From NCBI GenBank assembly GCA_943840615.1, contig CALSVI010000008.1:62001-126000 (forward strand): a DNA stretch of 64,000 nt, given 5' to 3'. Both the position numbers and the translations under genes were made by a program. Below the pieces are notes generated by a model. The model had not been told where the DNA came from. It saw nothing but the letters and a program-made list of their open reading frames with translations, and ran no database searches. How positions within the stretch are numbered: the first letter of the stretch is position 1; every line of letters starts with the position of its first letter. Shown piece after piece: positions 1 through 64,000 of this stretch. The DNA comes from an uncultured Luminiphilus sp. (GTDB lineage Bacteria > Pseudomonadota > Gammaproteobacteria > Pseudomonadales > Halieaceae).

Positions 1-1
1 G

Positions 2-700
2 GAGAATATTGAGTTTGGGGGGGAGCGTTATTCGCTAGCCGCTGGCGATACCTTTGTCTGGGACAGCTCAAAGGCCACGAAGTTCGAAGTCTATGAGTCA
101 TTACATAAAGTTGCCTTGGCAATGCCGGCAAGATTGCTTAGCCATAATGTGCTTAACACGCTCGACCAGATTCCGCGCAAATTTAACCTGTCGTCTGGAA
201 GCCGTTTTCTGCTCAATAGCCTCATCAGGGCCGTCGCAGATCGCGATTTTGATAGTGCCGATGTGGAGGCAGAGACGATCCTCGATGCAGTGAACGCGTT
301 TGTTGTGGGAGCGGGGCGAATCGAGGCGCTACCCGACAAAAGTCTGAGCGATCGGCAGTGCCGCGACATTAAGCGTTATGTGGAGCAGCATTTAGCAGAT
401 CCGCTATTGAGTATTGGCCAGATCGCCGAGGTGCACCGCACTTCTAAACGCTACTTACATTGGCTGTTTCGCAGTGAGCCGCTGACTCTCAATGAGTTCA
501 TCATCTTTCGAAGATTGGAGCACTGCCGCGTAGATCTGCTCGATCCCGACCGGGCGCACTTACATGTCAGTCAGATTGCCTACGCCTGGGGGTTTGCCAA
601 TGTCTCCCATTTTAGCAAGCGCTACCGAGCCTTGTTCAACGAATCACCGACCCAGACCCGCCAAAACGCGCGCGCGATCGGCCTAGCTCCAGTCCGCTAG
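2..700 (+). CDS. AraC-family transcriptional regulator, 5' truncated by the window edge
   Basis: The frame is open from base 2 to the TAG at 698-700 and gives 232 residues; the start lies outside the window. An ATG at 116 exists, but the codons before it encode a typical end of an AraC_binding_2 sensor domain (GDTFVWDSS near residue 16), so it is not the true start. The C-terminal third holds two helix-turn-helix motifs: [20 protein letters not shown], then a second recognition region [20 protein letters not shown] that matches the AraC signature. It is a DNA-binding activator or repressor with an unknown effector. Its stop overlaps the stop of the convergent glyoxalase gene. Confidence 0.9.
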
Positions 701-1230
701 TGGCTGAGGGCGCCGTGATCCCCGATTAGGGCGGTGATAGCGTCGGCGTTTAAAATTTCGATCCAGTATCCGTCCGGGTCTTTAATAAAGGCGAGGCCTT
801 TCATTGAGCCGTCATTCGGCCTTTTGACAAATTCTACGCCCAGTTGCTCAAAGCGCTCGCAAGCCGCGTCGACGTCGGGCACCGTAATGCCAATGTGGCC
901 GAAGCCGCGCGGATCAGCGTTGCCGTCGTGGTAGCCCGCGAAAGTGTCGTCAGACTCTGTTCCCCAGTTGTGGGTGAGTTCCATTAGCGCGCTCTGCTGA
1001 AAAGTGAAGCGGGACCGCTCGGCAGGGTCAGTGGGGAGTGCTTGATCTGGATGATTGGAAGGGTAGCCCAGAAAATACAGGGAGAAGGACATCTCGGAAA
1101 AGTCGACACGCTGGTAGAGGGTCATTCCCAGCACTTGTTGATAAAAATCCAGCGAGATACGCGGATCTCTGATGCGCAGCATAGTCTGATTCAGGACAAA
1201 GCCTTGAGTCTCGTTGTTAGGATTGTTCAT
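697..1230 (-). CDS. gloA: Lactoylglutathione lyase (glyoxalase I), long eukaryote-like form
   Basis: The 177-residue protein isomerises the methylglyoxal-glutathione hemithioacetal to S-lactoylglutathione in the cytoplasm. It looks like the longer human/yeast/Pseudomonas type rather than the short E. coli GloA: it has the extra segments and blocks such as [19 protein letters not shown] and [10 protein letters not shown]. The expected four metal ligands can be placed at Gln15, Glu84, His112 and Glu158. The ATG at 1230 is followed by a short tail before the first beta strand (TMLRIRDP). It converges on the AraC gene, overlapping by four bases. Long-form enzymes are usually zinc-dependent; that is family knowledge, not visible here. 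Confidence 0.95.
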
Positions 1231-1420
1231 GGTGCGGGCCTGATAGATTGCGGGAGCCCTAACCTAAGCCGCGGCGGCTCGCCTGACAAGCGTCGTCTGT
1301 GCTGAGTGTGCAAACGCGTCTTGTTTTTAAGGAAAACGGTGGTGCAACTGGCTCTGACATCTTTTGCTTGTGCGAAGAATCCGTTAGCGTAGACCAGTAT
1401 ATTAATGAGGAGTATCGGCT

Positions 1421-2492
1421 ATGAGCGAAGGATCTTTGGCATTTAATCCCAGACTTTGACCCAGATGGCGCTGAGGGCGGGGTTGATACCAACCTGCTGC
1501 CCTGGCTGCCTTTGGCTGGCGTCGCCGGGTTTTCATTGAAACCGTTACGCGCCAGTATGGAAAGCGGCATGTTCAGCCTGATCGTGCGGCTAGAGAAAGG
1601 TGAGACGGTGGAGCGTTTGTTGTCGCTGTCTGGCATGGATCTGCTCGTTCTCTCGGGTGCGCTGGATTACGCCGATGAAAGCGGTGAGAGCCGCTTAGAG
1701 CCGGGTGTTTGGGGTTATCTATCTGCCAACACGTGTATGGAGCGCCTTACCGCGGTTGAGGACGCCGAGTTATTGGTGAACTGCTACGGGGCTTTTGCAC
1801 TGCTGACGCCTGACAATCAGGTGCGGAGGTTGATCACCAGCGCCGATATCCGGCAGATGGCTTTAGCGGCCGGCATCAGCATGGTGCCCAATACGTTGGC
1901 CGAATGTATGGTCGAGCGCGAACCCTACACGGGAGAGGGCACGCCGCTTGCCATTGCAGGGGTGAACTCGGGTCATCTCGTTGCCGGCGTGACGGACACT
2001 GCTGCGCCTGCTTTCCAGCACCCACACTTTATTGATTGTCGTTCAGTGCCGTGGGTTATCAATCCGGATTTACCGGACATCGGGCTCAAAGTGCTGCGCG
2101 TCAGCCAGGAAACCGGCTTTATCTCCTTGATGGTGCGTCACAACGGTGTGGCTGCCCCCCATAACCACATCGGGGGTGCAGACTTCCTGGTGCTAGAGGG
2201 CGCTTTGGGCGTGCGCGCTGGTCCGCCCGAGGGGTATGGGCCCGGTACCTGGTTTTACGAACCGGCAGGGGCACGCCATGATGCCACGCAGCGCGTGACT
2301 GACGAGGATCTTATCTACACGGCCAACGTCTATGGGGCTCTATTCTTTGATAGTGGCGTGGGTACCCCGGTCGCGGCGGTCGTCAGTTGGATGGACTACG
2401 TGGCACTGGCCGAGGCAGGGGGCATCAAGCTGGTGCCCAATACCTTTACCAACGACAGCAGTCTGTTGGCCTGGGCACCCATCGGTCAGTGA
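1421..2492 (+). CDS. Two-domain cupin protein (ChrR / dihydroxyacetophenone dioxygenase-like), one frameshift
   Basis: As read, only a TTG start at 1512 opens the frame. However, the ATG at 1421 has a good ribosome site (GAGGAG at 1407-1412), and removing one G from the GG at 1430-1431 joins it in frame, giving MSEDLWHLIPDFDPDG and onward, about 356 residues. The protein has two cupin barrels. The second carries a metal-binding-type HNH motif (APHNHIGGADFLVLEGAL); the first lacks histidines at that place. A non-haem iron dioxygenase or a metal sensor is plausible, but I cannot assign a substrate. It stands alone on the plus strand between the glyoxalase and the MFS gene. Confidence 0.75.
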
Positions 2493-2572
2493 TGGATTCA
2501 TGAGCGCCCCGCCTCCCTCCACACAGCGTGGCTAGGGCGGGAGCGCCGCTCAGGTCATTGCGTTGCGAGCGG

Positions 2573-3813
2573 TTAATGTCCGGCGGCGAATTCCTTGGGG
2601 TAACGCCCGAGCATGAGTATCAACACCACCGATACCAAGAACAGCGCTGACGCCACGCTATAGCCCAAGTCGTAACTGCCTGTGGCGTCGTAGACCGATG
2701 CAAAAATCATGGGTGCGGTGCCCGAGCACACCGCTAATGTGGCGTAAAGAATGGAATAAATCTTGGCGTAGTGGGCGAGGCCAAAGTAGCGCGCTGCGAG
2801 AAAGGCCATGAGATCCAGTTCGGCTCCCGCCGCAAAGCCGATTAAAAAAGCCGCCAGCGCAGCCGTTTCGAAAGTTTGCGATCCGTGAAGCATGGCCGCA
2901 CCCGCGGCTGGGATGGCGAGGCAAAATGCCGCGACCCCCGGCGCCCAAAAACGGTCGACGAGATAGCCGACGACCACCCGCCCCACAATGATTGATATGC
3001 CGAAAACACTCTGAACAGACGCTGCCTGGTCCCGACTGAATCCGTCGTCGGTCAGCGAGGGCAGAAGGTTAGGGCCAATGCCAGAGAAGCCTTGATAGGC
3101 AAAAAGAATGGACAATAAGAGTATCCAGAACCGGTAACCCCTCACGGCCTCGCCCAGCGTCAGCCCGCTCTCCAGCGCTGCTTTGGTGTCGGGCTCCTCG
3201 AGTTCTGCGTCGGAGTGTGTATCGAGCGGTTTAAACAGAAAGTACAGCATGGGCCAGGCCAGTACCAAGGGCACTAAAGCGAGGCCCACGTAGGCCCCGC
3301 GCCAGCCGTAATGATCGGTGAGCCACACCGTGTAGTGCGGCGCAATAGAGGCACAAATGCCGGTTCCGGTTAGGGCAAGTCCCTAGCGCGAGGCCGCGGC
3401 GTTTAAAAAAACTGGTTGCGATCGCGCGGGTCCAGGTAACGGGGATCGTCCCGGCACCCAGCAACGCCATCATCCCGTAGGCGAGAAAGAGCATCCACAG
3501 CTCCCCCTCGATCTGTGAGGCGGTCAGCAGGCCGATCGACAGACCTATCATAGAGGGCAGGGCGACGCGTCGCGGGCCATACTTGTCGTTTAACCAGCCG
3601 ATGATCGGAGAGGTCTAGCGCACCCAATCCGGAGCTAAAGAGAATCGCGGCTTGAAATTGGGCCCGACTCCATCCAAATTCCTCGGTGACCGGTGTGAGC
3701 AGCGCGCCAATGGAGTAGTAGGGCAGCACAAAAGAGCTGCTGATGATGCCCATGCAGGTTGCCATGATAAGCGGCCAGCGCTGGGCGAGCTCTCGCTCGG
3801 TTTGATATCTCAT
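2573..3813 (-). CDS. Major facilitator superfamily transporter, two frameshifts
   Basis: Three overlapping frames assemble into one carrier of about 412 residues when one extra base is removed near 3614 and one from the CCC at 3381-3383. The repaired protein starts MRYQTERELAQRWPLIMATC and shows the MFS pattern of twelve hydrophobic segments, with a cytoplasmic loop motif close to G-W-L-x-D-K-Y-G-P-R-R after helix 2. It resembles the monocarboxylate/oxalate-type MFS group in which repeat proteins share FGWSRAQ and GLGPNLLP-like segments, so an organic acid substrate is a reasonable inference. It is the last gene of the minus-strand catabolic operon and probably imports its substrate or exports a product. 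Confidence 0.85.
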
Positions 3814-4831
3814 TCAGGAGGCTTACCCGCAGCAGTCTTTTGGCGTTAGCGGCCATGTTCGCCGCTAAATCAGGCTCGATGTCCTGGGTCATGGCGTGCT
3901 GATCCCAGCCTGCAAAATTGGTGCCCAGTAACAGCTTTTCAGTGCCCATGATGTCGATGACCCAGTTCAATACCCGCGGATCGTGAACATGGGTGTCGAA
4001 CCAAAGCTGCTGCAACGACTCTTCAAACGCGCCGTCGTACTGGAGATGTTCGGGCACCCAAGGCCGTTTGGTGCAGGCGCGGTTAAAACGACCAATCAGC
4101 GATGTCATGGTACCCCCGGCATGACTGAGGCAGATATCGATATGGGGGTGCCGGTGCAGCACGCCGCCAAAGATGAGCGTCGCGACAGCGATCGATTCCT
4201 GCGCCGCGAACCCGGTCAGTAGATCAAGATCAAATTGTTTTAAATTCGGATCGCCAGCAGGCCCATCGATACCTGCGGGAGCGGGGTGAATCATCAGCGG
4301 TACATTCATTTGCACGACCTTCTCGTAAAATCGGTCCAGTGCTGGGTCGTTCAATGGGCGACCAATATCGGTGCCAACGTAAGCGCCCAGCAAGTCGAGC
4401 TCTGTAATGGCGCGCTCGAGTTCCGCGCAAGCTGCCTCAACATCCTGCATGGGTAATGCGGCGAAGCCGGCCAGTCGCGTGGGGTGCGCAAGCACGATCT
4501 CGGCCAGTGCATTGTTATGTTGCTCGCAAAATCTCACGGCGTCGCTGGGCTCGATGTGATGGAAATAGGTCAGGGGATTCGGGGAGAGCACCTGAAAGTC
4601 GATGTCGGCAGCGTCCATGTTGGCTAGCCGGACTTCGGCTTCCATAAAGGGGCTTCCTTCATAGCGAACGCCATCGAGACGATAATCTCCCACCCGGAAC
4701 CAGGGCGCTCCCGATTCGGTGTAGCCGATCTCTGGCCCGTGTTGCCCCGCCGCGCCCATCGATCCCGCGAGCACAGCATGGGCATGGATATCGATTGATT
4801 GAGCGTTTGAGAGCGCCGCACGATCAGTCAT
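3814..4831 (-). CDS. Amidohydrolase 2 family protein (ACMSD-like metal hydrolase/decarboxylase), C-terminus frameshifted
   Basis: This is a PF04909-type barrel of about 335 residues. The first metal motif is His16-x-His18 (SIDIHAHA). Further conserved histidines sit in VPLMIHPAP and ICLSHAGGT. The family's catalytic Asp in G-T/S-D is replaced here by Asn in LLGTNFAGWD, which is odd. The open frame runs on to 3635, but the last 55 or so residues (after AKRLLR) are an out-of-frame reading of the MFS gene. Dropping one G near 3825 gives a stop at LLR-TAA just before the MFS ATG at 3813. Members of this family decarboxylate or hydrolyse aromatic and heterocyclic acids; the substrate is unknown. 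Confidence 0.8.
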
Positions 4832-4876
4832 GACAAGACTCCGGAAATCACTGCTACCGCCGCCACAAGCTGAGGT

Positions 4877-5206
4877 TCACTCTTCTGGCGCAATGGTGAG
4901 AGGCATGCCGTCAAGCTCTGAGGTTAAGTCGAGCTGGCAGCTAAGGCGCGAGCGGTCGGGGTCATAGTACTCGGCATACTGAAGCAACATCAGTTCGGCT
5001 TGATCCCGCTCGGGCAATTTGCCCATCCACTCGGGCTCTATCAGCACATGGCAGGTGGCGCAGGAGGTGCAGCCGCCGCAGATGGCCTCGACACCAATAT
5101 CCTCTTCATAGAGCACCTGCATCAGTGTCTGGTGTCCTGCGCCCTGCGTGACGGTTCGCCGTTCCCCCTCACGGGTGGTGACATGCACGCTGATGGGTTC
5201 ACTCAT
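4877..5206 (-). CDS. 2Fe-2S ferredoxin, adrenodoxin/putidaredoxin type
   Basis: The product is 109 residues from the ATG at 5206, which follows GGAGAG in the preceding bases; a longer upstream frame is out of the family's size range. The cluster ligands fit C-x5-C-x2-C (CGGCTSCATCHV, using the first, third and fourth Cys) plus a distant Cys in RLSCQL. This is the vertebrate/putidaredoxin type that passes electrons to bacterial P450s. Two P450 genes lie upstream in the same operon and are the likely partners. No dedicated ferredoxin reductase is seen nearby. The gene overlaps the end of the upstream SDR by eight bases. Confidence 0.92.
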   Translation of the reverse strand: MSEPISVHVTTREGERRTVTQGAGHQTLMQVLYEEDIGVEAICGGCTSCATCHVLIEPEWMGKLPERDQAELMLLQYAEYYDPDRSRLSCQLDLTSELDGMPLTIAPEE

Positions 5207-6000
5207 GTTGGCTGCTCTCCTGTTGTTTGTTGATGGCCGGGTCTGCTGTGATACCCAGGCCCAAGCCTCCATCGATATCAATCATGGCTCCCGTGACCCA
5301 CTCGGCGCAGATCAGGTAAGCCATGGCCTCTGCAATTTCTTCTGTGGTGCCGATGCGGCCCAAGGCGTGCAAGTCTGACATTCCCTCCAGTCTTTGCAAC
5401 GCTGTTTCGTCGTCCATGAGGCCGGCACGCTGGTTGATTTCCGTGAACACCGCGCCGGGTAGCAGGCAGTTGACGCGAATCTTTTGCTCGCCCAGTCTCG
5501 GCGGCCAGCACGCGTGTCAGACCCTGCACGGCCGCTTTGGTGGCGGCGTAGGGTGAGGCACCGGGAAATGCGCGGCGGGTGTGAATGGATCCGACGAAAA
5601 CGACGGCGCCCTGTCGTTGCGCCAGATGCGGCGCGCAGAGGCCTGTCAGCATCATGGCCGCGATCACATTGGTGTGAAACACCTCCTGTAAGGCGTTTTC
5701 ATCCAGCTCAGTGATAGCCCCCCGATACATGTTGCCCGCGTTATTCACGAGCGCATCAAGTTGGCCACCATGATCGATGGTTGCCCCCAGTAATTTTTGT
5801 CGATCAGCCGCGACGGTGATATCCGCCGCGACGCCGTGACACGCGTCACCCAGTTCGGATGCCGCCGCTTTGATCTTGTCTTCCCGTCGACCGCAGATGG
5901 TGACCTTGGCGCCTCGCTCAATGCAGTAACGCGCGGTTCCCAATCCAATCCCCGAGCCACCGCCGGTGACCAGTATCGACATGTCCTGAAGTGACTTCAT
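5199..6000 (-). CDS. Short-chain dehydrogenase/reductase, one frameshift
   Basis: This classical SDR has the cofactor motif TGGGSGIG near residue 13, NNAG near residue 88, a catalytic Ser in FVGSIHTRR and Tyr-x3-Lys in SPYAATKAAV. The frame breaks after LAAETG. Removing the extra T near 5496 restores a normal sequence (KIRVNCLLPGAVFTE) that continues to the stop at 5199, about 266 residues. The CGRREDK segment after beta-2 suggests NADP preference. It overlaps the ThuA-like gene upstream (ATGA) and the ferredoxin gene downstream. It probably oxidises or reduces an alcohol or ketone intermediate of the pathway encoded by the operon. Confidence 0.88.
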
Positions 6001-6695
6001 TGCGGGTCGCCCTCAGCAAGCGCCCATTTCACTGTTTCTCGAAGCAGCTGAGCATGAGAGGGGTGCTGGAGAGATTCGCTGTCGTGGCCCAGCGCGTCGT
6101 AGATCACCCGGCCAGCGCCGACCGTTTGCGACCACACGATGGGCTGCGGAGTTGGCATGGCAGCGCTATGACCATGGGCCAGCACCTGAGCGCCTGGTTC
6201 AAGGAATAAATCCGTGTAGAGTTCATCATGCACGGCAAAAGGGGGCAGATCCCCCAGAACGTTATCTTGATCCGGTACCACATTCACGGTCTCGGGTTGC
6301 GGGTGGAAGCTAGTACCCCACACCCAGTGGCCGCCCAACAGCGACCCCCATTCCGGCCAGTCCGAGAAGCAAATGCTCGCGGTATGCAGGCCTAGTAACG
6401 CGCCGCCCGTCTGAAGATGCGCCTCAATGGCCAGTCGAGTTTTGTGCGGAGGCGAGTAAGCCTCTGCCTCGCGATAGGGGTCATATTTCTCGCCAATCAT
6501 CTCCCAGCGCAGCGCGTTGACGGTCAAAAGATCGACCGGATTGTCAGCGAGGCTGGCGATGCCGGCATCGAGGTCGGCTTCGATGCGAGACTCAATACCG
6601 AGCGGTGCCAATATCATCGCAAGGGCTTCGGCTGACGCCTGAAAGTCGTGGAAGATGCCTCCCACGAGAATCAGATTTTGACGAGTAGACTTCAT
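5997..6695 (-). CDS. ThuA-like (trehalose-utilisation family) domain protein
   Basis: The 232-residue protein matches the ThuA family, a class I glutamine-amidotransferase-like fold. It opens with ILVGGIFHDFQ, has the family segment GGALLGLHTAS around residue 100 (no canonical amidotransferase Cys) and a DELYTDLFLEPG block. ThuA proteins are linked to sugar or keto-sugar metabolism, but the biochemical role is not settled. Its place between two SDR genes, with four-base overlaps on both sides, shows it belongs to the operon and suggests it handles an intermediate. No frameshift is visible. Confidence 0.8.
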   Translation of the reverse strand: MKSTRQNLILVGGIFHDFQASAEALAMILAPLGIESRIEADLDAGIASLADNPVDLLTVNALRWEMIGEKYDPYREAEAYSPPHKTRLAIEAHLQTGGALLGLHTASICFSDWPEWGSLLGGHWVWGTSFHPQPETVNVVPDQDNVLGDLPPFAVHDELYTDLFLEPGAQVLAHGHSAAMPTPQPIVWSQTVGAGRVIYDALGHDSESLQHPSHAQLLRETVKWALAEGDPQ

Positions 6696-7434
6696 TCTCG
6701 GGGGAGGTGGGCCATGACGCTGGTGGACACCCCGCCATCCACCACCAGTTCGTGACCGGAGATGTATTTCGCGCCTTCGGAGTCGAGAAAAAGTACGGCT
6801 TCCGTTATGTCGGCTGCTTCGCCCAAAGCGCGCAGTGGCACGCCGCCACCCCTCACTGCCCGTACTTTGGGGTTTTCAAAAATCGGTTTCGACATGCCTG
6901 CATCGATCATGCCGGGAGCGATGGCATTCACGCGAATCCCTTTTGGACCCCATTCGATGGCCATGGCTTGCGTCATGTTGGCCATGGCTGCCTTTGTAGG
7001 GCCGTATAGTCCGACCCCCGGGGCGGGGTGAATGCCGTTGATAGACGTAAAGTTGATGATATGGCCCGAGCCTCTCTTCCATCATGGCGGGCGCGATCTC
7101 GCGCGCACAGAAGCAACTCCCCAGCAGATTGACGTTGACCACGTCGATGTAGTCTTCGAGCTGACTGCGCTTCCATGGCGCCAAAGCGCACGATTCCCGC
7201 ATTGTTAACAAGAAGATCGGGCGTCTCGCCAAAGGCCTCGAAAGCGGCTGCAATCTGCTCGGGGGAGGTAACATCGGCTTCGATGCCCACGGCGTTGTCG
7301 AGCTCGGACGCGGTTTGCGCCACGCGGTCGGCACCCAAGTCGAAGATACCGACGCGATACCCAGATTCGCTCAGGCGACGCGCGACGTCGGCGCCCAATC
7401 CGGCCGCACCGCCTGTAATCACTGCCGTTCTCAT
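6692..7434 (-). CDS. Short-chain dehydrogenase/reductase, two frameshifts
   Basis: Repaired length is about 246 residues from the ATG at 7434 (MRTAVITGGAAGLG). Single extra bases near 7163 and 7068 split it into three frames. Repair gives the NNAG motif, FTSING with the catalytic Ser, and the YGPTKAAM Tyr-x3-Lys pair. Asp in FDLGADR after beta-2 indicates NAD rather than NADP. The end is the normal SDR tail with GGVSTS. The start was chosen because the residues upstream of Met (MGQLKKQSPL...) are not family-like. The gene follows the amidohydrolase and overlaps the ThuA-like gene by four bases (ATGA). Confidence 0.85.
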
Positions 7435-7552
7435 GTTGACCTCACTGCTAATGCTTGCTGATGACAGAGGTGACTGTTTTTTTAACTGGCCCATGCCGAT
7501 ACTGCCGGGCGGCCGCGCCGCAACTCGTTTTGCTGAGTCGTTAATTCATGAG

Positions 7553-8905
7553 TTAAGTATTGAGTCCCATGGACTGCACCAATTCCTTGGTCAGAATGCG
7601 CTCCGAATACTCGCTCACCCGCCAGCCGGGCAATTGCCACTCCTTGGGCAGGGGGGTGCTCGTGTCGACCAGCCGGCCGTCTTTTATGATGTGGCGGAAC
7701 CGGTCGGCGTCTCCGAGCTGGGTAATGTGAGTCTCTGGCTCGCCATCGAAAACCAGGATGTCGGCAAGATAATCGGGTTTGATGCAGCCCAGCTCGCCTT
7801 CCAGCTTGAGTGCCCGGGCGCCTTGCTCGGTGGCGCTGTTGATCGCTTGTAAGGGTGTCATGCCTAGATCTTCGACAAAAACCTGTAGCTCTCGGTAGTG
7901 CCAGTCGCCGTAGGGCGTCAGACTGAAGCCGCTCTCGCTGCCGGTGAGGAGCGGCACGCCGGCATCAAAGGCCGCGCGCAGCGTCCCCGCGCTCTCGGTA
8001 ATTTCGGCGCGAAAGACCTCCCGAAGACTCTCATCTGAGCCGATTGCGGCGCCAAAGTCCGCCAAGTTAGCTTGAAAAGTGAAGGTGGGCACCAAAGGCA
8101 CTTTGCGGTCGACGACGGCTTTCAGCGCTTCGTCGTCCATGTAGGTGGCGTGCAGGATCATGTCGAAACCCGCCAGCGCGGCGTCTCGTGTGCTGGCAGC
8201 GTTGCGGCAATGCCCTACAACGGGAATGCCGAATTGATGTGCGGTGTCACAGACCAGCTTGAGTTCATCTAGGGTCCAGGTCGAGATTTCACCGCCTTCT
8301 TTACCCGGTCGAATGGGTAGCCCGCTGACATGCACCTTGATCCAATCTACGCCCGTTTTAATCTGCTTGTGAATCTCTCGAACGATCTCGTCTGGCGTGT
8401 GGACGATCCGGGCGTAGCCGCGAGTGCCCTCGTCAGGGAGTAGCCGCGTTGCAGTGCCGCCCACGCAGTTGATGAGTACATTACCCCCGGTGGTCATTCG
8501 GGGCCCTTCAATGACGCCGCCTTCGATGGCATCTCGAAGATCGACCCCGACATCGAACACGCAGTCGGCGTCAAAAAAGCTGGTGAATCCGGCGCGCAGC
8601 ACTTTTTGCGCGTTGACCCCGGCGACCAGCGCCGCGAGTCCATAGCGCCGATGGAAAAAGAGCTCGTCGTTGCTGTTGGGGTGGTCAAAGCTAATGTGGC
8701 AGTGACTGTCTATGAGTCCTGGCAGCACTCGACATCCGGTGGCATCGATATCTTGCGCGACGGCATCGGCCGGGCAGCTGGCAGCCGCCTCAGGACCCAC
8801 GGCGACAATTCGCTGGTCACAGATCAGTACGTCGCCGGCAAACGGGTCGGCGCCGGTTCCGTCGATAATGAGCCCATTACGGATCAAGGTGTGTGTTTGG
8901 CTCAT
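7553..8905 (-). CDS. Amidohydrolase family protein (imidazolonepropionase/prolidase-like)
   Basis: This intact 450-residue enzyme is of the amidohydrolase superfamily. It has the composite N-terminal beta domain (IRNGLIIDGTGADP), the first metal motif GLIDSHCH, a Lys in DWIKVHVSG that could be the carbamylated bridging residue, and His in VVGHCRN and ILHATYMDD. At the place where a metal-binding Asp is normal (GTDS) it reads LLTGSESGF, so the usual Asp is absent or displaced. The C-terminus returns to the composite domain (GCIKPDYLADILVFDG). It probably hydrolyses a cyclic amide or ester in the pathway. Its first 29 bases overlap the end of the GntR gene. Confidence 0.85.
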   Translation of the reverse strand: MSQTHTLIRNGLIIDGTGADPFAGDVLICDQRIVAVGPEAAASCPADAVAQDIDATGCRVLPGLIDSHCHISFDHPNSNDELFFHRRYGLAALVAGVNAQKVLRAGFTSFFDADCVFDVGVDLRDAIEGGVIEGPRMTTGGNVLINCVGGTATRLLPDEGTRGYARIVHTPDEIVREIHKQIKTGVDWIKVHVSGLPIRPGKEGGEISTWTLDELKLVCDTAHQFGIPVVGHCRNAASTRDAALAGFDMILHATYMDDEALKAVVDRKVPLVPTFTFQANLADFGAAIGSDESLREVFRAEITESAGTLRAAFDAGVPLLTGSESGFSLTPYGDWHYRELQVFVEDLGMTPLQAINSATEQGARALKLEGELGCIKPDYLADILVFDGEPETHITQLGDADRFRHIIKDGRLVDTSTPLPKEWQLPGWRVSEYSERILTKELVQSMGLNT

Positions 8906-9608
8906 AGCCTTTGCTCCTCAGTGAGCGTGGTCGGATGAAGTCTTCGTGCGAGGTTTTATGGAGTGCGATGAAACGCATCAACGCATCCCCTTGCTCCAGT
9001 GTGTGGCGCTGGATGCGCTCGCGGGCGGCCCTGGCGTCCCCAGCAAAGATAGCGGAAATAATGCTGTCGTGGTCCGACTGGTTTCTCTCCAGCCTTCCTG
9101 CGGCAACAACCTGAAAACGTCGATAGGGGAGTACCCTGAGCGCCAGCGATTCGGCGGTGTCGATCAACACTTTGTTGCGGCAGCCTCGCACAATGATTTG
9201 GTGGAAGGCGCTGCCCAGTTCGGCGTATGCATTGGGATCACCCTGAGTCCTTAAGTTTTCGGCCGCGGCCTCGTGAATGGCCATGAGCTCTGTCTTTTCA
9301 CCCGGTGCCATTCGTGATGTGCTTAAAAACGCGGCTGCGCCTTCGAGTTCAGACAGTGCCTCAAACAGCTCGAGAAGTGTGCCCGGATCGAGGTTGGCGA
9401 CAACGGCCCGCTTGTGCGCGCTCTTGGAGACAATGCCTGCTTGGACGAGCTGTGTAATGGCTTCTCTTACAGGGGTGCGGGAAACACCAAAGCGGGTCGC
9501 AAGGCGGCCTTCTTCAAGAGGAGCTCCCGGCGCTAATCGACCGTTGAAAATATCGCTCTCAATCGCGAGGCGAACGGCGTCTGCCTGCGTGGGGTCGCGT
9601 TCGCTCAT
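8877..9608 (-). CDS. GntR-family transcriptional regulator with FCD sensor domain
   Basis: The 243-residue protein has an N-terminal winged helix (LATRFGVSRTPVREAITQLV, the GntR signature) and an all-helical FCD effector domain. FCD metal/ligand histidines can be proposed in SAFHQIIV, QSDHDSIIS and IQRHTLEQ. Such regulators usually repress catabolic operons and release DNA on binding an organic acid or sugar acid. The gene sits inside the operon, with an ATGA overlap after the first P450. The palindromes at 12107-12140 in the divergent promoter are its most likely targets, which is an inference. Confidence 0.92.
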   Translation of the reverse strand: MSERDPTQADAVRLAIESDIFNGRLAPGAPLEEGRLATRFGVSRTPVREAITQLVQAGIVSKSAHKRAVVANLDPGTLLELFEALSELEGAAAFLSTSRMAPGEKTELMAIHEAAAENLRTQGDPNAYAELGSAFHQIIVRGCRNKVLIDTAESLALRVLPYRRFQVVAAGRLERNQSDHDSIISAIFAGDARAARERIQRHTLEQGDALMRFIALHKTSHEDFIRPRSLRSKGYEPNTHLDP

Positions 9609-10840
9609 CCCGTCACTCCAGCCGTCTTCGCCAAGGGCGGCGCACCAATAAGAAGCGGGTAGCTGCCCCAGTTGGGGCGCTCCGTCGCGGTATCCGCCAC
9701 AGGAGGGCGAGCGGGATCAGGACGCGCGTCATGCCTCAGGAGGCTTTTCAGCAGGTTGGTTAGCGTGCCTAAGTGAGGCGGCTGATCCTCTGTTTTGGCG
9801 GTGCCAAGCCCACCCGCGATATCGCGCCCGAAGCAGGTGTGAATCCCGATGCCAAAGGTGAGGCCAAACGTCGGTATGCGATTTGCCACTTCGCGATTCG
9901 GATTAAATGATGCGGCATCCTCACCGAATAGCGATGTCTCGAGGTTTGCTGACATCAGGTCAATCAACACGCTGTCACCGGCGGCGACGGGCGTGCCGTC
10001 AGGAAGCGAAAATGATTCACTGGCCTCGCGCCAGGCAACGGGGCTTGCCGGATGAAGTCGCAGGCTCTCGTGTACGCAACGCTGCAAAAAACCGTCATCG
10101 GTTTTAAGTCGAATGCGGTCTTCCGGGTGTGCCTCTGACCATTGCGCCAGTTCATGGAAAGTGTGGGTCAGCGCATTGGCTGAGCTGTGCGCTCCGGCCT
10201 GCATAAAAAATGCCACTTCGCGCAGGATCATGTCGTCATTGAGGTCCTGATCGTCACGATTGGCCAGCAGCACGGTCAGGATGTCTCGCGGCGCCTGTTC
10301 TTCGGGCAGATCGCCCCGGCTGATTTGTTCCAGGATAGCCTCGCGCCGCCGTTTTGATGGCGCGACAAATCGCGCGTTAAATTGTGCGAGGGCCTCGGCA
10401 ACCTCGTCGCGAACGACTGCTTTGTCTCGAGTGGAATGAAACAGCGTCGCGCCCTCACTGAATTTCCGGGTGAAGGCGACCAGCATATCGGTTTCACTCT
10501 CGGAGCCTTCGGGGCGATCTATCCCCGCGATATCCGCGCTCAGATTGATGTTCACTCGAAAGCCAAATTCGGGCAGATCGAGACGTCCTTGGTCGAGGTA
10601 GGACCCCAGCGTTTGTGCCAGCGTGGCGGGATACACCTCACGTTCGTAGTAGCGCGCAAAGTCTCGGCGGAACAATTTCCACTCGATGGCTCTGCGACAG
10701 GTATGGGACTCTCCGTGCAGGGTCAGTAGCACGCGCTCCATGAGGACGTCACATTCGCCGTACATCGACTGCACCAGGCGCCGATCGCACAGCGCAGCAT
10801 GTGCATGCTGATAGCCGGTAACCTTTGCGAGTGCCTTCAT
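9605..10840 (-). CDS. Cytochrome P450 (first of a tandem pair)
   Basis: The product is about 411 residues from the ATG at 10840, four bases after the stop of the neighbouring P450. The haem-binding loop FGIGIHTCFG has the thiolate Cys, and the K-helix motif is ESLRLHP. The I-helix reads QAGAHSSAN where bacterial P450s usually have AGHETT, so the acid of the acid-threonine pair is replaced by His and the Thr by Ser. It has no membrane anchor, so it is a soluble class I enzyme, probably fed by the ferredoxin at 4877-5206. Sequence blocks shared with the second P450 (RDILT, REVAFF, RLHP) indicate an old tandem duplication. Confidence 0.93.
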   Translation of the reverse strand: MKALAKVTGYQHAHAALCDRRLVQSMYGECDVLMERVLLTLHGESHTCRRAIEWKLFRRDFARYYEREVYPATLAQTLGSYLDQGRLDLPEFGFRVNINLSADIAGIDRPEGSESETDMLVAFTRKFSEGATLFHSTRDKAVVRDEVAEALAQFNARFVAPSKRRREAILEQISRGDLPEEQAPRDILTVLLANRDDQDLNDDMILREVAFFMQAGAHSSANALTHTFHELAQWSEAHPEDRIRLKTDDGFLQRCVHESLRLHPASPVAWREASESFSLPDGTPVAAGDSVLIDLMSANLETSLFGEDAASFNPNREVANRIPTFGLTFGIGIHTCFGRDIAGGLGTAKTEDQPPHLGTLTNLLKSLLRHDARPDPARPPVADTATERPNWGSYPLLIGAPPLAKTAGVTG

Positions 10841-10844
10841 GGAG

Positions 10845-12048
10845 TCAGAATAGAACCGGATAGGTCGCCCACACATCCCGCTCCGACGCCTCGATTTTCT
10901 GCGGCAGCTGATCGGGGTTGGGGAGCATTCCGCGTTCGATCAGCTCTTTGATGATCAAGGTGACGGTGCCGAATTGATGGTTCTCCGGATTGGGGGCCTC
11001 GCCATCTCGCAGTACCGTACCGGCTACCAGGTTCATGCCAAGGCAGACGTGCATGCCGCCACCAAAAGACATCCCGGCAGGGCTGATGCGCCCCTGAATG
11101 GTTCGTTGCGGATTAAATTCGGTCGCATCATCGCCAAATACGGTGGCATCCCGGTTTGCGGTCTGCAGTTCGACGACCACCTTGTCGCCTTTTGGTATGA
11201 GCCGCCCGTCTGCCAGAGTGACGTCGGCCTCAGCTCGCCTCCAGGCCTCGGGGCTAGAGGGGTGGAGGCGCATGCTCTCCAAAACGAACCGTTGCAGTTG
11301 GTGCGGGTTCGCGACGATTTCTTCGGGTGTCTTGTTTTCATTAGCACACCAATTGAATAGCTCATGGGTGGCGTGTACCAGGGTGTGAACCGAGGTGTGT
11401 GACGCTGCGAGGTAAAAGAAGGCGACTTCCCGCACCATTAATTCGTCGGGCATGGATAACTCGGCGTCATGCATTAACAAGATCGTCAGGATGTCTCGCG
11501 GGAGTGCCTCTTCACTGATATTGCCCGCCCGGTAATCCTCGAGCAGTAGCCAGACGGCGAGCGCGTGACGGCAGGAAAAAGCGTTCGCGAAATTCGTCGA
11601 TGGCCTCTCGGATCTCCTGAAAGATCGGTTCACGGTCGCCCTTAAATTGTCCGATGGTGGCGGCTTGCCCGAGCTGGATGAGCAATCGATGCTGGGCGTC
11701 GGCTTCTTCTACGGTGCCGTCTATTCGGTCAATTCCGGCGAAAGACAGTGAGAGATGCACCATGATGCGGTAGCCGAGCTCTTTGAGATCGAGTGACGAG
11801 TCGGTGAGGAACTGGTCCAGAGTCTCGCTGAGCAGGTCGGGAAAGACCTCATTTTCATAGACTCTGAAGAAGTTTTTCCGGAATAGTTGGCTTTCGATCG
11901 AGCGTCGCTGGCGGTGTTCGTCCCCGTGCAGCGTCACGAGTACCTTGTCCATGAGGATCTTGCCCTCATCATAGAGGGACTGCTTCAGGTCAGTGATGCG
12001 CAGGGCATGCTCGACATCGTGGTAAGTGCTAACGCGATGGACTTCCAT
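10845..12048 (-). CDS. Cytochrome P450 (second of a tandem pair), one frameshift
   Basis: This is the first gene of the minus-strand operon. Starting at the ATG at 12048 (MEVHRVSTYHDVEHAL), it breaks near 11548. Removing one base there restores RRLALLEDYRAGNIS and the remainder, about 400 residues in all. The haem loop is FGGGMHVCLG and the K-helix is ESMRLHP. The I-helix reads LAASHTSVH, again with His instead of the normal acidic residue but keeping the Thr. It probably uses the same ferredoxin as the downstream P450. Two related P450s in tandem suggest successive hydroxylations or two substrates of one class. Confidence 0.9.
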
Positions 12049-12106
12049 GCTGATACTCCCTGATAGCGAAGGGCGCTAACGATTAAAGTGGGTGCCTACA
12101 GCGATA

Positions 12107-12140
12107 GTGTATACATCGTGAATCAAAGTGTACACACTTT
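12107..12140. promoter_or_regulatory. Candidate GntR operators in the divergent P450/molybdenum-hydroxylase promoter
   Basis: Two inverted repeats lie close together. TGTATACA at 12108-12115 is a perfect 8-bp palindrome. AAAGTGT-AC-ACACTTT at 12125-12140 has 7-bp arms around 2 bases. Both share a GTxxAC-type core of the kind bound by FadR/GntR regulators with FCD domains. They sit between the start codons of the divergent P450 operon (12048) and the molybdenum hydroxylase operon (12296), so one regulator could control both. Binding by the GntR protein at 8877-9608 is inferred, not shown. Confidence 0.5.
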
Positions 12141-12202
12141 GCGCTGTGTGCCTCGCGCTTTGTGACTGAGCAGAACGCTGGTCGTGAGCCGGTTCATCGA
12201 GG

Positions 12203-12224
12203 GGGCGCCTATATCAAGGCGCCC
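12203..12224 (+). other. Stem-loop in the leader of the molybdenum hydroxylase operon
   Basis: GGGCGCCT and AGGCGCCC form a perfect 8-bp stem around the 6-base loop ATATCA, about 70 bases before the start at 12296. No T-run follows, so it is not a normal terminator. It could affect mRNA stability or be a protein-binding site; I cannot tell which. Confidence 0.4.
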
Positions 12225-12295
12225 TACGCACCGCTTTATCAATCGCCTTGGCGATGTCATATTATCGGTATCGGTTCAAGTTCGGGGGAGAAGGC

Positions 12296-12766
12296 ATGAA
12301 GCTGACGGTCAACGGAAGCGAGCTTCAGATCAATAGTGACTCAGATACGCCGCTCCTGTGGGTGCTGCGGGACGAGCTGAATATGGTTGGCACGAAGTTC
12401 GGGTGTGGCATCGCCCAGTGCGGCGCCTGCACGGTGCATCTGGAGGGTCGTGCGATTCGCTCCTGTGTCACGCCGGTCTCTGCCGTGGCGGGCAAGCAGA
12501 TTCAAACGATTGAAGGGCAGGCGGACGAGAAGGGTCTGTCGACCGTACAGCGGGCCTGGTTGGAAACGGACGTGGCGCAATGCGGTTACTGTCAGTCCGG
12601 TCAGATTATGGCCGCTTCGGCGCTCCTGTCGGAAAATCCCAACCCGACCGATGCAGAAATCGATACCGCCATGGCGGGCAATATTTGCCGGTGCGGCACG
12701 TATCCGCGGATACGCACAGCCGTACATTTGGCGGCCCGGTGGATGACAGAGGAGCAGAGCGCATGA
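12296..12766 (+). CDS. Molybdenum hydroxylase small subunit, two [2Fe-2S] clusters (isoquinoline 1-oxidoreductase alpha type)
   Basis: The product is 156 residues from the ATG at 12296, preceded by GGGGGAGAA; an upstream in-frame codon at 12248 would add a non-conserved tail. The plant-type cluster ligands are CGIAQCGAC plus a Cys in RSC, and the second, all-helical cluster uses CGYCQSG and CRCGTYPRI. It carries electrons from the Mo site in the next gene, whose start overlaps its stop (ATGA). Pairs of this two-subunit kind without an FAD subunit (IorAB, and nicotinate or aldehyde dehydrogenases) usually pass electrons to a cytochrome c. The substrate is unknown. Confidence 0.92.
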
Positions 12767-14967
12767 GTGAGAACAGGAGCTCAGGCGGACTGAACCGCAG
12801 ACGGTTTGTTCAGGCGGGCGGTGCGTTCTTGTTTGCTGCCCAATGTCCCGTCACTTTTTCTCGAAAGGCTCACGCGGCCGGTGCGGGCTCCATGATGAAC
12901 AGCTTTGTTCGCATTGACCCAAACAACGTCATTACCCTGCTTGCCAATAACTCGGAATTTGGCAACGGGGCTTATACGGTGATGAGCATGATGCTGGCGG
13001 AGGAGCTCGACGTCGATTATCGCAGTATCGCGCTCGAGGCCGCGCCAACGACGCCCGAGTACTACTCGCCGTTGTTCCGCGAGTACCTGACAGCGGGATC
13101 CGTGACCACCGGTAGCACCTTTATGCCGATGCGGACGGCGGGTGCTAAAGCGCGGGCCATGTTGCTAGAGGCGGCATCTAGGGACTGGCAGGTTCCCACC
13201 GACGAGCTTGGGACTCATGGCGGGCAGGTGACGCATGCCGGTAGCGGCCGCAGTAGCACCTACGGTGAGTTATTGGAAACCATTCATCGACTCGATATCC
13301 AGCCCCCTGAGACGGTGACACTCAAGGATCCTAGTGAGTTCGCGATTTTAGGTAAGCCTGCTCGGCGCTATGAGGGTGCTGGCAAGGTAGATGGTACTGC
13401 TCAATTCGGGATTGATATCAAACTCCCCGGGATGCTCTATGGCGCGATCGCGCGGCCGCCGGTTCACGGTGGATCGGTGGTTGATTTTGACGCCACTGAT
13501 GCGCTGACCATGCCGGGTGTGGTGAAAGCCAAAGCGATCAGAGCCGGCGTGGTGGTATTGGCAGACAGCTATTGGCGGGCGCAAAAGGCGCGCGCCAAGC
13601 TCAAGATTAATTGGGATCGGGGCACGAATGACGGCGTGTCGAGTGAGCAGTTCTATGCGGATTATCGCGCCCTGGCGGACACCCCTGGCCTGTTGGCTGA
13701 GGATATTGGCGATGCGATTGGTGCACTCGACGCAGCGGAGGCGAGCAAGAGAGTGGTTGAGGCCACCTACGAGATGCCGTTGCTGGCTCATGCCACGCTG
13801 GAGCCCATGAACTGTATTGCGCGGGTTGAGGGTGATACTTGCACGGTCTGGAGCGGCACGCAGTATCAATCTAACGATCAGGAGGTGATTTCACGTTTTC
13901 TGGGTATCCCGCAGCAGAATGTCACCATTCATAGACCTCTCATGGGGGGTAGCTTCGGTCGCCGCTCGAGTAAAACGGCGGACTACACCGTTGAAGCGGT
14001 GGAGGCGGCGATGGGCGAGTCGGTTCCGGTACAGATTATCTGGTCGCGGGAAGAAGATATTCGGAGTGGTCATTATCGGCCGCTATTTGTGCACAAGCTT
14101 CGCGGTAGCGTGGACGAATCCGGTATGCCGGAGGCGTGGCATCAGGTGGCGGTAGGCCAGTCGCTGATGCAGGGCAGCAAGCACGACCCTGGCTATATGG
14201 TGCGAGGGATGGATATCTATTCGTTGGATGGTTGCTTGCAGGAGCCGTTTGGCGTGTTCCCCTACGGGACCTCTTACCAAATTCCGAACCATCGTGTGGA
14301 AAGCCACAACGCGCCAAGGTTAGGGATCGTGCCTCAGGAGTGGCGCTCGGTTGGCCACACCCACACGGGCATTGCCTACGAATGCTTTCTGGATGAGTTG
14401 GCAGACAAGGGCGGTATCGATCCGATGGCGCTGCGGTTACGTCTGACCAAGGACCACGCGCGCATGAATCGCGTGTTAAGCGTGCTCAAGGAAAAATGCG
14501 ATTGGGACAAGCCGCTGGCACCGGGGCGCGGGCGCGGCGTGGCATCACGGATCTACAACATTTCACCGGTTGCCCAAGCAGTAGAAGTGACGGTTGCAGA
14601 GAACGGTGATTTCACCGTGGATCGTGTCGTATGCGTGGTGGACTGTGGGTTCGCGGTGAATCCGCTTGGTATCGAGGGGCAGGTAGAAGGCGGCCTTGCT
14701 TACGGGCTGGGTGGCGTGGCCTTCGGCAACATCGACATTGTGAACGGTGAAGTCCAGCAGAGTAACTTCCATGATTACCCCGTCATGCGGTTACCACAGA
14801 TGCCAAAAGTTGAGGTGCATATTTTGCCCAGCGATGAGCCGCCCACCGGGATCGGCGAGCAGGCAACCACACCTATTGGGCCGGCCGTCGTCAATGCGCT
14901 ATTTAATGCAACGGGGCGGCGTGTCCGTCGATTCCCGTTGTCGAGTCAAGGGTTCAATCTGGTCTGA
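12763..14967 (+). CDS. Molybdenum hydroxylase large subunit with Tat signal (isoquinoline 1-oxidoreductase beta type)
   Basis: The product is about 734 residues from the ATG at 12763. The N-terminus has a twin-arginine export signal ([17 protein letters not shown]), so the assembled enzyme should be periplasmic and carry its small partner across. It has the aldehyde oxidase/xanthine dehydrogenase a/b hammerhead ([19 protein letters not shown]) and Mo-cofactor regions such as [10 protein letters not shown] and [10 protein letters not shown], the latter with the expected catalytic Glu near the C-terminus. It hydroxylates a heterocycle or oxidises an aldehyde using water. No maturation gene (XdhC type) is seen nearby. 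Confidence 0.92.
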
Positions 14968-14974
14968 GGGCAGC

Positions 14975-15262
14975 ATGGCACTAGAGCATATGGTTTGGCT
15001 CACACCTAAAGCGGGGGTGGGCGATGCCAAAATGGAAGAGATTCTTGCGTCGATTCGGGCGCTGACCCACGTGCCGGGGGTGATGGCAATTTCAGCCGGA
15101 TGCAACATCACCGACCGGGCCAATGGCGCGACCCACGGTGTTTTGGTGACGCTGGAGAGTGCTGATGATTTATCAGGGTACCTTGGGCACCCTGATCATC
15201 AGGCTGTCGGGGCGGTGTTGCGCGAGCACTGTGACGTGCTCGCGCTGGACTACGAGCGCTAG
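14975..15262 (+). CDS. Dabb (stress-responsive A/B barrel) domain protein
   Basis: The 95-residue protein begins eight bases after the Mo-hydroxylase stop and lies in the same transcript. It has the dimeric alpha+beta barrel pattern of PF07876: an N-terminal strand HMVWLTPKAG, helix, then a His pair in LGHPDHQAVG near the C-terminus. Family members include small cyclases and dehydratases as well as proteins of unknown role. In this setting it may act on an unstable oxidation product. Its stop overlaps that of the convergent quinohemoprotein gene by four bases. Confidence 0.8.
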   Translation: MALEHMVWLTPKAGVGDAKMEEILASIRALTHVPGVMAISAGCNITDRANGATHGVLVTLESADDLSGYLGHPDHQAVGAVLREHCDVLALDYER

Positions 15263-17248
15263 TCCGGCTGGCCCTCGCTCATGGCGCCCTCACTTCGGGG
15301 GGCGAATACCAAGAGGGCATTGCCGGCCTCGTGATTATAGAGACCGTACCCTGAGTTGATCACCATATGTCCTGCGGCAATAGCGGGGCCGGAGCCGCTC
15401 ATGCCGCCACCCTTAGCCGTTACCCCATTGGTGCCCGTGACGGGTGTAGTCGTGTTATAGGACCAGATAATGTCCCCGCTTTGGCTGTCATAGATTCGAA
15501 TAATGCCATCGAGGTGTCCGGCAATAACGGCGCCATCCGTTGCCGTGATGGCCGCAGAGATTCCGGGGTCACAGAACGGTCGGCCCTCTCCGCAAACGTT
15601 TTCCTGCACACGACTCCAAAGAACGTTTCCGGTGTTGGCGTCTACCGCAGACAAGCCGGGGCGCGCGGTGGCGGGGTCGAGCCATTCTCCGTTGCGGGTG
15701 TCATTCATGTCGTTGATTGGCACAAACACGGTTGAGCCGCTGGCAGCCATGCCGAAGTGCACGCCGCCTTGAATACTGCCGCGCCCCAACTTGACCTCCC
15801 ACAGCTTGTTCTGCCCCGTCTCCCAGTCGAGCGCGAATACCCGGCCATCTTTTTGGCCTGCAACGACGAGTGTCGTGTCGGCATCGATATCCACTAGCAG
15901 CGGGCTTGAGGCCTGATCGTAGTCAGGTCCGTCTTCCTCAGGGCAATTGGGGTTGTCGACCATCATGCAGGCGACATTCCAGGCGTCGTCAGGGAAGGTC
16001 TGTCGCGACCAAATGCGCTCGCCCGTGTCGAGACGAACAGCGATAACGGCGTCACTATTCTTATCTGCTGGGGAGGAATAATTCTCGCCCGTACCGAAAA
16101 TCAGTAGATTTCGTTCAGCATCGATTGTCGGGCTGGTCCACACGGGCGCCCCCGAAGGGCCAAAGATTTTGGTCCCTGCTTTGGTATTCTCTGTTGAGAT
16201 GGGTGCATCGGGAATCGCGTAGCTGTCCCACAAGACCGCGCCATCCTCGCCATTGACCGCCATAACGTGTCCTCGAAACGTGCAACAGGCATATTCCGGA
16301 TTGGCCGCTGTGACCACCTCTAGCGATGAGACAGGGACGTAAAGGTTGCCGTTGGCAAAGGCGGGGGTGCCCGTTAACGTGGCGCTGTGATGGTCATCGG
16401 GGCTGGTCTGCCAGACGAGTTCGCCGGTTGTGGCGTCCAGCGCGTAAAGGTTGGCAATGATGTCACCGAAATAGGCGGTGGGGATGCCCTCCGGACCGCG
16501 TTTGCCCAAGGTGATCCCGGTGCGCACCTCTGCTCTTGCTGCAAACTGCCAGCGAACACAACCGGTATCGAGATCAAAGGCGTAAACCGTGCCGTCCTGG
16601 CTGCCCACGAAGACCGCCCCCATCGCTATGGTGGGTTGGGAGCGGGCGCGGGTGGAGGCGGGGAAGCCGAAACTCCACTTGAGCTCGAGATTGCGGATCT
16701 CGCTCCGGTCAAAGCCCGCTGCTTCCGGGCTGACATAGCGTCGGGTATCGTAGCCCCAGCCAGTGAGGTGTGTTTCATTTAGCGCGGTGAACTCGGCAGC
16801 GGGTCCTTCACACCAGGCGACATCGGGTGCCGCATCGGGATCACCCAGCCGCATCTGCGTGATGTACTCGACGATGTGCTGTTTGTCTCCGTCGGAGAGA
16901 TGCGCAGCCTGAGATTGCATGATGCCTTCGGTGATGGAGCGATAGAGCACCTGCGGCGACATGAGTTCCAGCCAGGTGGTGTGGGGTGCTTTGTAAACCT
17001 GTGCCTCGTGACAACCTGCACAGTGTTCAATGTAAAGAGGCTTCCCGGGGAGCGCGTCGCGGTCGCCTAGGTCACCCACCCAGGCGTACTGCTCGTCCAT
17101 TGAACCCAGCGTGGCGGGCTCGGACTCTGCCGAGCATATCTGCTGCGGAAGATTCGGCTTCCTGCTTAGCCTGGCAGGCCTACCAATATTGCCAGGCGAC
17201 AAAATGACGAGCCCCTGCGCCGGAGCGTTTTCCCATATCCCAGATCAT
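15259..17248 (-). CDS. Secreted PQQ-dependent dehydrogenase with N-terminal cytochrome c domain, N-terminus frameshifted
   Basis: The open frame of 647 residues starts with an improbable TTG at 17202. A cytochrome c domain comes first (haem motif CAGCH at residues 61-65), then an eight-bladed PQQ propeller with repeated blades such as VYAFDLDTGCVRWQF, LYALDATTGELVW and VFALDWETGQNKLW. The cytochrome-first order resembles polyvinyl-alcohol dehydrogenases. A better start is the ATG at 17248, preceded by AGGAGAGG, followed by a charged then hydrophobic stretch (LAILVGL in one frame). Joining it needs an indel at about 17150-17200, so the signal peptide or lipobox is hidden by an error. It probably oxidises an alcohol in the periplasm. 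Confidence 0.85.
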
Positions 17249-17424
17249 TGCGGCCTCTCCTCTTCTTGTTCTAGTGAAAATAATAAACGCTTGGAGCGAG
17301 AGATTGGTACGGACATTTCAGGGGCCGATCTGTCGCGCTCTTGCCTCTGGCTCGGGGGCCAAAAGCTGGTTATGGTGGCGTCTTGGCGCTCCGTCACGTC
17401 AACTCATTAACAGGAGGAGATGAT

Positions 17425-17749
17425 ATGGGCCGGGAAAATCTCTGGCTGGTCAAATGCGCCGACCGCGACGGCGACGACGTAGAGGGCTCTGCGGCAGGAG
17501 CACATGGCCGGGCACCTTGCCGCATATCGAGGCCATCGTGGACCACATTGCCTTGGCGGGCCCGCTCAAGGACCCTCGCAGGCGAGCGTATCGTCGGGAG
17601 CATGCTGGCTTATCGCACAGATGACCTCGAGCAAGCCAAAGGCGTGGCTGGATGGCGACCCTTATTCACGATGTGGGATATGGGAAACGGTTGAGTGGTC
17701 TCGTCTGGTGCTGGCGGCCGGCACGCTGGCCGGTGGCGTCACCTGGTAG
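17425..17749 (+). CDS. YCII-related small protein, four frameshifts
   Basis: With the ATG at 17425 and GGAGGAGA upstream, the frame begins MGRENLWLVKCADRDG. Extra bases near 17485, 17521, 17577 and 17641 break it. Removing them gives about 106 residues with the YCII pattern: an N-terminal strand, a conserved His in EHMAGHL, ALAGPLKDP, then AWLDGDPYSRCGIWETVEW. YCII proteins share the ferredoxin-like barrel of muconolactone isomerase and Dabb proteins; some act as dehalogenases or isomerases. It is placed between the quinohemoprotein and the CTERM gene, on the plus strand. Confidence 0.75.
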
Positions 17750-17760
17750 TGCCCCTCGGC

Positions 17761-17781
17761 GCGACGCTTTAGAAGCGTCGC
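17761..17781. terminator. Hairpin between convergent genes
   Basis: GCGACGCT and AGCGTCGC form a perfect 8-bp stem with the loop TTAGA; the stop codon of the minus-strand CTERM gene is in the loop. It lies just after the plus-strand YCII stop at 17749. There is no T-run on either side, so termination would be weak or factor-assisted. Confidence 0.4.
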
Positions 17782-20309
17782 CGGCCCAGCCACCATATCC
17801 CCAGTGCACAGAGGGCGAGCAGCAGGCTGTGGGGGAGGGTTGGAACAGGTAGCGCGGAGTCAGGTAAAAGCAGCAGGACCAGAGCGCGATCAGTGGCCTG
17901 CACGTTCCGTCTACTGGAGACATTTTGTCCGGTTGTTTCGGTCGTGACCGTCACCACGTTGACGTGTGCTCCGAAGAATAGATTGCTTTGCACCCGTCCT
18001 GAAAAGACGCAGGTGTGGTCAGAGTTTGCCATTAACGCTACGGGGGTAGCACACGAGCCTTGACCATTGAGATCGCCAAAAACGGAATCTTGAAGTTCGG
18101 TGGCGGTCACTTCATAGCTATTGTCATTGCGTAAGACCAGCGTGAAGTCGACCAAATCACCGGGGTAGGTGAGTCGCTTGTTCGGTGTTTTTTCAATCGA
18201 TATTGCCAGCGGATTCCCAACCAGATTGACCCGCGCAGTATCGAAGCCAAATACCGGCTCGGCGGTTTCAACGCCCGCGCCCGCAGCGGTGATGGTGTCG
18301 GTTTCGGCGCTCCCCAGCGTCCCGCTGACGGTCTCGGAGAAGGTGCACCTCAGGACTTGCCCGGCGCTGAGTTGCAGCGGGCTGGCAGTCGATACCGCCG
18401 GACAGGTGCCGCGGCCGCTCAGATCGCCATGAATATCGTCGATCAACTCTGTGAGGGCAATCGCCTCCGAGGCCGATGCATTGATCACTTCAACGGTGAA
18501 TGCCACCGTGGCACCACTTGTGGGTACACGATCCGGCGTTGCGATTTTGTTAACTTCGATCACTAGAGGCGCAGCGGTGCCAGGTGGATAAAACTGCACC
18601 TCTGCCGTCGCGAAGGCGGATACGGGCTGTCCGCCGTCAGCAAAGCCTGACGCTGTGACGGTATCCGGGAAAAAGCTGATTTCGGTGGGGACTGACTCAC
18701 TTGCCTCAGGCACTGTGGCAACAAAAATGCACTCAGTGACCGAGCCTGCCGCCGGCAATTGCAGCGCGAGATTTCCCGCGATCGGTACGCCATTGCACCT
18801 GAGGTTCAAGCGCGTCAGATCGCCATGATAGTTGTCGACCAGCGAGGTGATCGTAAGGTCCTTCAGGGGAGAGTGGTTCTCAAGGACCACCTCATAGGTC
18901 ACCGCCGTTCGGTCTCTGATCACCAGCTGTCTCGCTAATTTTTTTAGCGTGAGCACGGCTGGCGTTTCGAGCAGCGTCACCGTCGCGGTGGCCGTGTCCG
19001 TCACCTCGATACCGTCAGGTTCAGGTGCCTGTGCGGTAGCCGTGACGGTGTTGTCGAAGGCGCTGGGCGCGCGCCCATCCACCCCGTGCGTGTAGCTGCA
19101 GGTATAGAGTCCCGAGGTGGGAATGGTTTGCGGTAACGCGCAGTTTCCCACGCCGTCGAGCGAGCCACCTTTTTGACTGTCTAGCAGTTCTGTGAGGGTC
19201 AGCGACGTTTCGCCGCCGTTCCAGACTTCGATGAGATAATTGATCTCACCCCCAGGTTCTTTGATCGAATGTGGTGTGGCGACTTTTAAGACCCGGATAT
19301 CCGGGACTGCGGCATCAGCATCATCGATAAATTGCACCGTCGCCGAGGCCGCATCCTGGAGGGTGCGCCCTACACTGTCGGTCAGAGAGGCGATGATGGC
19401 GTTGGTGTGAGTACTCCCCGCCGCGCCGCTTAAAGTCTCCTCAAACTCGCATCGATAGCTGGCGTTGGAGGCAATGGTGCCGCCTGTGGCGCACGTGCCC
19501 TTGCTATTCAAGTCACCAAACTGGTCATCGACCAAGCTGTTGAGTGTCAGGACATCTGTGCGGTCTGACTCGTTGAAAAGCTCAACTTTGAAGGTGATAG
19601 ACGTACCCGAAGCGCGAGCAATATCCGGTATCGCGATTTTTTTGAGCTCCACCTCTGCGGGGGGCTCCACTATGATGGTGTCGATGTCGTAATCATTGAC
19701 CTCCCTGCAGGCGGACGACTGGCGTGGAAAATAGCTTTCCTCATCGATGGGGCCGGTGCACAAATCCTTATTGGCATTGTTATGCCAACCAATGGCGATC
19801 GGAATATCGAGCTTGCCATTGCCGTTGGCGTCGCGACAGAGCACATCCTCGGCCTGAAATTCATAGTAGGTCAGCTCGCTATCCAGAATGTCGCCGCAGC
19901 TATCGTTGTTGATCTTGCGATAGGGGCCCGAGCCTGAACTGAGATTCAGCGCGTTAGTGTTCTCGGTGACCGGTTGAAGCCCGGTAAAAGTACATAGGCT
20001 GCCGCCGATAGCTGGTTCCCCGTTTTCTCCGATCCATATGCCCAGGTTATAGCGCTGCGCGGCGTTACGGCTGCGCCCGGAGCCAACCGTGAGGCCGATC
20101 CGGAGATTCATCAGATCGCCCTCGTCGCAGTGTGATCTATCTGGTTCGATGGACACTGCTTTAAATGAGAGAGAGTTGGAGGTGCAATGGTTGCCGCCAT
20201 TGAATTCAGGCACGCATTTGGCGTCGGTGAGGGGCAGAGTCTGGCCCAGAGAAGAGGCCGCCGCTGCCAGCGTCACAGTCAATATTAGTTGTTGAGCAAT
20301 GCGTGCCAT
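17769..20309 (-). CDS. Large secreted protein with five DUF11-like repeats and a VPTL-CTERM sorting tail
   Basis: This is 846 residues with an N-terminal signal peptide (LILTVTLAAAASSLGQ). A Cys-rich unique region covers about residues 28-215. Five repeats of 115-130 residues then begin near 220, 338, 452, 583 and 702; each opens with a strand like VELKKIAIPD, has a DxxxGDLxxxGxC core and a second Cys, suggesting one disulphide per repeat. The tail PVPTLPHSLLLALCALGIWW-LGRRRF is an IPTL/VPTL-CTERM signal: motif, hydrophobic helix, Arg cluster. Such tails are recognised by exosortase-like or rhombosortase systems at the cell surface. No sortase is in the window. The frame is intact over 2.5 kb. 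Confidence 0.85.
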   Translation of the reverse strand: MARIAQQLILTVTLAAAASSLGQTLPLTDAKCVPEFNGGNHCTSNSLSFKAVSIEPDRSHCDEGDLMNLRIGLTVGSGRSRNAAQRYNLGIWIGENGEPAIGGSLCTFTGLQPVTENTNALNLSSGSGPYRKINNDSCGDILDSELTYYEFQAEDVLCRDANGNGKLDIPIAIGWHNNANKDLCTGPIDEESYFPRQSSACREVNDYDIDTIIVEPPAEVELKKIAIPDIARASGTSITFKVELFNESDRTDVLTLNSLVDDQFGDLNSKGTCATGGTIASNASYRCEFEETLSGAAGSTHTNAIIASLTDSVGRTLQDAASATVQFIDDADAAVPDIRVLKVATPHSIKEPGGEINYLIEVWNGGETSLTLTELLDSQKGGSLDGVGNCALPQTIPTSGLYTCSYTHGVDGRAPSAFDNTVTATAQAPEPDGIEVTDTATATVTLLETPAVLTLKKLARQLVIRDRTAVTYEVVLENHSPLKDLTITSLVDNYHGDLTRLNLRCNGVPIAGNLALQLPAAGSVTECIFVATVPEASESVPTEISFFPDTVTASGFADGGQPVSAFATAEVQFYPPGTAAPLVIEVNKIATPDRVPTSGATVAFTVEVINASASEAIALTELIDDIHGDLSGRGTCPAVSTASPLQLSAGQVLRCTFSETVSGTLGSAETDTITAAGAGVETAEPVFGFDTARVNLVGNPLAISIEKTPNKRLTYPGDLVDFTLVLRNDNSYEVTATELQDSVFGDLNGQGSCATPVALMANSDHTCVFSGRVQSNLFFGAHVNVVTVTTETTGQNVSSRRNVQATDRALVLLLLPDSALPVPTLPHSLLLALCALGIWWLGRRRF

Positions 20310-20410
20310 ACTGTTTTAAACCTGCCGGCCAAAGGGGCAGTGTATTAGCTCCTGTCGCCAGATACGCCCGCAGAAGGTGACAGTGGAATGAAAAGGATGT
20401 GGAGGTGTGA

Positions 20411-21181
20411 ATGACAGAGTGTGATGTAAGGGTAGATCTCTCCTGTAAGCGCGCGCTGGTGACTGGGGCAAGCTCGGGCATTGGTGCGACTGTGGCAAAG
20501 GCATTGGCTGCCAACGGCGCGATGGTTTGGGTCAACCACCCGGTGTGAGGCCACGCTAGAAGCCGCTGAGGCGGTGGTCACGGGCATTGTCGAGGCGGGC
20601 GGCGCGGCTCAGTCGATACAGGCCGATGTGAGCAGTGAGTCTGATGTGTTGGCGATGTTTTCCGTCGCTGGAGTCAGAGCCATTGGATATCTCTCGTGAA
20701 TAACGCGGGGATCGCCCACTCCAGTCCGATCGAGGCGCTGGAGGTGGATGACTTTGACCGGTTAATGGGCGTGCACCTGCGGGGTACCTTTCTCTGCACG
20801 CGTTCTGCATTGAAGATGATGTATGCGCAAAATAGCGGCCGCATTATCAACACCGCTTCACAGCTTGCTTATATCGGCGCGCCGGGGTTCTCCCACTACA
20901 CCGCCGCTAAGGGCGCGATTCTGTCTTTCACACGTAGCCTCGCACTGGAGATTGGGGACAGACCCATCACCGCCAACTGCGTGGCGCCCGGGGCGACCAT
21001 GACGCCGATTCTGGAGGATGTGCCAGCTGACATTCTTGAGGGCATTCGCCAAAACATCCCCGCAGGTCGGATAGCAGAGGTCGAGGACATCGTGGGTGCG
21101 TACCTTTTTCTCGCGAGTGACGCCGCTGGGCACTTTAGAGGCCAGTGTTTAAGCCCCAATGGCGGAGATGCGTTCCTCTAA
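20411..21181 (+). CDS. Short-chain dehydrogenase/reductase, three frameshifts
   Basis: The ATG at 20411 follows GGAGG and starts a normal SDR (KRALVTGASSGIG). Extra bases near 20541, 20661 and 20689 cut it; removing them gives about 255 residues reading VNHPxCEATLEAAEAVV, SLESEPLDILVNNAGIA and on to the stop at 21181. Catalytic residues are Ser in INTASQLAY and Tyr-x3-Lys in FSHYTAAKGA. It resembles glucose/3-oxoacyl dehydrogenase-type SDRs with the NADP-friendly VNHP loop. It is monocistronic, upstream of recA, with no clear link to neighbours. Confidence 0.85.
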
Positions 21182-21294
21182 CCTTGGTGCATGCGCACTG
21201 TCTGTACTGTCGCTTTGGGCGACATGTTGCGTGGTGCGACACTATTTTTACTGAAATTGATCGCTAAACTGGATTGCAATCGCTGGCAAAAAAG

Positions 21295-21310
21295 CTGAAT
21301 ATATATACAG
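21295..21310 (+). promoter_or_regulatory. LexA (SOS) box upstream of recA
   Basis: CTGAATATATATACAG fits the gammaproteobacterial LexA consensus CTG-N10-CAG with an AT-rich centre and differs from CTGTATATATATACAG at one base. It lies 123 bases before the recA ATG. RecA induction by DNA damage through LexA cleavage is the expected regulation. Confidence 0.9.
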
Positions 21311-21432
21311 TACTTTTGAAAGCGGGTAATTCGGGCGCAAAACCTAGGGCAAACGGTGTTTAGCGCGATAAAGCATGATTCTTCGGGGCACAGCCTGAAC
21401 GGCACATCAGCAGAGCAAGAGAGGAGCAAGAC

Positions 21433-22515
21433 ATGGATCCGAACAAGCAAAAAGCACTGGATGCGGCACTGTCACAAATTGAGCGCCAGTTTGGCAAGGG
21501 TACGGTCATGCTTATGGGTGACCAGGAGCGCGTCGCGTTACCCTCAATCTCTACCGGCTCACTCGGGCTCGATATTGCCTTGGGTATCGGTGGATTACCC
21601 AAGGGCAGGATTGCGGAAATCTACGGCCCGGAATCGTCGGGCAAGACCACGTTAACCCTGCAAGTGATTGCAGAGGCGCAGAAGGCCGGCGGCACGGCCG
21701 CGTTCATTGACGCTGAGCACGCCTTGGACCCTCAATACGCTGAAAAATTGGGCGTTCAGGTAGATGACCTGATCGTCTCGCAGCCTGATACGGGTGAGCA
21801 AGCACTCGAGGTGGCGGAGATGTTGGTTCGCTCCGGGGCGGTCGATGTACTGGTGGTGGACTCGGTTGCCGCGCTGGTACCCAAAGCAGAAATCGAAGGC
21901 GAGATGGGTGATTCCCACGTAGGCCTTCAGGCGCGATTGTTAAGTCAGGCTATGCGTAAGCTCACGGGTGCCATTAAACAAACGAATTGTCTTGTGATTT
22001 TCATCAACCAGATCCGTATGAAGATCGGTGTGATGTTCGGCAGCCCCGAGACCACGACGGGCGGCAACGCGCTGAAGTTTTACTCATCGGTTCGACTCGA
22101 TATCCGGCGAATTGGTGCGGTGAAGGAGGGCGATGAAGTCGTGGGGAATGAAACCCGAGTCAAGGTCGTGAAGAACAAAGTCTCGCCACCCTTTAAGCAG
22201 GCAGAATTCCAGATCATGTATGGCGTGGGTATCTATCACATGGGCGAGGTGATTGATTGGGGTGTCAAGCTGAACCTGATCGATAAGTCTGGCGCCTGGT
22301 ATGCCTACAAGGGCGACAAGATCGGTCAGGGCAAAGCCAATGCTTCCAAGTTTCTCGAGGAGAACGCATCGATCGCCAAGGAGATTGAAGACCAGATCCG
22401 GCATCAGATGATGGGCGTCCCGCTTGCCGCAGTGGATGCCGAGTCTGAGGCGGAAGAGGAGTCCGCTGAGCCTGGGGATGTGCCAGCGATCGGCAGCGTG
22501 GCAGAGTCTTCCTGA
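21433..22515 (+). CDS. recA: Recombinase A
   Basis: This intact 360-residue RecA coats single-stranded DNA, drives strand exchange and stimulates LexA self-cleavage. Walker A is GPESSGKTT at residues 65-73 and Walker B lies in [10 protein letters not shown]. Loop regions such as [19 protein letters not shown] and the C-terminal acidic tail ([12 protein letters not shown]) are typical. The ATG at 21433 follows GAGAGGAGCAAG. An SOS box lies upstream and recX follows 17 bases after the stop. Confidence 0.99.
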
Positions 22516-22532
22516 CGGCGTTATCGCAGCTT

Positions 22533-23063
22533 TTGGTTGGCCTGCCAGACGACGATCGTTCCGTAACCGCTGCCGAGCTCCGGCTCGCAGCGATGGATTT
22601 GTTAGCCCGCAGAGAGCACGGTTCGCAAGAGCTAGAGGCAAAGTTGTCAAGGCGGTTTCATAAGCGGCACTATGATGTTGAGTTACTGAGAAGCGTCATC
22701 GAGCAGCTGACCGCTGAGGGTCTGCTTAGCGACGAACGTTTTGCGGTCTCAAGGGTCAGGCAGCTCGCGGGCAGAGGTTATGGCCCGAACCGGATCCGTA
22801 ACGATCTGCGTCAACAGCAAGTAGATCAATTTCTCAGCTCATCCATGGACGAGGCATTTGATGTGCCGGTCGACTGGGCGGCGGAGGCGGCGGCGGTGTA
22901 CCAGAAAAAATATCGTGGGCAGGCCATCGTTGGCGATTTCGACTCAAGACAACGAGAACGAGGGCGCCGAATGCGATTCCTTCAGCATCGTGGCTTCGAC
23001 GCTGAGATCATTCAGCGCTTAATAAACGCCGACGATAAAGGAGAGGGCCGGCAGGAAGACTGA
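22533..23063 (+). CDS. recX: Regulatory protein RecX
   Basis: This 176-residue all-helical protein binds the RecA filament and limits its activity. It has the family's repeated three-helix units: AAMDLLARREHGSQELEAKL, then EGLLSDERFAVSRVRQ and GYGPNRIRNDLRQQ. The start is uncertain: a TTG at 22533 opens the longest sensible frame, 17 bases after recA, and the next in-frame ATG (near 22593) would cut into the first repeat. Coexpression with recA is the usual arrangement. Confidence 0.95.
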   Translation: MVGLPDDDRSVTAAELRLAAMDLLARREHGSQELEAKLSRRFHKRHYDVELLRSVIEQLTAEGLLSDERFAVSRVRQLAGRGYGPNRIRNDLRQQQVDQFLSSSMDEAFDVPVDWAAEAAAVYQKKYRGQAIVGDFDSRQRERGRRMRFLQHRGFDAEIIQRLINADDKGEGRQED

Positions 23064-23121
23064 GCGCAAGGGGAGGCGAAGTTCGACCTCGCTGGCGGTG
23101 CAGTACAACGAAGGTAGGCGG

Positions 23122-23988
23122 CTAGTCGCCGTCGGTCATTTTTTGTAGCCACAGCGCGCGGGCTTCTTCTCCCTTCGCTCTGATGATGGCGGCGTTCTCC
23201 GGCCCCATTCGCAGTAATTGTTTCTGAACAGGTGCCAGGGCCTCGATGGCAGGGTCTTCGTAAACCCAGATCGCTTCTTTGCGGATGAGCCTTGCCTCAC
23301 TCAAGTCGATTTGCGGCGTATTGATAATCACATCAAGGGTCGCCAGCACTGCAGGATCGAAGGCGTCTTCATCTTCACCATAGTATGACCAGGCCTCTCG
23401 GAACAGCGGTAAAAACCAGTCCAGTGCAACGAGTAATGCGTCGATATCCAGGCTCTGCACCCATTTCCCCATCGCGTCGTACCGCGAAAAGCCCGCTGGG
23501 TCCACGATAACCTGGGCGCCGTCATCGCTGATCGGAAAGGCGCCTTTGGGTCGGGCGACAGGCAGCAGCTTATAGGGCACATCGCCTTGCGCCATCAGAT
23601 AAATAAGGCTCGCACTGCGTTCAATAATGTTCCCCGGCATTAGGTACTGCTGGCCTGCGTTGCCCAGTGGTATCGAGCCTATCGCGTCGCGAACGGCGTC
23701 ATCGCTTTCTTCTAGCCGAGGAAGTGGCTCAGCGACGGGCTCCAGGATCACAGGTTCTGCTGGCGATGCTGGAGGGACGGGAGGCTCGGGCTCCGGCATG
23801 GGTAGTTTTGGTTCCGGGGCTGTCACGACGGGGGTGGGATCCGGTACCGCTTCTTCCGCGGGCCAGATGCCGCTGAGCAACACTACGCCGCCCGCCAGAA
23901 TGATGACAAGAACGCCGATCAGTGCGACCTGAGAGGCTGCCAGAGCGCCTGTCTGCCGAAACCTGGAGGTTGTTCTCACTGCCATCAC
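23122..23988 (-). CDS. DUF3014 domain-containing membrane-anchored protein
   Basis: The 288-residue protein has one N-terminal transmembrane helix (about residues 19-41) and then a Pro/Glu-rich linker (PEPKLPMPEPEPPVPP region, residues 52-85). The DUF3014 domain follows, with ASLIYLMAQGDVPYKLLPV and GKWVQSLDIDALLVALDWF. The bulk should lie in the periplasm. The family is common in gammaproteobacteria and its function is not known. It is convergent with recX and sits upstream of nothing obvious on its own strand. Confidence 0.9.
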   Translation of the reverse strand: MMAVRTTSRFRQTGALAASQVALIGVLVIILAGGVVLLSGIWPAEEAVPDPTPVVTAPEPKLPMPEPEPPVPPASPAEPVILEPVAEPLPRLEESDDAVRDAIGSIPLGNAGQQYLMPGNIIERSASLIYLMAQGDVPYKLLPVARPKGAFPISDDGAQVIVDPAGFSRYDAMGKWVQSLDIDALLVALDWFLPLFREAWSYYGEDEDAFDPAVLATLDVIINTPQIDLSEARLIRKEAIWVYEDPAIEALAPVQKQLLRMGPENAAIIRAKGEEARALWLQKMTDGD

Positions 23989-24175
23989 ATTGCCTCTTTC
24001 GCCCTGAAAGCTAATGGGCTCACACCGGTGGATACTAAGACATTTAGGCGGGAAAAACCGCCCATCTAGAGGAGTCTGTGCGTAATACCGAAGCCGTCAG
24101 CGGGCTATTGTCTCGGGTGAGAGAAGGCTGCTTTTCTCGACAGCGGTCGGCTCCCGGCGGTCGGTCCACGCCGCG

Positions 24176-26086
24176 TTAGTCCGCTGCCTGCGTAGCGGCG
24201 AGGGCATCCATATCGCTGAGCGCCTGCTCCAGCTGATCAACCAGGTCGTCAAATACTTCGATGGTCGCCTTGATCGGTGCAGGAGATGTCATATCGATCC
24301 CAGCCTTTTTAAGCAGTTCGATGGGATAGTCGTTGGATCCTGACTTCAGCATGGTCAGATAGCGTTCTCGAGCGGGTTCGCCCTCTTCAAGAATCTGTTT
24401 GGCCAACGCGGTGGCGGCAACGAAGGACGTTGAATACTGGTAGACATAGAAATTATCGCTGCGCAGAAAATGCGGTATGCGGCTCCACTCAATCTGGTTG
24501 AGTTCATCAGCGTGCACGGCGTCTCCATAGTAGTCGGCAAATACCTCGGCGTAGATGGTATTGAGTGCGTCGGCAGTCAGTGCCTCGCCCGCTTCAACTT
24601 TTGCGTGGGCTCTCGCTTCGAAATCAGCAAAAGAGGCCTGCCGGTAAAAGCCGCCACGAAATTCATCAAGGTATGAGCTCAGCAGGTAAGCGCGTTCGGC
24701 GGCCGATTCGGCCTCGGACAGCATCTTCTGCATCAGGATTGCCTCGTTGGTCATTGATGCGATTTCGGCGATGAATGTGCGGTAATCGCCGTAGACTTGG
24801 GGCTGCGTATTCCTTGTTAAGTAACTGTGAATAGAGTGCCCGTATTCGTGCGCGAGGGTTGAGACATTATTCAACGTGCCCTCGTAATTCATCGAAAGGT
24901 AGGGCTTGGAGGTGTAGGTTCCCCAGCTGTAGGCGCCACCGCGCTTACCCCGATTGGCCATCGCATCCACCCAGCCCTCATCAAAACCTTTCCAGTAAAC
25001 GTCCAGATACTCTTGCCCTAAAGGCAGTAGTGCGTCGGCAACGATCTGCTTTGCTTCTTCGAAAGAGATGTCACTGAGTGTGGGCGGCACAATAGGGGCA
25101 TACATGTCCCATATTTGTAGCCGTTCTACACCCAGAGTCTGTTCTCGGAGTTTGAGATAGCGCTGTAAGGGTGCGCTGCCTTCTCTGGCTGTCTTGATGA
25201 GGTTATTGAAGACCTCTATCGGAATGGCGTTGGTATAGGTGGCTTGGTCTAAGCGCGAGTCGAAGCCCCGTGCCCGCGCAAAAAAGACCCGACTCTTTAC
25301 ATGCCCTTCGTAGTTCGCGGCCAGCGTGTGATTGAGCGTTTGATACCCGGAGAAAAGTCCTTTCCAGGCGTCCTCGCGAACGCGCCGGTCGGTGGAATGC
25401 AAAAAAGCGCCGTAGCGCGAATTCGTCAACTCCACTTCATCGCCGTCTTCATCGATCAGTGTGCCAAAGCTCAGGTCAGAACTGTCAATCGCGGTAAAAA
25501 CGCTATCAAATTTATCCAGCGGGTCGGACGCCATCGCCAGCAGCTTCTCCTCTGCTTCCGACAGCGTGTAGGGCCGCATGCGGGCAGTCTCATCAAGGTA
25601 GTGCGCGTAGATTGGCAGGCCGGGCGTGGCGTCGATAAATTCAGACAGCGTCGCCTCCGGAATCGCCAATAATTCGGGGGTAAAGTAAGACAGCGCCTCT
25701 TGATAGCGGGCGTAGAGCCCCTGAGCCTCTGAGAAGCGGGCGCCATTTTCCGAGATCCGGGTATCCTCGTAGCTTTTTAAGCCCGCATACACATAGAGAT
25801 TCGCGATGACGGCCTCAACGGCTTGAATGCTTTCGATCGCGTTCAGCAGCGAAAGTCCACTTTGCCCCAGCGTGCCCCGGTGCGCACTCAGCGCCGGCAG
25901 TAATTCAATAAATCGCGCTCGATCTATCTCCCACGCCTCGGCGTCCGCGTACATATCCGTAAGATCCCATTTGAACTCGGTGGCGATTTCACCACGCTCC
26001 GGCACCGCATTAGACAGTGCCGTTGATGAGGCAGTGAGCATCAGGACGACAGTGCCGACCGATATCAGCGTTTTGAGTGAATTCAT
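24176..26086 (-). CDS. pepF: Oligoendopeptidase F (M3B metallopeptidase) with signal peptide
   Basis: The product is 636 residues. The N-terminus MNSLKTLISVGTVVLMLTAS has a signal peptide, so this copy acts in the periplasm, unlike the cytoplasmic Gram-positive PepF. The zinc site HEYGH (in LAHEYGHSIHSYL) falls near residue 413, with the third ligand Glu probably in AEIASMTNEAIL. The N-terminal PepF domain covers about residues 30-200. It cleaves short peptides and probably feeds peptide uptake. The frame is intact and the gene is monocistronic. Confidence 0.95.
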   Translation of the reverse strand: MNSLKTLISVGTVVLMLTASSTALSNAVPERGEIATEFKWDLTDMYADAEAWEIDRARFIELLPALSAHRGTLGQSGLSLLNAIESIQAVEAVIANLYVYAGLKSYEDTRISENGARFSEAQGLYARYQEALSYFTPELLAIPEATLSEFIDATPGLPIYAHYLDETARMRPYTLSEAEEKLLAMASDPLDKFDSVFTAIDSSDLSFGTLIDEDGDEVELTNSRYGAFLHSTDRRVREDAWKGLFSGYQTLNHTLAANYEGHVKSRVFFARARGFDSRLDQATYTNAIPIEVFNNLIKTAREGSAPLQRYLKLREQTLGVERLQIWDMYAPIVPPTLSDISFEEAKQIVADALLPLGQEYLDVYWKGFDEGWVDAMANRGKRGGAYSWGTYTSKPYLSMNYEGTLNNVSTLAHEYGHSIHSYLTRNTQPQVYGDYRTFIAEIASMTNEAILMQKMLSEAESAAERAYLLSSYLDEFRGGFYRQASFADFEARAHAKVEAGEALTADALNTIYAEVFADYYGDAVHADELNQIEWSRIPHFLRSDNFYVYQYSTSFVAATALAKQILEEGEPARERYLTMLKSGSNDYPIELLKKAGIDMTSPAPIKATIEVFDDLVDQLEQALSDMDALAATQAAD

Positions 26087-26212
26087 TCGTTGTATCTTCC
26101 TTGATCTATGACGGTTTACTGCGGCGAAGCGGTCTGCGAAATCCCGGTCGCTGCGGAATGCGTTGACATATCAGCACAATAGACTAGCCGATGAGCGGGC
26201 TTAAAACGAGAC

Positions 26213-26860
26213 TCATAATGCCGCCGGCGCAGACTCCGTATCGGCCGGCAAGAAGCGCAGACCTTTATCGGGCTGCGTGTAGGTGTCCAGACCGGCAATG
26301 GCAACAAGGCCCATCGCGTCTAGGGCGAGTGCGCCGTCGCTGCGACGTGCCGCCTCGGGATAATGAAGTCGCTGCACCTCACCGATCACCATGTGCGTCC
26401 CGTTGATCGCGAGGGGATGATGTTCGCGCAGCGCGCAGCCGATTTGCAGGGGGGCGTCTTTGACAAAGGGCGCGACAAAGGCCGGCAGCCGCTCCTCCTC
26501 AAATCCACAGGCGTCGAATTCAGATTGGGTCTTGGGGTACGGTGCCGAGGTCTGGTGCGCTCGCGCAGCGTGATCCAGCGTAAATCCATTCAGCGTCCAG
26601 CATCGGGTGTCTAATATGTTGCCCAGCGTATGACGCTCACTTCGACCTGTATTGGGCCGCAGGATCATGGCGAGTAATGGCGGGTTAGAGCCCAGATGAA
26701 CGTGTGAGCTGATGATGGCGAGGTTAGTCTGATCATCTGCGTCGCAAGTCCCTACCAACATGCCGGTCTTGTAGCCGGGCAGGCTGTTGATCAGCAGCGC
26801 GCGCTCTGCGCCCCGGCATGTCAGCCAGTTCCTCGGGACGTCACTCGTGCTGACGCTCAT
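26213..26860 (-). CDS. Flavin reductase-like domain protein (DIM6/NTAB type)
   Basis: The 215-residue protein belongs to the split-barrel flavin reductase family. It contains GTCDADDQTNLAIISSHVHLG, PPLLAMILRP and the GRSERHTLGNI block that surrounds FMN in relatives. Such proteins bind FMN and either supply reduced flavin to a monooxygenase or reduce a substrate. No partner oxygenase is adjacent. Seventeen bases separate its stop from the next repetitive start region; it is followed on the same strand by nothing until pepF, and preceded by the DCC gene upstream. Confidence 0.88.
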   Translation of the reverse strand: MSVSTSDVPRNWLTCRGAERALLINSLPGYKTGMLVGTCDADDQTNLAIISSHVHLGSNPPLLAMILRPNTGRSERHTLGNILDTRCWTLNGFTLDHAARAHQTSAPYPKTQSEFDACGFEEERLPAFVAPFVKDAPLQIGCALREHHPLAINGTHMVIGEVQRLHYPEAARRSDGALALDAMGLVAIAGLDTYTQPDKGLRFLPADTESAPAAL

Positions 26861-26878
26861 GCCTGGGGATCGGGCCCG

Positions 26879-27223
26879 CTAGTCGAGGGGTAGCGCTTGG
26901 CGTAGCGCCTGACAGCCCACTTGCTGATAACACCACGAAGCAATGGGTTTGATCACTGGCCAGGAGAGCCAGCGCCAGAGTAAGCCGATACGAGTGTATT
27001 GCCATGCCGCAATGTTGGCATCGAGCCCGGTGACCCAGTTGCCATCGCGCCGCAGATGTAAAGACTGCAATAAGGCGGCTTTGTCAGGGAGGTCGTCGCT
27101 GGAGGGGAGGTCGTGAATATCTCGCAGCTCAAGTCGATCGGACTTCAGCCGGGCGAGGTGCGACATCTCCCGCTGGCACAGCGGGCAACTTCCGTCGTAA
27201 TAAAGAACATCAGGCTCATGCAT
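26879..27223 (-). CDS. DCC-family thiol-disulfide oxidoreductase-like protein (DUF393)
   Basis: The product is 114 residues from the ATG at 27223 (MHEPDVLYYDGSCPLCQREM). The Asp-x2-Cys-Pro-x-Cys motif gives the family its name, and Trp-rich helices near the C-terminus (LLWRWLSWPVIKP) are typical. The Cys pair suggests redox activity, but the substrate is unknown. It lies between the TlpA-like gene and the flavin reductase gene, all on the minus strand with short gaps, so cotranscription is possible. Confidence 0.85.
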   Translation of the reverse strand: MHEPDVLYYDGSCPLCQREMSHLARLKSDRLELRDIHDLPSSDDLPDKAALLQSLHLRRDGNWVTGLDANIAAWQYTRIGLLWRWLSWPVIKPIASWCYQQVGCQALRQALPLD

Positions 27224-27279
27224 GGTCAGTTTACGGTGCGCGCCATGCAATGGATGTCACCTTGGCGTAACGGTTGCCA

Positions 27280-27801
27280 TCACTCGCTTAGGAGCGCCTG
27301 AATTCGCTCTCTTAAGACTTGCTCATCGCCTTTGCGGAAGCCGACGTGCACCTCGCGGATCAGTCCGTCTCGCCCAATAAGGTATCCCGAAGGCATGCCG
27401 GCAACGGCGAAAGCGCGCCCTGAATCGCCAGTTTTATCAATGGCGACCGGGTAGTCGACCGGATATCGAGCCAGAAAATCGAGCGCATCCTCATCGACAT
27501 AATCGACGCTGATCGCTACGACCGCAAAATCCTTGGGATCAAACTCCTGGCTCAATCGATTGAGTGCCGGCAGCGATAGCCGGCAGGGCCCACACCAGCT
27601 CGCCCAGAAATCCACGTAGGTCACGCGTCCGAGATTACTGGCATCAGTGAGTGTGCCCTCGCCATTGGCAATGACGGGCAGCGCCCACTCGGGCTGCGGC
27701 AGCGGCTCGTCGAGTGTGATGTGGGAACCACGTTCTGCTGAAGCGAGCGAGCTCAAAAGGAGACTGCCCAGCAGCAGCGCTGCGGTGAGCAGTCGAGTCA
27801 T
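27280..27801 (-). CDS. TlpA/ResA-like periplasmic thioredoxin-fold protein
   Basis: The 173-residue protein has a cleavable signal (LLTAALLLGSLLLSSLASA) and a thioredoxin domain with the active site WASWCGPC, cis-Pro in VAGMPSGYLI and the AlkyI hydroperoxide/TlpA insertion between. It probably reduces disulphides of exported proteins or apocytochromes in the periplasm. No cytochrome maturation genes are nearby, so the client is not clear. It lies downstream of HMG-CoA reductase on the same strand. Confidence 0.9.
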   Translation of the reverse strand: MTRLLTAALLLGSLLLSSLASAERGSHITLDEPLPQPEWALPVIANGEGTLTDASNLGRVTYVDFWASWCGPCRLSLPALNRLSQEFDPKDFAVVAISVDYVDEDALDFLARYPVDYPVAIDKTGDSGRAFAVAGMPSGYLIGRDGLIREVHVGFRKGDEQVLRERIQALLSE

Positions 27802-27837
27802 GATGTGGCCATTACGTGCATGCCTTTATCTCCCCGC

Positions 27838-29028
27838 CTAGCGGTTCCGGCCCAAGCGTTCATGGGCATCGACCCATTCGTTGGTGCGCGTCTTTTTATC
27901 GACGCGAGCTGCACCCGAGAGTGATAGTTCCCCGGCCACCACGAGTGCAGCGGCTATTTCGCAGAGTTTGAGGGCTTTGCCTTTGCCTTCGCATCCCATC
28001 ATGCGCAAGCACTCGCGTTGCGTCGGCAGGGCCGTGCCGCCACCGTAGGTCGCCATGATCAGTGCAGGTAGCGTAATCGAGAAGTAAAAGTCGCCCTTGC
28101 TGGTGGCACGCTGATAAGTGGTGCACTGATTAGACTCGCCGATGTTGGCCACATCTTGCCCGGTGGCGAGATAGAGCGCCGCGAGGCCATTGGCAGGATG
28201 GTTTGCGTTGTTCGAGGAGTTAGTCAGGATGGCAGAGAGCGTTGATATTTGCTGCCCGTAAGCGATTTGCTCCGGCGCTACCCGGAGGTGCTTCATGAGG
28301 ATTTCACGGGGTACCGTGATCTCAGCAGTCACTCGTTTTCCTCTGGTTTTTAACAGGTTGACCGAGGAAGTTTTCTTTTCCGTATCGAAATTGCCCGACA
28401 GCATGTAGTGCAGCATCTCGGGTCGCTGTTCATGAATCCATTCGCTGGCGATGAATGTGGCGCGGCTCACCATGTTTTGGCCAGCGGCATCCCCGGTCGA
28501 GTAGTCGAATCGGGTAAACACCATGCTGTGCACGTGGTAGCTTTCAATGTCATGCAGCTTGCCCACAGAGGTCGACGTTTCCGCTTTGGCTTTGATGGCC
28601 TCAAAATTGTCTTTCAGCCACAGCTGAAAATCACGCGCCTGCCGGGCGTTGCGGAAAATAAAAACAGGGGAGCGTTGCATGGACTCCTCAGATACGGTTG
28701 TCAGAACGCCGCCCGCCTCCCGAATCACCTTCATGCCGCGATTGTAGGAGGCCAGCATCGTGCCCTCGACCGTGGCCATGGGCACGTAAAATTCGCCCTG
28801 GGCATGCTCGCCATTGACTAGCAGCGGGCCGGCTACCCCAATGGGGATCTGTGCGACACCCCAGAAGTTTTCGATGTTGCTCTCCATCTCGCGGGGATCA
28901 AAGGAAAACTGCTTGGTATGGTCGAGCTTGGCTCCGGTCTGCTCCTCGATGAAGCGCTGCCGTTGCTCGACAATTTCCAGACTAAAGTCGTCCTCGTCGC
29001 TGCGCGGAATTCTATTCTTGTCGCTCAT
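27838..29028 (-). CDS. Hydroxymethylglutaryl-CoA reductase
   Basis: The 396-residue enzyme reduces HMG-CoA to mevalonate. The HMGR blocks are clear: ENFWGVAQIPIGVAGP, catalytic Glu88 in ATVEGTM, GDAAGQNMVSRAT, catalytic Lys in LLKTRGKRVTAE, Asp in ATGQDVANIGES, and a C-terminal His389 in DAHERLGRN. These features, with the N-terminal ENFWG block, look closer to class I (NADPH-type) than to the class II Pseudomonas mevalonii enzyme. Gammaproteobacteria normally use the MEP route, so this gene is notable, and no other mevalonate gene is in the window. Its ATG overlaps the repaired stop of the nitronate monooxygenase gene (ATGA). Confidence 0.95.
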   Translation of the reverse strand: MSDKNRIPRSDEDDFSLEIVEQRQRFIEEQTGAKLDHTKQFSFDPREMESNIENFWGVAQIPIGVAGPLLVNGEHAQGEFYVPMATVEGTMLASYNRGMKVIREAGGVLTTVSEESMQRSPVFIFRNARQARDFQLWLKDNFEAIKAKAETSTSVGKLHDIESYHVHSMVFTRFDYSTGDAAGQNMVSRATFIASEWIHEQRPEMLHYMLSGNFDTEKKTSSVNLLKTRGKRVTAEITVPREILMKHLRVAPEQIAYGQQISTLSAILTNSSNNANHPANGLAALYLATGQDVANIGESNQCTTYQRATSKGDFYFSITLPALIMATYGGGTALPTQRECLRMMGCEGKGKALKLCEIAAALVVAGELSLSGAARVDKKTRTNEWVDAHERLGRNR

Positions 29029-29991
29029 AATCCGTTGATCCGTGCCTTGGCTTGCTCATATTCTGCCGTGAGTTTCGCTCACATAATCTGCTGTGCTGCC
29101 GAGTGTTTTGACCGCGCCAATTCCCTGGCCGCAGCCCCAGATATTTTTCCAAGCTTTTGCGTCTGTGTTGCCGCCAGAACCGAAGTCCATTTTGGTTGGG
29201 TCGCTCTCGGGGAGATTGTTGGGATCGAGTCCCGCCGCTTCGATGGAGGGCTTCAAGTAGTTGCCGTGGACGCCCGTGAAAAGACTGCTATACACGATGT
29301 CATCTGCGCCGAAATCGACAATCGCCTGCTTGTAAGCCTGGTCTGCGTCGGCCTCTTCGGTTGCGATGAAAGCAGATCCAATGTATCCAAGGTCCGCCCC
29401 CATGGCCTGCGCCGCAAGCACCGCATCTCCCGTCGCTATCGACCCAGATAGCAGAAGGGGTCCATCAAACCACTCCCGAATTTCCTGTATGAGCGCGATT
29501 GGCGAGGTCGTTCCGGCATGCCCGCCGGCACCCGCGGCCACGGCGATCAGGCCGTCAGCGCCTTTTTCGATGGCTTTTTTTGCAAATCGATTGTTAATCA
29601 CGTCGTGAAGCACAATACCGCCGTAGCTGTGCACCATTTCATTGACCCACTCTTTAGCACCGAGTGAGGTGATGACGATGGGTGCCTTGAATTTCACGCA
29701 CATGTCCATGTCGTGCTTCAAGCGCGCATTCGACCCATGAACAATCTGGTTAACGGCGAAAGGGGCAGAGGGTGCGTCGGGATGGGCGGCGTCGTAGTCG
29801 GCCAACTCGGAGGTGATGCGCTCCAGCCATTCCTCTAATACAGGCTCGGGTCGCGCATTCAGCGCAGGGAAGGAGCCGACCACTCCCGCCTTACACTGTG
29901 CGATGACGAGATCCGGATTGGAGATAATAAAGAGGGGTGCTCCGACAACGGGTAATCTGAGCGCATTTTGTAAACTGGGTGGCAGAGCCAT
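29025..29991 (-). CDS. Nitronate monooxygenase / NPD-type FMN enzyme, one frameshift near the 3' end
   Basis: This is a TIM-barrel FMN protein of about 321 residues after repair. The FMN phosphate region is GADGLIAVAAGAGGHAG, with LLLSGSIATGDAVLAAQAMGA after it, and the N-terminus LRLPVVGAPLF is normal for the family. As read it stops at 29056; removing one T from TTT at 29073-29075 gives the more typical tail VSELTAEYEQAKARING and a stop at 29025 that overlaps the HMGR start. It oxidises alkyl nitronates or a related substrate. The ATG at 29991 follows AGGAGA. Confidence 0.9.
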
Positions 29992-30213
29992 AACAACATT
30001 CTCCTGGTGAGGCGGTAGTCAATTAGGGTGACGACGCTATCGCTCGGGGCGCGGCGAAGCAAGTCAGTGAGGCATAAGGGTGGTATTCAGCTGATCAATG
30101 GCCTGTGCAGCGCTTTCTTCAGCGCGCATAATGAAGGTGCACCCGCGAGTTATGGCATGGTATATGCCAGAACATGGGGTTGCAACGTCATCACGTCGAG
30201 CTTGGCTAAAACC

Positions 30214-31884
30214 ATGTACCAGCAGTACTTCGGACTCGTTGAACAACCCTTCTCCATCGCGGTAAATCCCCGCTATCTTTTTATGAGTGCCCGCCACCGT
30301 GATGCACTCGCACATCTGTTGTACGGGGTAGGCAGCGGGGGTGGATTTATCTTGCTTACGGGAGAAGTGGGTACCGGGAAGACCACGCTGAATCGCTGTT
30401 TGCTTGAACAATTGCCGGATAGCACCGACATCGCCATCGTTCTCAACCCCGCCTTGAGCGCCGTTGAGCTGCTGGCCACGGTGTGCGATGAATTTAATAT
30501 CGATTACCCCCGGGGCTCGGTTAGCCTGAAGGTGCTCACCGATGCCCTGCACCAGTTTTTGCTGAGTAATCATCGCGCCGACCGGCGCACAGTGTTGATG
30601 ATCGACGAGGCGCAGCACCTCGGTGTAGAGGTGCTGGAGCAGATTCGACTGCTTACCAACCTCGAGACCGACGAAAAGAAGCTGCTGCAGATTATTTTGA
30701 CCGGACAGCCCGAGCTGGCGGTCGTGCTGGCTCGCCCGGAGCTTAGGCAATTGAATCAGCGCATTACGGCGCGCTTTGATCTGACCCCGCTTGACGGGTC
30801 GGAAACACGGTCCTATGTTCGCCATCGTCTACAGGTTGCGGGTCTGAGCGATGGCAGGACGCTTTTTAATGAGTCGGCCTTGAGAGAGATCTATCAGCTG
30901 AGTGGCGGGGTGCCGCGGTTGATCAATGTTGTGTGCGACCGCGCTTTGATGGGTGCGTATGGCCGCAGCGAGTCGACGGTCTCGAGAAATCTGGTTCGCG
31001 AGGCTGCAAGAGAAACGTTGGGGTCGAGCTTTACCTGGGCGCGCAACGCAAACGGGGGCAGTTGGGCCGCTTGGTGGCGTCGAGGGGGCCTGGCGGGCCT
31101 CATCTTAAGTGCGGTGGCTATTGTCGTTCTGCTAGACAGGTGGCCGTTGGGGGCCGAGGCCGAGCTGCCGCGCGCTTCTTCAGCTGCCCAGCCGCACTCG
31201 CAGGCTCCGCCTGCGAGGTATGAAGACCCGCCCGCCGACACGCTCGTGTCTGATGACGGCTTAGATGCCTGGAGCCTCGGTCCTGATATCGCCGATGCCG
31301 CGTTATGGTCGTTATGGACGGGTGAGCGCCTTGAGGGCGACTTGTGTGAACGCGCTACCGAAAAAGGATTGCGCTGCGAGCGCAGCGACGCCGATGTGTG
31401 GGATGCGGTGGTGGAGACCAATCGACCCGTGGTGTTGAATCTGCGGCGTGAAAACGGATTCGCAGGCGCGTCAGTGTTGATCGCTATTGAAGACGGTTCT
31501 GGCCGGTTATTCACCGGCGACTCGATTTGCGACGTCTCGCTTCAGACGCTGGCATCGCACTGGCGTGGCGGTTTTCATTACTTGTGGCGGAGCCCTGAGG
31601 GATGGACGAGGCCCCTGATTCAGGGTGATCAGGGCGTGGTAGTGAGGCAGGTGGTCAACGATTTTTCGCGTCTCGACGGATTGCCACCCCCCCCTTTAAA
31701 TGTATTCACCCCCGCGCTGGCCGAGCGCGTTCGCCAGTTCCAGTCGTCGGTTGGGTTGGAGGTAGATGGCGTTATCGGGGTCCGGACCTTGCAGGCACTG
31801 CACGAACAGCTTGGCGAGAGTTTAACGCTCGCGGAGTCGGCCAGCCGTGCACAGGCGTTTTCTGGAGTTTCAGCATGTCGCTGA
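30214..31884 (+). CDS. gspA: GspA/ExeA-like AAA ATPase with peptidoglycan-binding domain
   Basis: The product is 556 residues from the ATG at 30214; the frame is open further upstream but family members begin MYxxYFGLxxxPF as here. It has Walker A GEVGTGKTT (residues 50-58), Walker B VLMIDEAQH and an AAA lid (SGGVPRLINVVCDRAL). One transmembrane segment follows (GLAGLILSAVAIVVLLDRW). The periplasmic part ends with a PG_binding_1 domain (VGLEVDGVIGVRTLQALHEQ). With GspB it helps insert the type II secretin through the murein. The start of gspB overlaps by ten bases. Confidence 0.92.
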   Translation: MYQQYFGLVEQPFSIAVNPRYLFMSARHRDALAHLLYGVGSGGGFILLTGEVGTGKTTLNRCLLEQLPDSTDIAIVLNPALSAVELLATVCDEFNIDYPRGSVSLKVLTDALHQFLLSNHRADRRTVLMIDEAQHLGVEVLEQIRLLTNLETDEKKLLQIILTGQPELAVVLARPELRQLNQRITARFDLTPLDGSETRSYVRHRLQVAGLSDGRTLFNESALREIYQLSGGVPRLINVVCDRALMGAYGRSESTVSRNLVREAARETLGSSFTWARNANGGSWAAWWRRGGLAGLILSAVAIVVLLDRWPLGAEAELPRASSAAQPHSQAPPARYEDPPADTLVSDDGLDAWSLGPDIADAALWSLWTGERLEGDLCERATEKGLRCERSDADVWDAVVETNRPVVLNLRRENGFAGASVLIAIEDGSGRLFTGDSICDVSLQTLASHWRGGFHYLWRSPEGWTRPLIQGDQGVVVRQVVNDFSRLDGLPPPPLNVFTPALAERVRQFQSSVGLEVDGVIGVRTLQALHEQLGESLTLAESASRAQAFSGVSACR

Positions 31885-32726
31885 TTCTCGATGCATTGCG
31901 TCGCTCCGAGCAAAGTGACACCCCCGCTGCTCAGGTGCCGACGGACCTCGGCCGGCAACGGCATCCCGCTGATCGCCGATGGAGGTGGTTACTGTTAGTG
32001 GTGTGTCTGGTGGCAGGAGGCATCGCAGGATGGCTGGGTCGTGGCGCAGGTGTCGATAAAGCGGCGACGGTAGATCTCCCGCATACGCCCAGCCTGTCGG
32101 GCGTGCAGCTCGCCGGTCCTGCTGCCTCTGAGCCAACAGAGGGGACGGCTGAGGCTGTGATCGCGACCACCGAGGGTGCAAGGCGGGCTTCGGTGGAAAT
32201 GAGTGAACTGGCGGCTAATCGTCCTGAGACGACCGATTCGCGACCGAGAAAAAAGGATGTGCAGATCGCAGCGCTGCATCAACAGATGTGGGCTGATGCG
32301 GCGTCAAATCCTTCGCCAGACCAGGCGGCCTCGGTGTCTGACAGTAGTTGGCGCGATCAGAACGAGGCGCGAGAGGTTGAAGCGGCGGGAGCGAATGCCT
32401 CCTCTATCGCGCCGCCCATTGATTTGGCAGCAGCGATGGAGCGTGCGGCGAGGGAGCTGGGTGAGACCTCGCTCATCCCGCATTCTGCCGTGTTATTGGA
32501 GAACCTCTCTCAGCAACAAAAGGATCAAGTGCCCACCATTGTTTATACCGAGCATGATTTTCAGGAGAACGGATCCTCGACAGTCGAGCTTAATCGGAGC
32601 CGTCTGAGGGTCGGTCAGCGTGCGGGCCCGGTTACAGTCAACGAAATCTTGCCCGACAGCGTCGTTTTAAGGGTCAGTGGTATTACGTTTCGACTGCGTG
32701 CCCTCAATACCTGGGTCAATCTCTAA
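31875..32726 (+). CDS. gspB: General secretion pathway protein B-like
   Basis: The 283-residue bitopic protein starts MSLILDALRRSEQ, the usual GspB opening. It has one transmembrane helix (WLLLVVCLVAGGIAGWLG, about residues 39-56), a long low-complexity periplasmic linker and a C-terminal GspB domain (LRVGQRAGPVTVNEILPDSV, LRALNTWVNL). It pairs with GspA in the inner membrane for assembly of the GspD secretin. Other gsp genes are not in this window. It converges on the alkaline phosphatase gene. Confidence 0.92.
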   Translation: MSLILDALRRSEQSDTPAAQVPTDLGRQRHPADRRWRWLLLVVCLVAGGIAGWLGRGAGVDKAATVDLPHTPSLSGVQLAGPAASEPTEGTAEAVIATTEGARRASVEMSELAANRPETTDSRPRKKDVQIAALHQQMWADAASNPSPDQAASVSDSSWRDQNEAREVEAAGANASSIAPPIDLAAAMERAARELGETSLIPHSAVLLENLSQQQKDQVPTIVYTEHDFQENGSSTVELNRSRLRVGQRAGPVTVNEILPDSVVLRVSGITFRLRALNTWVNL

Positions 32727-32761
32727 GCGTGCGGTCGAGATCGACCCGGTGGGTCTCGCGC

Positions 32762-34170
32762 CTACTCGAGCGCTGGGGTGGTTATCTCGCCCACCGCGGG
32801 TTCCTCAAACAGGAAGGCGCTCATGGCATCGTGGACTTCGCGCTGGCGAAGAAAAGGTTTGAGCCAAAGCCCGCCGACTTCGTTTGCAAACAGCGGAACG
32901 TTCGCCCCCGTGTGCTCCTCACTAAAGCCATTATTCGTTGCGTAGTTAATGCGCATTATTCCGCCCTCGGGGGTGATCACTCTGGCCGTTAGGCCCGGTG
33001 AATAAATCGGAATAGGGTAGTGCGAGTAAAGACTGGGCTCGGGCAGTATCTGCGCGGCTTGTGCGTGATCTGCGGTGACAATAACCGCCGTATTGCCCTG
33101 TGCGGTGGCAAAATCTAAGGAAAGCGAGAGGGCCTCTTCGAGCTGTTCAATCTCTCCTATCGAGCCGCAGGGGTTGCGCTTATGGGATTCCTTATCAATC
33201 GACGCTGATTCAATCATGAGAAAGAACCCTCGCTCGTTATCAGCGGAAAGGTGACGCAGCGCTAGGCGGGTCATACTGGCGAGGGAGGGAGTGCCCGCAT
33301 AGTCTGGGTTCGTCTCGCAGTGCATGGGTTCGGGCTCTTGCGCATCGCCGAGATAATCGGACAGGCGGTGCAGCCAGCTGGTCTCGGTCGGCTCACCGAC
33401 CCTGGCGTCGGTGCCGCGCCACCTGACTTCGAGCGTCTCCTCATCAAACGTGCCGATAAGCGGTTTCTCGCTCGCGACGCTGTCCAGATTCGTGTCGCGG
33501 TCCAGGACTTGATATCCGCGACTAAGGGCCATATTCGCGAACTGACTCCCCGTCGATGGTGGTTTGTTTCAGAAACTTGGTGCCGCCGCCGAGCAAAACC
33601 TGCGCGCCGCTGTCGAGTAACTGTTCAATGATGGAGCCGGGACCACCGTTGTCCCGCGCGTCGCTTAGGCACGCTGGCTGGGGAATGCCGTAATAGGTGC
33701 TGCCCAAAACTTCCTCTGGGCCTTCGCAGCTCCGGGCGGAAACATGTGCAAGAAACGACGCGGGTGTCGCATCTGTCAGTGAAGACGTGGTGACCAGCCC
33801 GACCCGAAATTGCTTTTGGAGCGCTCGTTCGGCGATGGTAGGAAGGTCCTCATCGTCAATGTCGGTGGCGATCCTGCCAATATGGGTGATGCCGCCGGTA
33901 GCCAGTGAGGTGGCGGTATTGGCCGAGTCGGCCACGTAGAGGGGGGTCGCCTGAGGCGGATAGCGTTTCTACCTGAACTGACGCGCGAAAGGGCAGCCTA
34001 TCGACGCCCAGCTTGCCGCTCATGCCCGCCAGATAGTTGCGTCCCATCGTGACATGCTGGTCATCAAAGCCATCACCAATAATGAGAATGACATTTCTGT
34101 TGTCCGCCTGAAGCGCGCCGGGCGTTAAAAAAAAGATCAGTGCAATAATCAGTCGTGTCGATCGATTCAT
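32762..34170 (-). CDS. PhoA-type alkaline phosphatase, two frameshifts
   Basis: The ATG at 34170 begins a signal peptide (LIIALIFFLTPGALQA). Removing one base from the G run at 33941-33946 joins the metal-binding start (NVILIIGDGFDD) to YVADSANTATSLATGG, which carries the nucleophile Ser; a second extra base near 33540 joins the rest. The repaired enzyme is about 468 residues. Metal ligands include Glu/Asp in MIESASIDKESH, the TADHAQ Asp-His and His in FSEEHTGANVP. It releases phosphate from esters in the periplasm. It diverges from the ammonium transporter gene; no Pho box was identified. Confidence 0.88.
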
Positions 34171-34270
34171 AGCGGTGCTGCTGCAGGCGATAGAAGCGTG
34201 GAGGATAGTCCCCAATGATGACATTCTCAATCCAGCTGGGACCCGGCACTTGGGCTAAGGCGTCTGCCTG

Positions 34271-34285
34271 TGGCACACTTCTGCA
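34271..34285 (+). promoter_or_regulatory. Possible sigma-54 promoter of the ammonium transporter gene
   Basis: TGGCACACTTCTGCA resembles the -24/-12 element TGGCAC-N5-TTGCA and ends 31 bases before the ATG at 34316, a normal leader position. The GG-to-GC spacing is nine bases rather than the required ten, so either the element is not functional or a base is missing, as happens elsewhere in this sequence. NtrC/sigma-54 control of amtB is usual in proteobacteria. Confidence 0.35.
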
Positions 34286-34315
34286 CATCTATCAGCTCCT
34301 CAAGGAATACGATTT

Positions 34316-35626
34316 ATGTCCGCATATGCTAGCCGAGTGCTTTTCGCCCTGATGGGGCCGGTCCTCTTGAGTGCTCCCGCTATGGCGGACGATCTTTCAG
34401 GTGCTGATACGGCATGGATGCTGACCTCGACTGCCCTCGTCCTGTTCATGACGATTCCCGGGCTATCCCTGTTCTATGCGGGGCTGGTGAGGGTTAAGAA
34501 TGCGCTGTCCGTATTGATGCAGTGTTTCGCACTGACGGCGCTCATGTCGGTGCTGTGGTTCGTCGTGGGTTACACGCTCGCTTTCGGCTCGGCAGGGGTA
34601 GAGCAAGGTCCGTGGATTGGGGATCTAGGCAACCTGTTTCTCGCGAAAGTATCGATGGACAGCATGAGTGGATCGATCCCTGAGACGCTATTTGTCATGT
34701 TTCAGCTCACCTTTGCGGTGATTACGCCCGCTTTGATCGTGGGTGGTTTTGCCGAGCGTATGCGGTTCTCTGCAATGCTCATCTTCAGCTCACTATGGCT
34801 GATTCTGGTATATGCCCCCATCTGTCACTGGGTATGGGGCGGGGGTTGGCTGGGTGAAATGGGCCTTCAGGATTTTGCCGGCGGCGCTGTCGTTCATATC
34901 ACGGCAGGGGTTGCTGCGCTGATTGCAGCAATGTCCTTGGGGAGCCGAAAGGGCTTTGGGCAAACGGCCATGCCCCCACACAATCTGACGATGACGGTCA
35001 CGGGGGCGGGTATGCTCTGGGTGGGGTGGTTCGGTTTTAATGCCGGGTCAGCCGTTGCGGCGGATAATAGTGCGGCCATGGCCATGCTGGTGACGCATCT
35101 TTCGGCCGCATGCGGCTCATTGGCCTGGATGACCATGGAGTGGCTTCGTCATGGTAAGCCCTCGGTGCTTGGGATTGTGACCGGCATGGTTGCCGGGCTC
35201 GGTACCATTACGCCTGCCTCAGGGTCGGTGGGTCCTGCGGGCGCAGTCGTGATCGGCCTTTCGGCCGGGGTAGTGTGCTATTTCGCGACCATCACCCTCA
35301 AAAATCGACTCGGCGTGGATGACAGTCTGGATGTCTTTCCGGTTCATGGGGTAGGCGGCATGCTTGGACTGATCATGGCCGGGATTTTCTGTTCCCCCTC
35401 ACTGGGGTTATTCAGCGGCAACGGTTTTTCAGATGGCGTTGAAGGCATCGCGGGGCAGCTGGGCATTCAGCTCACGGGCATCGGGGCGACATTCGCCTAT
35501 ACCGCTGTGGTGACTTGGATCTTGCTTCGTGTGGTGAACGTCATGGTCTCTCTGCGCGTCGATCAGGAAGACGAGACCGCCGGGCTGGATATCGTTTTGC
35601 ACGATGAACGCGGCTACGACATGTGA
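34316..35626 (+). CDS. amtB: Ammonium transporter (Amt/Rh family)
   Basis: The 436-residue membrane protein has a cleavable N-terminal signal (VLFALMGPVLLSAPAMA) and eleven predicted helices. The family signature region and twin pore histidines are visible: His in GGAVVHITAGVAALI and His in VFPVHGVGGMLG. It moves ammonium into the cell when nitrogen is scarce. The PII partner glnK, often adjacent, is not here. Its stop is 12 bases from the convergent ppx stop. Confidence 0.95.
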   Translation: MSAYASRVLFALMGPVLLSAPAMADDLSGADTAWMLTSTALVLFMTIPGLSLFYAGLVRVKNALSVLMQCFALTALMSVLWFVVGYTLAFGSAGVEQGPWIGDLGNLFLAKVSMDSMSGSIPETLFVMFQLTFAVITPALIVGGFAERMRFSAMLIFSSLWLILVYAPICHWVWGGGWLGEMGLQDFAGGAVVHITAGVAALIAAMSLGSRKGFGQTAMPPHNLTMTVTGAGMLWVGWFGFNAGSAVAADNSAAMAMLVTHLSAACGSLAWMTMEWLRHGKPSVLGIVTGMVAGLGTITPASGSVGPAGAVVIGLSAGVVCYFATITLKNRLGVDDSLDVFPVHGVGGMLGLIMAGIFCSPSLGLFSGNGFSDGVEGIAGQLGIQLTGIGATFAYTAVVTWILLRVVNVMVSLRVDQEDETAGLDIVLHDERGYDM

Positions 35627-35637
35627 AGAGTGGGTGC

Positions 35638-37129
35638 TCAGCTCGCGTTGAGCACCACCGAAATACCCAGCTTTTCCATCGCCGGTGCGCTTTGCTGAAG
35701 TTCCCAGATCGTTAGGGGGTGGTCCGTTCCCCAGCGCTCGGGGAAGGCGAGGGTGATGGTTTCCTCGTCAGCCGACACGCTTAGATCGGGTAGGCTTCCA
35801 GCGCCTCTACATGCTTCAAGATGACTGCAAGGCGGAGCAACACCATCATTCGGGCTACGGTACGGCGTTTCTTTTTGGCGACCGGCTCCAGCAATTCTAG
35901 ACGAGGCTTACCTTTCAGCCCTGCTATCAGGGCTGCCATGACTTCCTGATCCTGCTGTGCGAAGCCGGGCAGGTCCGTATTGAGTACCAAGTACGCCGAG
36001 TGCTGCGAGTAGCTCTTCTGGGACACCGCGACTCCGATCTCGTGGAGCGCGCCTGCCCATTCGAGTAGCTCAATATCGTGGCTATCAAGCTGCCAGATAT
36101 CTCGTGTCGCCTCGGCCAGCAGAGCGACCCTGTGTGTGACGAGATCTGCAATGGTTTGGTCGGCAGAGTAGCGCTGTTGCATGGCTGAAATCGTGCGGTT
36201 GCGGACGTCCTCGTGGCTGAATCTTCCGATCAGGTCATAGATGACCCCCTCACGCAACGCCCCCATGGATGTCCGCATTAGGGAGATTTGCAGCCCGTCA
36301 AAAATGCCCATGGTGATGGCCAGGCCAGCCGTCACAACGCCCTTGCGCGTCTCGCTAAGACCGGCGAGGTCAATCTCGTCAATGTGGCGAAACCCGAGAA
36401 GTTTTTTTCGCAGTTTTGTGAGCGAATCGCGATCAATGCCGTCTTCTCGCCAGCCCGCGGTCACGATGAGACCTCTCGATCGCGCGCAAGGTGCCGGACG
36501 AACCCACTGCCTCTTGCCAAAATTCTCTGTGGTAGTTGCGGCGGATGTGCGAGACCTCGATTCGGGCGCGATGATAGGCGGCGTCAAATCGCTCTTTGTT
36601 GAGTTGTCCGTCGGGGAAAAATGCCTCGCCGTAAGAAACGCAGCCCATTTGTAAGCTCTCGAGCCGCATTGGCTCAAAGCGCTCGCCCAGGATAAATTCA
36701 GTGCTACCTCCACCGATATCCACCACCAAACGCGTATCTTCGTCGTCAGAGAGGGTGTGCGCGACGCCCAGATAGATCAAGCGCGCTTCTTCTCTCCCGT
36801 AAATCACATCGATAGGCACCCCAGAATCTGCTCGGCGGGTTCGATGAAGTCCTGGCGATTTTTCGCACGGCGCAGCGCATTGGTGCCAACGACCCTGATC
36901 TTTGCTGGAGCAGTACTGTCAATGAGCTGCTTGAACCGCTCAAGGCAAGTCAATCCGCGTTTGATCGCCCCGGCCGTGAGCATTCGCGGAACGAGATGTC
37001 TCCCCCAGCTGCACTTTTTCGGCCAGTGCATGAACTCGGCCTCAACTCGCCGAAATCGGATTTGGCGATCATCAGATGAAAAGAGTTGCTGCCGAGGTCA
37101 ATGGCAGCTAAGCAGCGTATCGGATCCAT
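35638..37129 (-). CDS. ppx: Exopolyphosphatase (Ppx/GppA family), five frameshifts
   Basis: The repaired protein is about 497 residues. It starts MDPIRCLAAIDLGSNSFHLM at 37129 (phosphate-1 motif of the ASKHA fold), continues KIRVVGTNALRRAKN, GREEARLIYLGV, VDIGGGSTEF (phosphate-2) and an HD-like C-terminal domain (ELLEWAGALHEIGVAVS). The C-terminus, SADEETITLAFPERWGTDHP, ends at 35638. Breaks lie near 37036, 37003-37007, 36819-36822 (a lost base), 36474 and 35793 (a lost base). It removes terminal phosphate from polyphosphate, or converts pppGpp if it is a GppA. It follows alr on the same strand after 79 bases. Confidence 0.88.
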
Positions 37130-37208
37130 TTTTGTTATGCGCCATGAGTGGAGTAGGCCGCCGCTCGTGGCCGAGTAAAGGCGTGAGTGACTGCAACGCT
37201 TTTGAGGT

Positions 37209-38279
37209 TCATGAATGGTAGCGCCGGGGTGCTCTGGCGGTAAGGCGGGTCATGAGTTCGTAGCCAATGGTCCCGCAGTGATTCGCCACCTCATCAATTT
37301 GGGGCTGATCTCCCCACAATACGGCGGGTGCGCCCGTCGTCACGCCGACGCAATCCGTGACGTCCACGGTGGTCATATCCATAGAGACTCGTCCTGCGAG
37401 GGGCGCAATCTGCCCATTGATGCTGATAGGGAGTGCCATCCGCGGCCGCCCAGGGGTAACCGTCGCCGTAGCCAATTGGCAGGGTTGCAATCAGGCTGTC
37501 GCGCTGGGCAATCCATCGTCCGCCGTATCCGACGGATTCACCGCTTTTTACTTGCCGGACGGCGAGCACCGAACTGCGCAGCTGCATGGCCGCCTTGATC
37601 TTTGGGTCGGGCGCGAGCCCCTGTATTTGTCCGCCGTAGAGCGAATAGCCCACGCGGACCCAGTCACTGCGTGCCGGGCAGGGCAGAGCGGGTCGCCGCA
37701 GAGTTATGGAGGCTGGTGGGGGCATCCCAGGGGCCTGTGTGATGAGTCCAGTCTGGCTAATTGGGTTTGCGTCAATGCGCTGTCGGGGTCTTCGGCAGAC
37801 GCCAGATGCGACATGGCAGTCACGCTCGTGATGCCCATTTCCTGAAGTTTGCGTCGGGCAGGGCCGACTTGATCGGAAGCAAAGCCCAGCCTGTGCATGC
37901 CGGTGTCCAGCTTCATCCAGACGTGGGGTAACTCTGCGGCGTGTACCTTACACCATTGCAGTTGCTCCTCCTGGTGCAGTACGGGCCACAAATCGAGCTT
38001 CACGGCTAGCGCAAGATCACTGGCGGCATGCGGGCCCTCCAGAATAAGAATGGGCGCCTTGATCCCCGCCTCGCGCAATATGACCGCCTCCTCGGTATAG
38101 GCAACGGCTAAGGCGTCGACCAATGCCTCGATGTGCTGTGCGACGGGCACAGCGCCATGGCCGTAGGCGTTCGCTTTCACGACTGCAATGAACTTTTGAT
38201 CCACTAGGGGAGCGCGCAGCGCGGCAATATTGTCACTGATGACGGTGAGATCGATGTGAATCGTCGTGGCGCGTGACAT
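37209..38279 (-). CDS. alr: Alanine racemase, three frameshifts
   Basis: The PLP enzyme of about 355 residues interconverts L- and D-alanine. The N-terminal barrel carries the PLP Lys in FIAVVKANAYGHG; the second catalytic base Tyr is in GESVGYGGRW. Extra bases near 37739, 37666 and 37443 split it. Repair gives STGPWDAPTSLHNSAAT, DWVRVGYSLYGG, IGYGDGYPWAARMALPIS and LAGRVSMDM, all as in Alr. The ATG overlaps the stop of the aminotransferase gene by one base (TGATG), so the two are translationally coupled. Confidence 0.92.
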
Positions 38280-39139
38280 CAGGGTCTGCTGAAACGATGC
38301 TGGTGGAATAATTGCTGTGCCGCTGACCAGCGAGGACCGGGCTTGCCATCATTCACGGGCTGGCCGTTAACGCGGACAACGGGAGACAACTCTTTGGTAG
38401 AAGAGCTCAGCCAGATTTCCTGTGCACTGAGTACTTCTTCGAGACTAACGGGGCGGACCTCTACCGCCCAGTCTGAATGTGCCGCCAATAGCTCAAGGCA
38501 CTGACGCCGAGTCACCCCCGGCAATTTTTGATGGTCCAGTTCGGGCGTCAGGATGATATCGTCCGACACAACAAACACGTTGCAGGCTGCCGCTTCGGTG
38601 AGCTGATTGTGATCATTGAATAGCAGTACCTCCTCCGCGTTCTCCTCAACGGCTTCCATCATGTGGAGCACATTGCCCAAGAGGGCTGTCGACTTGATGT
38701 GACAGCGGCCCCAGCGTTGGTCTGGTCGCGTCACGGTGGTGAAGCAGGTGGCGCTCTCGATAGACCCGTCAGACGGAGGCGAGATAGGAAAAGTGTAGGC
38801 GAACACAGTGGGTTCACATTTGTCAGGGAAGGCGTGCTGACGCCTTTCGACAACGCCTCTCGTGATTTGCAGATAGATTCCCAGATCCCCGCCACCATTT
38901 CGGTGGATGAGCTCGTCAATGAGCGCATGCAGCTGCGCGTCGGAATGAGACGGAGACAGCGCTATGCCCTTTAGGGAGTCATGCAGTCGCTCAAGGTGGT
39001 ACGGCATGGCCACTGGTTGGCCGCCATAACAAGGAATGACCTCGTACACGCCGTCGCCAAATAAAAAGCCTCGGTCCATCGGCGATATACGCGCCTCAGA
39101 CAAAGGGGTGAATATCCCGTTGACATAAGCCGTGGTCAC
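38279..39139 (-). CDS. dat: D-amino acid aminotransferase-like class IV PLP enzyme
   Basis: The product is 286 residues from a GTG at 39139; the coding frame is open further upstream but homologues begin at about this TAYVNGIFTPLSEA segment. It belongs to fold type IV with the branched-chain aminotransferases. The PLP Lys is in CHIKSTALLGNV, with LTEAAACNVFVV and LPGVTRRQCLEL after it. DRGFLFGDGVYEVI and the GRCHIKS context favour a D-amino acid aminotransferase (D-Ala + 2-oxoglutarate to pyruvate + D-Glu) over IlvE. The neighbours alr and the D-glutamate cyclase-like genes support this. The GTG appears to overlap the repaired stop of the DUF4392 gene. Confidence 0.88.
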   Translation of the reverse strand: MTTAYVNGIFTPLSEARISPMDRGFLFGDGVYEVIPCYGGQPVAMPYHLERLHDSLKGIALSPSHSDAQLHALIDELIHRNGGGDLGIYLQITRGVVERRQHAFPDKCEPTVFAYTFPISPPSDGSIESATCFTTVTRPDQRWGRCHIKSTALLGNVLHMMEAVEENAEEVLLFNDHNQLTEAAACNVFVVSDDIILTPELDHQKLPGVTRRQCLELLAAHSDWAVEVRPVSLEEVLSAQEIWLSSSTKELSPVVRVNGQPVNDGKPGPRWSAAQQLFHQHRFSRP

Positions 39140-39993
39140 CGCGGTTCCCCTGCAATAAAATGGCGTGGACGGCCTGCATGACGCTCTCTGCCGCGTGTTC
39201 GGGAAAGCCATCTTCTGTGGCGGTGGACGCTCCCGTCACGCCATCGACGGCGCCGTTGCGCACCAGGTGTTCCAGATCAGACTGAATATCGACTATTGGG
39301 CTCATTGTTCTGTTATCCAGCCAGTCTGTCAGTGCGCAAAGCGCGTAGGCCGCCCAGTTAGACACGTCCGCTACGATTAATTCGCTGCAGGTGCTGCTCG
39401 CTGGACGTATATCGAGTTCTGACAGGCTTTCCAGTGCGTTTCCCATACCGACTTCATTGCCGCCGTCACCAATGGCTATGGTAGGGCAGTTGGCCTGATC
39501 AAGGTAGGGCTCAACCCTGACGCATCGCGCAGAAATATCTTCACCGGCCATATTGTAATAGTGGCCGTCCTGCGGCGGCGCCCGGGCACTCGATGCTGAT
39601 CACCAGTGCTGGGGGATCCTTTTTATACAGCTGCCGCCGCGGCTTTTTGAGCTTGTTCTTGCGTTCCCGGCGACAGCGCATGACAACAGCACTGCTCGGA
39701 GAGCGCTTCGCCGTTACGGCGGCCTCGGATAGAATGACAGGGTCTTTGCCGAGTCTTTGACAGAGCCGATAGAGCGCCATCGCTCCAGCGGGCCCGTCGG
39801 TTTCAAAGGTTTGCGCCACCGGGAATCCGGTCAGAATATACACTCGCCCCGAGCAAGCTCGGATTGTCTGCGCGGCGCGCAGCAGATAGCCCGGCGTCAA
39901 GCTGGCTCGCACGCGATCCATGCCGCGATGATTGTTGGTCGCTAGCAGTGCTTCGATAGCCTCCGAGACGGCGAGAAGATCAGGCTGGGTCAC
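39136..39993 (-). CDS. DUF4392 protein (D-glutamate cyclase C-terminal domain family), about four frameshifts
   Basis: The start is a GTG at 39993 overlapping the pxpC stop (GTGA). The repaired protein, about 285 residues, runs VTQPDLLAVSEAIEALLATN, VYILTGFPVAQTFETDGPAG, EALSEQCCCHALSPGT, YKKDPPALVISIECPGAAAD and PTIAIGDGGNEVGMGN, the last being the family hallmark. Breaks lie near 39710 (lost base), 39629, 39569 and 39141; the last gives a natural end at QGNR with the stop overlapping the Dat start. In mammals this domain is the C-terminal half of the mitochondrial D-glutamate cyclase. Here it is a separate gene. The frame as read continues to 39096. Confidence 0.8.
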
Positions 39994-40915
39994 CGCAATC
40001 GTGTCTCCAAGTAGTGCTGCTCCAGCCATTGAATTCGGTCGGCCTCCTCGGGGCTGCACACCGCAAAGCGCACTTTCTGCCCGGGCCGCGCCTGAGCCAG
40101 TCGTAGGCAATCACTGCGAATGACGGCGCCCGGCTTAGGGTAGCCGCCTACAGTTTGTCGGTCGTTGAGGAGGATAATGGGCTTGCCATCGGGTGGAATC
40201 TGGATGGCCCCGTGGCAAGTGGCCTCAGACAGGAGGGTGTGAATTCCCGTCTCAATGTGGCCCCCGTTAGCGTGACACCCATCCGGTTGGCTTTTGGGGT
40301 GACGACATAATCGGATTGCAGGAGAGATTTGATCGCGGTCTCGGAGAGTGCCGCGTACTGAAATCCCGGCACGAACCTGAGCCATAGTGTTTCCCGGGTT
40401 CGCACGGTGATGAGTTGAGGATCCGCTCGGCCTCCGCTGCTCGGAAGTCGCCAATGGGCAGCACATCACCATTCTTCAGATAGCCCCCGTTCAGGCCGCC
40501 GACTCCCTCTCTTGGCGAGGTGCTGCGGCTCGCAAATTGTGGGGTGATCGCTATCCCGCCCGATATGTGTAGGTAGCTGTAAACGCCCTCTGCCGCCGCT
40601 TTGATGTCTAAGCGTCTGTCCTCCCGCAACAGTGTGGACGCTGGTAGGGTTGACCGGCTGTGGTCGATGCTGAGGCTAACCGGTGCGCCGGTAACCACGA
40701 TGTGGCAGTCATCCGCTGGGGGACGCAACGAAATCGCCGTACGCTACCTCGATGGCAGCTTCGTCCTGAAGGTGCCCGAGCTGGCGCTGGCCACTGATCA
40801 GCGCGCACCAATCCATCGCACCCGCAGGTGGAATACCCATCTGCAGCATGCCGAACCGGCCGCTGTCTTGAACGCTGGAGGCGATTCCCGCTCGCTGGAT
40901 CTGCAGCGTGTTCAT
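39990..40915 (-). CDS. pxpC: 5-oxoprolinase subunit C (biotin-dependent carboxyltransferase-like), three frameshifts
   Basis: The repaired protein is about 308 residues. It starts MNTLQIQRAGIASSVQDSGR, typical of PxpC/KipA, then GVYSYLHISGGIAI, REGVGGLNGGYLKNGD, RFVPGFQY and ends QWLEQHYLETRLR. Breaks are one extra base in the G run at 40718-40722 and lost bases near 40431 and 40257. PxpC works with PxpA and PxpB in ATP-dependent opening of 5-oxo-L-proline to L-glutamate. Its start overlaps the pxpB stop (ATGA). Confidence 0.9.
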
Positions 40916-41607
40916 GAGGGGCGGCTCATCGAGTGGAAATCTGCTTCGCTGATGGGTTCAAATCTGACAAAGTCACCGACGCTCAGCCTCGAGGGGGGTG
41001 TCGATTCGAGAGTGAATAGTCGTTCCGGGCACGCACCAATAAGTCGCCATCCTCCGGGGGAGTCGCAGGGGTAAATAGCGGTCTGTGAGTCCGCAATCGC
41101 CACAGTGCCGGCCGAGACTTCAGGGCGGGGGGTACTGAGTCGAGGTGTCTCCAAGCGCGAGTCGACGTTACCCAGATAGCAAAATCCGGGGGCGAAGCCC
41201 GTGGCATAGGCGAAATAGGTCTGCTCGCAGTGAAGTCGAATAACGTCGTCAACACTCAGGCCCGTGTCGTCCGCAAGCCACTCGAGATCTGGCGCGACGC
41301 TTGGGTGATAGAACACCGGGAGTACAACCGGCTGCTCGGTGCGTTCGTCGGGTTCGGATGTCTCCGGCAGGGGATTGTCGGCCTGCTCGAGCAGCCATGC
41401 CTCAGCGCGGTCGCGTTCGAATTTAAAGGGCGTGAAAAAGAGGGTGAGGGTGGTATAGCCGATAACGCTGTCGGTCAGCGTCTCACCGAAGTGGTGTTGT
41501 GCGGCGTCCTGTATCGACAGGAGTCTGCGGGTCAGCGCCGGTTGCGGCGGCTCTGAGAAGATCAGGCGCATCGCCGATTCACCCGCTGGGCCGACCTCAA
41601 ATGTCAT
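40912..41607 (-). CDS. pxpB: 5-oxoprolinase subunit B (KipI-like)
   Basis: The 231-residue, intact protein has the KipI/PxpB pattern: a degenerate N-terminal domain (SVIGYTTLTLFFTPF), then the cyclophilin-like domain with YATGFAPGFCYLGNVD, RLSTPRPEVSAGTVAIAD, AIYPCDSPGGWRLIG and a final FVRFEPIS. It forms a complex with PxpC that activates the PxpA reaction. It starts at the base after the pxpA stop and overlaps pxpC by four bases, so expression is coupled. Confidence 0.93.
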   Translation of the reverse strand: MTFEVGPAGESAMRLIFSEPPQPALTRRLLSIQDAAQHHFGETLTDSVIGYTTLTLFFTPFKFERDRAEAWLLEQADNPLPETSEPDERTEQPVVLPVFYHPSVAPDLEWLADDTGLSVDDVIRLHCEQTYFAYATGFAPGFCYLGNVDSRLETPRLSTPRPEVSAGTVAIADSQTAIYPCDSPGGWRLIGACPERLFTLESTPPSRLSVGDFVRFEPISEADFHSMSRPS

Positions 41608-42349
41608 TTAAAGGTTGTCCAGCGCCTGACGTATGCCGCGGATCATTTTGACCGCACCGGGCGTATCGCTGTGAACGCACAATGTGTCGGCGTCTACAGG
41701 GATGCGCTTTCCTCGCGGTGTCCTCAGTTTGTTTTGAGAGATGGCGACCGCTTGCAGTGCCGCTGCATCCGGGCTCAACAGAGCGCCTGGCTTGTCTCGC
41801 CCCAGAAGCAGACCGCGGCTAGTGTAGCCGCGGTCTGCGAAGGCCTCGTAGCGCAGAGTGAGGCCATGCTCTACCGCGAGTTGCACGGTCTTGCGGTCTC
41901 TGGGCGTTGCCAGCACCACCAATTCCAAATCGGAATGCCAGCTGGCAACCGCCCTCATGATGTCGTTGAGTAAAGAGGGGTCAGCAAGCACGGCGTGATA
42001 GAGCGCACCATGGGGCTTGACGTAGGTAACGCGGGTACTGTTGGCGCGTGCAATGCCATCGAGGGCGCCAATTTGATACTGAACAAGATCAATGAGCTCT
42101 TGTCCGCGGATGTCCATTGCGCGACGACCAAAGCCCTGCTTGTCAGGGTAGGAGACATGGGCCCCGATCTCGGTCTTGTGGCGTCTGGCCAGATCAATAC
42201 ACCGGCGCATGGTGCTGGGGTCACCCGCATGTCCGCCGCAGGCGATATTGGCGGCATCAATCAGGGGCATGATGCGTTTTGTCATCCCCCATCTCCCAGG
42301 GACCAAAGCTCTCTCCCATGTCGCAGTTGAGGGTTAGCGGTTTTGTCAT
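41608..42349 (-). CDS. pxpA: 5-oxoprolinase subunit A (LamB/YcsF family), one frameshift
   Basis: The start at 42349 ([20 protein letters not shown]) overlaps the stop of the DUF1445 gene by four bases. An extra base near 42275 breaks the frame after MGDDKT; removal gives [19 protein letters not shown], the family's second hallmark. Later blocks are [26 protein letters not shown] and [10 protein letters not shown]. Total is about 246 residues, the usual size. PxpA carries the ring-opening site for 5-oxoproline and needs PxpBC. Confidence 0.93.
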
Positions 42350-43156
42350 GAGTTATTCACCAGTTCTGCATTCTTAAGATCTGTGACCAGCATATGTCCC
42401 GGCTCGTGAGTAATGGCCAGAGGCAGTCTCGCAGCTTCTAGCGCCACTTGTGGCGTCACGCCGCAGGCCCAGAAGAGCGGAATGTCGTCCTCACGTAGGC
42501 TAACGGGATCACCAAAATCAGGTTGCCCAAGATCGCCAATTCCAATCAAGCCCGGATTACCAAGGTGAATCGGCGCGCCATGGACTGAGGGGTATCGGGA
42601 GCAGATCTGAATGGCTTCAATGGCCGCTGCCGCGGGCATCGGACGCATACTCACGACCATTTTGCCCTCGAACGGTCCTGCGGGGCTGCAGTCAATATGC
42701 GTGCGGTACATGGGCACATTCACTTCCTCACTAATGTTTCTGATTTCGATCCCGGCCGTCGATCAATGCCTCTTCGAACGAGAAGGAGCAGCCCAAAGCG
42801 AAAGCGACCCAGTCGTCCTGCCAGAGTTGCGTAATGTCATTGCGCTGCTCGACCACTTGCCCGTTTTTCCACACCCGGTACTGGGGTAAGTCGGTTCGGA
42901 TGTCGATATCGTTGCCCAGCGCGGGTAGCTGATAGGCGCCGGGCTGGTCACTTGAGGCCAGCAGCGGGCAGGGCCGTGGGTTCAGTCTGCAAAAGGTCTC
43001 GAAATGCGTTGCGGTATCTGCAGGCAGAATGACCACGTTGCATTGCACGAAGCCTGGGGCTAACCCGGAGGTTTGGTGATTGAAATCGGATGACCGGCAA
43101 AGGGCCCTGATCTCTGCGCCTGTCGTCTTCTTATTCGCCGCTACCATCTTGGTCAT
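42346..43156 (-). CDS. DUF1445 / YcsI-like protein (D-glutamate cyclase family, putative hydro-lyase), one frameshift
   Basis: This is the first gene of the operon, about 269 residues. The N-terminus shows the family segment [17 protein letters not shown], then FSFEEALID. Removing one base near 42756 gives [20 protein letters not shown] and on to [16 protein letters not shown] and [27 protein letters not shown], all standard DUF1445 blocks. Database names vary (putative hydro-lyase, UPF0317), and the same domain forms the N-terminal half of mammalian D-glutamate cyclase. The shared operon with PxpABC supports a role in forming or handling 5-oxoproline. It diverges from the acyl-CoA synthetase gene across 48 bases. 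Confidence 0.85.
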
Positions 43157-43204
43157 GAGCTTGTATAGTGACCTCGAATCATACGCTCAAAAGAGAGAGA
43201 CGCC

Positions 43205-44735
43205 ATGCCGCATTTTTCTGCCTATGCTGCTGAAACCCCGGATCGACCCGCCTACATTATGGCTAATTCGGGCGAGGTTGTGACCTATAGCTCAGTTAGA
43301 TCGCAGATCGAATCAGATTGCCCATTTGTTGAGATTGTCGGGGGTCAGGCGCGGTGATCACATTGCCATGATGATGAAAAACTGTGTTGAGTTCTTGCAG
43401 GTTGCGCAGGCGGCAAACCGAACTGGAGTCATCTTTACGCCCATCAGCACGCATCTGAAGCAGGATGAAACGGCGTACATCATCACGAACTGTAAAGCGA
43501 AATTATTTATCGCCTCAGCCAGCCTTGCGGAGGTTGCCGTCGACGCCGTCTCTGCGACCGAGGGATTGGAGCGCTGTCTGTCGGTAGGCGGTGACATTGC
43601 GGGATTCGAATCGTTGGATGAGCAGCTGGCGAGCCTTCCGGAAACGCCCATCGAGGATGAATTTTTGGGCGCTCCAATGCTGTATTCCTCGGGCACTACG
43701 GGTAAGCCAAAGGGCGTTTACTGGGCGCCTCATGCCGAGGATATCCAAACGGATCATCCCATGTCGGGCAGCGTCGGGGCATTCTTCGGTTTTAATGTCG
43801 AGACGATTTATTTGTCGCCGGCTCCGCTCTACCACGCGGCGCCGCTCCATTACAATTTGATGGTGCTCGGCCTAGGCGGCACGTCAGTGATCATGGAGCA
43901 TTTTGATCCGGAACAGTCGCTGGCTTTGATAGAGCAGTATCAGGTGACCCATAGTCAGTGGGTGCCCATCATGTTTGTGCGAATGCTGAAACTGCCAGAA
44001 GGCGCGCGAACGCGTTTTGACCTGAGCACTATGAAGTGTGCGATTCACGCAGCTGCCCCCTGTCCGATAGATGTGAAGGAGGCCATGATTGAATGGTGGG
44101 GCCCCGTGATCGTGGAGTATTACTCTGGTAGCGAGGGCAACGGATTCACCATCATCGATTCGGCCAGCTGGCTAACGCATAAAGGTTCAGTGGGGCAGGC
44201 ATTAATTGGCGAGCCTAGAATCGTGAGCGAGACGGGTGAAGTACTCGGTCCCGGCGAGGTGGGCGACGTCTACTTCGCGAACAGCCGGCCCTTTGAGTAC
44301 TTTGACGAGCCAGAGAAAACGAAAGACGCCTTTAATGCGCAGGGTTGGAGCACGATGGGTGATGTGGGTTACCTTGATGACGAGGGTTTTCTCTACCTGA
44401 CCGACCGCAAGAACTTCACCATTATCACCGGAGGGGTCAATGTCTACCCCGCCGAAATCGAAGGGCTTTTGATCACCCACGACAAGGTGGCGGATGTGGC
44501 GGTGTTTGGCATACCTCACCCCGAATTTGGTGAAGAGATCGTGGCGGTGGTGCAGCCCCTCAACTGGGCAGAGGCCACCGAGGAGACTCGAATGGCGCTG
44601 ATTGACTGGCTGCGGGAGCGTCTGTCCGGTGTCAAGGTGCCGAGAAAACTCGATTTTATGGAGGCGCTACCGCGAATGGATAACGGCAAGCTTTACAAGC
44701 GACATTTGCAGGACGCTTATCGCGACGCGGTGTGA
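43205..44735 (+). CDS. Acyl-CoA synthetase (AMP-forming), one frameshift
   Basis: The ATG at 43205 follows GAGAGAGACG. One extra C near 43296 breaks the frame; repair gives VVTYSQLDRRSNQIAHLLRL. The product is about 509 residues. It has the P-loop-like MLYSSGTTGKPKGVYW, the YYSGSEGNG adenine motif, GWSTMGDVGYLDDEGF, TDRKNFTIITGGVNVYPAE and the catalytic Lys in MDNGKLYKRHL. It activates a carboxylic acid, probably a fatty, steroid side-chain or aromatic acid, to its CoA thioester. It is divergent from the oxoproline operon and starts the acyl-CoA region. Confidence 0.9.
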
Positions 44736-44830
44736 GTTTTTCGTCTGTCAAGCTGGTTCGTTTCCCGCAGAGGCTCTATGCTTCGAGCTTGGGGTCGACA
44801 AACAAAAGACGGGTAGCGAAGGAGTGGTAG

Positions 44831-46462
44831 TTGGCGGTCAAGTCTGAGTTGCGGCAGCTCGAGCAGGAAATGGATGCGGCGCAGTGCTACGAAGAGTGGC
44901 TGACTGCCGCGGGCGCTCACGATGCGCTGACCGGAAAGGCGGAGTGGCGTCAGGAAGAGCTTTCCGAGCTGTATGATCATGCGCAAATTCGCTACCGATT
45001 GGATCGACTGCGCAAGTTTCGTAGGCAAAAAGACTGGACGGGTCTCCTCTACGCCCTCAACGAAGGGATCCACGGCAATATGGGGGGGATGGGTAACAGC
45101 GTTCTCTACCGGCAGGCCAAATCCGGCACCAAGGTACTCGTTGAACAATACATACAAGAAATAGACGAAGCGCTTCGGCTCCTGGCCGAGTTGCCCGACG
45201 ACGTAATCCCCACTCAGCAGAAGCTCGATTTCTTTTATCGCAGTAACGTGTGTTACGGCCGCTCAGCGCTGATGTTGAGTGGCGGCGGTGTACTGGGCTT
45301 TGTACATGTCGGGGTGGTCACCGAGTTACTGCGTCACGGCCTGCTGCCCCGGGTGGTATCGGGGTCCAGCGCGGGCTCCATTGTGGCGGCGGCACTCGCA
45401 GCCTACACCGATGAAGAAATGATGCAGCTTGACCTCATTGCCTTGATGGAATCTGGCGGAGCGGATACCAAGGGTCTGGTTCGACAATGGTTGTCGGGAG
45501 CGGGAAGCCGGTTCACCGCTGAAGACACTGAAAAGCTGATTGAATCGACGATCCCCGATCTGACTTTTGGCGAGGCGTATGCCAAGACCGGTCGTCAGGT
45601 CAGTATCACGGTGGCGCCTGCCGAGCCACATCAGCGCTCCAGGCTCCTCAATGCCGTGTCTTCTCCCAACGTTTACTTACGTTCTGCTGCGATGGCCTCT
45701 TGTGCCATTCCCGGTGTATTCCCGGCCGTAATGCTGCAAGCCAAGAATGAAAAAGGCGAGCGGCAGCCCTACCTGCCTGCGCGACGCTGGGTGGATGGCT
45801 CTGTCGCAGACGACCTGCCGGCCAAGCGCCTGTCGCGGCTTTTTTCGACCAATCATTACATTGTGAGTATGGTGAACCCGATTGCGAGAGCTTTCCTTCC
45901 TCGTGACGACAAAGTAAGGCCGCTGCGGCAAGCGGCCACTTCGCTGGGAATGGGTATTGGCCGGGAGATGCTGAATTTCTATCGTGGGGTCGCCAAGAAA
46001 TATGGCGAACATTGGCCGAAATTCAACATGATGATGCACGGAGTTCATGCGTTACTTGATCAAGAATATTCGGGCGATATCAATATTGTTCCAAAGTTTC
46101 GCTTTCAGAACCCGCTCAATCTGATTAGCCAGCCCAGCGAACAGGAGCTGCGATTGCTCGTGAGGGAGGGCGAGAGGGCCACCTACAGCCGGGTCGAGTC
46201 TGTTAGGCGCTGTACCCAAATTTCTAGGACGCTGGAGGAAATCCTCCACCGTTTTGAGCATGGCGACCTGCGCCCGGCGCCCGGGACCTACCGGCGGCCA
46301 AAGAGCTCGCGTCGCCGGCCTCCGCCCACGGCGTCGCAAAAGAAAGCGATGAAGGCCGATAGGGCGTCTAAGGCTGGTAAATCAGACCCTGCCCCAGGCG
46401 CTCAATCTCCACGCCGAATGACCAGAGCCGCCGGGGTGGCGACCAAAATCAAAGTCGCCTGA
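44831..46462 (+). CDS. Patatin-like phospholipase with DUF3336 domain
   Basis: The product is 543 residues from a TTG at 44831, preceded by GAAGGAGTGG. The N-terminal DUF3336 region (about residues 15-130) is followed by a patatin domain: oxyanion hole SGGGVLG at 150, nucleophile Ser180 in GSSAG and catalytic Asp in WVDGSVADDLP. The C-terminus is Lys/Arg/Pro-rich (KSSRRRPPPTASQKK), so it may bind membrane or nucleic acid. DUF3336 patatins include the yeast triacylglycerol lipases, so a neutral-lipid or phospholipid lipase role is likely. It could release fatty acids for the neighbouring synthetases. Confidence 0.92.
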   Translation: MAVKSELRQLEQEMDAAQCYEEWLTAAGAHDALTGKAEWRQEELSELYDHAQIRYRLDRLRKFRRQKDWTGLLYALNEGIHGNMGGMGNSVLYRQAKSGTKVLVEQYIQEIDEALRLLAELPDDVIPTQQKLDFFYRSNVCYGRSALMLSGGGVLGFVHVGVVTELLRHGLLPRVVSGSSAGSIVAAALAAYTDEEMMQLDLIALMESGGADTKGLVRQWLSGAGSRFTAEDTEKLIESTIPDLTFGEAYAKTGRQVSITVAPAEPHQRSRLLNAVSSPNVYLRSAAMASCAIPGVFPAVMLQAKNEKGERQPYLPARRWVDGSVADDLPAKRLSRLFSTNHYIVSMVNPIARAFLPRDDKVRPLRQAATSLGMGIGREMLNFYRGVAKKYGEHWPKFNMMMHGVHALLDQEYSGDINIVPKFRFQNPLNLISQPSEQELRLLVREGERATYSRVESVRRCTQISRTLEEILHRFEHGDLRPAPGTYRRPKSSRRRPPPTASQKKAMKADRASKAGKSDPAPGAQSPRRMTRAAGVATKIKVA

Positions 46463-46481
46463 CGCCTCTTAGTGATCCTCC

Positions 46482-47498
46482 TTAGGGGAATGCAGGCGGC
46501 TCCCAGAGCGGCCAGCGGCCCGACCATAATGGCCCGACTATCCGCCTCCGCACTCGACGCGGTGCCAATTTGGGCGCGCTTTTTGATGCCCTGCAGGATG
46601 GCGGCGATGCGAAAAAAGCAGAACGCCATATAAAAGGGCCAGTGATCAATGCCGGAGCGACCGGTGCGTCGACAGTAGGCCGCAATGTAATCCTCGTCAG
46701 AGGGTAAGCCCAATGTGGCTCGATCCAGTCCCTCCAGACCCGCGATGCCGCCCGCTCGCGGGAACTGCCAAGCCATGAGCTGATAGGCGAGGTCAGCAAG
46801 CGGGTCGCCTAGAGTGGACAGCTCCCAATCGAGGATGCCGATGATGCGCGGCTCCGTGGGGTGAAAAATCATGTTGTCGAGTCGATAATCGCCATGCACT
46901 AGCGACACCGTCTCTTCCCCTGCTGGTATGTGATCTGGGAGCCATTCAATAAGTGCCTCCATATCTGGCACGTTCTCCGTTTCCGAAGCACGATATTGCT
47001 TTGTCCAACGGCCAATCTGGCGGGCATAATAATTTCCGGGTTTGCCGTAGTCGCTCAGGCCCACCTCATGAATGTCGACCGAGTGCAGGGCTGCGAGGAC
47101 GCGATTCATCTCATCATAGATAGCGGTTCGCTCGGCGTTGTCGACTTCTGGTACCGCAGGGTCCCAGAAGATGCGGCCTTCCAAATGCTCCATGACATAA
47201 AACATTGAGCCGATGACATCGTCGTCTTCACACAGCGCCACTGCCTGGGGAACCGGCACCTCGTGTCTTGCGCAGCGCGTCCAGCACGCGGTACTCGCGA
47301 TCAACGGCGTGCGCAGACGCCAGTAGCTCACCCGGTGGCTTGCGCCGGAGCACGTAGTGGCGATCTCCCGCGTGAGTTTAAAGGTCGGATTAGATTGCCC
47401 GCCCGCAAACTTTTCCACGGCAAGCGATCCTTTCGTATCGGCACATGCTCGCGGAACCAGGGTTCGAGGCGGGTGAGTTCAAGTTCCTGTGTGCTCAT
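46482..47498 (-). CDS. Aminoglycoside phosphotransferase-family protein (ACAD10/11 kinase-like), about four frameshifts
   Basis: The ATG at 47498 starts [18 protein letters not shown]. Lost bases near 47440 and 47368 and an extra base near 47265 hide [39 protein letters not shown] and [12 protein letters not shown]. The rest is clear: [13 protein letters not shown] (catalytic Asp) and [17 protein letters not shown] (metal site). The frame as read runs to 46402 inside the patatin gene; a further indel near 46505 would end it at 46482. Homologues of this type fuse to acyl-CoA dehydrogenases in animals (ACAD10/11) and phosphorylate 4-hydroxyacyl-CoA. The adjacent acyl-CoA genes fit that role. 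Confidence 0.85.
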
Positions 47499-47686
47499 GG
47501 CAATCCTCTGGTGCAGGAGTTCTGGGTTGGCGTCGCGGCTGGCACCCGCGCCTAAGTATTGGCATGATACCTGCCAATAGGCGCGGCGTGGTAGCTGGTC
47601 GTTCAGTTCGGGTTAGGGTATCTTGCGGGCGCTTTGCAATACAACGCTCGATCAGTGAATCAACAAAAATAACGGGGCATTTCAGA

Positions 47687-49397
47687 ATGAACAATCAGGT
47701 TATCGATCACTACCGGCGGGCGGTAGAGATGGTGACGGCGCCAGACGCTTTCCTGGAGCTCACCACGATTGAGCAGGATGGCCACACCCTCAAAGCCTAC
47801 AAGCATGCCCCCGGGTCTATGCGTGACCTATGGATGCTGGGACAGGGGTATGGAGATCAGGAATATATCGTTTACGGTGACGAGCGATGGACCTTTGCCG
47901 AGGCAGGTCAGATCGTGGCGAATTTCGCTGCCTGGCTGCAGACGCAAAATATTGGTTCCGGTGATCGCGTCGCCATTGCGTTGCGCAACTATCCAGAATG
48001 GATTTTTGCCTATTGGGGCGTGATTGCCGTCGGTGGCGCAGTAGTGGGGATGAATGCCTGGTGGGTAGCCGATGAGATGGCCTACGCGCTCAATGACTCT
48101 GAGCCCAAATTGTTGATCGCCGATGACCAGAGGCTCGCCATTTTTGCGCAGATTGCGGGCGACTTCCCCGATCTGAGTGTCGTGGCAGTCCGCGACGCAG
48201 CGCCGGCCGTTCCGGCTCGCAATGGTCCGATACGGTCACTGGCGCCGCAGAGCTACCGATGCCCCCCATCGACCCGAATGATGACGCCTGTATTTTTTAC
48301 ACCTCGGGTACCACGGGCCGCCCCAAGGGCGCTCAGCTCACTCACCGGGGGTGTGTTCATAACATTATGAATGTGGCCGCCATGGGGCAGATTTTTGGCA
48401 CCACTCAAGCGATGAATCGGGGTGAGACGCTTGAAGCGCCAGTATCTGCTCCGCCGGCCACTTCATTGGTGGCGACACCATTGTTTCACGTGACCGCTAA
48501 CAACTGTGTCATGCACGGCGCGACCATTAGTGGCGGCAAGTTAATCCTGATGTACAAGTGGGACACTGCTGAAGCCCTCAGGCTCATCGAGCGTGAGCAG
48601 GTGAATACGCTGAGTGCGGTGCCGATGATGACGCGAGAGCTTCTTGCGCACCCCGATTTTTCAGAGTACGACACATCGAGCCTCAACTCATTGGGTGGAG
48701 GGGGTGCGGCAATGCATCCCGATTTGCCGGACAAGGTCGTAGAGACCACAAAGCGGGCGAAGCCGGCGCAGGGTTACGGGATGACCGAGGTGTGTGGCAT
48801 CAGTACTTACACTACGGGTGATCTGTTTTTGCAGCGCCCCCAGAGCTGTGGGCCGTTGGTCCCTACGTTGGAGGGCAAAATTATTAATGCCGCTGGAGAG
48901 ACACTTCCTGCCGGCGAGGCCGGCGAGTTGCTGGTAAAAGGTGCTCCCGTGATCAAGGGTTACCTGAATCGTCCTGAAGCTACCGCCGAGACGATTGTCG
49001 AGGGTTGGCTGCACACGGGAGACATTGGATTCTTCGATGAGGATGGTTTCCTCTACTCTGGTCGATCGAGCCAAGGATATGATCCTGCGGGGTGGTGAGA
49101 ACATCTACTTGCGCAGAGGTTGAGGGCGCACTCTACACTCATCCCGCGGTGCTCGAGACAGTCGCTTTCGCGGTGCCCGATGATCGATTGGGCGAGGAGG
49201 TCGGGGTTGCAGTGCATCTTAAGCCCGATGCCATGCTGGATGCGCCTGGTTTGCGCGAGCACATGGGCTCGAGGCTGGCTGCATTCAAGGTGCCGCGCTA
49301 CGTCTGGTTTTTGTCGGAGCCTTTGCCACGCAATGCGAATGGCAAGTTCTTAAAGAGAGAGTTACGAGAGGTCTTGGATCCGGCATCTTCGGATTGA
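47687..49397 (+). CDS. Acyl-CoA synthetase (AMP-forming), three frameshifts
   Basis: Repaired length is about 569 residues from the ATG at 47687. Extra bases near 48224, 49057 and 49109 split it. Motifs are [50 protein letters not shown], the restored DRAKDMILRGGENIYCAEVE and the Lys in RNANGKFLKREL. It has a long N-terminal domain typical of long-chain or cyclic-acid ligases. It lies divergent from the kinase gene with about 190 bases between, and upstream of the dehydrogenase and crotonase genes, so it probably supplies their acyl-CoA substrate. Confidence 0.9.
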
Positions 49398-49600
49398 GAT
49401 TGAGCGTGGTTCGTGTCCCACGATGTGGGGATGTCAGACCCGCCTGGCCTGGCTACTGTTGTGTCGGGGCGCGCTCGTGGCGGCGTCCCTGAATAGCTTG
49501 AGGCGTTTGAGTGCCGGTCACAGCCTCGTCTCAGGGTCCCAGTAGCGCCGCGGTCGACGCGGACAGTATTACCGTAACGAAAAAGTATAGGAGGGCGAGC

Positions 49601-50777
49601 ATGCTCACCAGGCAGTTTACGGAAGAGCAAGTCATGTTCAGGGAGGCCTATCGGCGTTTTCTGTCTGAGGAGGTCGTGCCACACATGGAGCGGTTCCGTG
49701 AGCAGGGCGTCGTGGACCGCGACATCTTCAAAAAGGCCGGTGAGCAGGGTTTCCTCATGGTGTGGCCGGAGGAGCGTCTACGGCGGCATGGACGATTACG
49801 ACATTCGGTGGGAGCAAGTGATCATTGAAGAGTTGGCGTATGCGCGCTGCAGCGATTGGTTTGGCTCCCTGCATAGTCGCATTGTGGCGCCTTATATCAC
49901 CCGTTTCGGGACAGAGGACCAGGTCCAGCGCTATATACCCGGGGCCGTCTCCGGTGACGTCATCCTCGCGGTGGCCATGACCGAGCCCGATGCGGGTAGC
50001 AATTTGGCAGGGATGCGTACGCAGGCGGTGGAGCAAGACGACCATTGGATTTTGAGCGGGCAGAAGACCTATATTTCCAATGGCATTAACTGTGATCTAG
50101 TGGTGGTCGCTGCCAAGACGGACCCCCAGAATAACCCTCACGCCATGACCCTGTTTCTGGTGGAAGCGGAATGGGATGGCTTTGAAAGAGGGCGGAATCT
50201 TAAAAAACTGGGTTTAAAAGCCCAGGATACCGCTGAGCTGTTCTTTAACGATGTGAAGGTCCCGAAAACGAATGTGCTCGGCGAGGCGCACAAGGGTTTC
50301 TATTATTTGATGGAGGGTTTGGCCGAAGAACGTCTGCTTGGCGCCATGGGCTATCTTGCGGCGGCGCAGCTGTCGTGGGATCTCACGTCTGACTTTGTGC
50401 GAGAGCGAGAAGTGTTCGGTAAGCCCCTGTCCGCTATGCAGAACACGCAATTTAAAATGGCTGAGCTGCGCGCAGAGCTCGATATTACGCAGTGTTTTGT
50501 CGATCAGGCCGCCGTGGCTTTCAACGCAGGGACGCTCTCGGCGGAGGATGCGGCAGCCGCCAAGCTGAAGACTTCAGAGCTGCAGCAGCGTGTGGCGGAC
50601 GAAGGCCTTCAGCTTCATGGCGGGGCAGGATTCATGGATGAGTATCCGATCAGTCGACAATCTGCCGACGCCAAGATTGCCACGATCTATGCCGGGAGCT
50701 CAGAGATTATGAAGCTCATCATTGGTCGACATTGTCTGGGCGATCATTACGATCCTTTCAATCAACGTAATTTCTGA
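49601..50777 (+). CDS. Acyl-CoA dehydrogenase, one frameshift
   Basis: The ATG at 49601 follows AGGAGGGCGAG. One extra base near 49778 breaks the frame; repair gives VWPEERYGGMDDYDIRWEQ. The product is about 391 residues. It has the FAD-binding AMTEPDAGSNLAGM, SGQKTYISNGI, the REVFGKPLSAMQNTQFKMAE block and the C-terminal AKIATIYAGSSEIMK region. It introduces a double bond into an acyl-CoA and passes electrons to ETF. It is followed by the CaiB-like and crotonase genes with 13- and 18-base gaps, forming one operon. Confidence 0.93.
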
Positions 50778-50790
50778 GGAACTGGCGCCG

Positions 50791-51936
50791 ATGGGATCGT
50801 TAACTGGATATACGATTATTGAATTGGCTGGGATCGGGCCCGCGCCCATGGGAGGCATGGTTCTCGCCGATATGGGCGCAGAGGTCATTCGAATAGAGCG
50901 TCCGGGTGCAGCAGATCCCAAGTTGGCTGAGCCCATCAGTGGACGGAACAAAAAGTCAGTGGTTTTGAATCTCAAGCAGGAAGCCGGTCGAGAGGCGCTT
51001 ATGGCGCTTATTGAAAAAGCGGATGCGTTGATCGACCCCTATCGGCCAGGTGTTTGCGAAAAGCTGGGCTTTGGCCCGGAGGTCTGTCATGCCCGGAACC
51101 CCAAACTGATCTTTGCGCGAATGACGGGGTGGGGGCAGACGGGGCCACTCGCGCAGGCTGCTGGCCACGACCTGAATTACATTGCCATTACTGGCGCGCT
51201 GCATGCGATAGGGCGTCGCGGTGAGCGCCCCGTCGTGCCCTTGAATTTGGTGGGTGATTTCGGCGGCGGGGGAATGTTGTTGGTGACGGGCATTATGGGC
51301 GGGCTCCTCGAAGCCGCGCGGTCAGGAAAAGGGCAGGTGGTCGACGTCGCCATGGTCGATGGCACAGCGCAGCTAATGTGGATGATGCAGGGGTTTCAGC
51401 AGCTGGGAGCGTGGAATGCCGAGGAGCGAGAGGCGAACCTGCTCGATGGCGCCGCGCACTTTTATGACACTTATGAGTGTGCGGACGGCAAGTACGTGGC
51501 GATTGGCGCTATCGAGCCCCAGTTTTATGCCGAATTATTAGCCCGAGCTGAGATCACTGATCCTCAGTTTGAGGCCCAGCACGATGTTGCTCAGTGGCCG
51601 GACCTAAAAGAAAAAATGGCGGCCGTGCTCAAGACCAAGACCCGGGACGAATGGGATGCTGTCATGGCAGGCAGTGATGCGTGTTTTGCGCCGGTGCTGA
51701 CCATGGTTGAAGCGGCCGAGTATGCGGCTAACACGGAACGTTCGGTCTACACTTCGGTAGAGGGTATGACGCATCCCTCACCCGCGCCGCGTTTTGACCG
51801 CACGCCTTCCGAGATTCGTCATGCAACGCGATCTCTGGGGGCGGACACGATATCCGTGCTGCAGGCTGCGGGAATTGCTGAGGCGGATATACAGGCAATG
51901 TTGGGGTCTGGTGCGGCTGCAACAGTAGGCGAATAA
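50791..51936 (+). CDS. CaiB/BaiF family CoA-transferase or alpha-methylacyl-CoA racemase
   Basis: The product is 381 residues from the ATG at 50791. Overall it matches AMACR/family III: MGGMVLADMGAEVIRIERPG, LNLKQEAGREAL and DPYRPGVCEKLGFG. The racemase pair His and Asp can be placed in GHDLNYIAITGALHAIG and NLVGDFGGGGMLL, which favours alpha-methylacyl-CoA racemase over CoA transfer. Racemisation of 2-methylacyl-CoA is needed for breakdown of isoprenoid or steroid side chains and fits the adjacent dehydrogenase and crotonase. Confidence 0.9.
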   Translation: MGSLTGYTIIELAGIGPAPMGGMVLADMGAEVIRIERPGAADPKLAEPISGRNKKSVVLNLKQEAGREALMALIEKADALIDPYRPGVCEKLGFGPEVCHARNPKLIFARMTGWGQTGPLAQAAGHDLNYIAITGALHAIGRRGERPVVPLNLVGDFGGGGMLLVTGIMGGLLEAARSGKGQVVDVAMVDGTAQLMWMMQGFQQLGAWNAEEREANLLDGAAHFYDTYECADGKYVAIGAIEPQFYAELLARAEITDPQFEAQHDVAQWPDLKEKMAAVLKTKTRDEWDAVMAGSDACFAPVLTMVEAAEYAANTERSVYTSVEGMTHPSPAPRFDRTPSEIRHATRSLGADTISVLQAAGIAEADIQAMLGSGAAATVGE

Positions 51937-51954
51937 AGTAGTAGGGAGAGGGCA

Positions 51955-52749
51955 ATGAGTGATTACGAAACAGTTTTGATAGAGCGTGAGGGGCGGGTTG
52001 CTCGCGTTTCATTTAATCGACCGGAGAAGCTGAACAGTTTTAACGGCACGCTGCGACGTGAATTTTTGCGCGCGGCACAAGAGGTTAATGCAGACAGCGA
52101 TGTGTGGGTTGTCGTGCTCACGGGCGCCGGCAGAGCCTTCGGGGCGGGTGCAGATCTGTCTGATACCTCTGAACCGGCAACAAATGGTGCCGAGGGCGTA
52201 GAGGACGTATTAAATGCGGAATACAAGCCCGGGGTGCTGGCGATCCATCATGCTCGCAAGCCCTGGATTGCTGCCGTCAACGGTCCCTGCGCAGGGATTT
52301 CCTACTCGTACGCGATGGCCTGCGATCTCATGGTGATGGCTGAAAGCAGCTACCTGTTCCAGCCTTTTGTGGGCATTGGCTTGGTGCCCGATGGTGGCGC
52401 GACTTGGTTGCTGCCCAGTCTTGTGGGTGCCAAACGCGCCTATGAGTTGATGGCTTTTGGGGAGAAGCTGGGCGCCGAAAAGGCGGTAGAGTGGGGATTG
52501 GCCAATCGGATGCTACCCGACGACGACTTCGCGGGACACGCCATGTCCTTCGCTCAGGAACTGGCCGGTCGGTCACCCATGGCGTTGCGTTACGCCAAGG
52601 AAGCGCTCGCTTTTGCAGCAACCCATAATCTTTCTGACGCGATTTCCAAAGAAGCGGCCTTGCAGCCATTGTGTATTGGTAGTGACGATGCCAAGGAGGC
52701 GATCAAGGCGTTTTTCGAGAAGCGCCAGCCGAACTGGCAGGGGAAATAG
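51955..52749 (+). CDS. Enoyl-CoA hydratase/isomerase family protein (crotonase)
   Basis: The 264-residue protein has the crotonase fold: NRPEKLNSFNGTLRREF, the oxyanion segments GAGRAFGAGADLSD and NGPCAGISYSYAMACDL, and FVGIGLVPDGGATWLLPSLVG. The second acidic catalytic position is Asp in VPDGG, more usual in isomerase-like crotonases than in true hydratases. The ATG at 51955 follows AGGGAGAGG. It completes the acyl-CoA dehydrogenase, racemase and crotonase operon and probably hydrates or isomerises the enoyl-CoA made by it. Confidence 0.92.
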   Translation: MSDYETVLIEREGRVARVSFNRPEKLNSFNGTLRREFLRAAQEVNADSDVWVVVLTGAGRAFGAGADLSDTSEPATNGAEGVEDVLNAEYKPGVLAIHHARKPWIAAVNGPCAGISYSYAMACDLMVMAESSYLFQPFVGIGLVPDGGATWLLPSLVGAKRAYELMAFGEKLGAEKAVEWGLANRMLPDDDFAGHAMSFAQELAGRSPMALRYAKEALAFAATHNLSDAISKEAALQPLCIGSDDAKEAIKAFFEKRQPNWQGK

Positions 52750-52763
52750 GCGGGAGAAAAGAC

Positions 52764-54683
52764 ATGGGTGCAAATCATCATCAGGAAAGTTCGATCTGGC
52801 AAACCCGGCATGTTTTCTGGCGAGCAGCGCATGTTGCCTTGCTGTGCCTTGGGTGCTCTGCGGTCGCGCTTTCCGAGGAGAGGCAGCTTCTCTGGGGTGA
52901 TACCCACCTTCACTCTACCTACTCGTCCGATGCGTTTACCAATGGCAATCTGACCGCGACGCCCGACACCGCTTACCGTTATGCCAAGGGCGAACCGGTA
53001 GTGCATCCAGGGCACAAGGCGAGGGTCCAAATCGGTACGCCCCTCGATTTTTTGGTGGTCTCTGACCACGCTGAGTATCTCGGTGTGATTCGCAGTCTCT
53101 ACCTCAATCCAATGATCACTGAGGGGCTCACGTGGAAGGAGCGGATCTGGACTCGCATTGTTCAGTATTTATTGCGGGATGCAGTAGATGGTGACTCGGG
53201 TCGAGAGCTCTTTACCTCTATCTTGCCCAAACCATCGGAGAATGCCGTCACCGCGATGGATGGTTGGGAGGAAGACCGAACCAGCGGTCTGATCCCGAGG
53301 CAGCCTACGGTAGAAATTGATACCTGGAAGCTGATTACCGACTCGGCGGATGAACACAACCAGCCGGGGGCGTTCACGGCGTTGATTGGTTGGGAATACT
53401 CGCTCATACCGGGGGGCGCCAACCTTCACCGTATTGTGATGGCGGACATCGATGCCGAACAGGCTCAGACCTTTGCGCCGTTTGGATTCGATGACAGCTC
53501 TTTTCCCAGTGATTTGTGGGCCTGGCTTGAGGACACGAGTGAAGCCACAGGCGGCAACTTTATTGCGATTCCCCATAATTCCAATATCTCAAAGGGCTCG
53601 ATGTTTGATGTGCGTGACATTCGCGGTGAGGCGATGAATCAGAGCTATGCTGAAACCCGGCGCTACTGGGAGCCGGTAGTGGAGATTACGCAGATCAAGG
53701 GGGACTCGGAGACGCACCCGGTGTTGTCGCCCGACGATGCCTTTGCTGATTTTGAAACCTATCCTTATTACATCCAGCGCGAGTGGACGGATTATATTCC
53801 GCAGGCGGGGGATTATATTCGCAGCGCACTGAAAACGGGGTTGGCGTTGCAAGACACAATAGGCGTCAATCCCTATCAATTTGGCGTGATCGGCTCGACC
53901 GATGCACACACGGCGCTCCCCTCGGCGGAAGAGGATAATTTTCACGGCAAAATGGCGACTGATTCCATCCCTTCGCGAAAATCGGGTGGGTGGTCCGACG
54001 ACGCGAGGGGTACCTTCGGCTGGGGGATGAGCGCTTCCGGACTTGCCGCTGTGTGGGCCACCGAGAACACCCGAGAGGCCATTATCGCAGCCATGCGTCG
54101 CCGCGAGGTGTATGCGACCACCGGGCCGCGGATAGCGGTGAGAACCTATGGCGGGCTTAACCTGCCGTTAACGGCGCTGGAAGTGCCAACATTCCCGGAG
54201 AATATTGACGCTCAGGCAGTCCCGATGGGTGGGGAGATTGTGGGCGCAGCGGCTGATGATCGGTTTATGCTTGTCGTCGAGGCCCAGTCGGATCCCAATG
54301 GGGCGTATCTTGATCGCGTGCAGATCGTGAAGGGTTGGGTAAACGCTTCCGGCGAGCCTGAGGAACGTGTGTTTGACGTAGCCTGGGCGGGTTCCGAGCG
54401 TCAGCGAGCGGACGGTTCAATCGCCCCCGTGGGCTCGAGCGTCGATATGGCGACCGGTATGACGAGCAATAGCATCGGGGAACCCAGCTTGCGGGTGGTG
54501 TGGCAGGATCCTGAGTTCAAGCGAAATCAGTCTGCGTTTTACTACGCTCGTGTGCTGCAAATCCCGACAGCGCGCCATTCCTTGCTCGATAAGCTGGCGC
54601 TGGGGGATAACGCCCTAGATACTCGCCGGCCCGATACGATTCAGGAGCGCGCCTATACCTCGCCGATTTGGTATCGCCCCTAA
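52764..54683 (+). CDS. DUF3604 exported PHP-like metal hydrolase
   Basis: The 639-residue protein begins 14 bases after the crotonase stop (ATG at 52764, after GGGAGAAAAG), so it may be in the same transcript. A hydrophobic stretch near residues 23-35 (ALLCLGCSAVAL) looks like an export signal or lipobox. The mature part opens with LLWGDTHLHSTYSSDA, the metal-binding start of DUF3604 proteins, followed by DFLVVSDHAEYLG, ALIGWEYSL, AIPHNSNISKG and GSTDAHTALPS. These histidines and aspartates suggest a PHP-type phosphoesterase. The substrate is unknown. Confidence 0.9.
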   Translation: MGANHHQESSIWQTRHVFWRAAHVALLCLGCSAVALSEERQLLWGDTHLHSTYSSDAFTNGNLTATPDTAYRYAKGEPVVHPGHKARVQIGTPLDFLVVSDHAEYLGVIRSLYLNPMITEGLTWKERIWTRIVQYLLRDAVDGDSGRELFTSILPKPSENAVTAMDGWEEDRTSGLIPRQPTVEIDTWKLITDSADEHNQPGAFTALIGWEYSLIPGGANLHRIVMADIDAEQAQTFAPFGFDDSSFPSDLWAWLEDTSEATGGNFIAIPHNSNISKGSMFDVRDIRGEAMNQSYAETRRYWEPVVEITQIKGDSETHPVLSPDDAFADFETYPYYIQREWTDYIPQAGDYIRSALKTGLALQDTIGVNPYQFGVIGSTDAHTALPSAEEDNFHGKMATDSIPSRKSGGWSDDARGTFGWGMSASGLAAVWATENTREAIIAAMRRREVYATTGPRIAVRTYGGLNLPLTALEVPTFPENIDAQAVPMGGEIVGAAADDRFMLVVEAQSDPNGAYLDRVQIVKGWVNASGEPEERVFDVAWAGSERQRADGSIAPVGSSVDMATGMTSNSIGEPSLRVVWQDPEFKRNQSAFYYARVLQIPTARHSLLDKLALGDNALDTRRPDTIQERAYTSPIWYRP

Positions 54684-54688
54684 GTCCG

Positions 54689-57439
54689 TTACACCGCAAT
54701 ACAGACCCTGAGGCCCTCTAGCACGGCCTGCGTTTGAGCAAGCGCCGCGCTGCACGCCTCGCGTTGCTCGCTTAACGCAGACAGCTCTTCTTCTCTGACT
54801 GAGGGGTTGACGGACTGAAGGTAACGGAGCCGGCTTAATTCATTATCGTAATGCGCCAGCGCAAGCCTCATGGCTTCTTTACTGCGGTTCTCGATGGTTT
54901 CCTGTGCACGCCGCTCAAGCGCGGGCAACAGCTTTTCCAAAACAGGGCGCAATTTGTTCAGCGCCGCTGCGCTGGTGGCGCTGGGTACTTTTTGCAGGGC
55001 CTCCGCTAAGAATCTAGATGACAGTTTGTCGCCCACTTCTTTTCCAGCCTGTGTGAGGAGCATGCGGAGTGGCTGCTGATCAAGAAACTTTCCTGCCTCG
55101 AGGTACCGTGGTGCCAGACATTCCACTCGGTGCAGTGACTCGAGCAGCAGTGTTCCCGCAGGCACGCCACGATGCTTGAATGTCCCAATGCTGGCCTTGC
55201 CAATGTCGCTGCCGATTAGGGCTGCCATCGACTCCATCACAATGGGATGCTCCCAAGTCAGAAAGGTGACGTCGTCACGCTTCAGCGCGGTAGGTCGATG
55301 ATAAGTGGCGGTGATCCCGGCTTCGTCCAGCCCGGGAAGTTGTCCAGTAGCGAGGTTTTCAGTGGGTCTGACAAGTGATAGCTGTTCATCCAGGTAATCG
55401 AGCTCGATACCCATGCGATCAAACAACAGCTCGGTAAACTCGTGAAGCGTATCCGCCGTCTCTCGAGCTTCCAGTGACGTAATAATATCAGCGCCCACTG
55501 TAGCGTCATGCGAGTGACGCTCCAGCAGCCGATCACGCCCTGTGTCGCTTTCGCTCAGGAGGCTTTCACGACGCTCGCGCGTGCTGTCGAGCAAAGGGCG
55601 AAGTGCTCCTTTGCCTGACAGCACCTCGGCAAGCTGTTCATGGAACTCCGTGAACAACTGATGCCCGACAGAGCAGGTGGCATTAAACGCGTTCAAGCCC
55701 TCATCGAGCCACCGATACAGCGCCTCCTGTGCGGTGCCCGCTAGGCAGGGCACGTGTATATGAATATCGTTGCCTTGGCCAATGCGATCGAGTCGACCGA
55801 TGCGCTGCTCGAGCAGATCGGGGTGGGTCGGCAAATCGAAACAGATGAGGTGCTGCGCAAACTGAAAGTTTCGACCCTCACTGCCGATTTCCGAGCAGAT
55901 TAACGCCTGCGCTCCGCCGGTCTCCTCCGCAAAGTAGGCGGCGGCGCGATCCCGCTCTATCAGGCTGAGATCCTCATGAAAGGCCGCGCAGCGCACACCC
56001 CCCTTTAGATGCAGGAAATGTTCCAACGCAATCGCGGTGGATTTGTGGGCGCAGATCACCAGTGCCTTACTGGGTCGGAGCTGTTTTAACTCATTCTGGA
56101 GCCATTGGACTCTCGGATCTTGTTCAATCCAGAGTGCTTCGGGGTGCAAGAGTTCGGGGTGCAAGCGCGCGGAGTCCTCATGATAGAGCTCAGGCGCATT
56201 CAAGCTGTAGTGTTGGTGGTGGCGTTGGGGGAAGCCCGGGATGCCGCGTCTTGTATTGCGGTAGAGAATTCGACCGGTGCCATATCGATCGAGCATCTGT
56301 TGAATTTGCACTTCGATCGCGGCGGTGGCGTCGATGCCTGGTGGCAGCGTAACGGGCTGTCCCTGCTCGAGTTGCTCAATCACATGCCGCCATTGCGCAA
56401 ACTGGGTGTGCTCCGTCTGAAATGTGTCGAAGTCGCTAAAGCGGGCGGGGTCAATCAACTGCAGGCGATCAAAGTGACTGCGCAAGCCGGCTTGTTCGGG
56501 GGTGGCGGTTAGCAGCAGCAGCCCCCGCGTTTGGGCCGCGAGGTCGTGGATGAACTGCCCAAATCCCGTTCGCGGTTGGCCAATGCCGGTCAAGTGGTGA
56601 GCTTCATCAATGACCACCATGTCCCACTGGATGCCGCAGACGACTTCCTGCAGCAGCGGATCAGTTTCAAGCAAGCTCACGGGGGCAATGATGAGAGGGT
56701 TCTCAGCAAATTCGGTTTCGGCATCGCCGTCTTCGAGTCGGCCAGCATGCAACAGCGAGAAAGCAAGATGAAATCTTCTTTGCATCTCGACCAGCCATTG
56801 GTGTGTCAGCGTCTCAGGCACCAAAATCAGCACCTTGTGTGCTCGCTGTCGATGCAATTGTTGATTCAGAATAAGCCCGGCTTCAATCGTCTTGCCGAGC
56901 CCCACTTCGTCGGCCAGCAGCACGCGTGGCGCAAAACGACCGCCTACACTGGCGGCCACGTAAAGTTGATGAGAGAGTAGGGCGGTGCGCGGTCCAAGCA
57001 GTCCTCGGAGGCCAAAGCCTTCGCCGGAGGCCGTATGCTCCAGGGTCGTATGGCGAAGCCCGAAGTCGCGCGGCTTGCCAAGCTGGTTGTTCAGCAGCCG
57101 CTCTATCGGCGTGCTGAGCTCTATATGAGCGTCGAGCTCACTTTCCACCACGGGGTAGACTTCGCCTTCTGCGTCTTCTGCCTCGTAGGTGGTAACGCCA
57201 TCGCTTTCTTGCGCGGCGATCACCGTCAGCATGTCACCGTTCAATGTGGTCAGTTGATCGCCAGGTTTTAACTGCAGGCGCGTAAGCGGTGCGCGATCCG
57301 TTGCGTATACCCGCTCTTCCTCTACCGCCGGAAAGTGCAGCGTGACCCGCCGTTCATCTACCTGAGTCACGATCCCCAGCCCCAATGTGCTATCGGCGTG
57401 GCTGACCCATCTTTGGCCAGGTAAAAAGAGGTCCGTCAT
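54689..57439 (-). CDS. rapA: RNA polymerase-associated protein RapA (HepA), Swi2/Snf2 ATPase
   Basis: This intact 916-residue protein recycles RNA polymerase after transcription. An N-terminal Tudor-like region starts LFLPGQRWVSHADSTLGLG. Walker A is ADEVGLGKT (175-183), followed by the DEAH box VVIDEAHHLTG, LLLLTATPEQ, the helicase C motif VI (QRIGRLDRIGQGNDI) and the RapA C-terminal domain. Only a four-base gap separates it from the upstream TatD gene, so the two are cotranscribed. It converges on the DUF3604 gene. Confidence 0.97.
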   Translation of the reverse strand: MTDLFLPGQRWVSHADSTLGLGIVTQVDERRVTLHFPAVEEERVYATDRAPLTRLQLKPGDQLTTLNGDMLTVIAAQESDGVTTYEAEDAEGEVYPVVESELDAHIELSTPIERLLNNQLGKPRDFGLRHTTLEHTASGEGFGLRGLLGPRTALLSHQLYVAASVGGRFAPRVLLADEVGLGKTIEAGLILNQQLHRQRAHKVLILVPETLTHQWLVEMQRRFHLAFSLLHAGRLEDGDAETEFAENPLIIAPVSLLETDPLLQEVVCGIQWDMVVIDEAHHLTGIGQPRTGFGQFIHDLAAQTRGLLLLTATPEQAGLRSHFDRLQLIDPARFSDFDTFQTEHTQFAQWRHVIEQLEQGQPVTLPPGIDATAAIEVQIQQMLDRYGTGRILYRNTRRGIPGFPQRHHQHYSLNAPELYHEDSARLHPELLHPEALWIEQDPRVQWLQNELKQLRPSKALVICAHKSTAIALEHFLHLKGGVRCAAFHEDLSLIERDRAAAYFAEETGGAQALICSEIGSEGRNFQFAQHLICFDLPTHPDLLEQRIGRLDRIGQGNDIHIHVPCLAGTAQEALYRWLDEGLNAFNATCSVGHQLFTEFHEQLAEVLSGKGALRPLLDSTRERRESLLSESDTGRDRLLERHSHDATVGADIITSLEARETADTLHEFTELLFDRMGIELDYLDEQLSLVRPTENLATGQLPGLDEAGITATYHRPTALKRDDVTFLTWEHPIVMESMAALIGSDIGKASIGTFKHRGVPAGTLLLESLHRVECLAPRYLEAGKFLDQQPLRMLLTQAGKEVGDKLSSRFLAEALQKVPSATSAAALNKLRPVLEKLLPALERRAQETIENRSKEAMRLALAHYDNELSRLRYLQSVNPSVREEELSALSEQREACSAALAQTQAVLEGLRVCIAV

Positions 57440-57442
57440 CGC

Positions 57443-58246
57443 TTAAAAAAACAGTCGGTAACTGTTATCGCGGACTTGCCCGAGCAGCGCTTCCACTGGC
57501 AGCATTTTGATCTCCGCGAGGGTCTCGGCAATAAATGGCAGATAGCAGGGTGCATTCGGTCGCCCTCTATAGGGTACTGGCGTGAGATAGGGGGCGTCGG
57601 TTTCGAGCAGAATTTGTTCAATGGGCGTGGCCTCGACGACTGCCCTAACGTTATCGGCATTGCGAAAAGTCGTGATGCCGTTGAATCCCAGTAGAAAGCC
57701 TTCTTCTAAACAGTATTCGGCAAGAGAAATGGAGCTGGTAAAGCTGTGAATCACACCGTTACCGCGCAGCGTGTCGCGGTGGTTGGCCAAAATAGCGCGG
57801 GTGTCATCATCTGCCTCTCGTGTGTGGATCACCACGGGAAGCGCGAGTTCGGTGGCCACACTGAGCTGTGCGTCAAACGCTTCGGCCTGAGCGCGCTGAT
57901 CGGCATGCTGATAATAGTAGTCAAGCCCGATCTCACCGATGGCAACAACGCGCTCATCACCTGCGCCTTCTTTTAACCTCTCGGCGACAGCAGCGCTCCA
58001 GCTGTCCGCTTCGTGAGGATGAATGCCCTGTGTGCACCAGATCTGTGAATGACCCGCGGCGATCTCTCGCACGACGTCAAGATTGTCAGTAGACACCGCA
58101 ATAGTGATGATGCGTTCAACTCCAACGGCTTCTGCCGCCGCTAACACCGAGGCGAGATCGTCCTGCTCTAGATAATCCAGATGGCAGTGCGTCTCAACGA
58201 TCGGCGTGTTGAAGCGGGGAATCGGGCGGCGGCTTTTCTGGTTCAT
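57443..58246 (-). CDS. TatD-family hydrolase
   Basis: The product is 267 residues from the ATG at 58246; upstream codons in frame are not family-like. It is a TIM-barrel metal-dependent nuclease: first site IVETHCHLDYL, then GIHPHEADSW, AIGEIGLDYYYQ, PVVIHTREADDD, VIHSFTSS and LETDAPYLTPVPYRG. The residue set is complete. TatD relatives (TatD, YcfH, YjjV) are 3'-5' DNases or phosphoesterases; which subtype this is cannot be decided here. It precedes rapA in the same direction. Confidence 0.92.
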   Translation of the reverse strand: MNQKSRRPIPRFNTPIVETHCHLDYLEQDDLASVLAAAEAVGVERIITIAVSTDNLDVVREIAAGHSQIWCTQGIHPHEADSWSAAVAERLKEGAGDERVVAIGEIGLDYYYQHADQRAQAEAFDAQLSVATELALPVVIHTREADDDTRAILANHRDTLRGNGVIHSFTSSISLAEYCLEEGFLLGFNGITTFRNADNVRAVVEATPIEQILLETDAPYLTPVPYRGRPNAPCYLPFIAETLAEIKMLPVEALLGQVRDNSYRLFF

Positions 58247-58314
58247 GGGAACGTGACAACGCTGGGGCGCGAAGTATGGCACAAATGCCGCTCGGGGAGT
58301 CAGCGCGGTGACGT

Positions 58315-59256
58315 TTATCCGCGGTGGACTATTCGGAATCGCATGGATTGCACGGTATCGATAATTTCCTGCCACAACCACTGATGTATCGGTGAGTGCT
58401 CCGTTCTCCGGTGGGCGATCAGTGAGTACTGCACGCTAAAGGTCATGTCGAGTGGCAACGTCAGGGCAACAATGTCGCGGGTCGCCCCTTCGTTGCGCGC
58501 CAGATAGGCAGGGCAAATCAACAGGTAATCGGTTTCTCTGAGGATTTCAAAGGCGGTCAAAAGGTGTGACGTTTCGAGAATGCCCCTGTCGCTTTCGAAG
58601 AGTCCGCGTGCCAGCACCTGTCCGCCGATCAGCTCCTCTCGATCCGCGACATACAGCGCTACTTGTGGATATTCTCTAATGAGGGTGCGGGTCAGTGTCT
58701 GGGCGACGAGAGGGTGATCCTGCCGCACAAAGATGGCGAGCGGCGAGTCGGCCAGGGGGGAGACTGAATATTCGGGCGGGTATTCTTCGCGTTGGATCTG
58801 AATCGCAAAATCCAGCTCGCCGTTCGCAAGCTGGTCTAGCTGTCTCTCGGCTCGAGTAATGGTCCGCAGCCGCAGCCGAGGTGCGTGGGACTGCAGTCGG
58901 GCTGATAGGGGAGGGAGTAAGGTGAAGCCAACATACTCGGAAATTGCGAGCGATATTTCTCCCCGATAGGCCGCCGGCGTAAACTCCCCGGCATCCAGCA
59001 GTCCGTCTACCTGTCCCAGTATGCTTTTCAGTTCTCCAGCCAGGCTCAATGCCCTTGGCGTAGGTTGTATGCCGCGCTTACTGCGGACAAACAAGGGGTC
59101 GTCAAAGGTGTCACGGAGTCTACCGAGTGTCTTGGACATTGCTGGCTGGGTAATCGAGAGCCTATCGGCGGCTCTTGATACGCTGCCTTCTTCAAGCAAA
59201 ATATGCAGTGCCACCAGTAGGTTAAGGTCAATTCGTGCGAGTCGATTTAGATTCAC
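58315..59256 (-). CDS. LysR-family transcriptional regulator
   Basis: The 313-residue protein has the N-terminal winged helix (GSVSRAADRLSITQPAMSKTL, residues about 24-44) and a LysR substrate-binding domain. The DPLFVRSKRGIQPTPRA linker resembles the NodD/NahR group, whose inducers are often aromatic compounds. Its gene faces an ATTA-N4-TAAT palindrome in the upstream gap. The target genes are not obvious: downstream is tatD-rapA and divergent is a small exported protein. Confidence 0.93.
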   Translation of the reverse strand: MNLNRLARIDLNLLVALHILLEEGSVSRAADRLSITQPAMSKTLGRLRDTFDDPLFVRSKRGIQPTPRALSLAGELKSILGQVDGLLDAGEFTPAAYRGEISLAISEYVGFTLLPPLSARLQSHAPRLRLRTITRAERQLDQLANGELDFAIQIQREEYPPEYSVSPLADSPLAIFVRQDHPLVAQTLTRTLIREYPQVALYVADREELIGGQVLARGLFESDRGILETSHLLTAFEILRETDYLLICPAYLARNEGATRDIVALTLPLDMTFSVQYSLIAHRRTEHSPIHQWLWQEIIDTVQSMRFRIVHRG

Positions 59257-59301
59257 GAGGCGGTCCTATAACGCAGAGGACTGTGTCCAATTAAAAAAAT
59301 A

Positions 59302-59315
59302 CATTAGCAGTAATG
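59302..59315. promoter_or_regulatory. Candidate LysR-type operator
   Basis: CATTA-GCAG-TAATG is an inverted repeat with 5-bp arms, containing ATTA-N4-TAAT, which fits the T-N11-A type of LysR box. It lies 46 bases upstream of the LysR start at 59256, where autoregulation and control of a divergent promoter would be expected. Binding is inferred only. Confidence 0.4.
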
Positions 59316-59410
59316 ATACCTCTCATGCACCATTACGTCAGGTTCTGAATGCAGGTGATTGGGTCTACCCCTTTTAGGCCTAATCCAACCCAGAGTCCGA
59401 TACAGCCTCT

Positions 59411-59441
59411 GCCCGCCTCTCCGAGGCGGGCTTTTTTTTTG
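59411..59441 (+). terminator. Rho-independent terminator with no gene immediately upstream
   Basis: GCCCGCCT and AGGCGGGC form a strong GC stem (8 bp, small CTCCG-type loop), followed directly by about ten T residues on the plus strand. No plus-strand gene ends before it: the LysR gene upstream runs away on the minus strand. It therefore ends either a small RNA or leader transcript made from 59257-59410, or attenuates the gene at 59488. Confidence 0.85.
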
Positions 59442-59487
59442 CGTTATATTCGTAGATCTTCTCTACGCGTTGCCCGGCGGGTATCTC

Positions 59488-60693
59488 TTGAAGCTGCTGT
59501 TTTTTGTTGTCTATTGCTTCGCATGCTGTGCTCAGGCGAGCACGCCGGTGCCATTTGGCATCCCCGTTCAGTTCCGCGACACGGTGACCTCGCCTGATAC
59601 AGCAGGGGCCACCGACGTGTCTCAGTTAGCGACTGTGGACGAGGCAGAGGCAAAGTTGCTGGAGATGGAGCAGACGCTAGGACCTTATCATCCAGATTTG
59701 GCGGCTCAGATGATGCAGGTGGCTCATCTTGCATCCGAGGCGGGGGAGTTTGCGTTAGCCACAGGGTGGTATGACAGAGCCTTGCACAATGCCAGAGTTA
59801 ACAACGGGCTCTATGGCGATCAGCAGCTGCCCATTCTTCGGGGCTTATTGGACCTCTACCTTTTATCGGGAGACAGGGAGGCCTTTGAAGCTCGAGCGGC
59901 CTATCAATTTCGGCTGCTGGGGTCAGGGTTGCCACCGTTTGAGGAGGGCGAGCTTCAGGCGGCCATCGAGTTTTTCGAAGCGTCATTGGATGCCCTGATG
60001 GGCGTGTCCTGGGACGGGCGCAGTCGGGAGCTTTTGAGGCTGCATGAGCGGTTCGAATCGATGGCCGAGGCGGTGTGCGCGGACCCGGCAGTGAACGTCC
60101 GATGGTGCCAGCCGTTCACCTTTAGCCTTGGTCGGTTTTACTACTTGCTTGAATACAAGCTTGAGGTGTTTGTTGATGATCCGCGTTTTGAGCGTACCTT
60201 TTCGGATCCCGACTGGCAGTCGCTCGACCGCGAGCCGCGACTGGATGCGCTGCAGAGGAGATTATTTGGTAAGGGCGAAGAGAGCTTCCAGCGACTGGTC
60301 ACGTTGTCCCCTGACAGTCACGATGCGCTGTCGGCGTTGGCCGATTGGCACTGGTTTTATCGCAAGCGCGACGCGGCAACTGTGTTGTATCGCCGGGCTT
60401 GTCAGTTGGCGCCTGAGCGGTTTGAGAGGGCGAGCCCCTTACCAGAGTACCCTCCGCTGGCTTTCGAGCCGGCGTTCCAAGCGCCACCGGTGCCTATGGT
60501 CGTGAATCTGAGCGTGACTGAACGGGGTCGCCCGACCGATTTGGCGTTTTTCTTACCTCATGCCGCCGGCGGAGCCAGCCCGCCGAGCGCGGTCAGGCGT
60601 GCAATGCGTAATATGGTGTTCAGGCCCGCTTTTGTCTCCTGTGCCGAGATAGTGAGCAGTACCTTGGAGCTGGATCTCGTCTTTTTCGATTGA
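59488..60693 (+). CDS. Exported hypothetical protein with repeat region and TonB-C-like end
   Basis: The frame is open from 59359, but the first 43 codons overlap the terminator hairpin and its T-run, so the likely start is the TTG at 59488. It gives a signal peptide KLLFFVVYCFACCAQAST. The product is about 401 residues. The region around residues 45-160 has a tetratricopeptide-like helical pattern (HPDLAAQMMQVAHLASEAGE, FALATGWYDRALHNARV). The C-terminal 60 residues (VVNLSVTERGRPTDLAFF, then AMRNMVFRPAF) resemble a TonB C-terminal domain without a TonB membrane anchor. The function is unknown. It is convergent with the methyltransferase gene. Confidence 0.7.
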   Translation: MKLLFFVVYCFACCAQASTPVPFGIPVQFRDTVTSPDTAGATDVSQLATVDEAEAKLLEMEQTLGPYHPDLAAQMMQVAHLASEAGEFALATGWYDRALHNARVNNGLYGDQQLPILRGLLDLYLLSGDREAFEARAAYQFRLLGSGLPPFEEGELQAAIEFFEASLDALMGVSWDGRSRELLRLHERFESMAEAVCADPAVNVRWCQPFTFSLGRFYYLLEYKLEVFVDDPRFERTFSDPDWQSLDREPRLDALQRRLFGKGEESFQRLVTLSPDSHDALSALADWHWFYRKRDAATVLYRRACQLAPERFERASPLPEYPPLAFEPAFQAPPVPMVVNLSVTERGRPTDLAFFLPHAAGGASPPSAVRRAMRNMVFRPAFVSCAEIVSSTLELDLVFFD

Positions 60694-61383
60694 TCAGTCG
60701 TTGTGAATCACCAGTAACGCGCCAGTTGCCTTGACCGCACCGGTCAAGCGCCAGTCGAGTACCTCGCCGCCATGTTTTGCGATAGTCCGCTCGGCCATTT
60801 CGTGGAACGTGGGTCGCTCCGGGTCACCAATCACGATGGTCCCGACTCCCGCATCGATGGCTCGATCGATCATTTTTCCTACCGGCTTGACCAGTTCGTC
60901 CCAGAAGCAGATATCGCCACCAAAGAGAATATCGACCTTCTCTAGATCTTTCTTGCGCACCTTTTCAAAGCGTTGTACCCAGCTTTTCGTCGCGACGCCA
61001 TTGAGTTCCGCAACGGCATCGAGGTAGGGAAAAACCGCGGCATCTGCATCCATCGAGATGACTTTTGAATCCCAGTGCTTGGCGCACCAGATGCCGGTAA
61101 TACCCCAGCCACAACCTGCGTCAAGCACTCGTTTACGCCGTTTGGGTGGGTTCTTCTTCAGATAATCAATGATCAGGCAACTCGATTTCCAGAGCTTCGT
61201 TCCGTGAATGCTCGGCTCGTGCCCGGCCCGTTTAACGGCGCGGATACTGCTATGACCGGCATAGGGCATGACGACGCCACGAAAGCGGCGCAGCTGACTG
61301 TCCGAGTGCTTCTTCGAGGCTTTACTGTTCGACTGCTTGGAAGTGTTCTTCGAGGGCTTTGACGAGGACTTTGACGAGGGCAT
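60694..61383 (-). CDS. Class I SAM-dependent methyltransferase (METTL/nnt1-like)
   Basis: The 229-residue protein has a Lys/Ser-rich N-terminal tail of about 30 residues (SSKSSSKPSKNTSKQSNSKA), which is unusual and could bind nucleic acid, followed by a Rossmann methyltransferase domain. Motif I is VLDAGCGWGITG; an acidic end of beta-2 is in SMDADAAVF; motif IV-like is ILFGGDICFWDE. The GGDICFWDE segment resembles methyltransferases that modify protein or nicotinamide. The exact target is unknown. Its stop abuts that of the convergent exported protein. Confidence 0.88.
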   Translation of the reverse strand: MPSSKSSSKPSKNTSKQSNSKASKKHSDSQLRRFRGVVMPYAGHSSIRAVKRAGHEPSIHGTKLWKSSCLIIDYLKKNPPKRRKRVLDAGCGWGITGIWCAKHWDSKVISMDADAAVFPYLDAVAELNGVATKSWVQRFEKVRKKDLEKVDILFGGDICFWDELVKPVGKMIDRAIDAGVGTIVIGDPERPTFHEMAERTIAKHGGEVLDWRLTGAVKATGALLVIHND

Positions 61384-61440
61384 AAGACATCACGCATTCA
61401 GTGGGAGCGCGAGCTTAGCAAACCTGCCATGCTGAGGGTA

Positions 61441-61653
61441 TCAGCGTTTAGTGACTTCTTCCGCCTGCAGGCCTTTTGGGCCCTCTACCAAGCTGAACTC
61501 GACTTCCTCTCCCTCATTCAGGCTGCGATATCCATCACCTTGAATTGCCCTGAAGTGGACGAAAATATCGTCGGGCCTGTCGGCCATCGTAATGAAACCA
61601 AAGCCCTTGGCATTGTTGAACCACTTTACGGTTCCTGTCTGGCGATCTGACAT
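61441..61653 (-). CDS. Cold-shock domain protein
   Basis: The product is 70 residues from the ATG at 61653 ([14 protein letters not shown]); an in-frame Met 15 bases upstream is less likely. It is the five-stranded CSD fold with RNP1 KGFGFITM and RNP2 DIFVHF, binding single-stranded RNA or DNA as a chaperone. The length and sequence match CspA/CspD-like proteins. It lies between valS and the methyltransferase, all on the minus strand with separate gaps. Confidence 0.97.
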
Positions 61654-61703
61654 GGCTGACTCCACCACGCTCGAATTATTATCGATGTAGTCTTATCAGG
61701 GCT

Positions 61704-64000
61704 TCACTCAGAACGCAACTCCTCAATTTGAGCGCGTTGGAGAGTCAGGGTGGCCAGTGCCGTTTCTGCTTGCTCTCTTTTTTGGCGTTCGGCAGCAACG
61801 ATGTCTGCCGGGGCGCGCTCGGTAAAGGCGGGGTTGTCCAGTTTGCCATCGAGCTTCGCTATGTCCTGCTTCTGCCGCGTTATCTCCTTGTCGAGACGCG
61901 CAAGCTCGGCCTCGATATCGATGACGCCCGCCATCGGAACCCTAATTTCAAGGTCGCCGCACAGTGCCATCAGGCTAACGGGTGGATCTTCGTCACCCGC
62001 CAGGATTGTGATGGCGCTGACTTTAGCCAGTCTCCCAGATAGGCTTCGTTACGTTTGAAGCGCTCGCGATCCAAATCAGTGGCGTTACCGACAAACACCG
62101 GTAACTCGGTGGCGGGTGAAATATTAGACTCGGATCGGATGGTTCGGATACCCACGATGATTTGTTTCAGCCATTCGATTTCATTTTCAGACTCTTCATC
62201 GAGGCGTGCTGGCTCGCGAGCAGGCCAGGGCGCGAGCATAATGCTGTCCCCATGCCGGCCAACCAGTGGGCTGACGGTTTGCCATATTTCTTCAGTCAGG
62301 AAAGGCATGAAGGGATGCAGCATTCGCAACGACTTGCTCCAACACCACAATCAAGGTTCTGCGTGTCGCGAGTTGGTCTGCTTCCGCCGCAGTCTCATCC
62401 CATAACACAGGCTTAGACAGCTCGAGGTACCAGTCGCAAAATTCATTCCAGACGAAGTCATATAGCGCCTGTGACGCCAGATCAAAACGGTAGCTGTCAT
62501 AGGCGGCTTCGACGGCGTGCAGCGTGACTTCGAGCCGACTGCGGATCCAGCGATCTGCAAGCGATAGCGGTGCATTGCCTTCGCCGAGATCGTGGCCCTC
62601 GGCATGGCTCAAGACATACCGTGATGCATTCCAGATCTTATTGCAGAAATTCCGGTAGCCCTCCATGCGACCAATATCAAATTTGATATCCCGACCGGTG
62701 GAGGCAAGCGAGTAAAAGGTGTAACGCAGTGCGTCGGTGCCATACCCGGTAATGCCGTCCGGGAACTGTTTACGAGTAGCCTTCTCGATTTTGGCCGCGA
62801 GCTGCGGCTGCATCAGGTTGCTGGTACGTTTCGCTATGAGCGTTTCAAGTTCGATGCCGTCAATCAAGTCGATTGGGTCCAGCACGTTCCCCTTCGATTT
62901 CGACATTTTTTGGCCTTCACCGTCACGCACCAGTCCGTGAACGTAAACCGTATGAAATGGGACCTCGTCCATGAACTTCATGGACATCATGATCATGCGG
63001 GCTACCCAGAAGAAGATAATGTCAAAGCCCGTGACGAGCACTGACGCAGGATGAAAGGTTTCAAGGTCCGGATGTTTTTCAGGCCAGCCCAGAGTAGAAA
63101 ACGTCCATAGGGCGGAGGAGAACCACGTATCCAGTACATCGTTATCTTGTCGCAGCGATATTGAGTCCGGGATGTCGTTTGCCTTGCGAACCTGTGTTTC
63201 CGATTCACCAACGTAAACGTTACCCGCCTTGTCGTACCATGCCGGGATACGGTGCCCCCACCAAAGCTGACGGCTGATGCACCAATCCTGAATGTCTCTC
63301 ATCCAGGCGAAGTAGGTGTTCTCCCACTGTTTAGGCACAAACTGTATCGCCCCGGTCTCCACTGCCGTGATCGCCGGTCCAGCAAGCTTTTTAGCATCGA
63401 CATACCATTGCGGCGTTAGCCAGGGCTCAATCACGGCACCCGAGCGGTCACCTCGCGGCACCTTCAGGGTATGTGCTTCAATTTTTTCCAGCAGTCCTAG
63501 CTGTTCAAGCTCGTTGATAATCAGCGCTCTTGCGTCATATCGATCCATGCCGCGAAAACGCTGCGGCGCTTCATCGTTGATTTTGGCCTCGGCGGTAAGC
63601 ACATTGATCTTGGGCAGCTTATGACGCTCGCCCATGGCGTAGTCGTTAAAGTCATGGGCAGGGGTGATTTTGACGCAGCCTGAGCCGAACTCCGGGTCGA
63701 CGTAATCATCAGCAATGATGGGGATGACACGATCTGTCAGCGGCAGTTCAATCGTTTGCCCAATGAGATGTCGATAGCGCTCGTCCTCCGGATGTACGGC
63801 TACCGCCGTGTCTCCCAGCATGGTTTCGGGTCGCGTTGTCGCCACTACGAGGTGCCCCTCGCCGTTGCTCAGCGGGTAACGCAGGTGCCAGAGTGAGCCC
63901 GCTTCCTCCTCCTGCACGACCTCAAGATCCGATATCGCTGTCAGGAATTGAGGGTCCCAGTTGACCAACCGATACCCTCGGTAAATCAAGCCCTGTTCGT
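61704..64000 (-). CDS. valS: Valyl-tRNA synthetase, 5' part outside window, two frameshifts
   Basis: The frame enters at the window end reading [17 protein letters not shown], so the first 150 or so residues with the HIGH motif are missing. The editing (CP1) domain shows [17 protein letters not shown]. The catalytic KMSKS loop is [14 protein letters not shown]. The anticodon-binding domain follows and the C-terminal coiled coil is [19 protein letters not shown]. An extra base near 62340 and a lost base near 62033 break the frame; repair gives [19 protein letters not shown] and [18 protein letters not shown]. It charges tRNA-Val and clears Thr-tRNA-Val. Confidence 0.97.

Follow-up and report, generated by a model that had tools for sequence, protein, structure and literature searches.

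The vertebrate D-glutamate cyclase (9030617O03Rik / C14orf159), in which DUF1445 and DUF4392 are fused in one protein (PMC5339696, PMC5132392), is reported to convert D-glutamate to 5-oxo-D-proline, the direction in which the mammalian enzyme was demonstrated (PMC5339696). TON_0340, an archaeal relative of DUF4392, was reported to have a dimanganese site and a weak Mn-dependent phosphatase activity, which was lost in E59Q and D157L (PMC5132392). For gut bacteria, the table of PMC11580864, which also contains OPLA_HUMAN, gives 6 split and 0 full-length homologues of GLUCM_HUMAN; the split homologues are neighboring genes that jointly span both domains, and the table gives for them neither a link to pxpABC, dat, or alr nor a proposed function. 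Dat in place of MurI is an established route of D-glutamate supply (PMC5808125, PMC5885031), the MurL route (MurD2 and an epimerase) is another source (PMC5808125), and an analysis of Tara Oceans data reports that DAT is abundant in seawater and comes mainly from Gammaproteobacteria (PMC12363236). 5-Oxoproline forms spontaneously and accumulates in B. subtilis pxp mutants, and PxpA is assumed to act through a gamma-glutamyl phosphate step (PMC13274462).

We analyzed a window of 64,000 nucleotides, the whole stretch of DNA considered here, from an uncultured Luminiphilus sp. (Halieaceae; GCA_943840615.1, contig CALSVI010000008.1, positions 62,001–126,000), which carries a seven-gene operon at 37,209–43,156 on the minus strand. 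Full-text searching of an open-access library turned up no description of this operon; adjacent cyclase halves in gut bacteria are already published. Comparison with the described systems revealed that (i) the operon has DUF1445 and DUF4392 like the vertebrate cyclase, but as two separate genes with pxpABC in between and dat and alr alongside, their cyclase function being predicted; (ii) it shares the pxpABC order with bacterial pxpABC, pxpTABC, and pxpAGBC clusters, but adds DUF4392, dat, and alr; (iii) it has an aminotransferase as a candidate D-glutamate source, as in Dat-for-MurI supply, but this Dat forms a separate clade inside an oxoprolinase operon, whereas the usual gammaproteobacterial Dat lies in the order dacA-dat-DUF493-lipB-lipA; and (iv) it has marine D-glutamate use in common with the catabolic pathway reported from marine Proteobacteria and halophilic archaea (Yu 2023, ISME J), but that pathway reportedly proceeds via N-acetylation and a racemase. 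The B. subtilis gene ycsI is a DUF1445 gene beside pxp genes without DUF4392.

Organization of the operon

Pfam and NCBIfam searches on the ORF pieces bore out the order, strand, and families that a first-pass annotation had given.

42346..43156, minus strand: DUF1445 / D-Glu_cyclase (UPF0317, "putative hydro-lyase"), frame-broken into two ORFs (42731-43156 and 42346-42723); PF07286 (1.3e-51) on the second piece, PRK05463 on both; pieces 90–92% identical to the intact G050 protein
41608..42349, minus strand: pxpA (5-oxoprolinase subunit of the LamB/YcsF family), frame-broken close to its start; PF03746 (3.2e-75), NF003816 and NF003814 above cut-offs
40912..41607, minus strand: pxpB (5-oxoprolinase subunit), unbroken; PF02682 (1.7e-60), TIGR00370 at 136.6 bits (cut-off 145.55)
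39990..40915, minus strand: pxpC (5-oxoprolinase subunit), several frame breaks; PF02626 on two ORFs; pieces at 62% and 85% identity to the G050 protein
39136..39993, minus strand: DUF4392 / GLUCM-like_C, frame breaks; PF14336 (3.7e-20 and 9.4e-27) on two pieces
38279..39139, minus strand: dat, fold-type IV D-amino acid aminotransferase, unbroken; PF01063 (4e-49), 489 bits against the operon-Dat profile; 94% identical to the G050 protein
37209..38279, minus strand: alr (alanine racemase), three frame breaks; PF01168 (5.4e-47)
35781..37196, minus strand: downstream flank, ppx/gppA phosphatase gene, frame-broken; PF21447 and PF02541 on ORF 35781-36713
43205..44735, plus strand: divergent flank, AMP-binding (acyl-CoA synthetase-like, ACS) gene, frame break near the start; PF00501
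44831-46462: patatin gene adjoining the AMP-binding gene; PF01734

The AMP-binding and patatin genes are genus-conserved neighbors outside the pathway, and ppx/gppA is also kept across the genus. The coupled junctions described earlier were read in the sequence at 42349-42346 (ATGA), 41608/41607 (TAA/ATG), 40915-40912 (ATGA), 39993-39990 (GTGA), and 38281-38277 (TGATG). At the "repaired" GTGA junction, the GTG start of dat lies at 39139 and the adjoining stop is in frame only via a frame break.

That word was the only earlier hint of the frame breaks. Relative to G050, the nearest relative (91% DNA identity over the aligned stretch), the operon has 14 small insertions or deletions, which fall in DUF1445, pxpA, pxpC, DUF4392, and alr (five of the seven genes) and spare pxpB and dat; the flanking ppx and ACS genes are also frame-broken relative to G050. 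The dN/dS of the seven genes (0.05–0.23) puts their codons under purifying selection, so that the breaks are probably sequence errors, or else decay of very recent date.

Twenty of the 42 places of DUF4392 in other genomes were fetched for neighborhood comparison, and 18 had all seven genes intact and in the same order. The order is thus neither unique to this contig nor due to chance, and the earlier proposal of an operon dedicated to D-glutamate and 5-oxoproline is supported. The exceptions were L029 (genome G063), with pxpA-DUF4392-dat-alr only, and L042, a DUF4392 paralogue within the genome of L028. Depending on the junction, 13 to 18 of the 18 operons have neighboring genes that overlap or are separated by no more than 10 bases, a count based on longest ORFs that overstates overlap; in L025, DUF4392 and dat are about 1.2 kb apart. 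The core with dat recurs across marine Gammaproteobacteria: of the 80 loci retained from a genome scan, 67 have a co-directional dat close to DUF4392. In Pseudoalteromonas and L029, pxpB and pxpC do not adjoin pxpA.

Dat and Alr as the likely D-glutamate supply

Dat and Alr are most likely the source of cell-wall D-glutamate and D-alanine in the window's lineage, a reading for which the comparative evidence is strong. MurI (TIGR00067) above the cut-off was found in none of 61 family genomes, the window's own included; four others had weak sub-threshold matches. D-Glutamate is nevertheless needed, because the window's genome has MurD above the cut-off, as do 53 of 58 genomes tested. Dat above 200 bits was found in 51 of the 61 genomes, the 10 in which it was not found being 54–94% complete, and the operon-type Dat is present in every one of the 15 family genomes with a completeness of 95% or more. 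No second Dat in the dacA-linked score range was found in the family; the ordinary Dat of the class adjoins dacA (by Pfam in 5 loci and by ORF layout in others). In 35 of 38 family carriers, alr above the cut-off lies beside DUF4392 on the operon contig, with no second alr.

Twenty-two genus-mates have no DUF4392 match, and 13 of them, picked since alr had already been found, were fetched. All 13 have dat-alr-ppx with no five-gene module between, and the ACS gene flanks the opposite side in 12 (in L053, the contig ends there). The dat genes of these genus-mates form one clade (100/100) within the operon-Dat clade. With MurI missing from the family, dat-alr kept alone in these genus-mates, and no second alr in 35 of 38 carriers, the operon's final gene pair is best interpreted as the cell-wall supply of D-alanine and D-glutamate.

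Residue conservation agrees with the assigned families. The best NCBIfam matches of the window's Dat were D-amino-acid transaminase models, at scores under their cut-offs (232/320 and 208/277 bits), and the best PDB matches of the operon-Dat profile were the D-amino acid aminotransferases 4pbc, 4m0j, and 1daa. The PLP lysine (K149) and the R-x-H carboxylate-trap motif of DAAT (R100 and H102) are at least 97% conserved in 88 proteins. Against TIGR00492 (cut-off 168), the first alr piece scored 152 bits, and 207 bits together with its in-frame neighbor pieces. Alr K34 and Y274 are at least 97% conserved in 56 relatives, and the PLP lysine motif (K-A-N-A-Y-G-H-G) and the tyrosine region (G-Y-G-D-G-Y-P) are both legible in the window pieces.

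MurI and Dat tend to substitute for one another. In the class sample, 27 genomes had MurI only, 22 both, 87 Dat only, and 14 neither (p 3e-7); for order members outside the family, the counts were 22, 4, 10, and 0. MurI is missing in 101 of 150 sampled class genomes and in 37 of 50 operon carriers; being common in the class, its absence is not special to carriers. In 50 author-chosen loci of the 80, with other sources, among MurI and a second Dat, called by profile score (second Dat at 270–320 bits, 208–224 bits in 2/18), operons that include alr were the only D-glutamate source found in 15 of 17 genomes tested, against 5 of 23 (one of the 5 cut by a contig end) for operons with dat and no alr. 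The association (p 7e-5) is clade-structured, and the test ignores kinship.

Predicted return of D-glutamate through 5-oxoproline

On the gene content and its distribution, we somewhat favor an operon that handles D-glutamate in both directions, supply and return. In the supply arm, Alr would convert L-alanine to D-alanine, and Dat would use this D-alanine to aminate 2-oxoglutarate, forming D-glutamate and leaving pyruvate. In the return arm, as the families suggest, DUF1445 and DUF4392 would turn D-glutamate, whether in excess or salvaged, into 5-oxo-D-proline, or would process D-form 5-oxoproline, and PxpABC would open 5-oxoproline to glutamate with ATP. The return arm appears to be accessory, because one clade of genus-mates without it retains dat-alr.

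DUF1445 (PF07286) and DUF4392 (PF14336) both scored above the cut-off, the domain pair of D-glutamate cyclase (EC 4.2.1.48). Among 97 relatives, every one of the 42 genomes that have DUF4392 also has DUF1445, which fits two halves of a single function. The three 5-oxoprolinase subunits also occur together, PxpA scoring above an NCBIfam cut-off, PxpB just below its own, and PxpC in pieces only. PxpABC is described for 5-oxo-L-proline and the cyclase product is the D form, a point that the first-pass annotation left open and that weighs against two-way handling.

It is improbable, though worth stating, that DUF1445, DUF4392, and PxpA(BC) form a one-way inverter from D- to L-glutamate, in which D-glutamate would be cyclised, one of the two DUF proteins would switch the hand of the ring, and the ring would be opened with ATP. 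Such an inverter would take over, in cells without MurI, the role that the reverse MurI reaction has elsewhere, and would make the operon a complete D-glutamate cycle. Four DUF1445 cysteines, cited beside the hand-switching idea, are invariant across 88 proteins.

Alternative explanations

A possible, if doubtful, alternative is metabolite-damage repair, in which the operon would clear both hands of 5-oxoproline formed spontaneously from glutamate or glutamine, PxpABC taking the L form and DUF1445/DUF4392, Dat, and Alr the D form. The spontaneous formation and the accumulation in B. subtilis pxp mutants (PMC13274462) are consistent with it. So is the occurrence of DUF1445 with pxp genes, and no DUF4392 or dat on the stretch, in three genomes (G073, G086, and G096, the last with pxpB and pxpC only). 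However, the opening of 5-oxo-D-proline is energetically uphill unless ATP is spent, and Dat would therefore need to pull the reaction. The mammalian enzyme, moreover, runs towards 5-oxo-D-proline (PMC5339696).

The first-pass annotation had read all seven genes as degradative, for salvage or detoxification of D-glutamate and 5-oxoproline, perhaps from peptidoglycan. As a purely catabolic role this is unlikely: in the window's family neither MurI nor a second Dat in the dacA range was found, and dat-alr persists where the other five genes are absent. The salvage part stands better elsewhere. Of the 67 dat-bearing loci, 25 have a LysR-type gene (Pfam family from one representative) between DUF4392 and dat, and operon Dat occurs in MurI-positive genomes, where it is unneeded for supply. 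Salvage fits the LysR-bearing, alr-less operons because another D-glutamate source was present in all 12 genomes tested. A NagZ-type GH3 glucosaminidase gene adjoins the core in three Pseudoalteromonas records, with dipeptidase, MFS transporter, and LysR genes nearby in one of the three, THAF3, only, and lies 2.6 kb upstream of the module in one Bowmanella locus (the only one of the 80 scan loci with the motif), giving some sign of a peptidoglycan link. In other marine Gammaproteobacteria, the alr-less core, often with LysR inside and mostly alongside another D-glutamate source, probably works in the salvage of D-glutamate or 5-oxoproline, for instance from peptidoglycan.

It seems quite unlikely that DUF4392, instead of being half a cyclase, works as a small-molecule phosphatase in the 5-oxoproline pathway, for example on a gamma-glutamyl phosphate intermediate. 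The metal ligands of TON_0340 are reported as Glu59, Asp61, Glu115, Asp157, Glu161, and Asp246 (PMC5132392); their equivalents, mapped via motif and spacing (E62, D64, E132, D173, E177, and D258), are at least 97% conserved in 99 operon DUF4392 proteins of relatives, and the acidic motifs are legible in the window pieces. These ligands, the Mn-dependent activity of TON_0340, and the step assumed for PxpA would suit a phosphatase, but the reported TON_0340 activity is very low and the vertebrate fusion protein cyclises D-glutamate.

Operon inertia among neighbors without a common pathway, which the separation of dat and alr from the module in some lineages might suggest, is very improbable given the tight junctions, the identical order across several families, and the single clade of operon Dat.

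Implications for the lineage

Two-way handling of D-glutamate remains the preferred reading, and the seven-gene block probably ties enzymes that supply the cell wall with mirror-image amino acids to those that return D-glutamate and its ring form to ordinary metabolism. It places the bacterial counterparts of the two halves of the vertebrate D-glutamate cyclase in a close metabolic context, amenable to test in cultured marine bacteria. It also points to a lineage whose cell-wall D-glutamate appears to depend on an aminotransferase inside a 5-oxoproline operon. Telling apart two operon versions, supply-tied and salvage-tied, predicts where deletion of each would be lethal and where merely nutritional.

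Gene content and conservation of the operon

The operon runs from 43156 down to 37209 on the minus strand of the window and comprises DUF1445, pxpA, pxpB, pxpC, DUF4392, dat, and alr, the first five of which we designate the module. This order and strand agree with the first-pass annotation, which was made by a model from the sequence alone; all seven families were recognized by Pfam and NCBIfam on pieces of open reading frame (ORF), and the short or overlapping gene junctions described there are present. The source genome is a 2.09 Mb draft of 19 contigs, 82% complete. Alignment to the nearest relative, G050, shows 14 small insertions or deletions that break five of the seven operon genes (pxpB and dat are intact), and the flanking ppx and acyl-CoA synthetase genes are also frame-broken. 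A codon comparison with G050 gave dN/dS values of 0.05-0.23 for the seven operon genes, which rules out old pseudogenes as the cause of the broken genes and suggests that the breaks are errors in the sequence; decay, if any, would be very recent. Window positions 35781-43300, ppx and the acyl-CoA synthetase gene included, carry many indels relative to G050, nearly all of a single base; the draft seems poorly polished across this stretch.

The operon is real and conserved. In 97 genomes (the own genome and members of its genus, family, and order), DUF4392 was found in 42 and DUF1445 in 47, the latter including all 42 genomes with DUF4392. Gene neighborhoods were searched as the first-pass annotation had proposed, and the gene order recurs beyond this contig: 18 of 20 fetched DUF4392 loci (of 42 such loci outside the own genome) carry the full seven-gene order. 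These 18 comprise 12 loci from the genus, 3 from the rest of the family, and 3 from elsewhere in the order. Together with the scan loci described below, this rules out an order unique to this contig. Most genus loci have the operon between a divergent acyl-CoA synthetase gene on one side and ppx on the other.

A scan of named genomes, analyzed for the best 80 of at least 386 confirmed relatives, several of these loci being truncated by contig ends, revealed (i) all seven genes in order in 28 loci, including L084 with only a weak alr match; (ii) the first six genes without alr in 28; and (iii) a co-directional dat near DUF4392 in 67 and none in 13. At four scan loci (L083, L088, L115, and L129), the contig stops no more than 300 bases from dat, and the lack of alr may reflect the contig end. 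DUF4392 clusters have dat alongside in Marinobacterium, Neptuniibacter, Amphritea, Alkalimonas, SAR92, and Halieaceae scan loci, and are without it in those of Leucothrix and Bowmanella. Distribution of the module in the class is patchy, since among 150 evenly sampled class genomes DUF4392 was found in the own genome only. The relative G060 is scored as DUF4392-negative, but its DUF1445-pxpABC extends to a contig end. Locus L056 (7115-12061; genome G070, of another family) has pxpA-pxpB-pxpC, a gene with a PF00156 phosphoribosyltransferase domain, and dat-alr; G070 has no MurI match and neither DUF1445 nor DUF4392.

Supply of cell-wall D-glutamate

D-Glutamate is required for peptidoglycan, to which it is added by MurD. 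The own genome has MurD above the cut-off, as do 53 of 58 tested genomes, but MurI was above its cut-off in none of 61 family genomes, with weak sub-cut-off matches in four. Operon-type Dat was present in all 15 family genomes of at least 95% completeness, and Dat above 200 bits in 51 of the 61; in these family counts and in those of the order, matches below 200 bits were not scored as Dat, lower-scoring fold-IV relatives being present in many genomes. Two family genomes (G004 and G046) carry a second operon-type Dat. In 35 of 38 DUF4392-bearing family genomes, alr above the cut-off lies beside DUF4392 on the same contig with no second alr above the cut-off; in the other three, it lies on a separate contig (G005) or was not found (G012 and G043).

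Thirteen of the 22 genus-mates without DUF4392 were fetched, chosen for a full alr match, and all 13 have dat-alr-ppx without the module, with the acyl-CoA synthetase gene on the opposite side in 12. The nine left out were G044, which has a full alr match and dat and alr adjacent by coordinates; G008, with an alr fragment only; and G001, G014, G018, G020, G026, G028, and G055, with no alr found. In a midpoint-rooted tree, the dat genes of the 13 form one clade with full support within the operon-Dat clade, and the simplest history is that the module was lost once while dat and alr stayed in place.

That Dat is able to replace MurI is already known, as stated in portions of PMC5808125 and PMC5885031, and a section of PMC12363236 describes DAT as abundant in seawater. 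In order members outside the family, Dat was found in 10 of 10 genomes without MurI versus 4 of 26 with it. In the 150-genome class sample, where Dat was scored at E <= 1e-45 as in the 50-genome set below, 27 genomes have MurI above the cut-off without Dat, 22 have both, 87 have Dat without MurI, and 14 lack both. MurI is missing in 101 of these 150 genomes versus 37 of 50 operon carriers, which rules out a MurI loss special to operon carriers; only the replacement of MurI by Dat and the link to alr remain. Ordinary Dat of the class adjoins dacA, which Pfam confirmed at 5 fetched loci; the complete order dacA-dat-DUF493-lipB-lipA is supported by Pfam in locus L146 and by the arrangement of ORFs at further loci. 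This dacA-linked Dat lies on other tree branches than operon Dat.

Two versions of the operon

The whole-genome search for MurI and Dat covered 50 of the 80 scan loci (best 80 of at least 386); of these 50, 10 have no co-directional dat. Operons with alr were the only D-glutamate source found in 15 of 17 tested genomes, versus 5 of 23 for operons with dat but without alr, one of the five (L088) being truncated by the end of its contig (Fisher p 7e-5, kinship of the genomes ignored; alr matches below 250 bits, in L084 and L129, not scored as alr). Of the 67 dat-bearing scan loci, 25 have a gene inserted between DUF4392 and dat; these genes belong to a single cluster, whose representative Pfam assigns to the LysR type. 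All 12 tested genomes with this gene and without alr have another D-glutamate source: 4 have MurI, 11 have a second Dat scoring in the dacA-linked range (dacA layout inspected in 6 of these), and 3 have both. By this genomic pattern, operons that carry the LysR gene and lack alr appear to be inducible and available for salvage, and the version of the window's family, with alr and without LysR, looks tied to supply.

GH3 genes beside or near the module

In three Pseudoalteromonas records, the order is GH3, DUF1445, pxpA, DUF4392, and dat, with pxpB and pxpC absent from the module; on the replicons that bear the module, no PxpC was found among the 40 matches listed of 730. The GH3 proteins carry a KHFPGHG....DSH-type motif, which we take to be of the NagZ kind, and the best NCBIfam match of the two that were scanned is beta-N-acetylhexosaminidase, below its cut-off. 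In Bowmanella denitrificans (L138), a protein with this motif is encoded 2.6 kb upstream of the module, the only motif-bearing locus among the 80 scan loci (best 80 of at least 386). The GH3 genes encode about 600-640 aa with the NagZ-type motif:

L163:3606-5426, next to or near the module
L164:3612-5420, next to or near the module
L166:3599-5407, next to or near the module
L138:1328-3220, near the module

In Pseudoalteromonas sp. THAF3, the module is followed by MFS transporter, dipeptidase, and LysR genes; different genes follow in the other two records. The GH3 setting fits salvage of cell-wall D-glutamate outside the window's lineage. The route from peptidoglycan suggested in the first-pass annotation gains support there.

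Possible chemistry of the module

According to a part of PMC5339696, the fused mammalian protein converts D-glutamate to 5-oxo-D-proline. Solved DUF4392 relatives are TON_0340 (4dwz, 5gl2-5gl4, and 5gkx), which has a two-metal site (described in a portion of PMC5132392), and 4fc5; six acidic ligand positions are retained in the operon DUF4392. The solved DUF1445 relatives, 3db9 and 2pif, are named only as UPF0317 proteins, and four DUF1445 cysteines are invariant in 88 proteins and align with cysteines in 3db9. Of 99 DUF4392 proteins, 97 retain Cys166 and 81 retain Cys199; in the alignment, neither position is Cys in the solved chain 4fc5, which makes a racemase acting through these residues a weak candidate.

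PxpABC opens 5-oxo-L-proline with ATP (a passage of PMC13274462). The D form from the cyclase would join the L form of PxpABC only if PxpABC accepts both hands or the ring form is racemized by an enzyme; otherwise the two halves would serve different substrates. Three relatives (G073, G086, and G096) have DUF1445 and pxp genes on a stretch without dat, in genomes where DUF4392 was not found, the G096 stretch also being without pxpA, and the modules of Pseudoalteromonas and G063 have no pxpBC beside them. Across these loci, DUF4392 tends to accompany dat, and DUF1445 tends to accompany the oxoprolinase genes.

Two further DUF4392 genes were observed. At L042:7373-8380 (genome G058), a second, divergent gene, whose protein is 28% identical to the operon protein of locus L023 and is without the two cysteines of most operon versions, adjoins an MFS transporter gene, with a TonB-dependent receptor gene nearby. 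On an Agrobacterium plasmid (L165, 3798-6352), DUF4392 lies between threonine/serine dehydratase and RidA genes, near bhc glyoxylate genes, which is a different setting for the family.

Every enzyme family of the operon is already known, and no single enzyme is new. Split homologs of human D-glutamate cyclase, as neighboring halves, are in print for gut bacteria in a table of PMC11580864. Among the matches listed from open-access full texts, a scope outside which most subscription papers fall, none described the combination of the two cyclase halves with pxpABC, dat, and alr or the split between supply and salvage. Through the operon, the function of two uncharacterized families, DUF1445 and DUF4392, and an unusual D-glutamate economy become open to direct tests.
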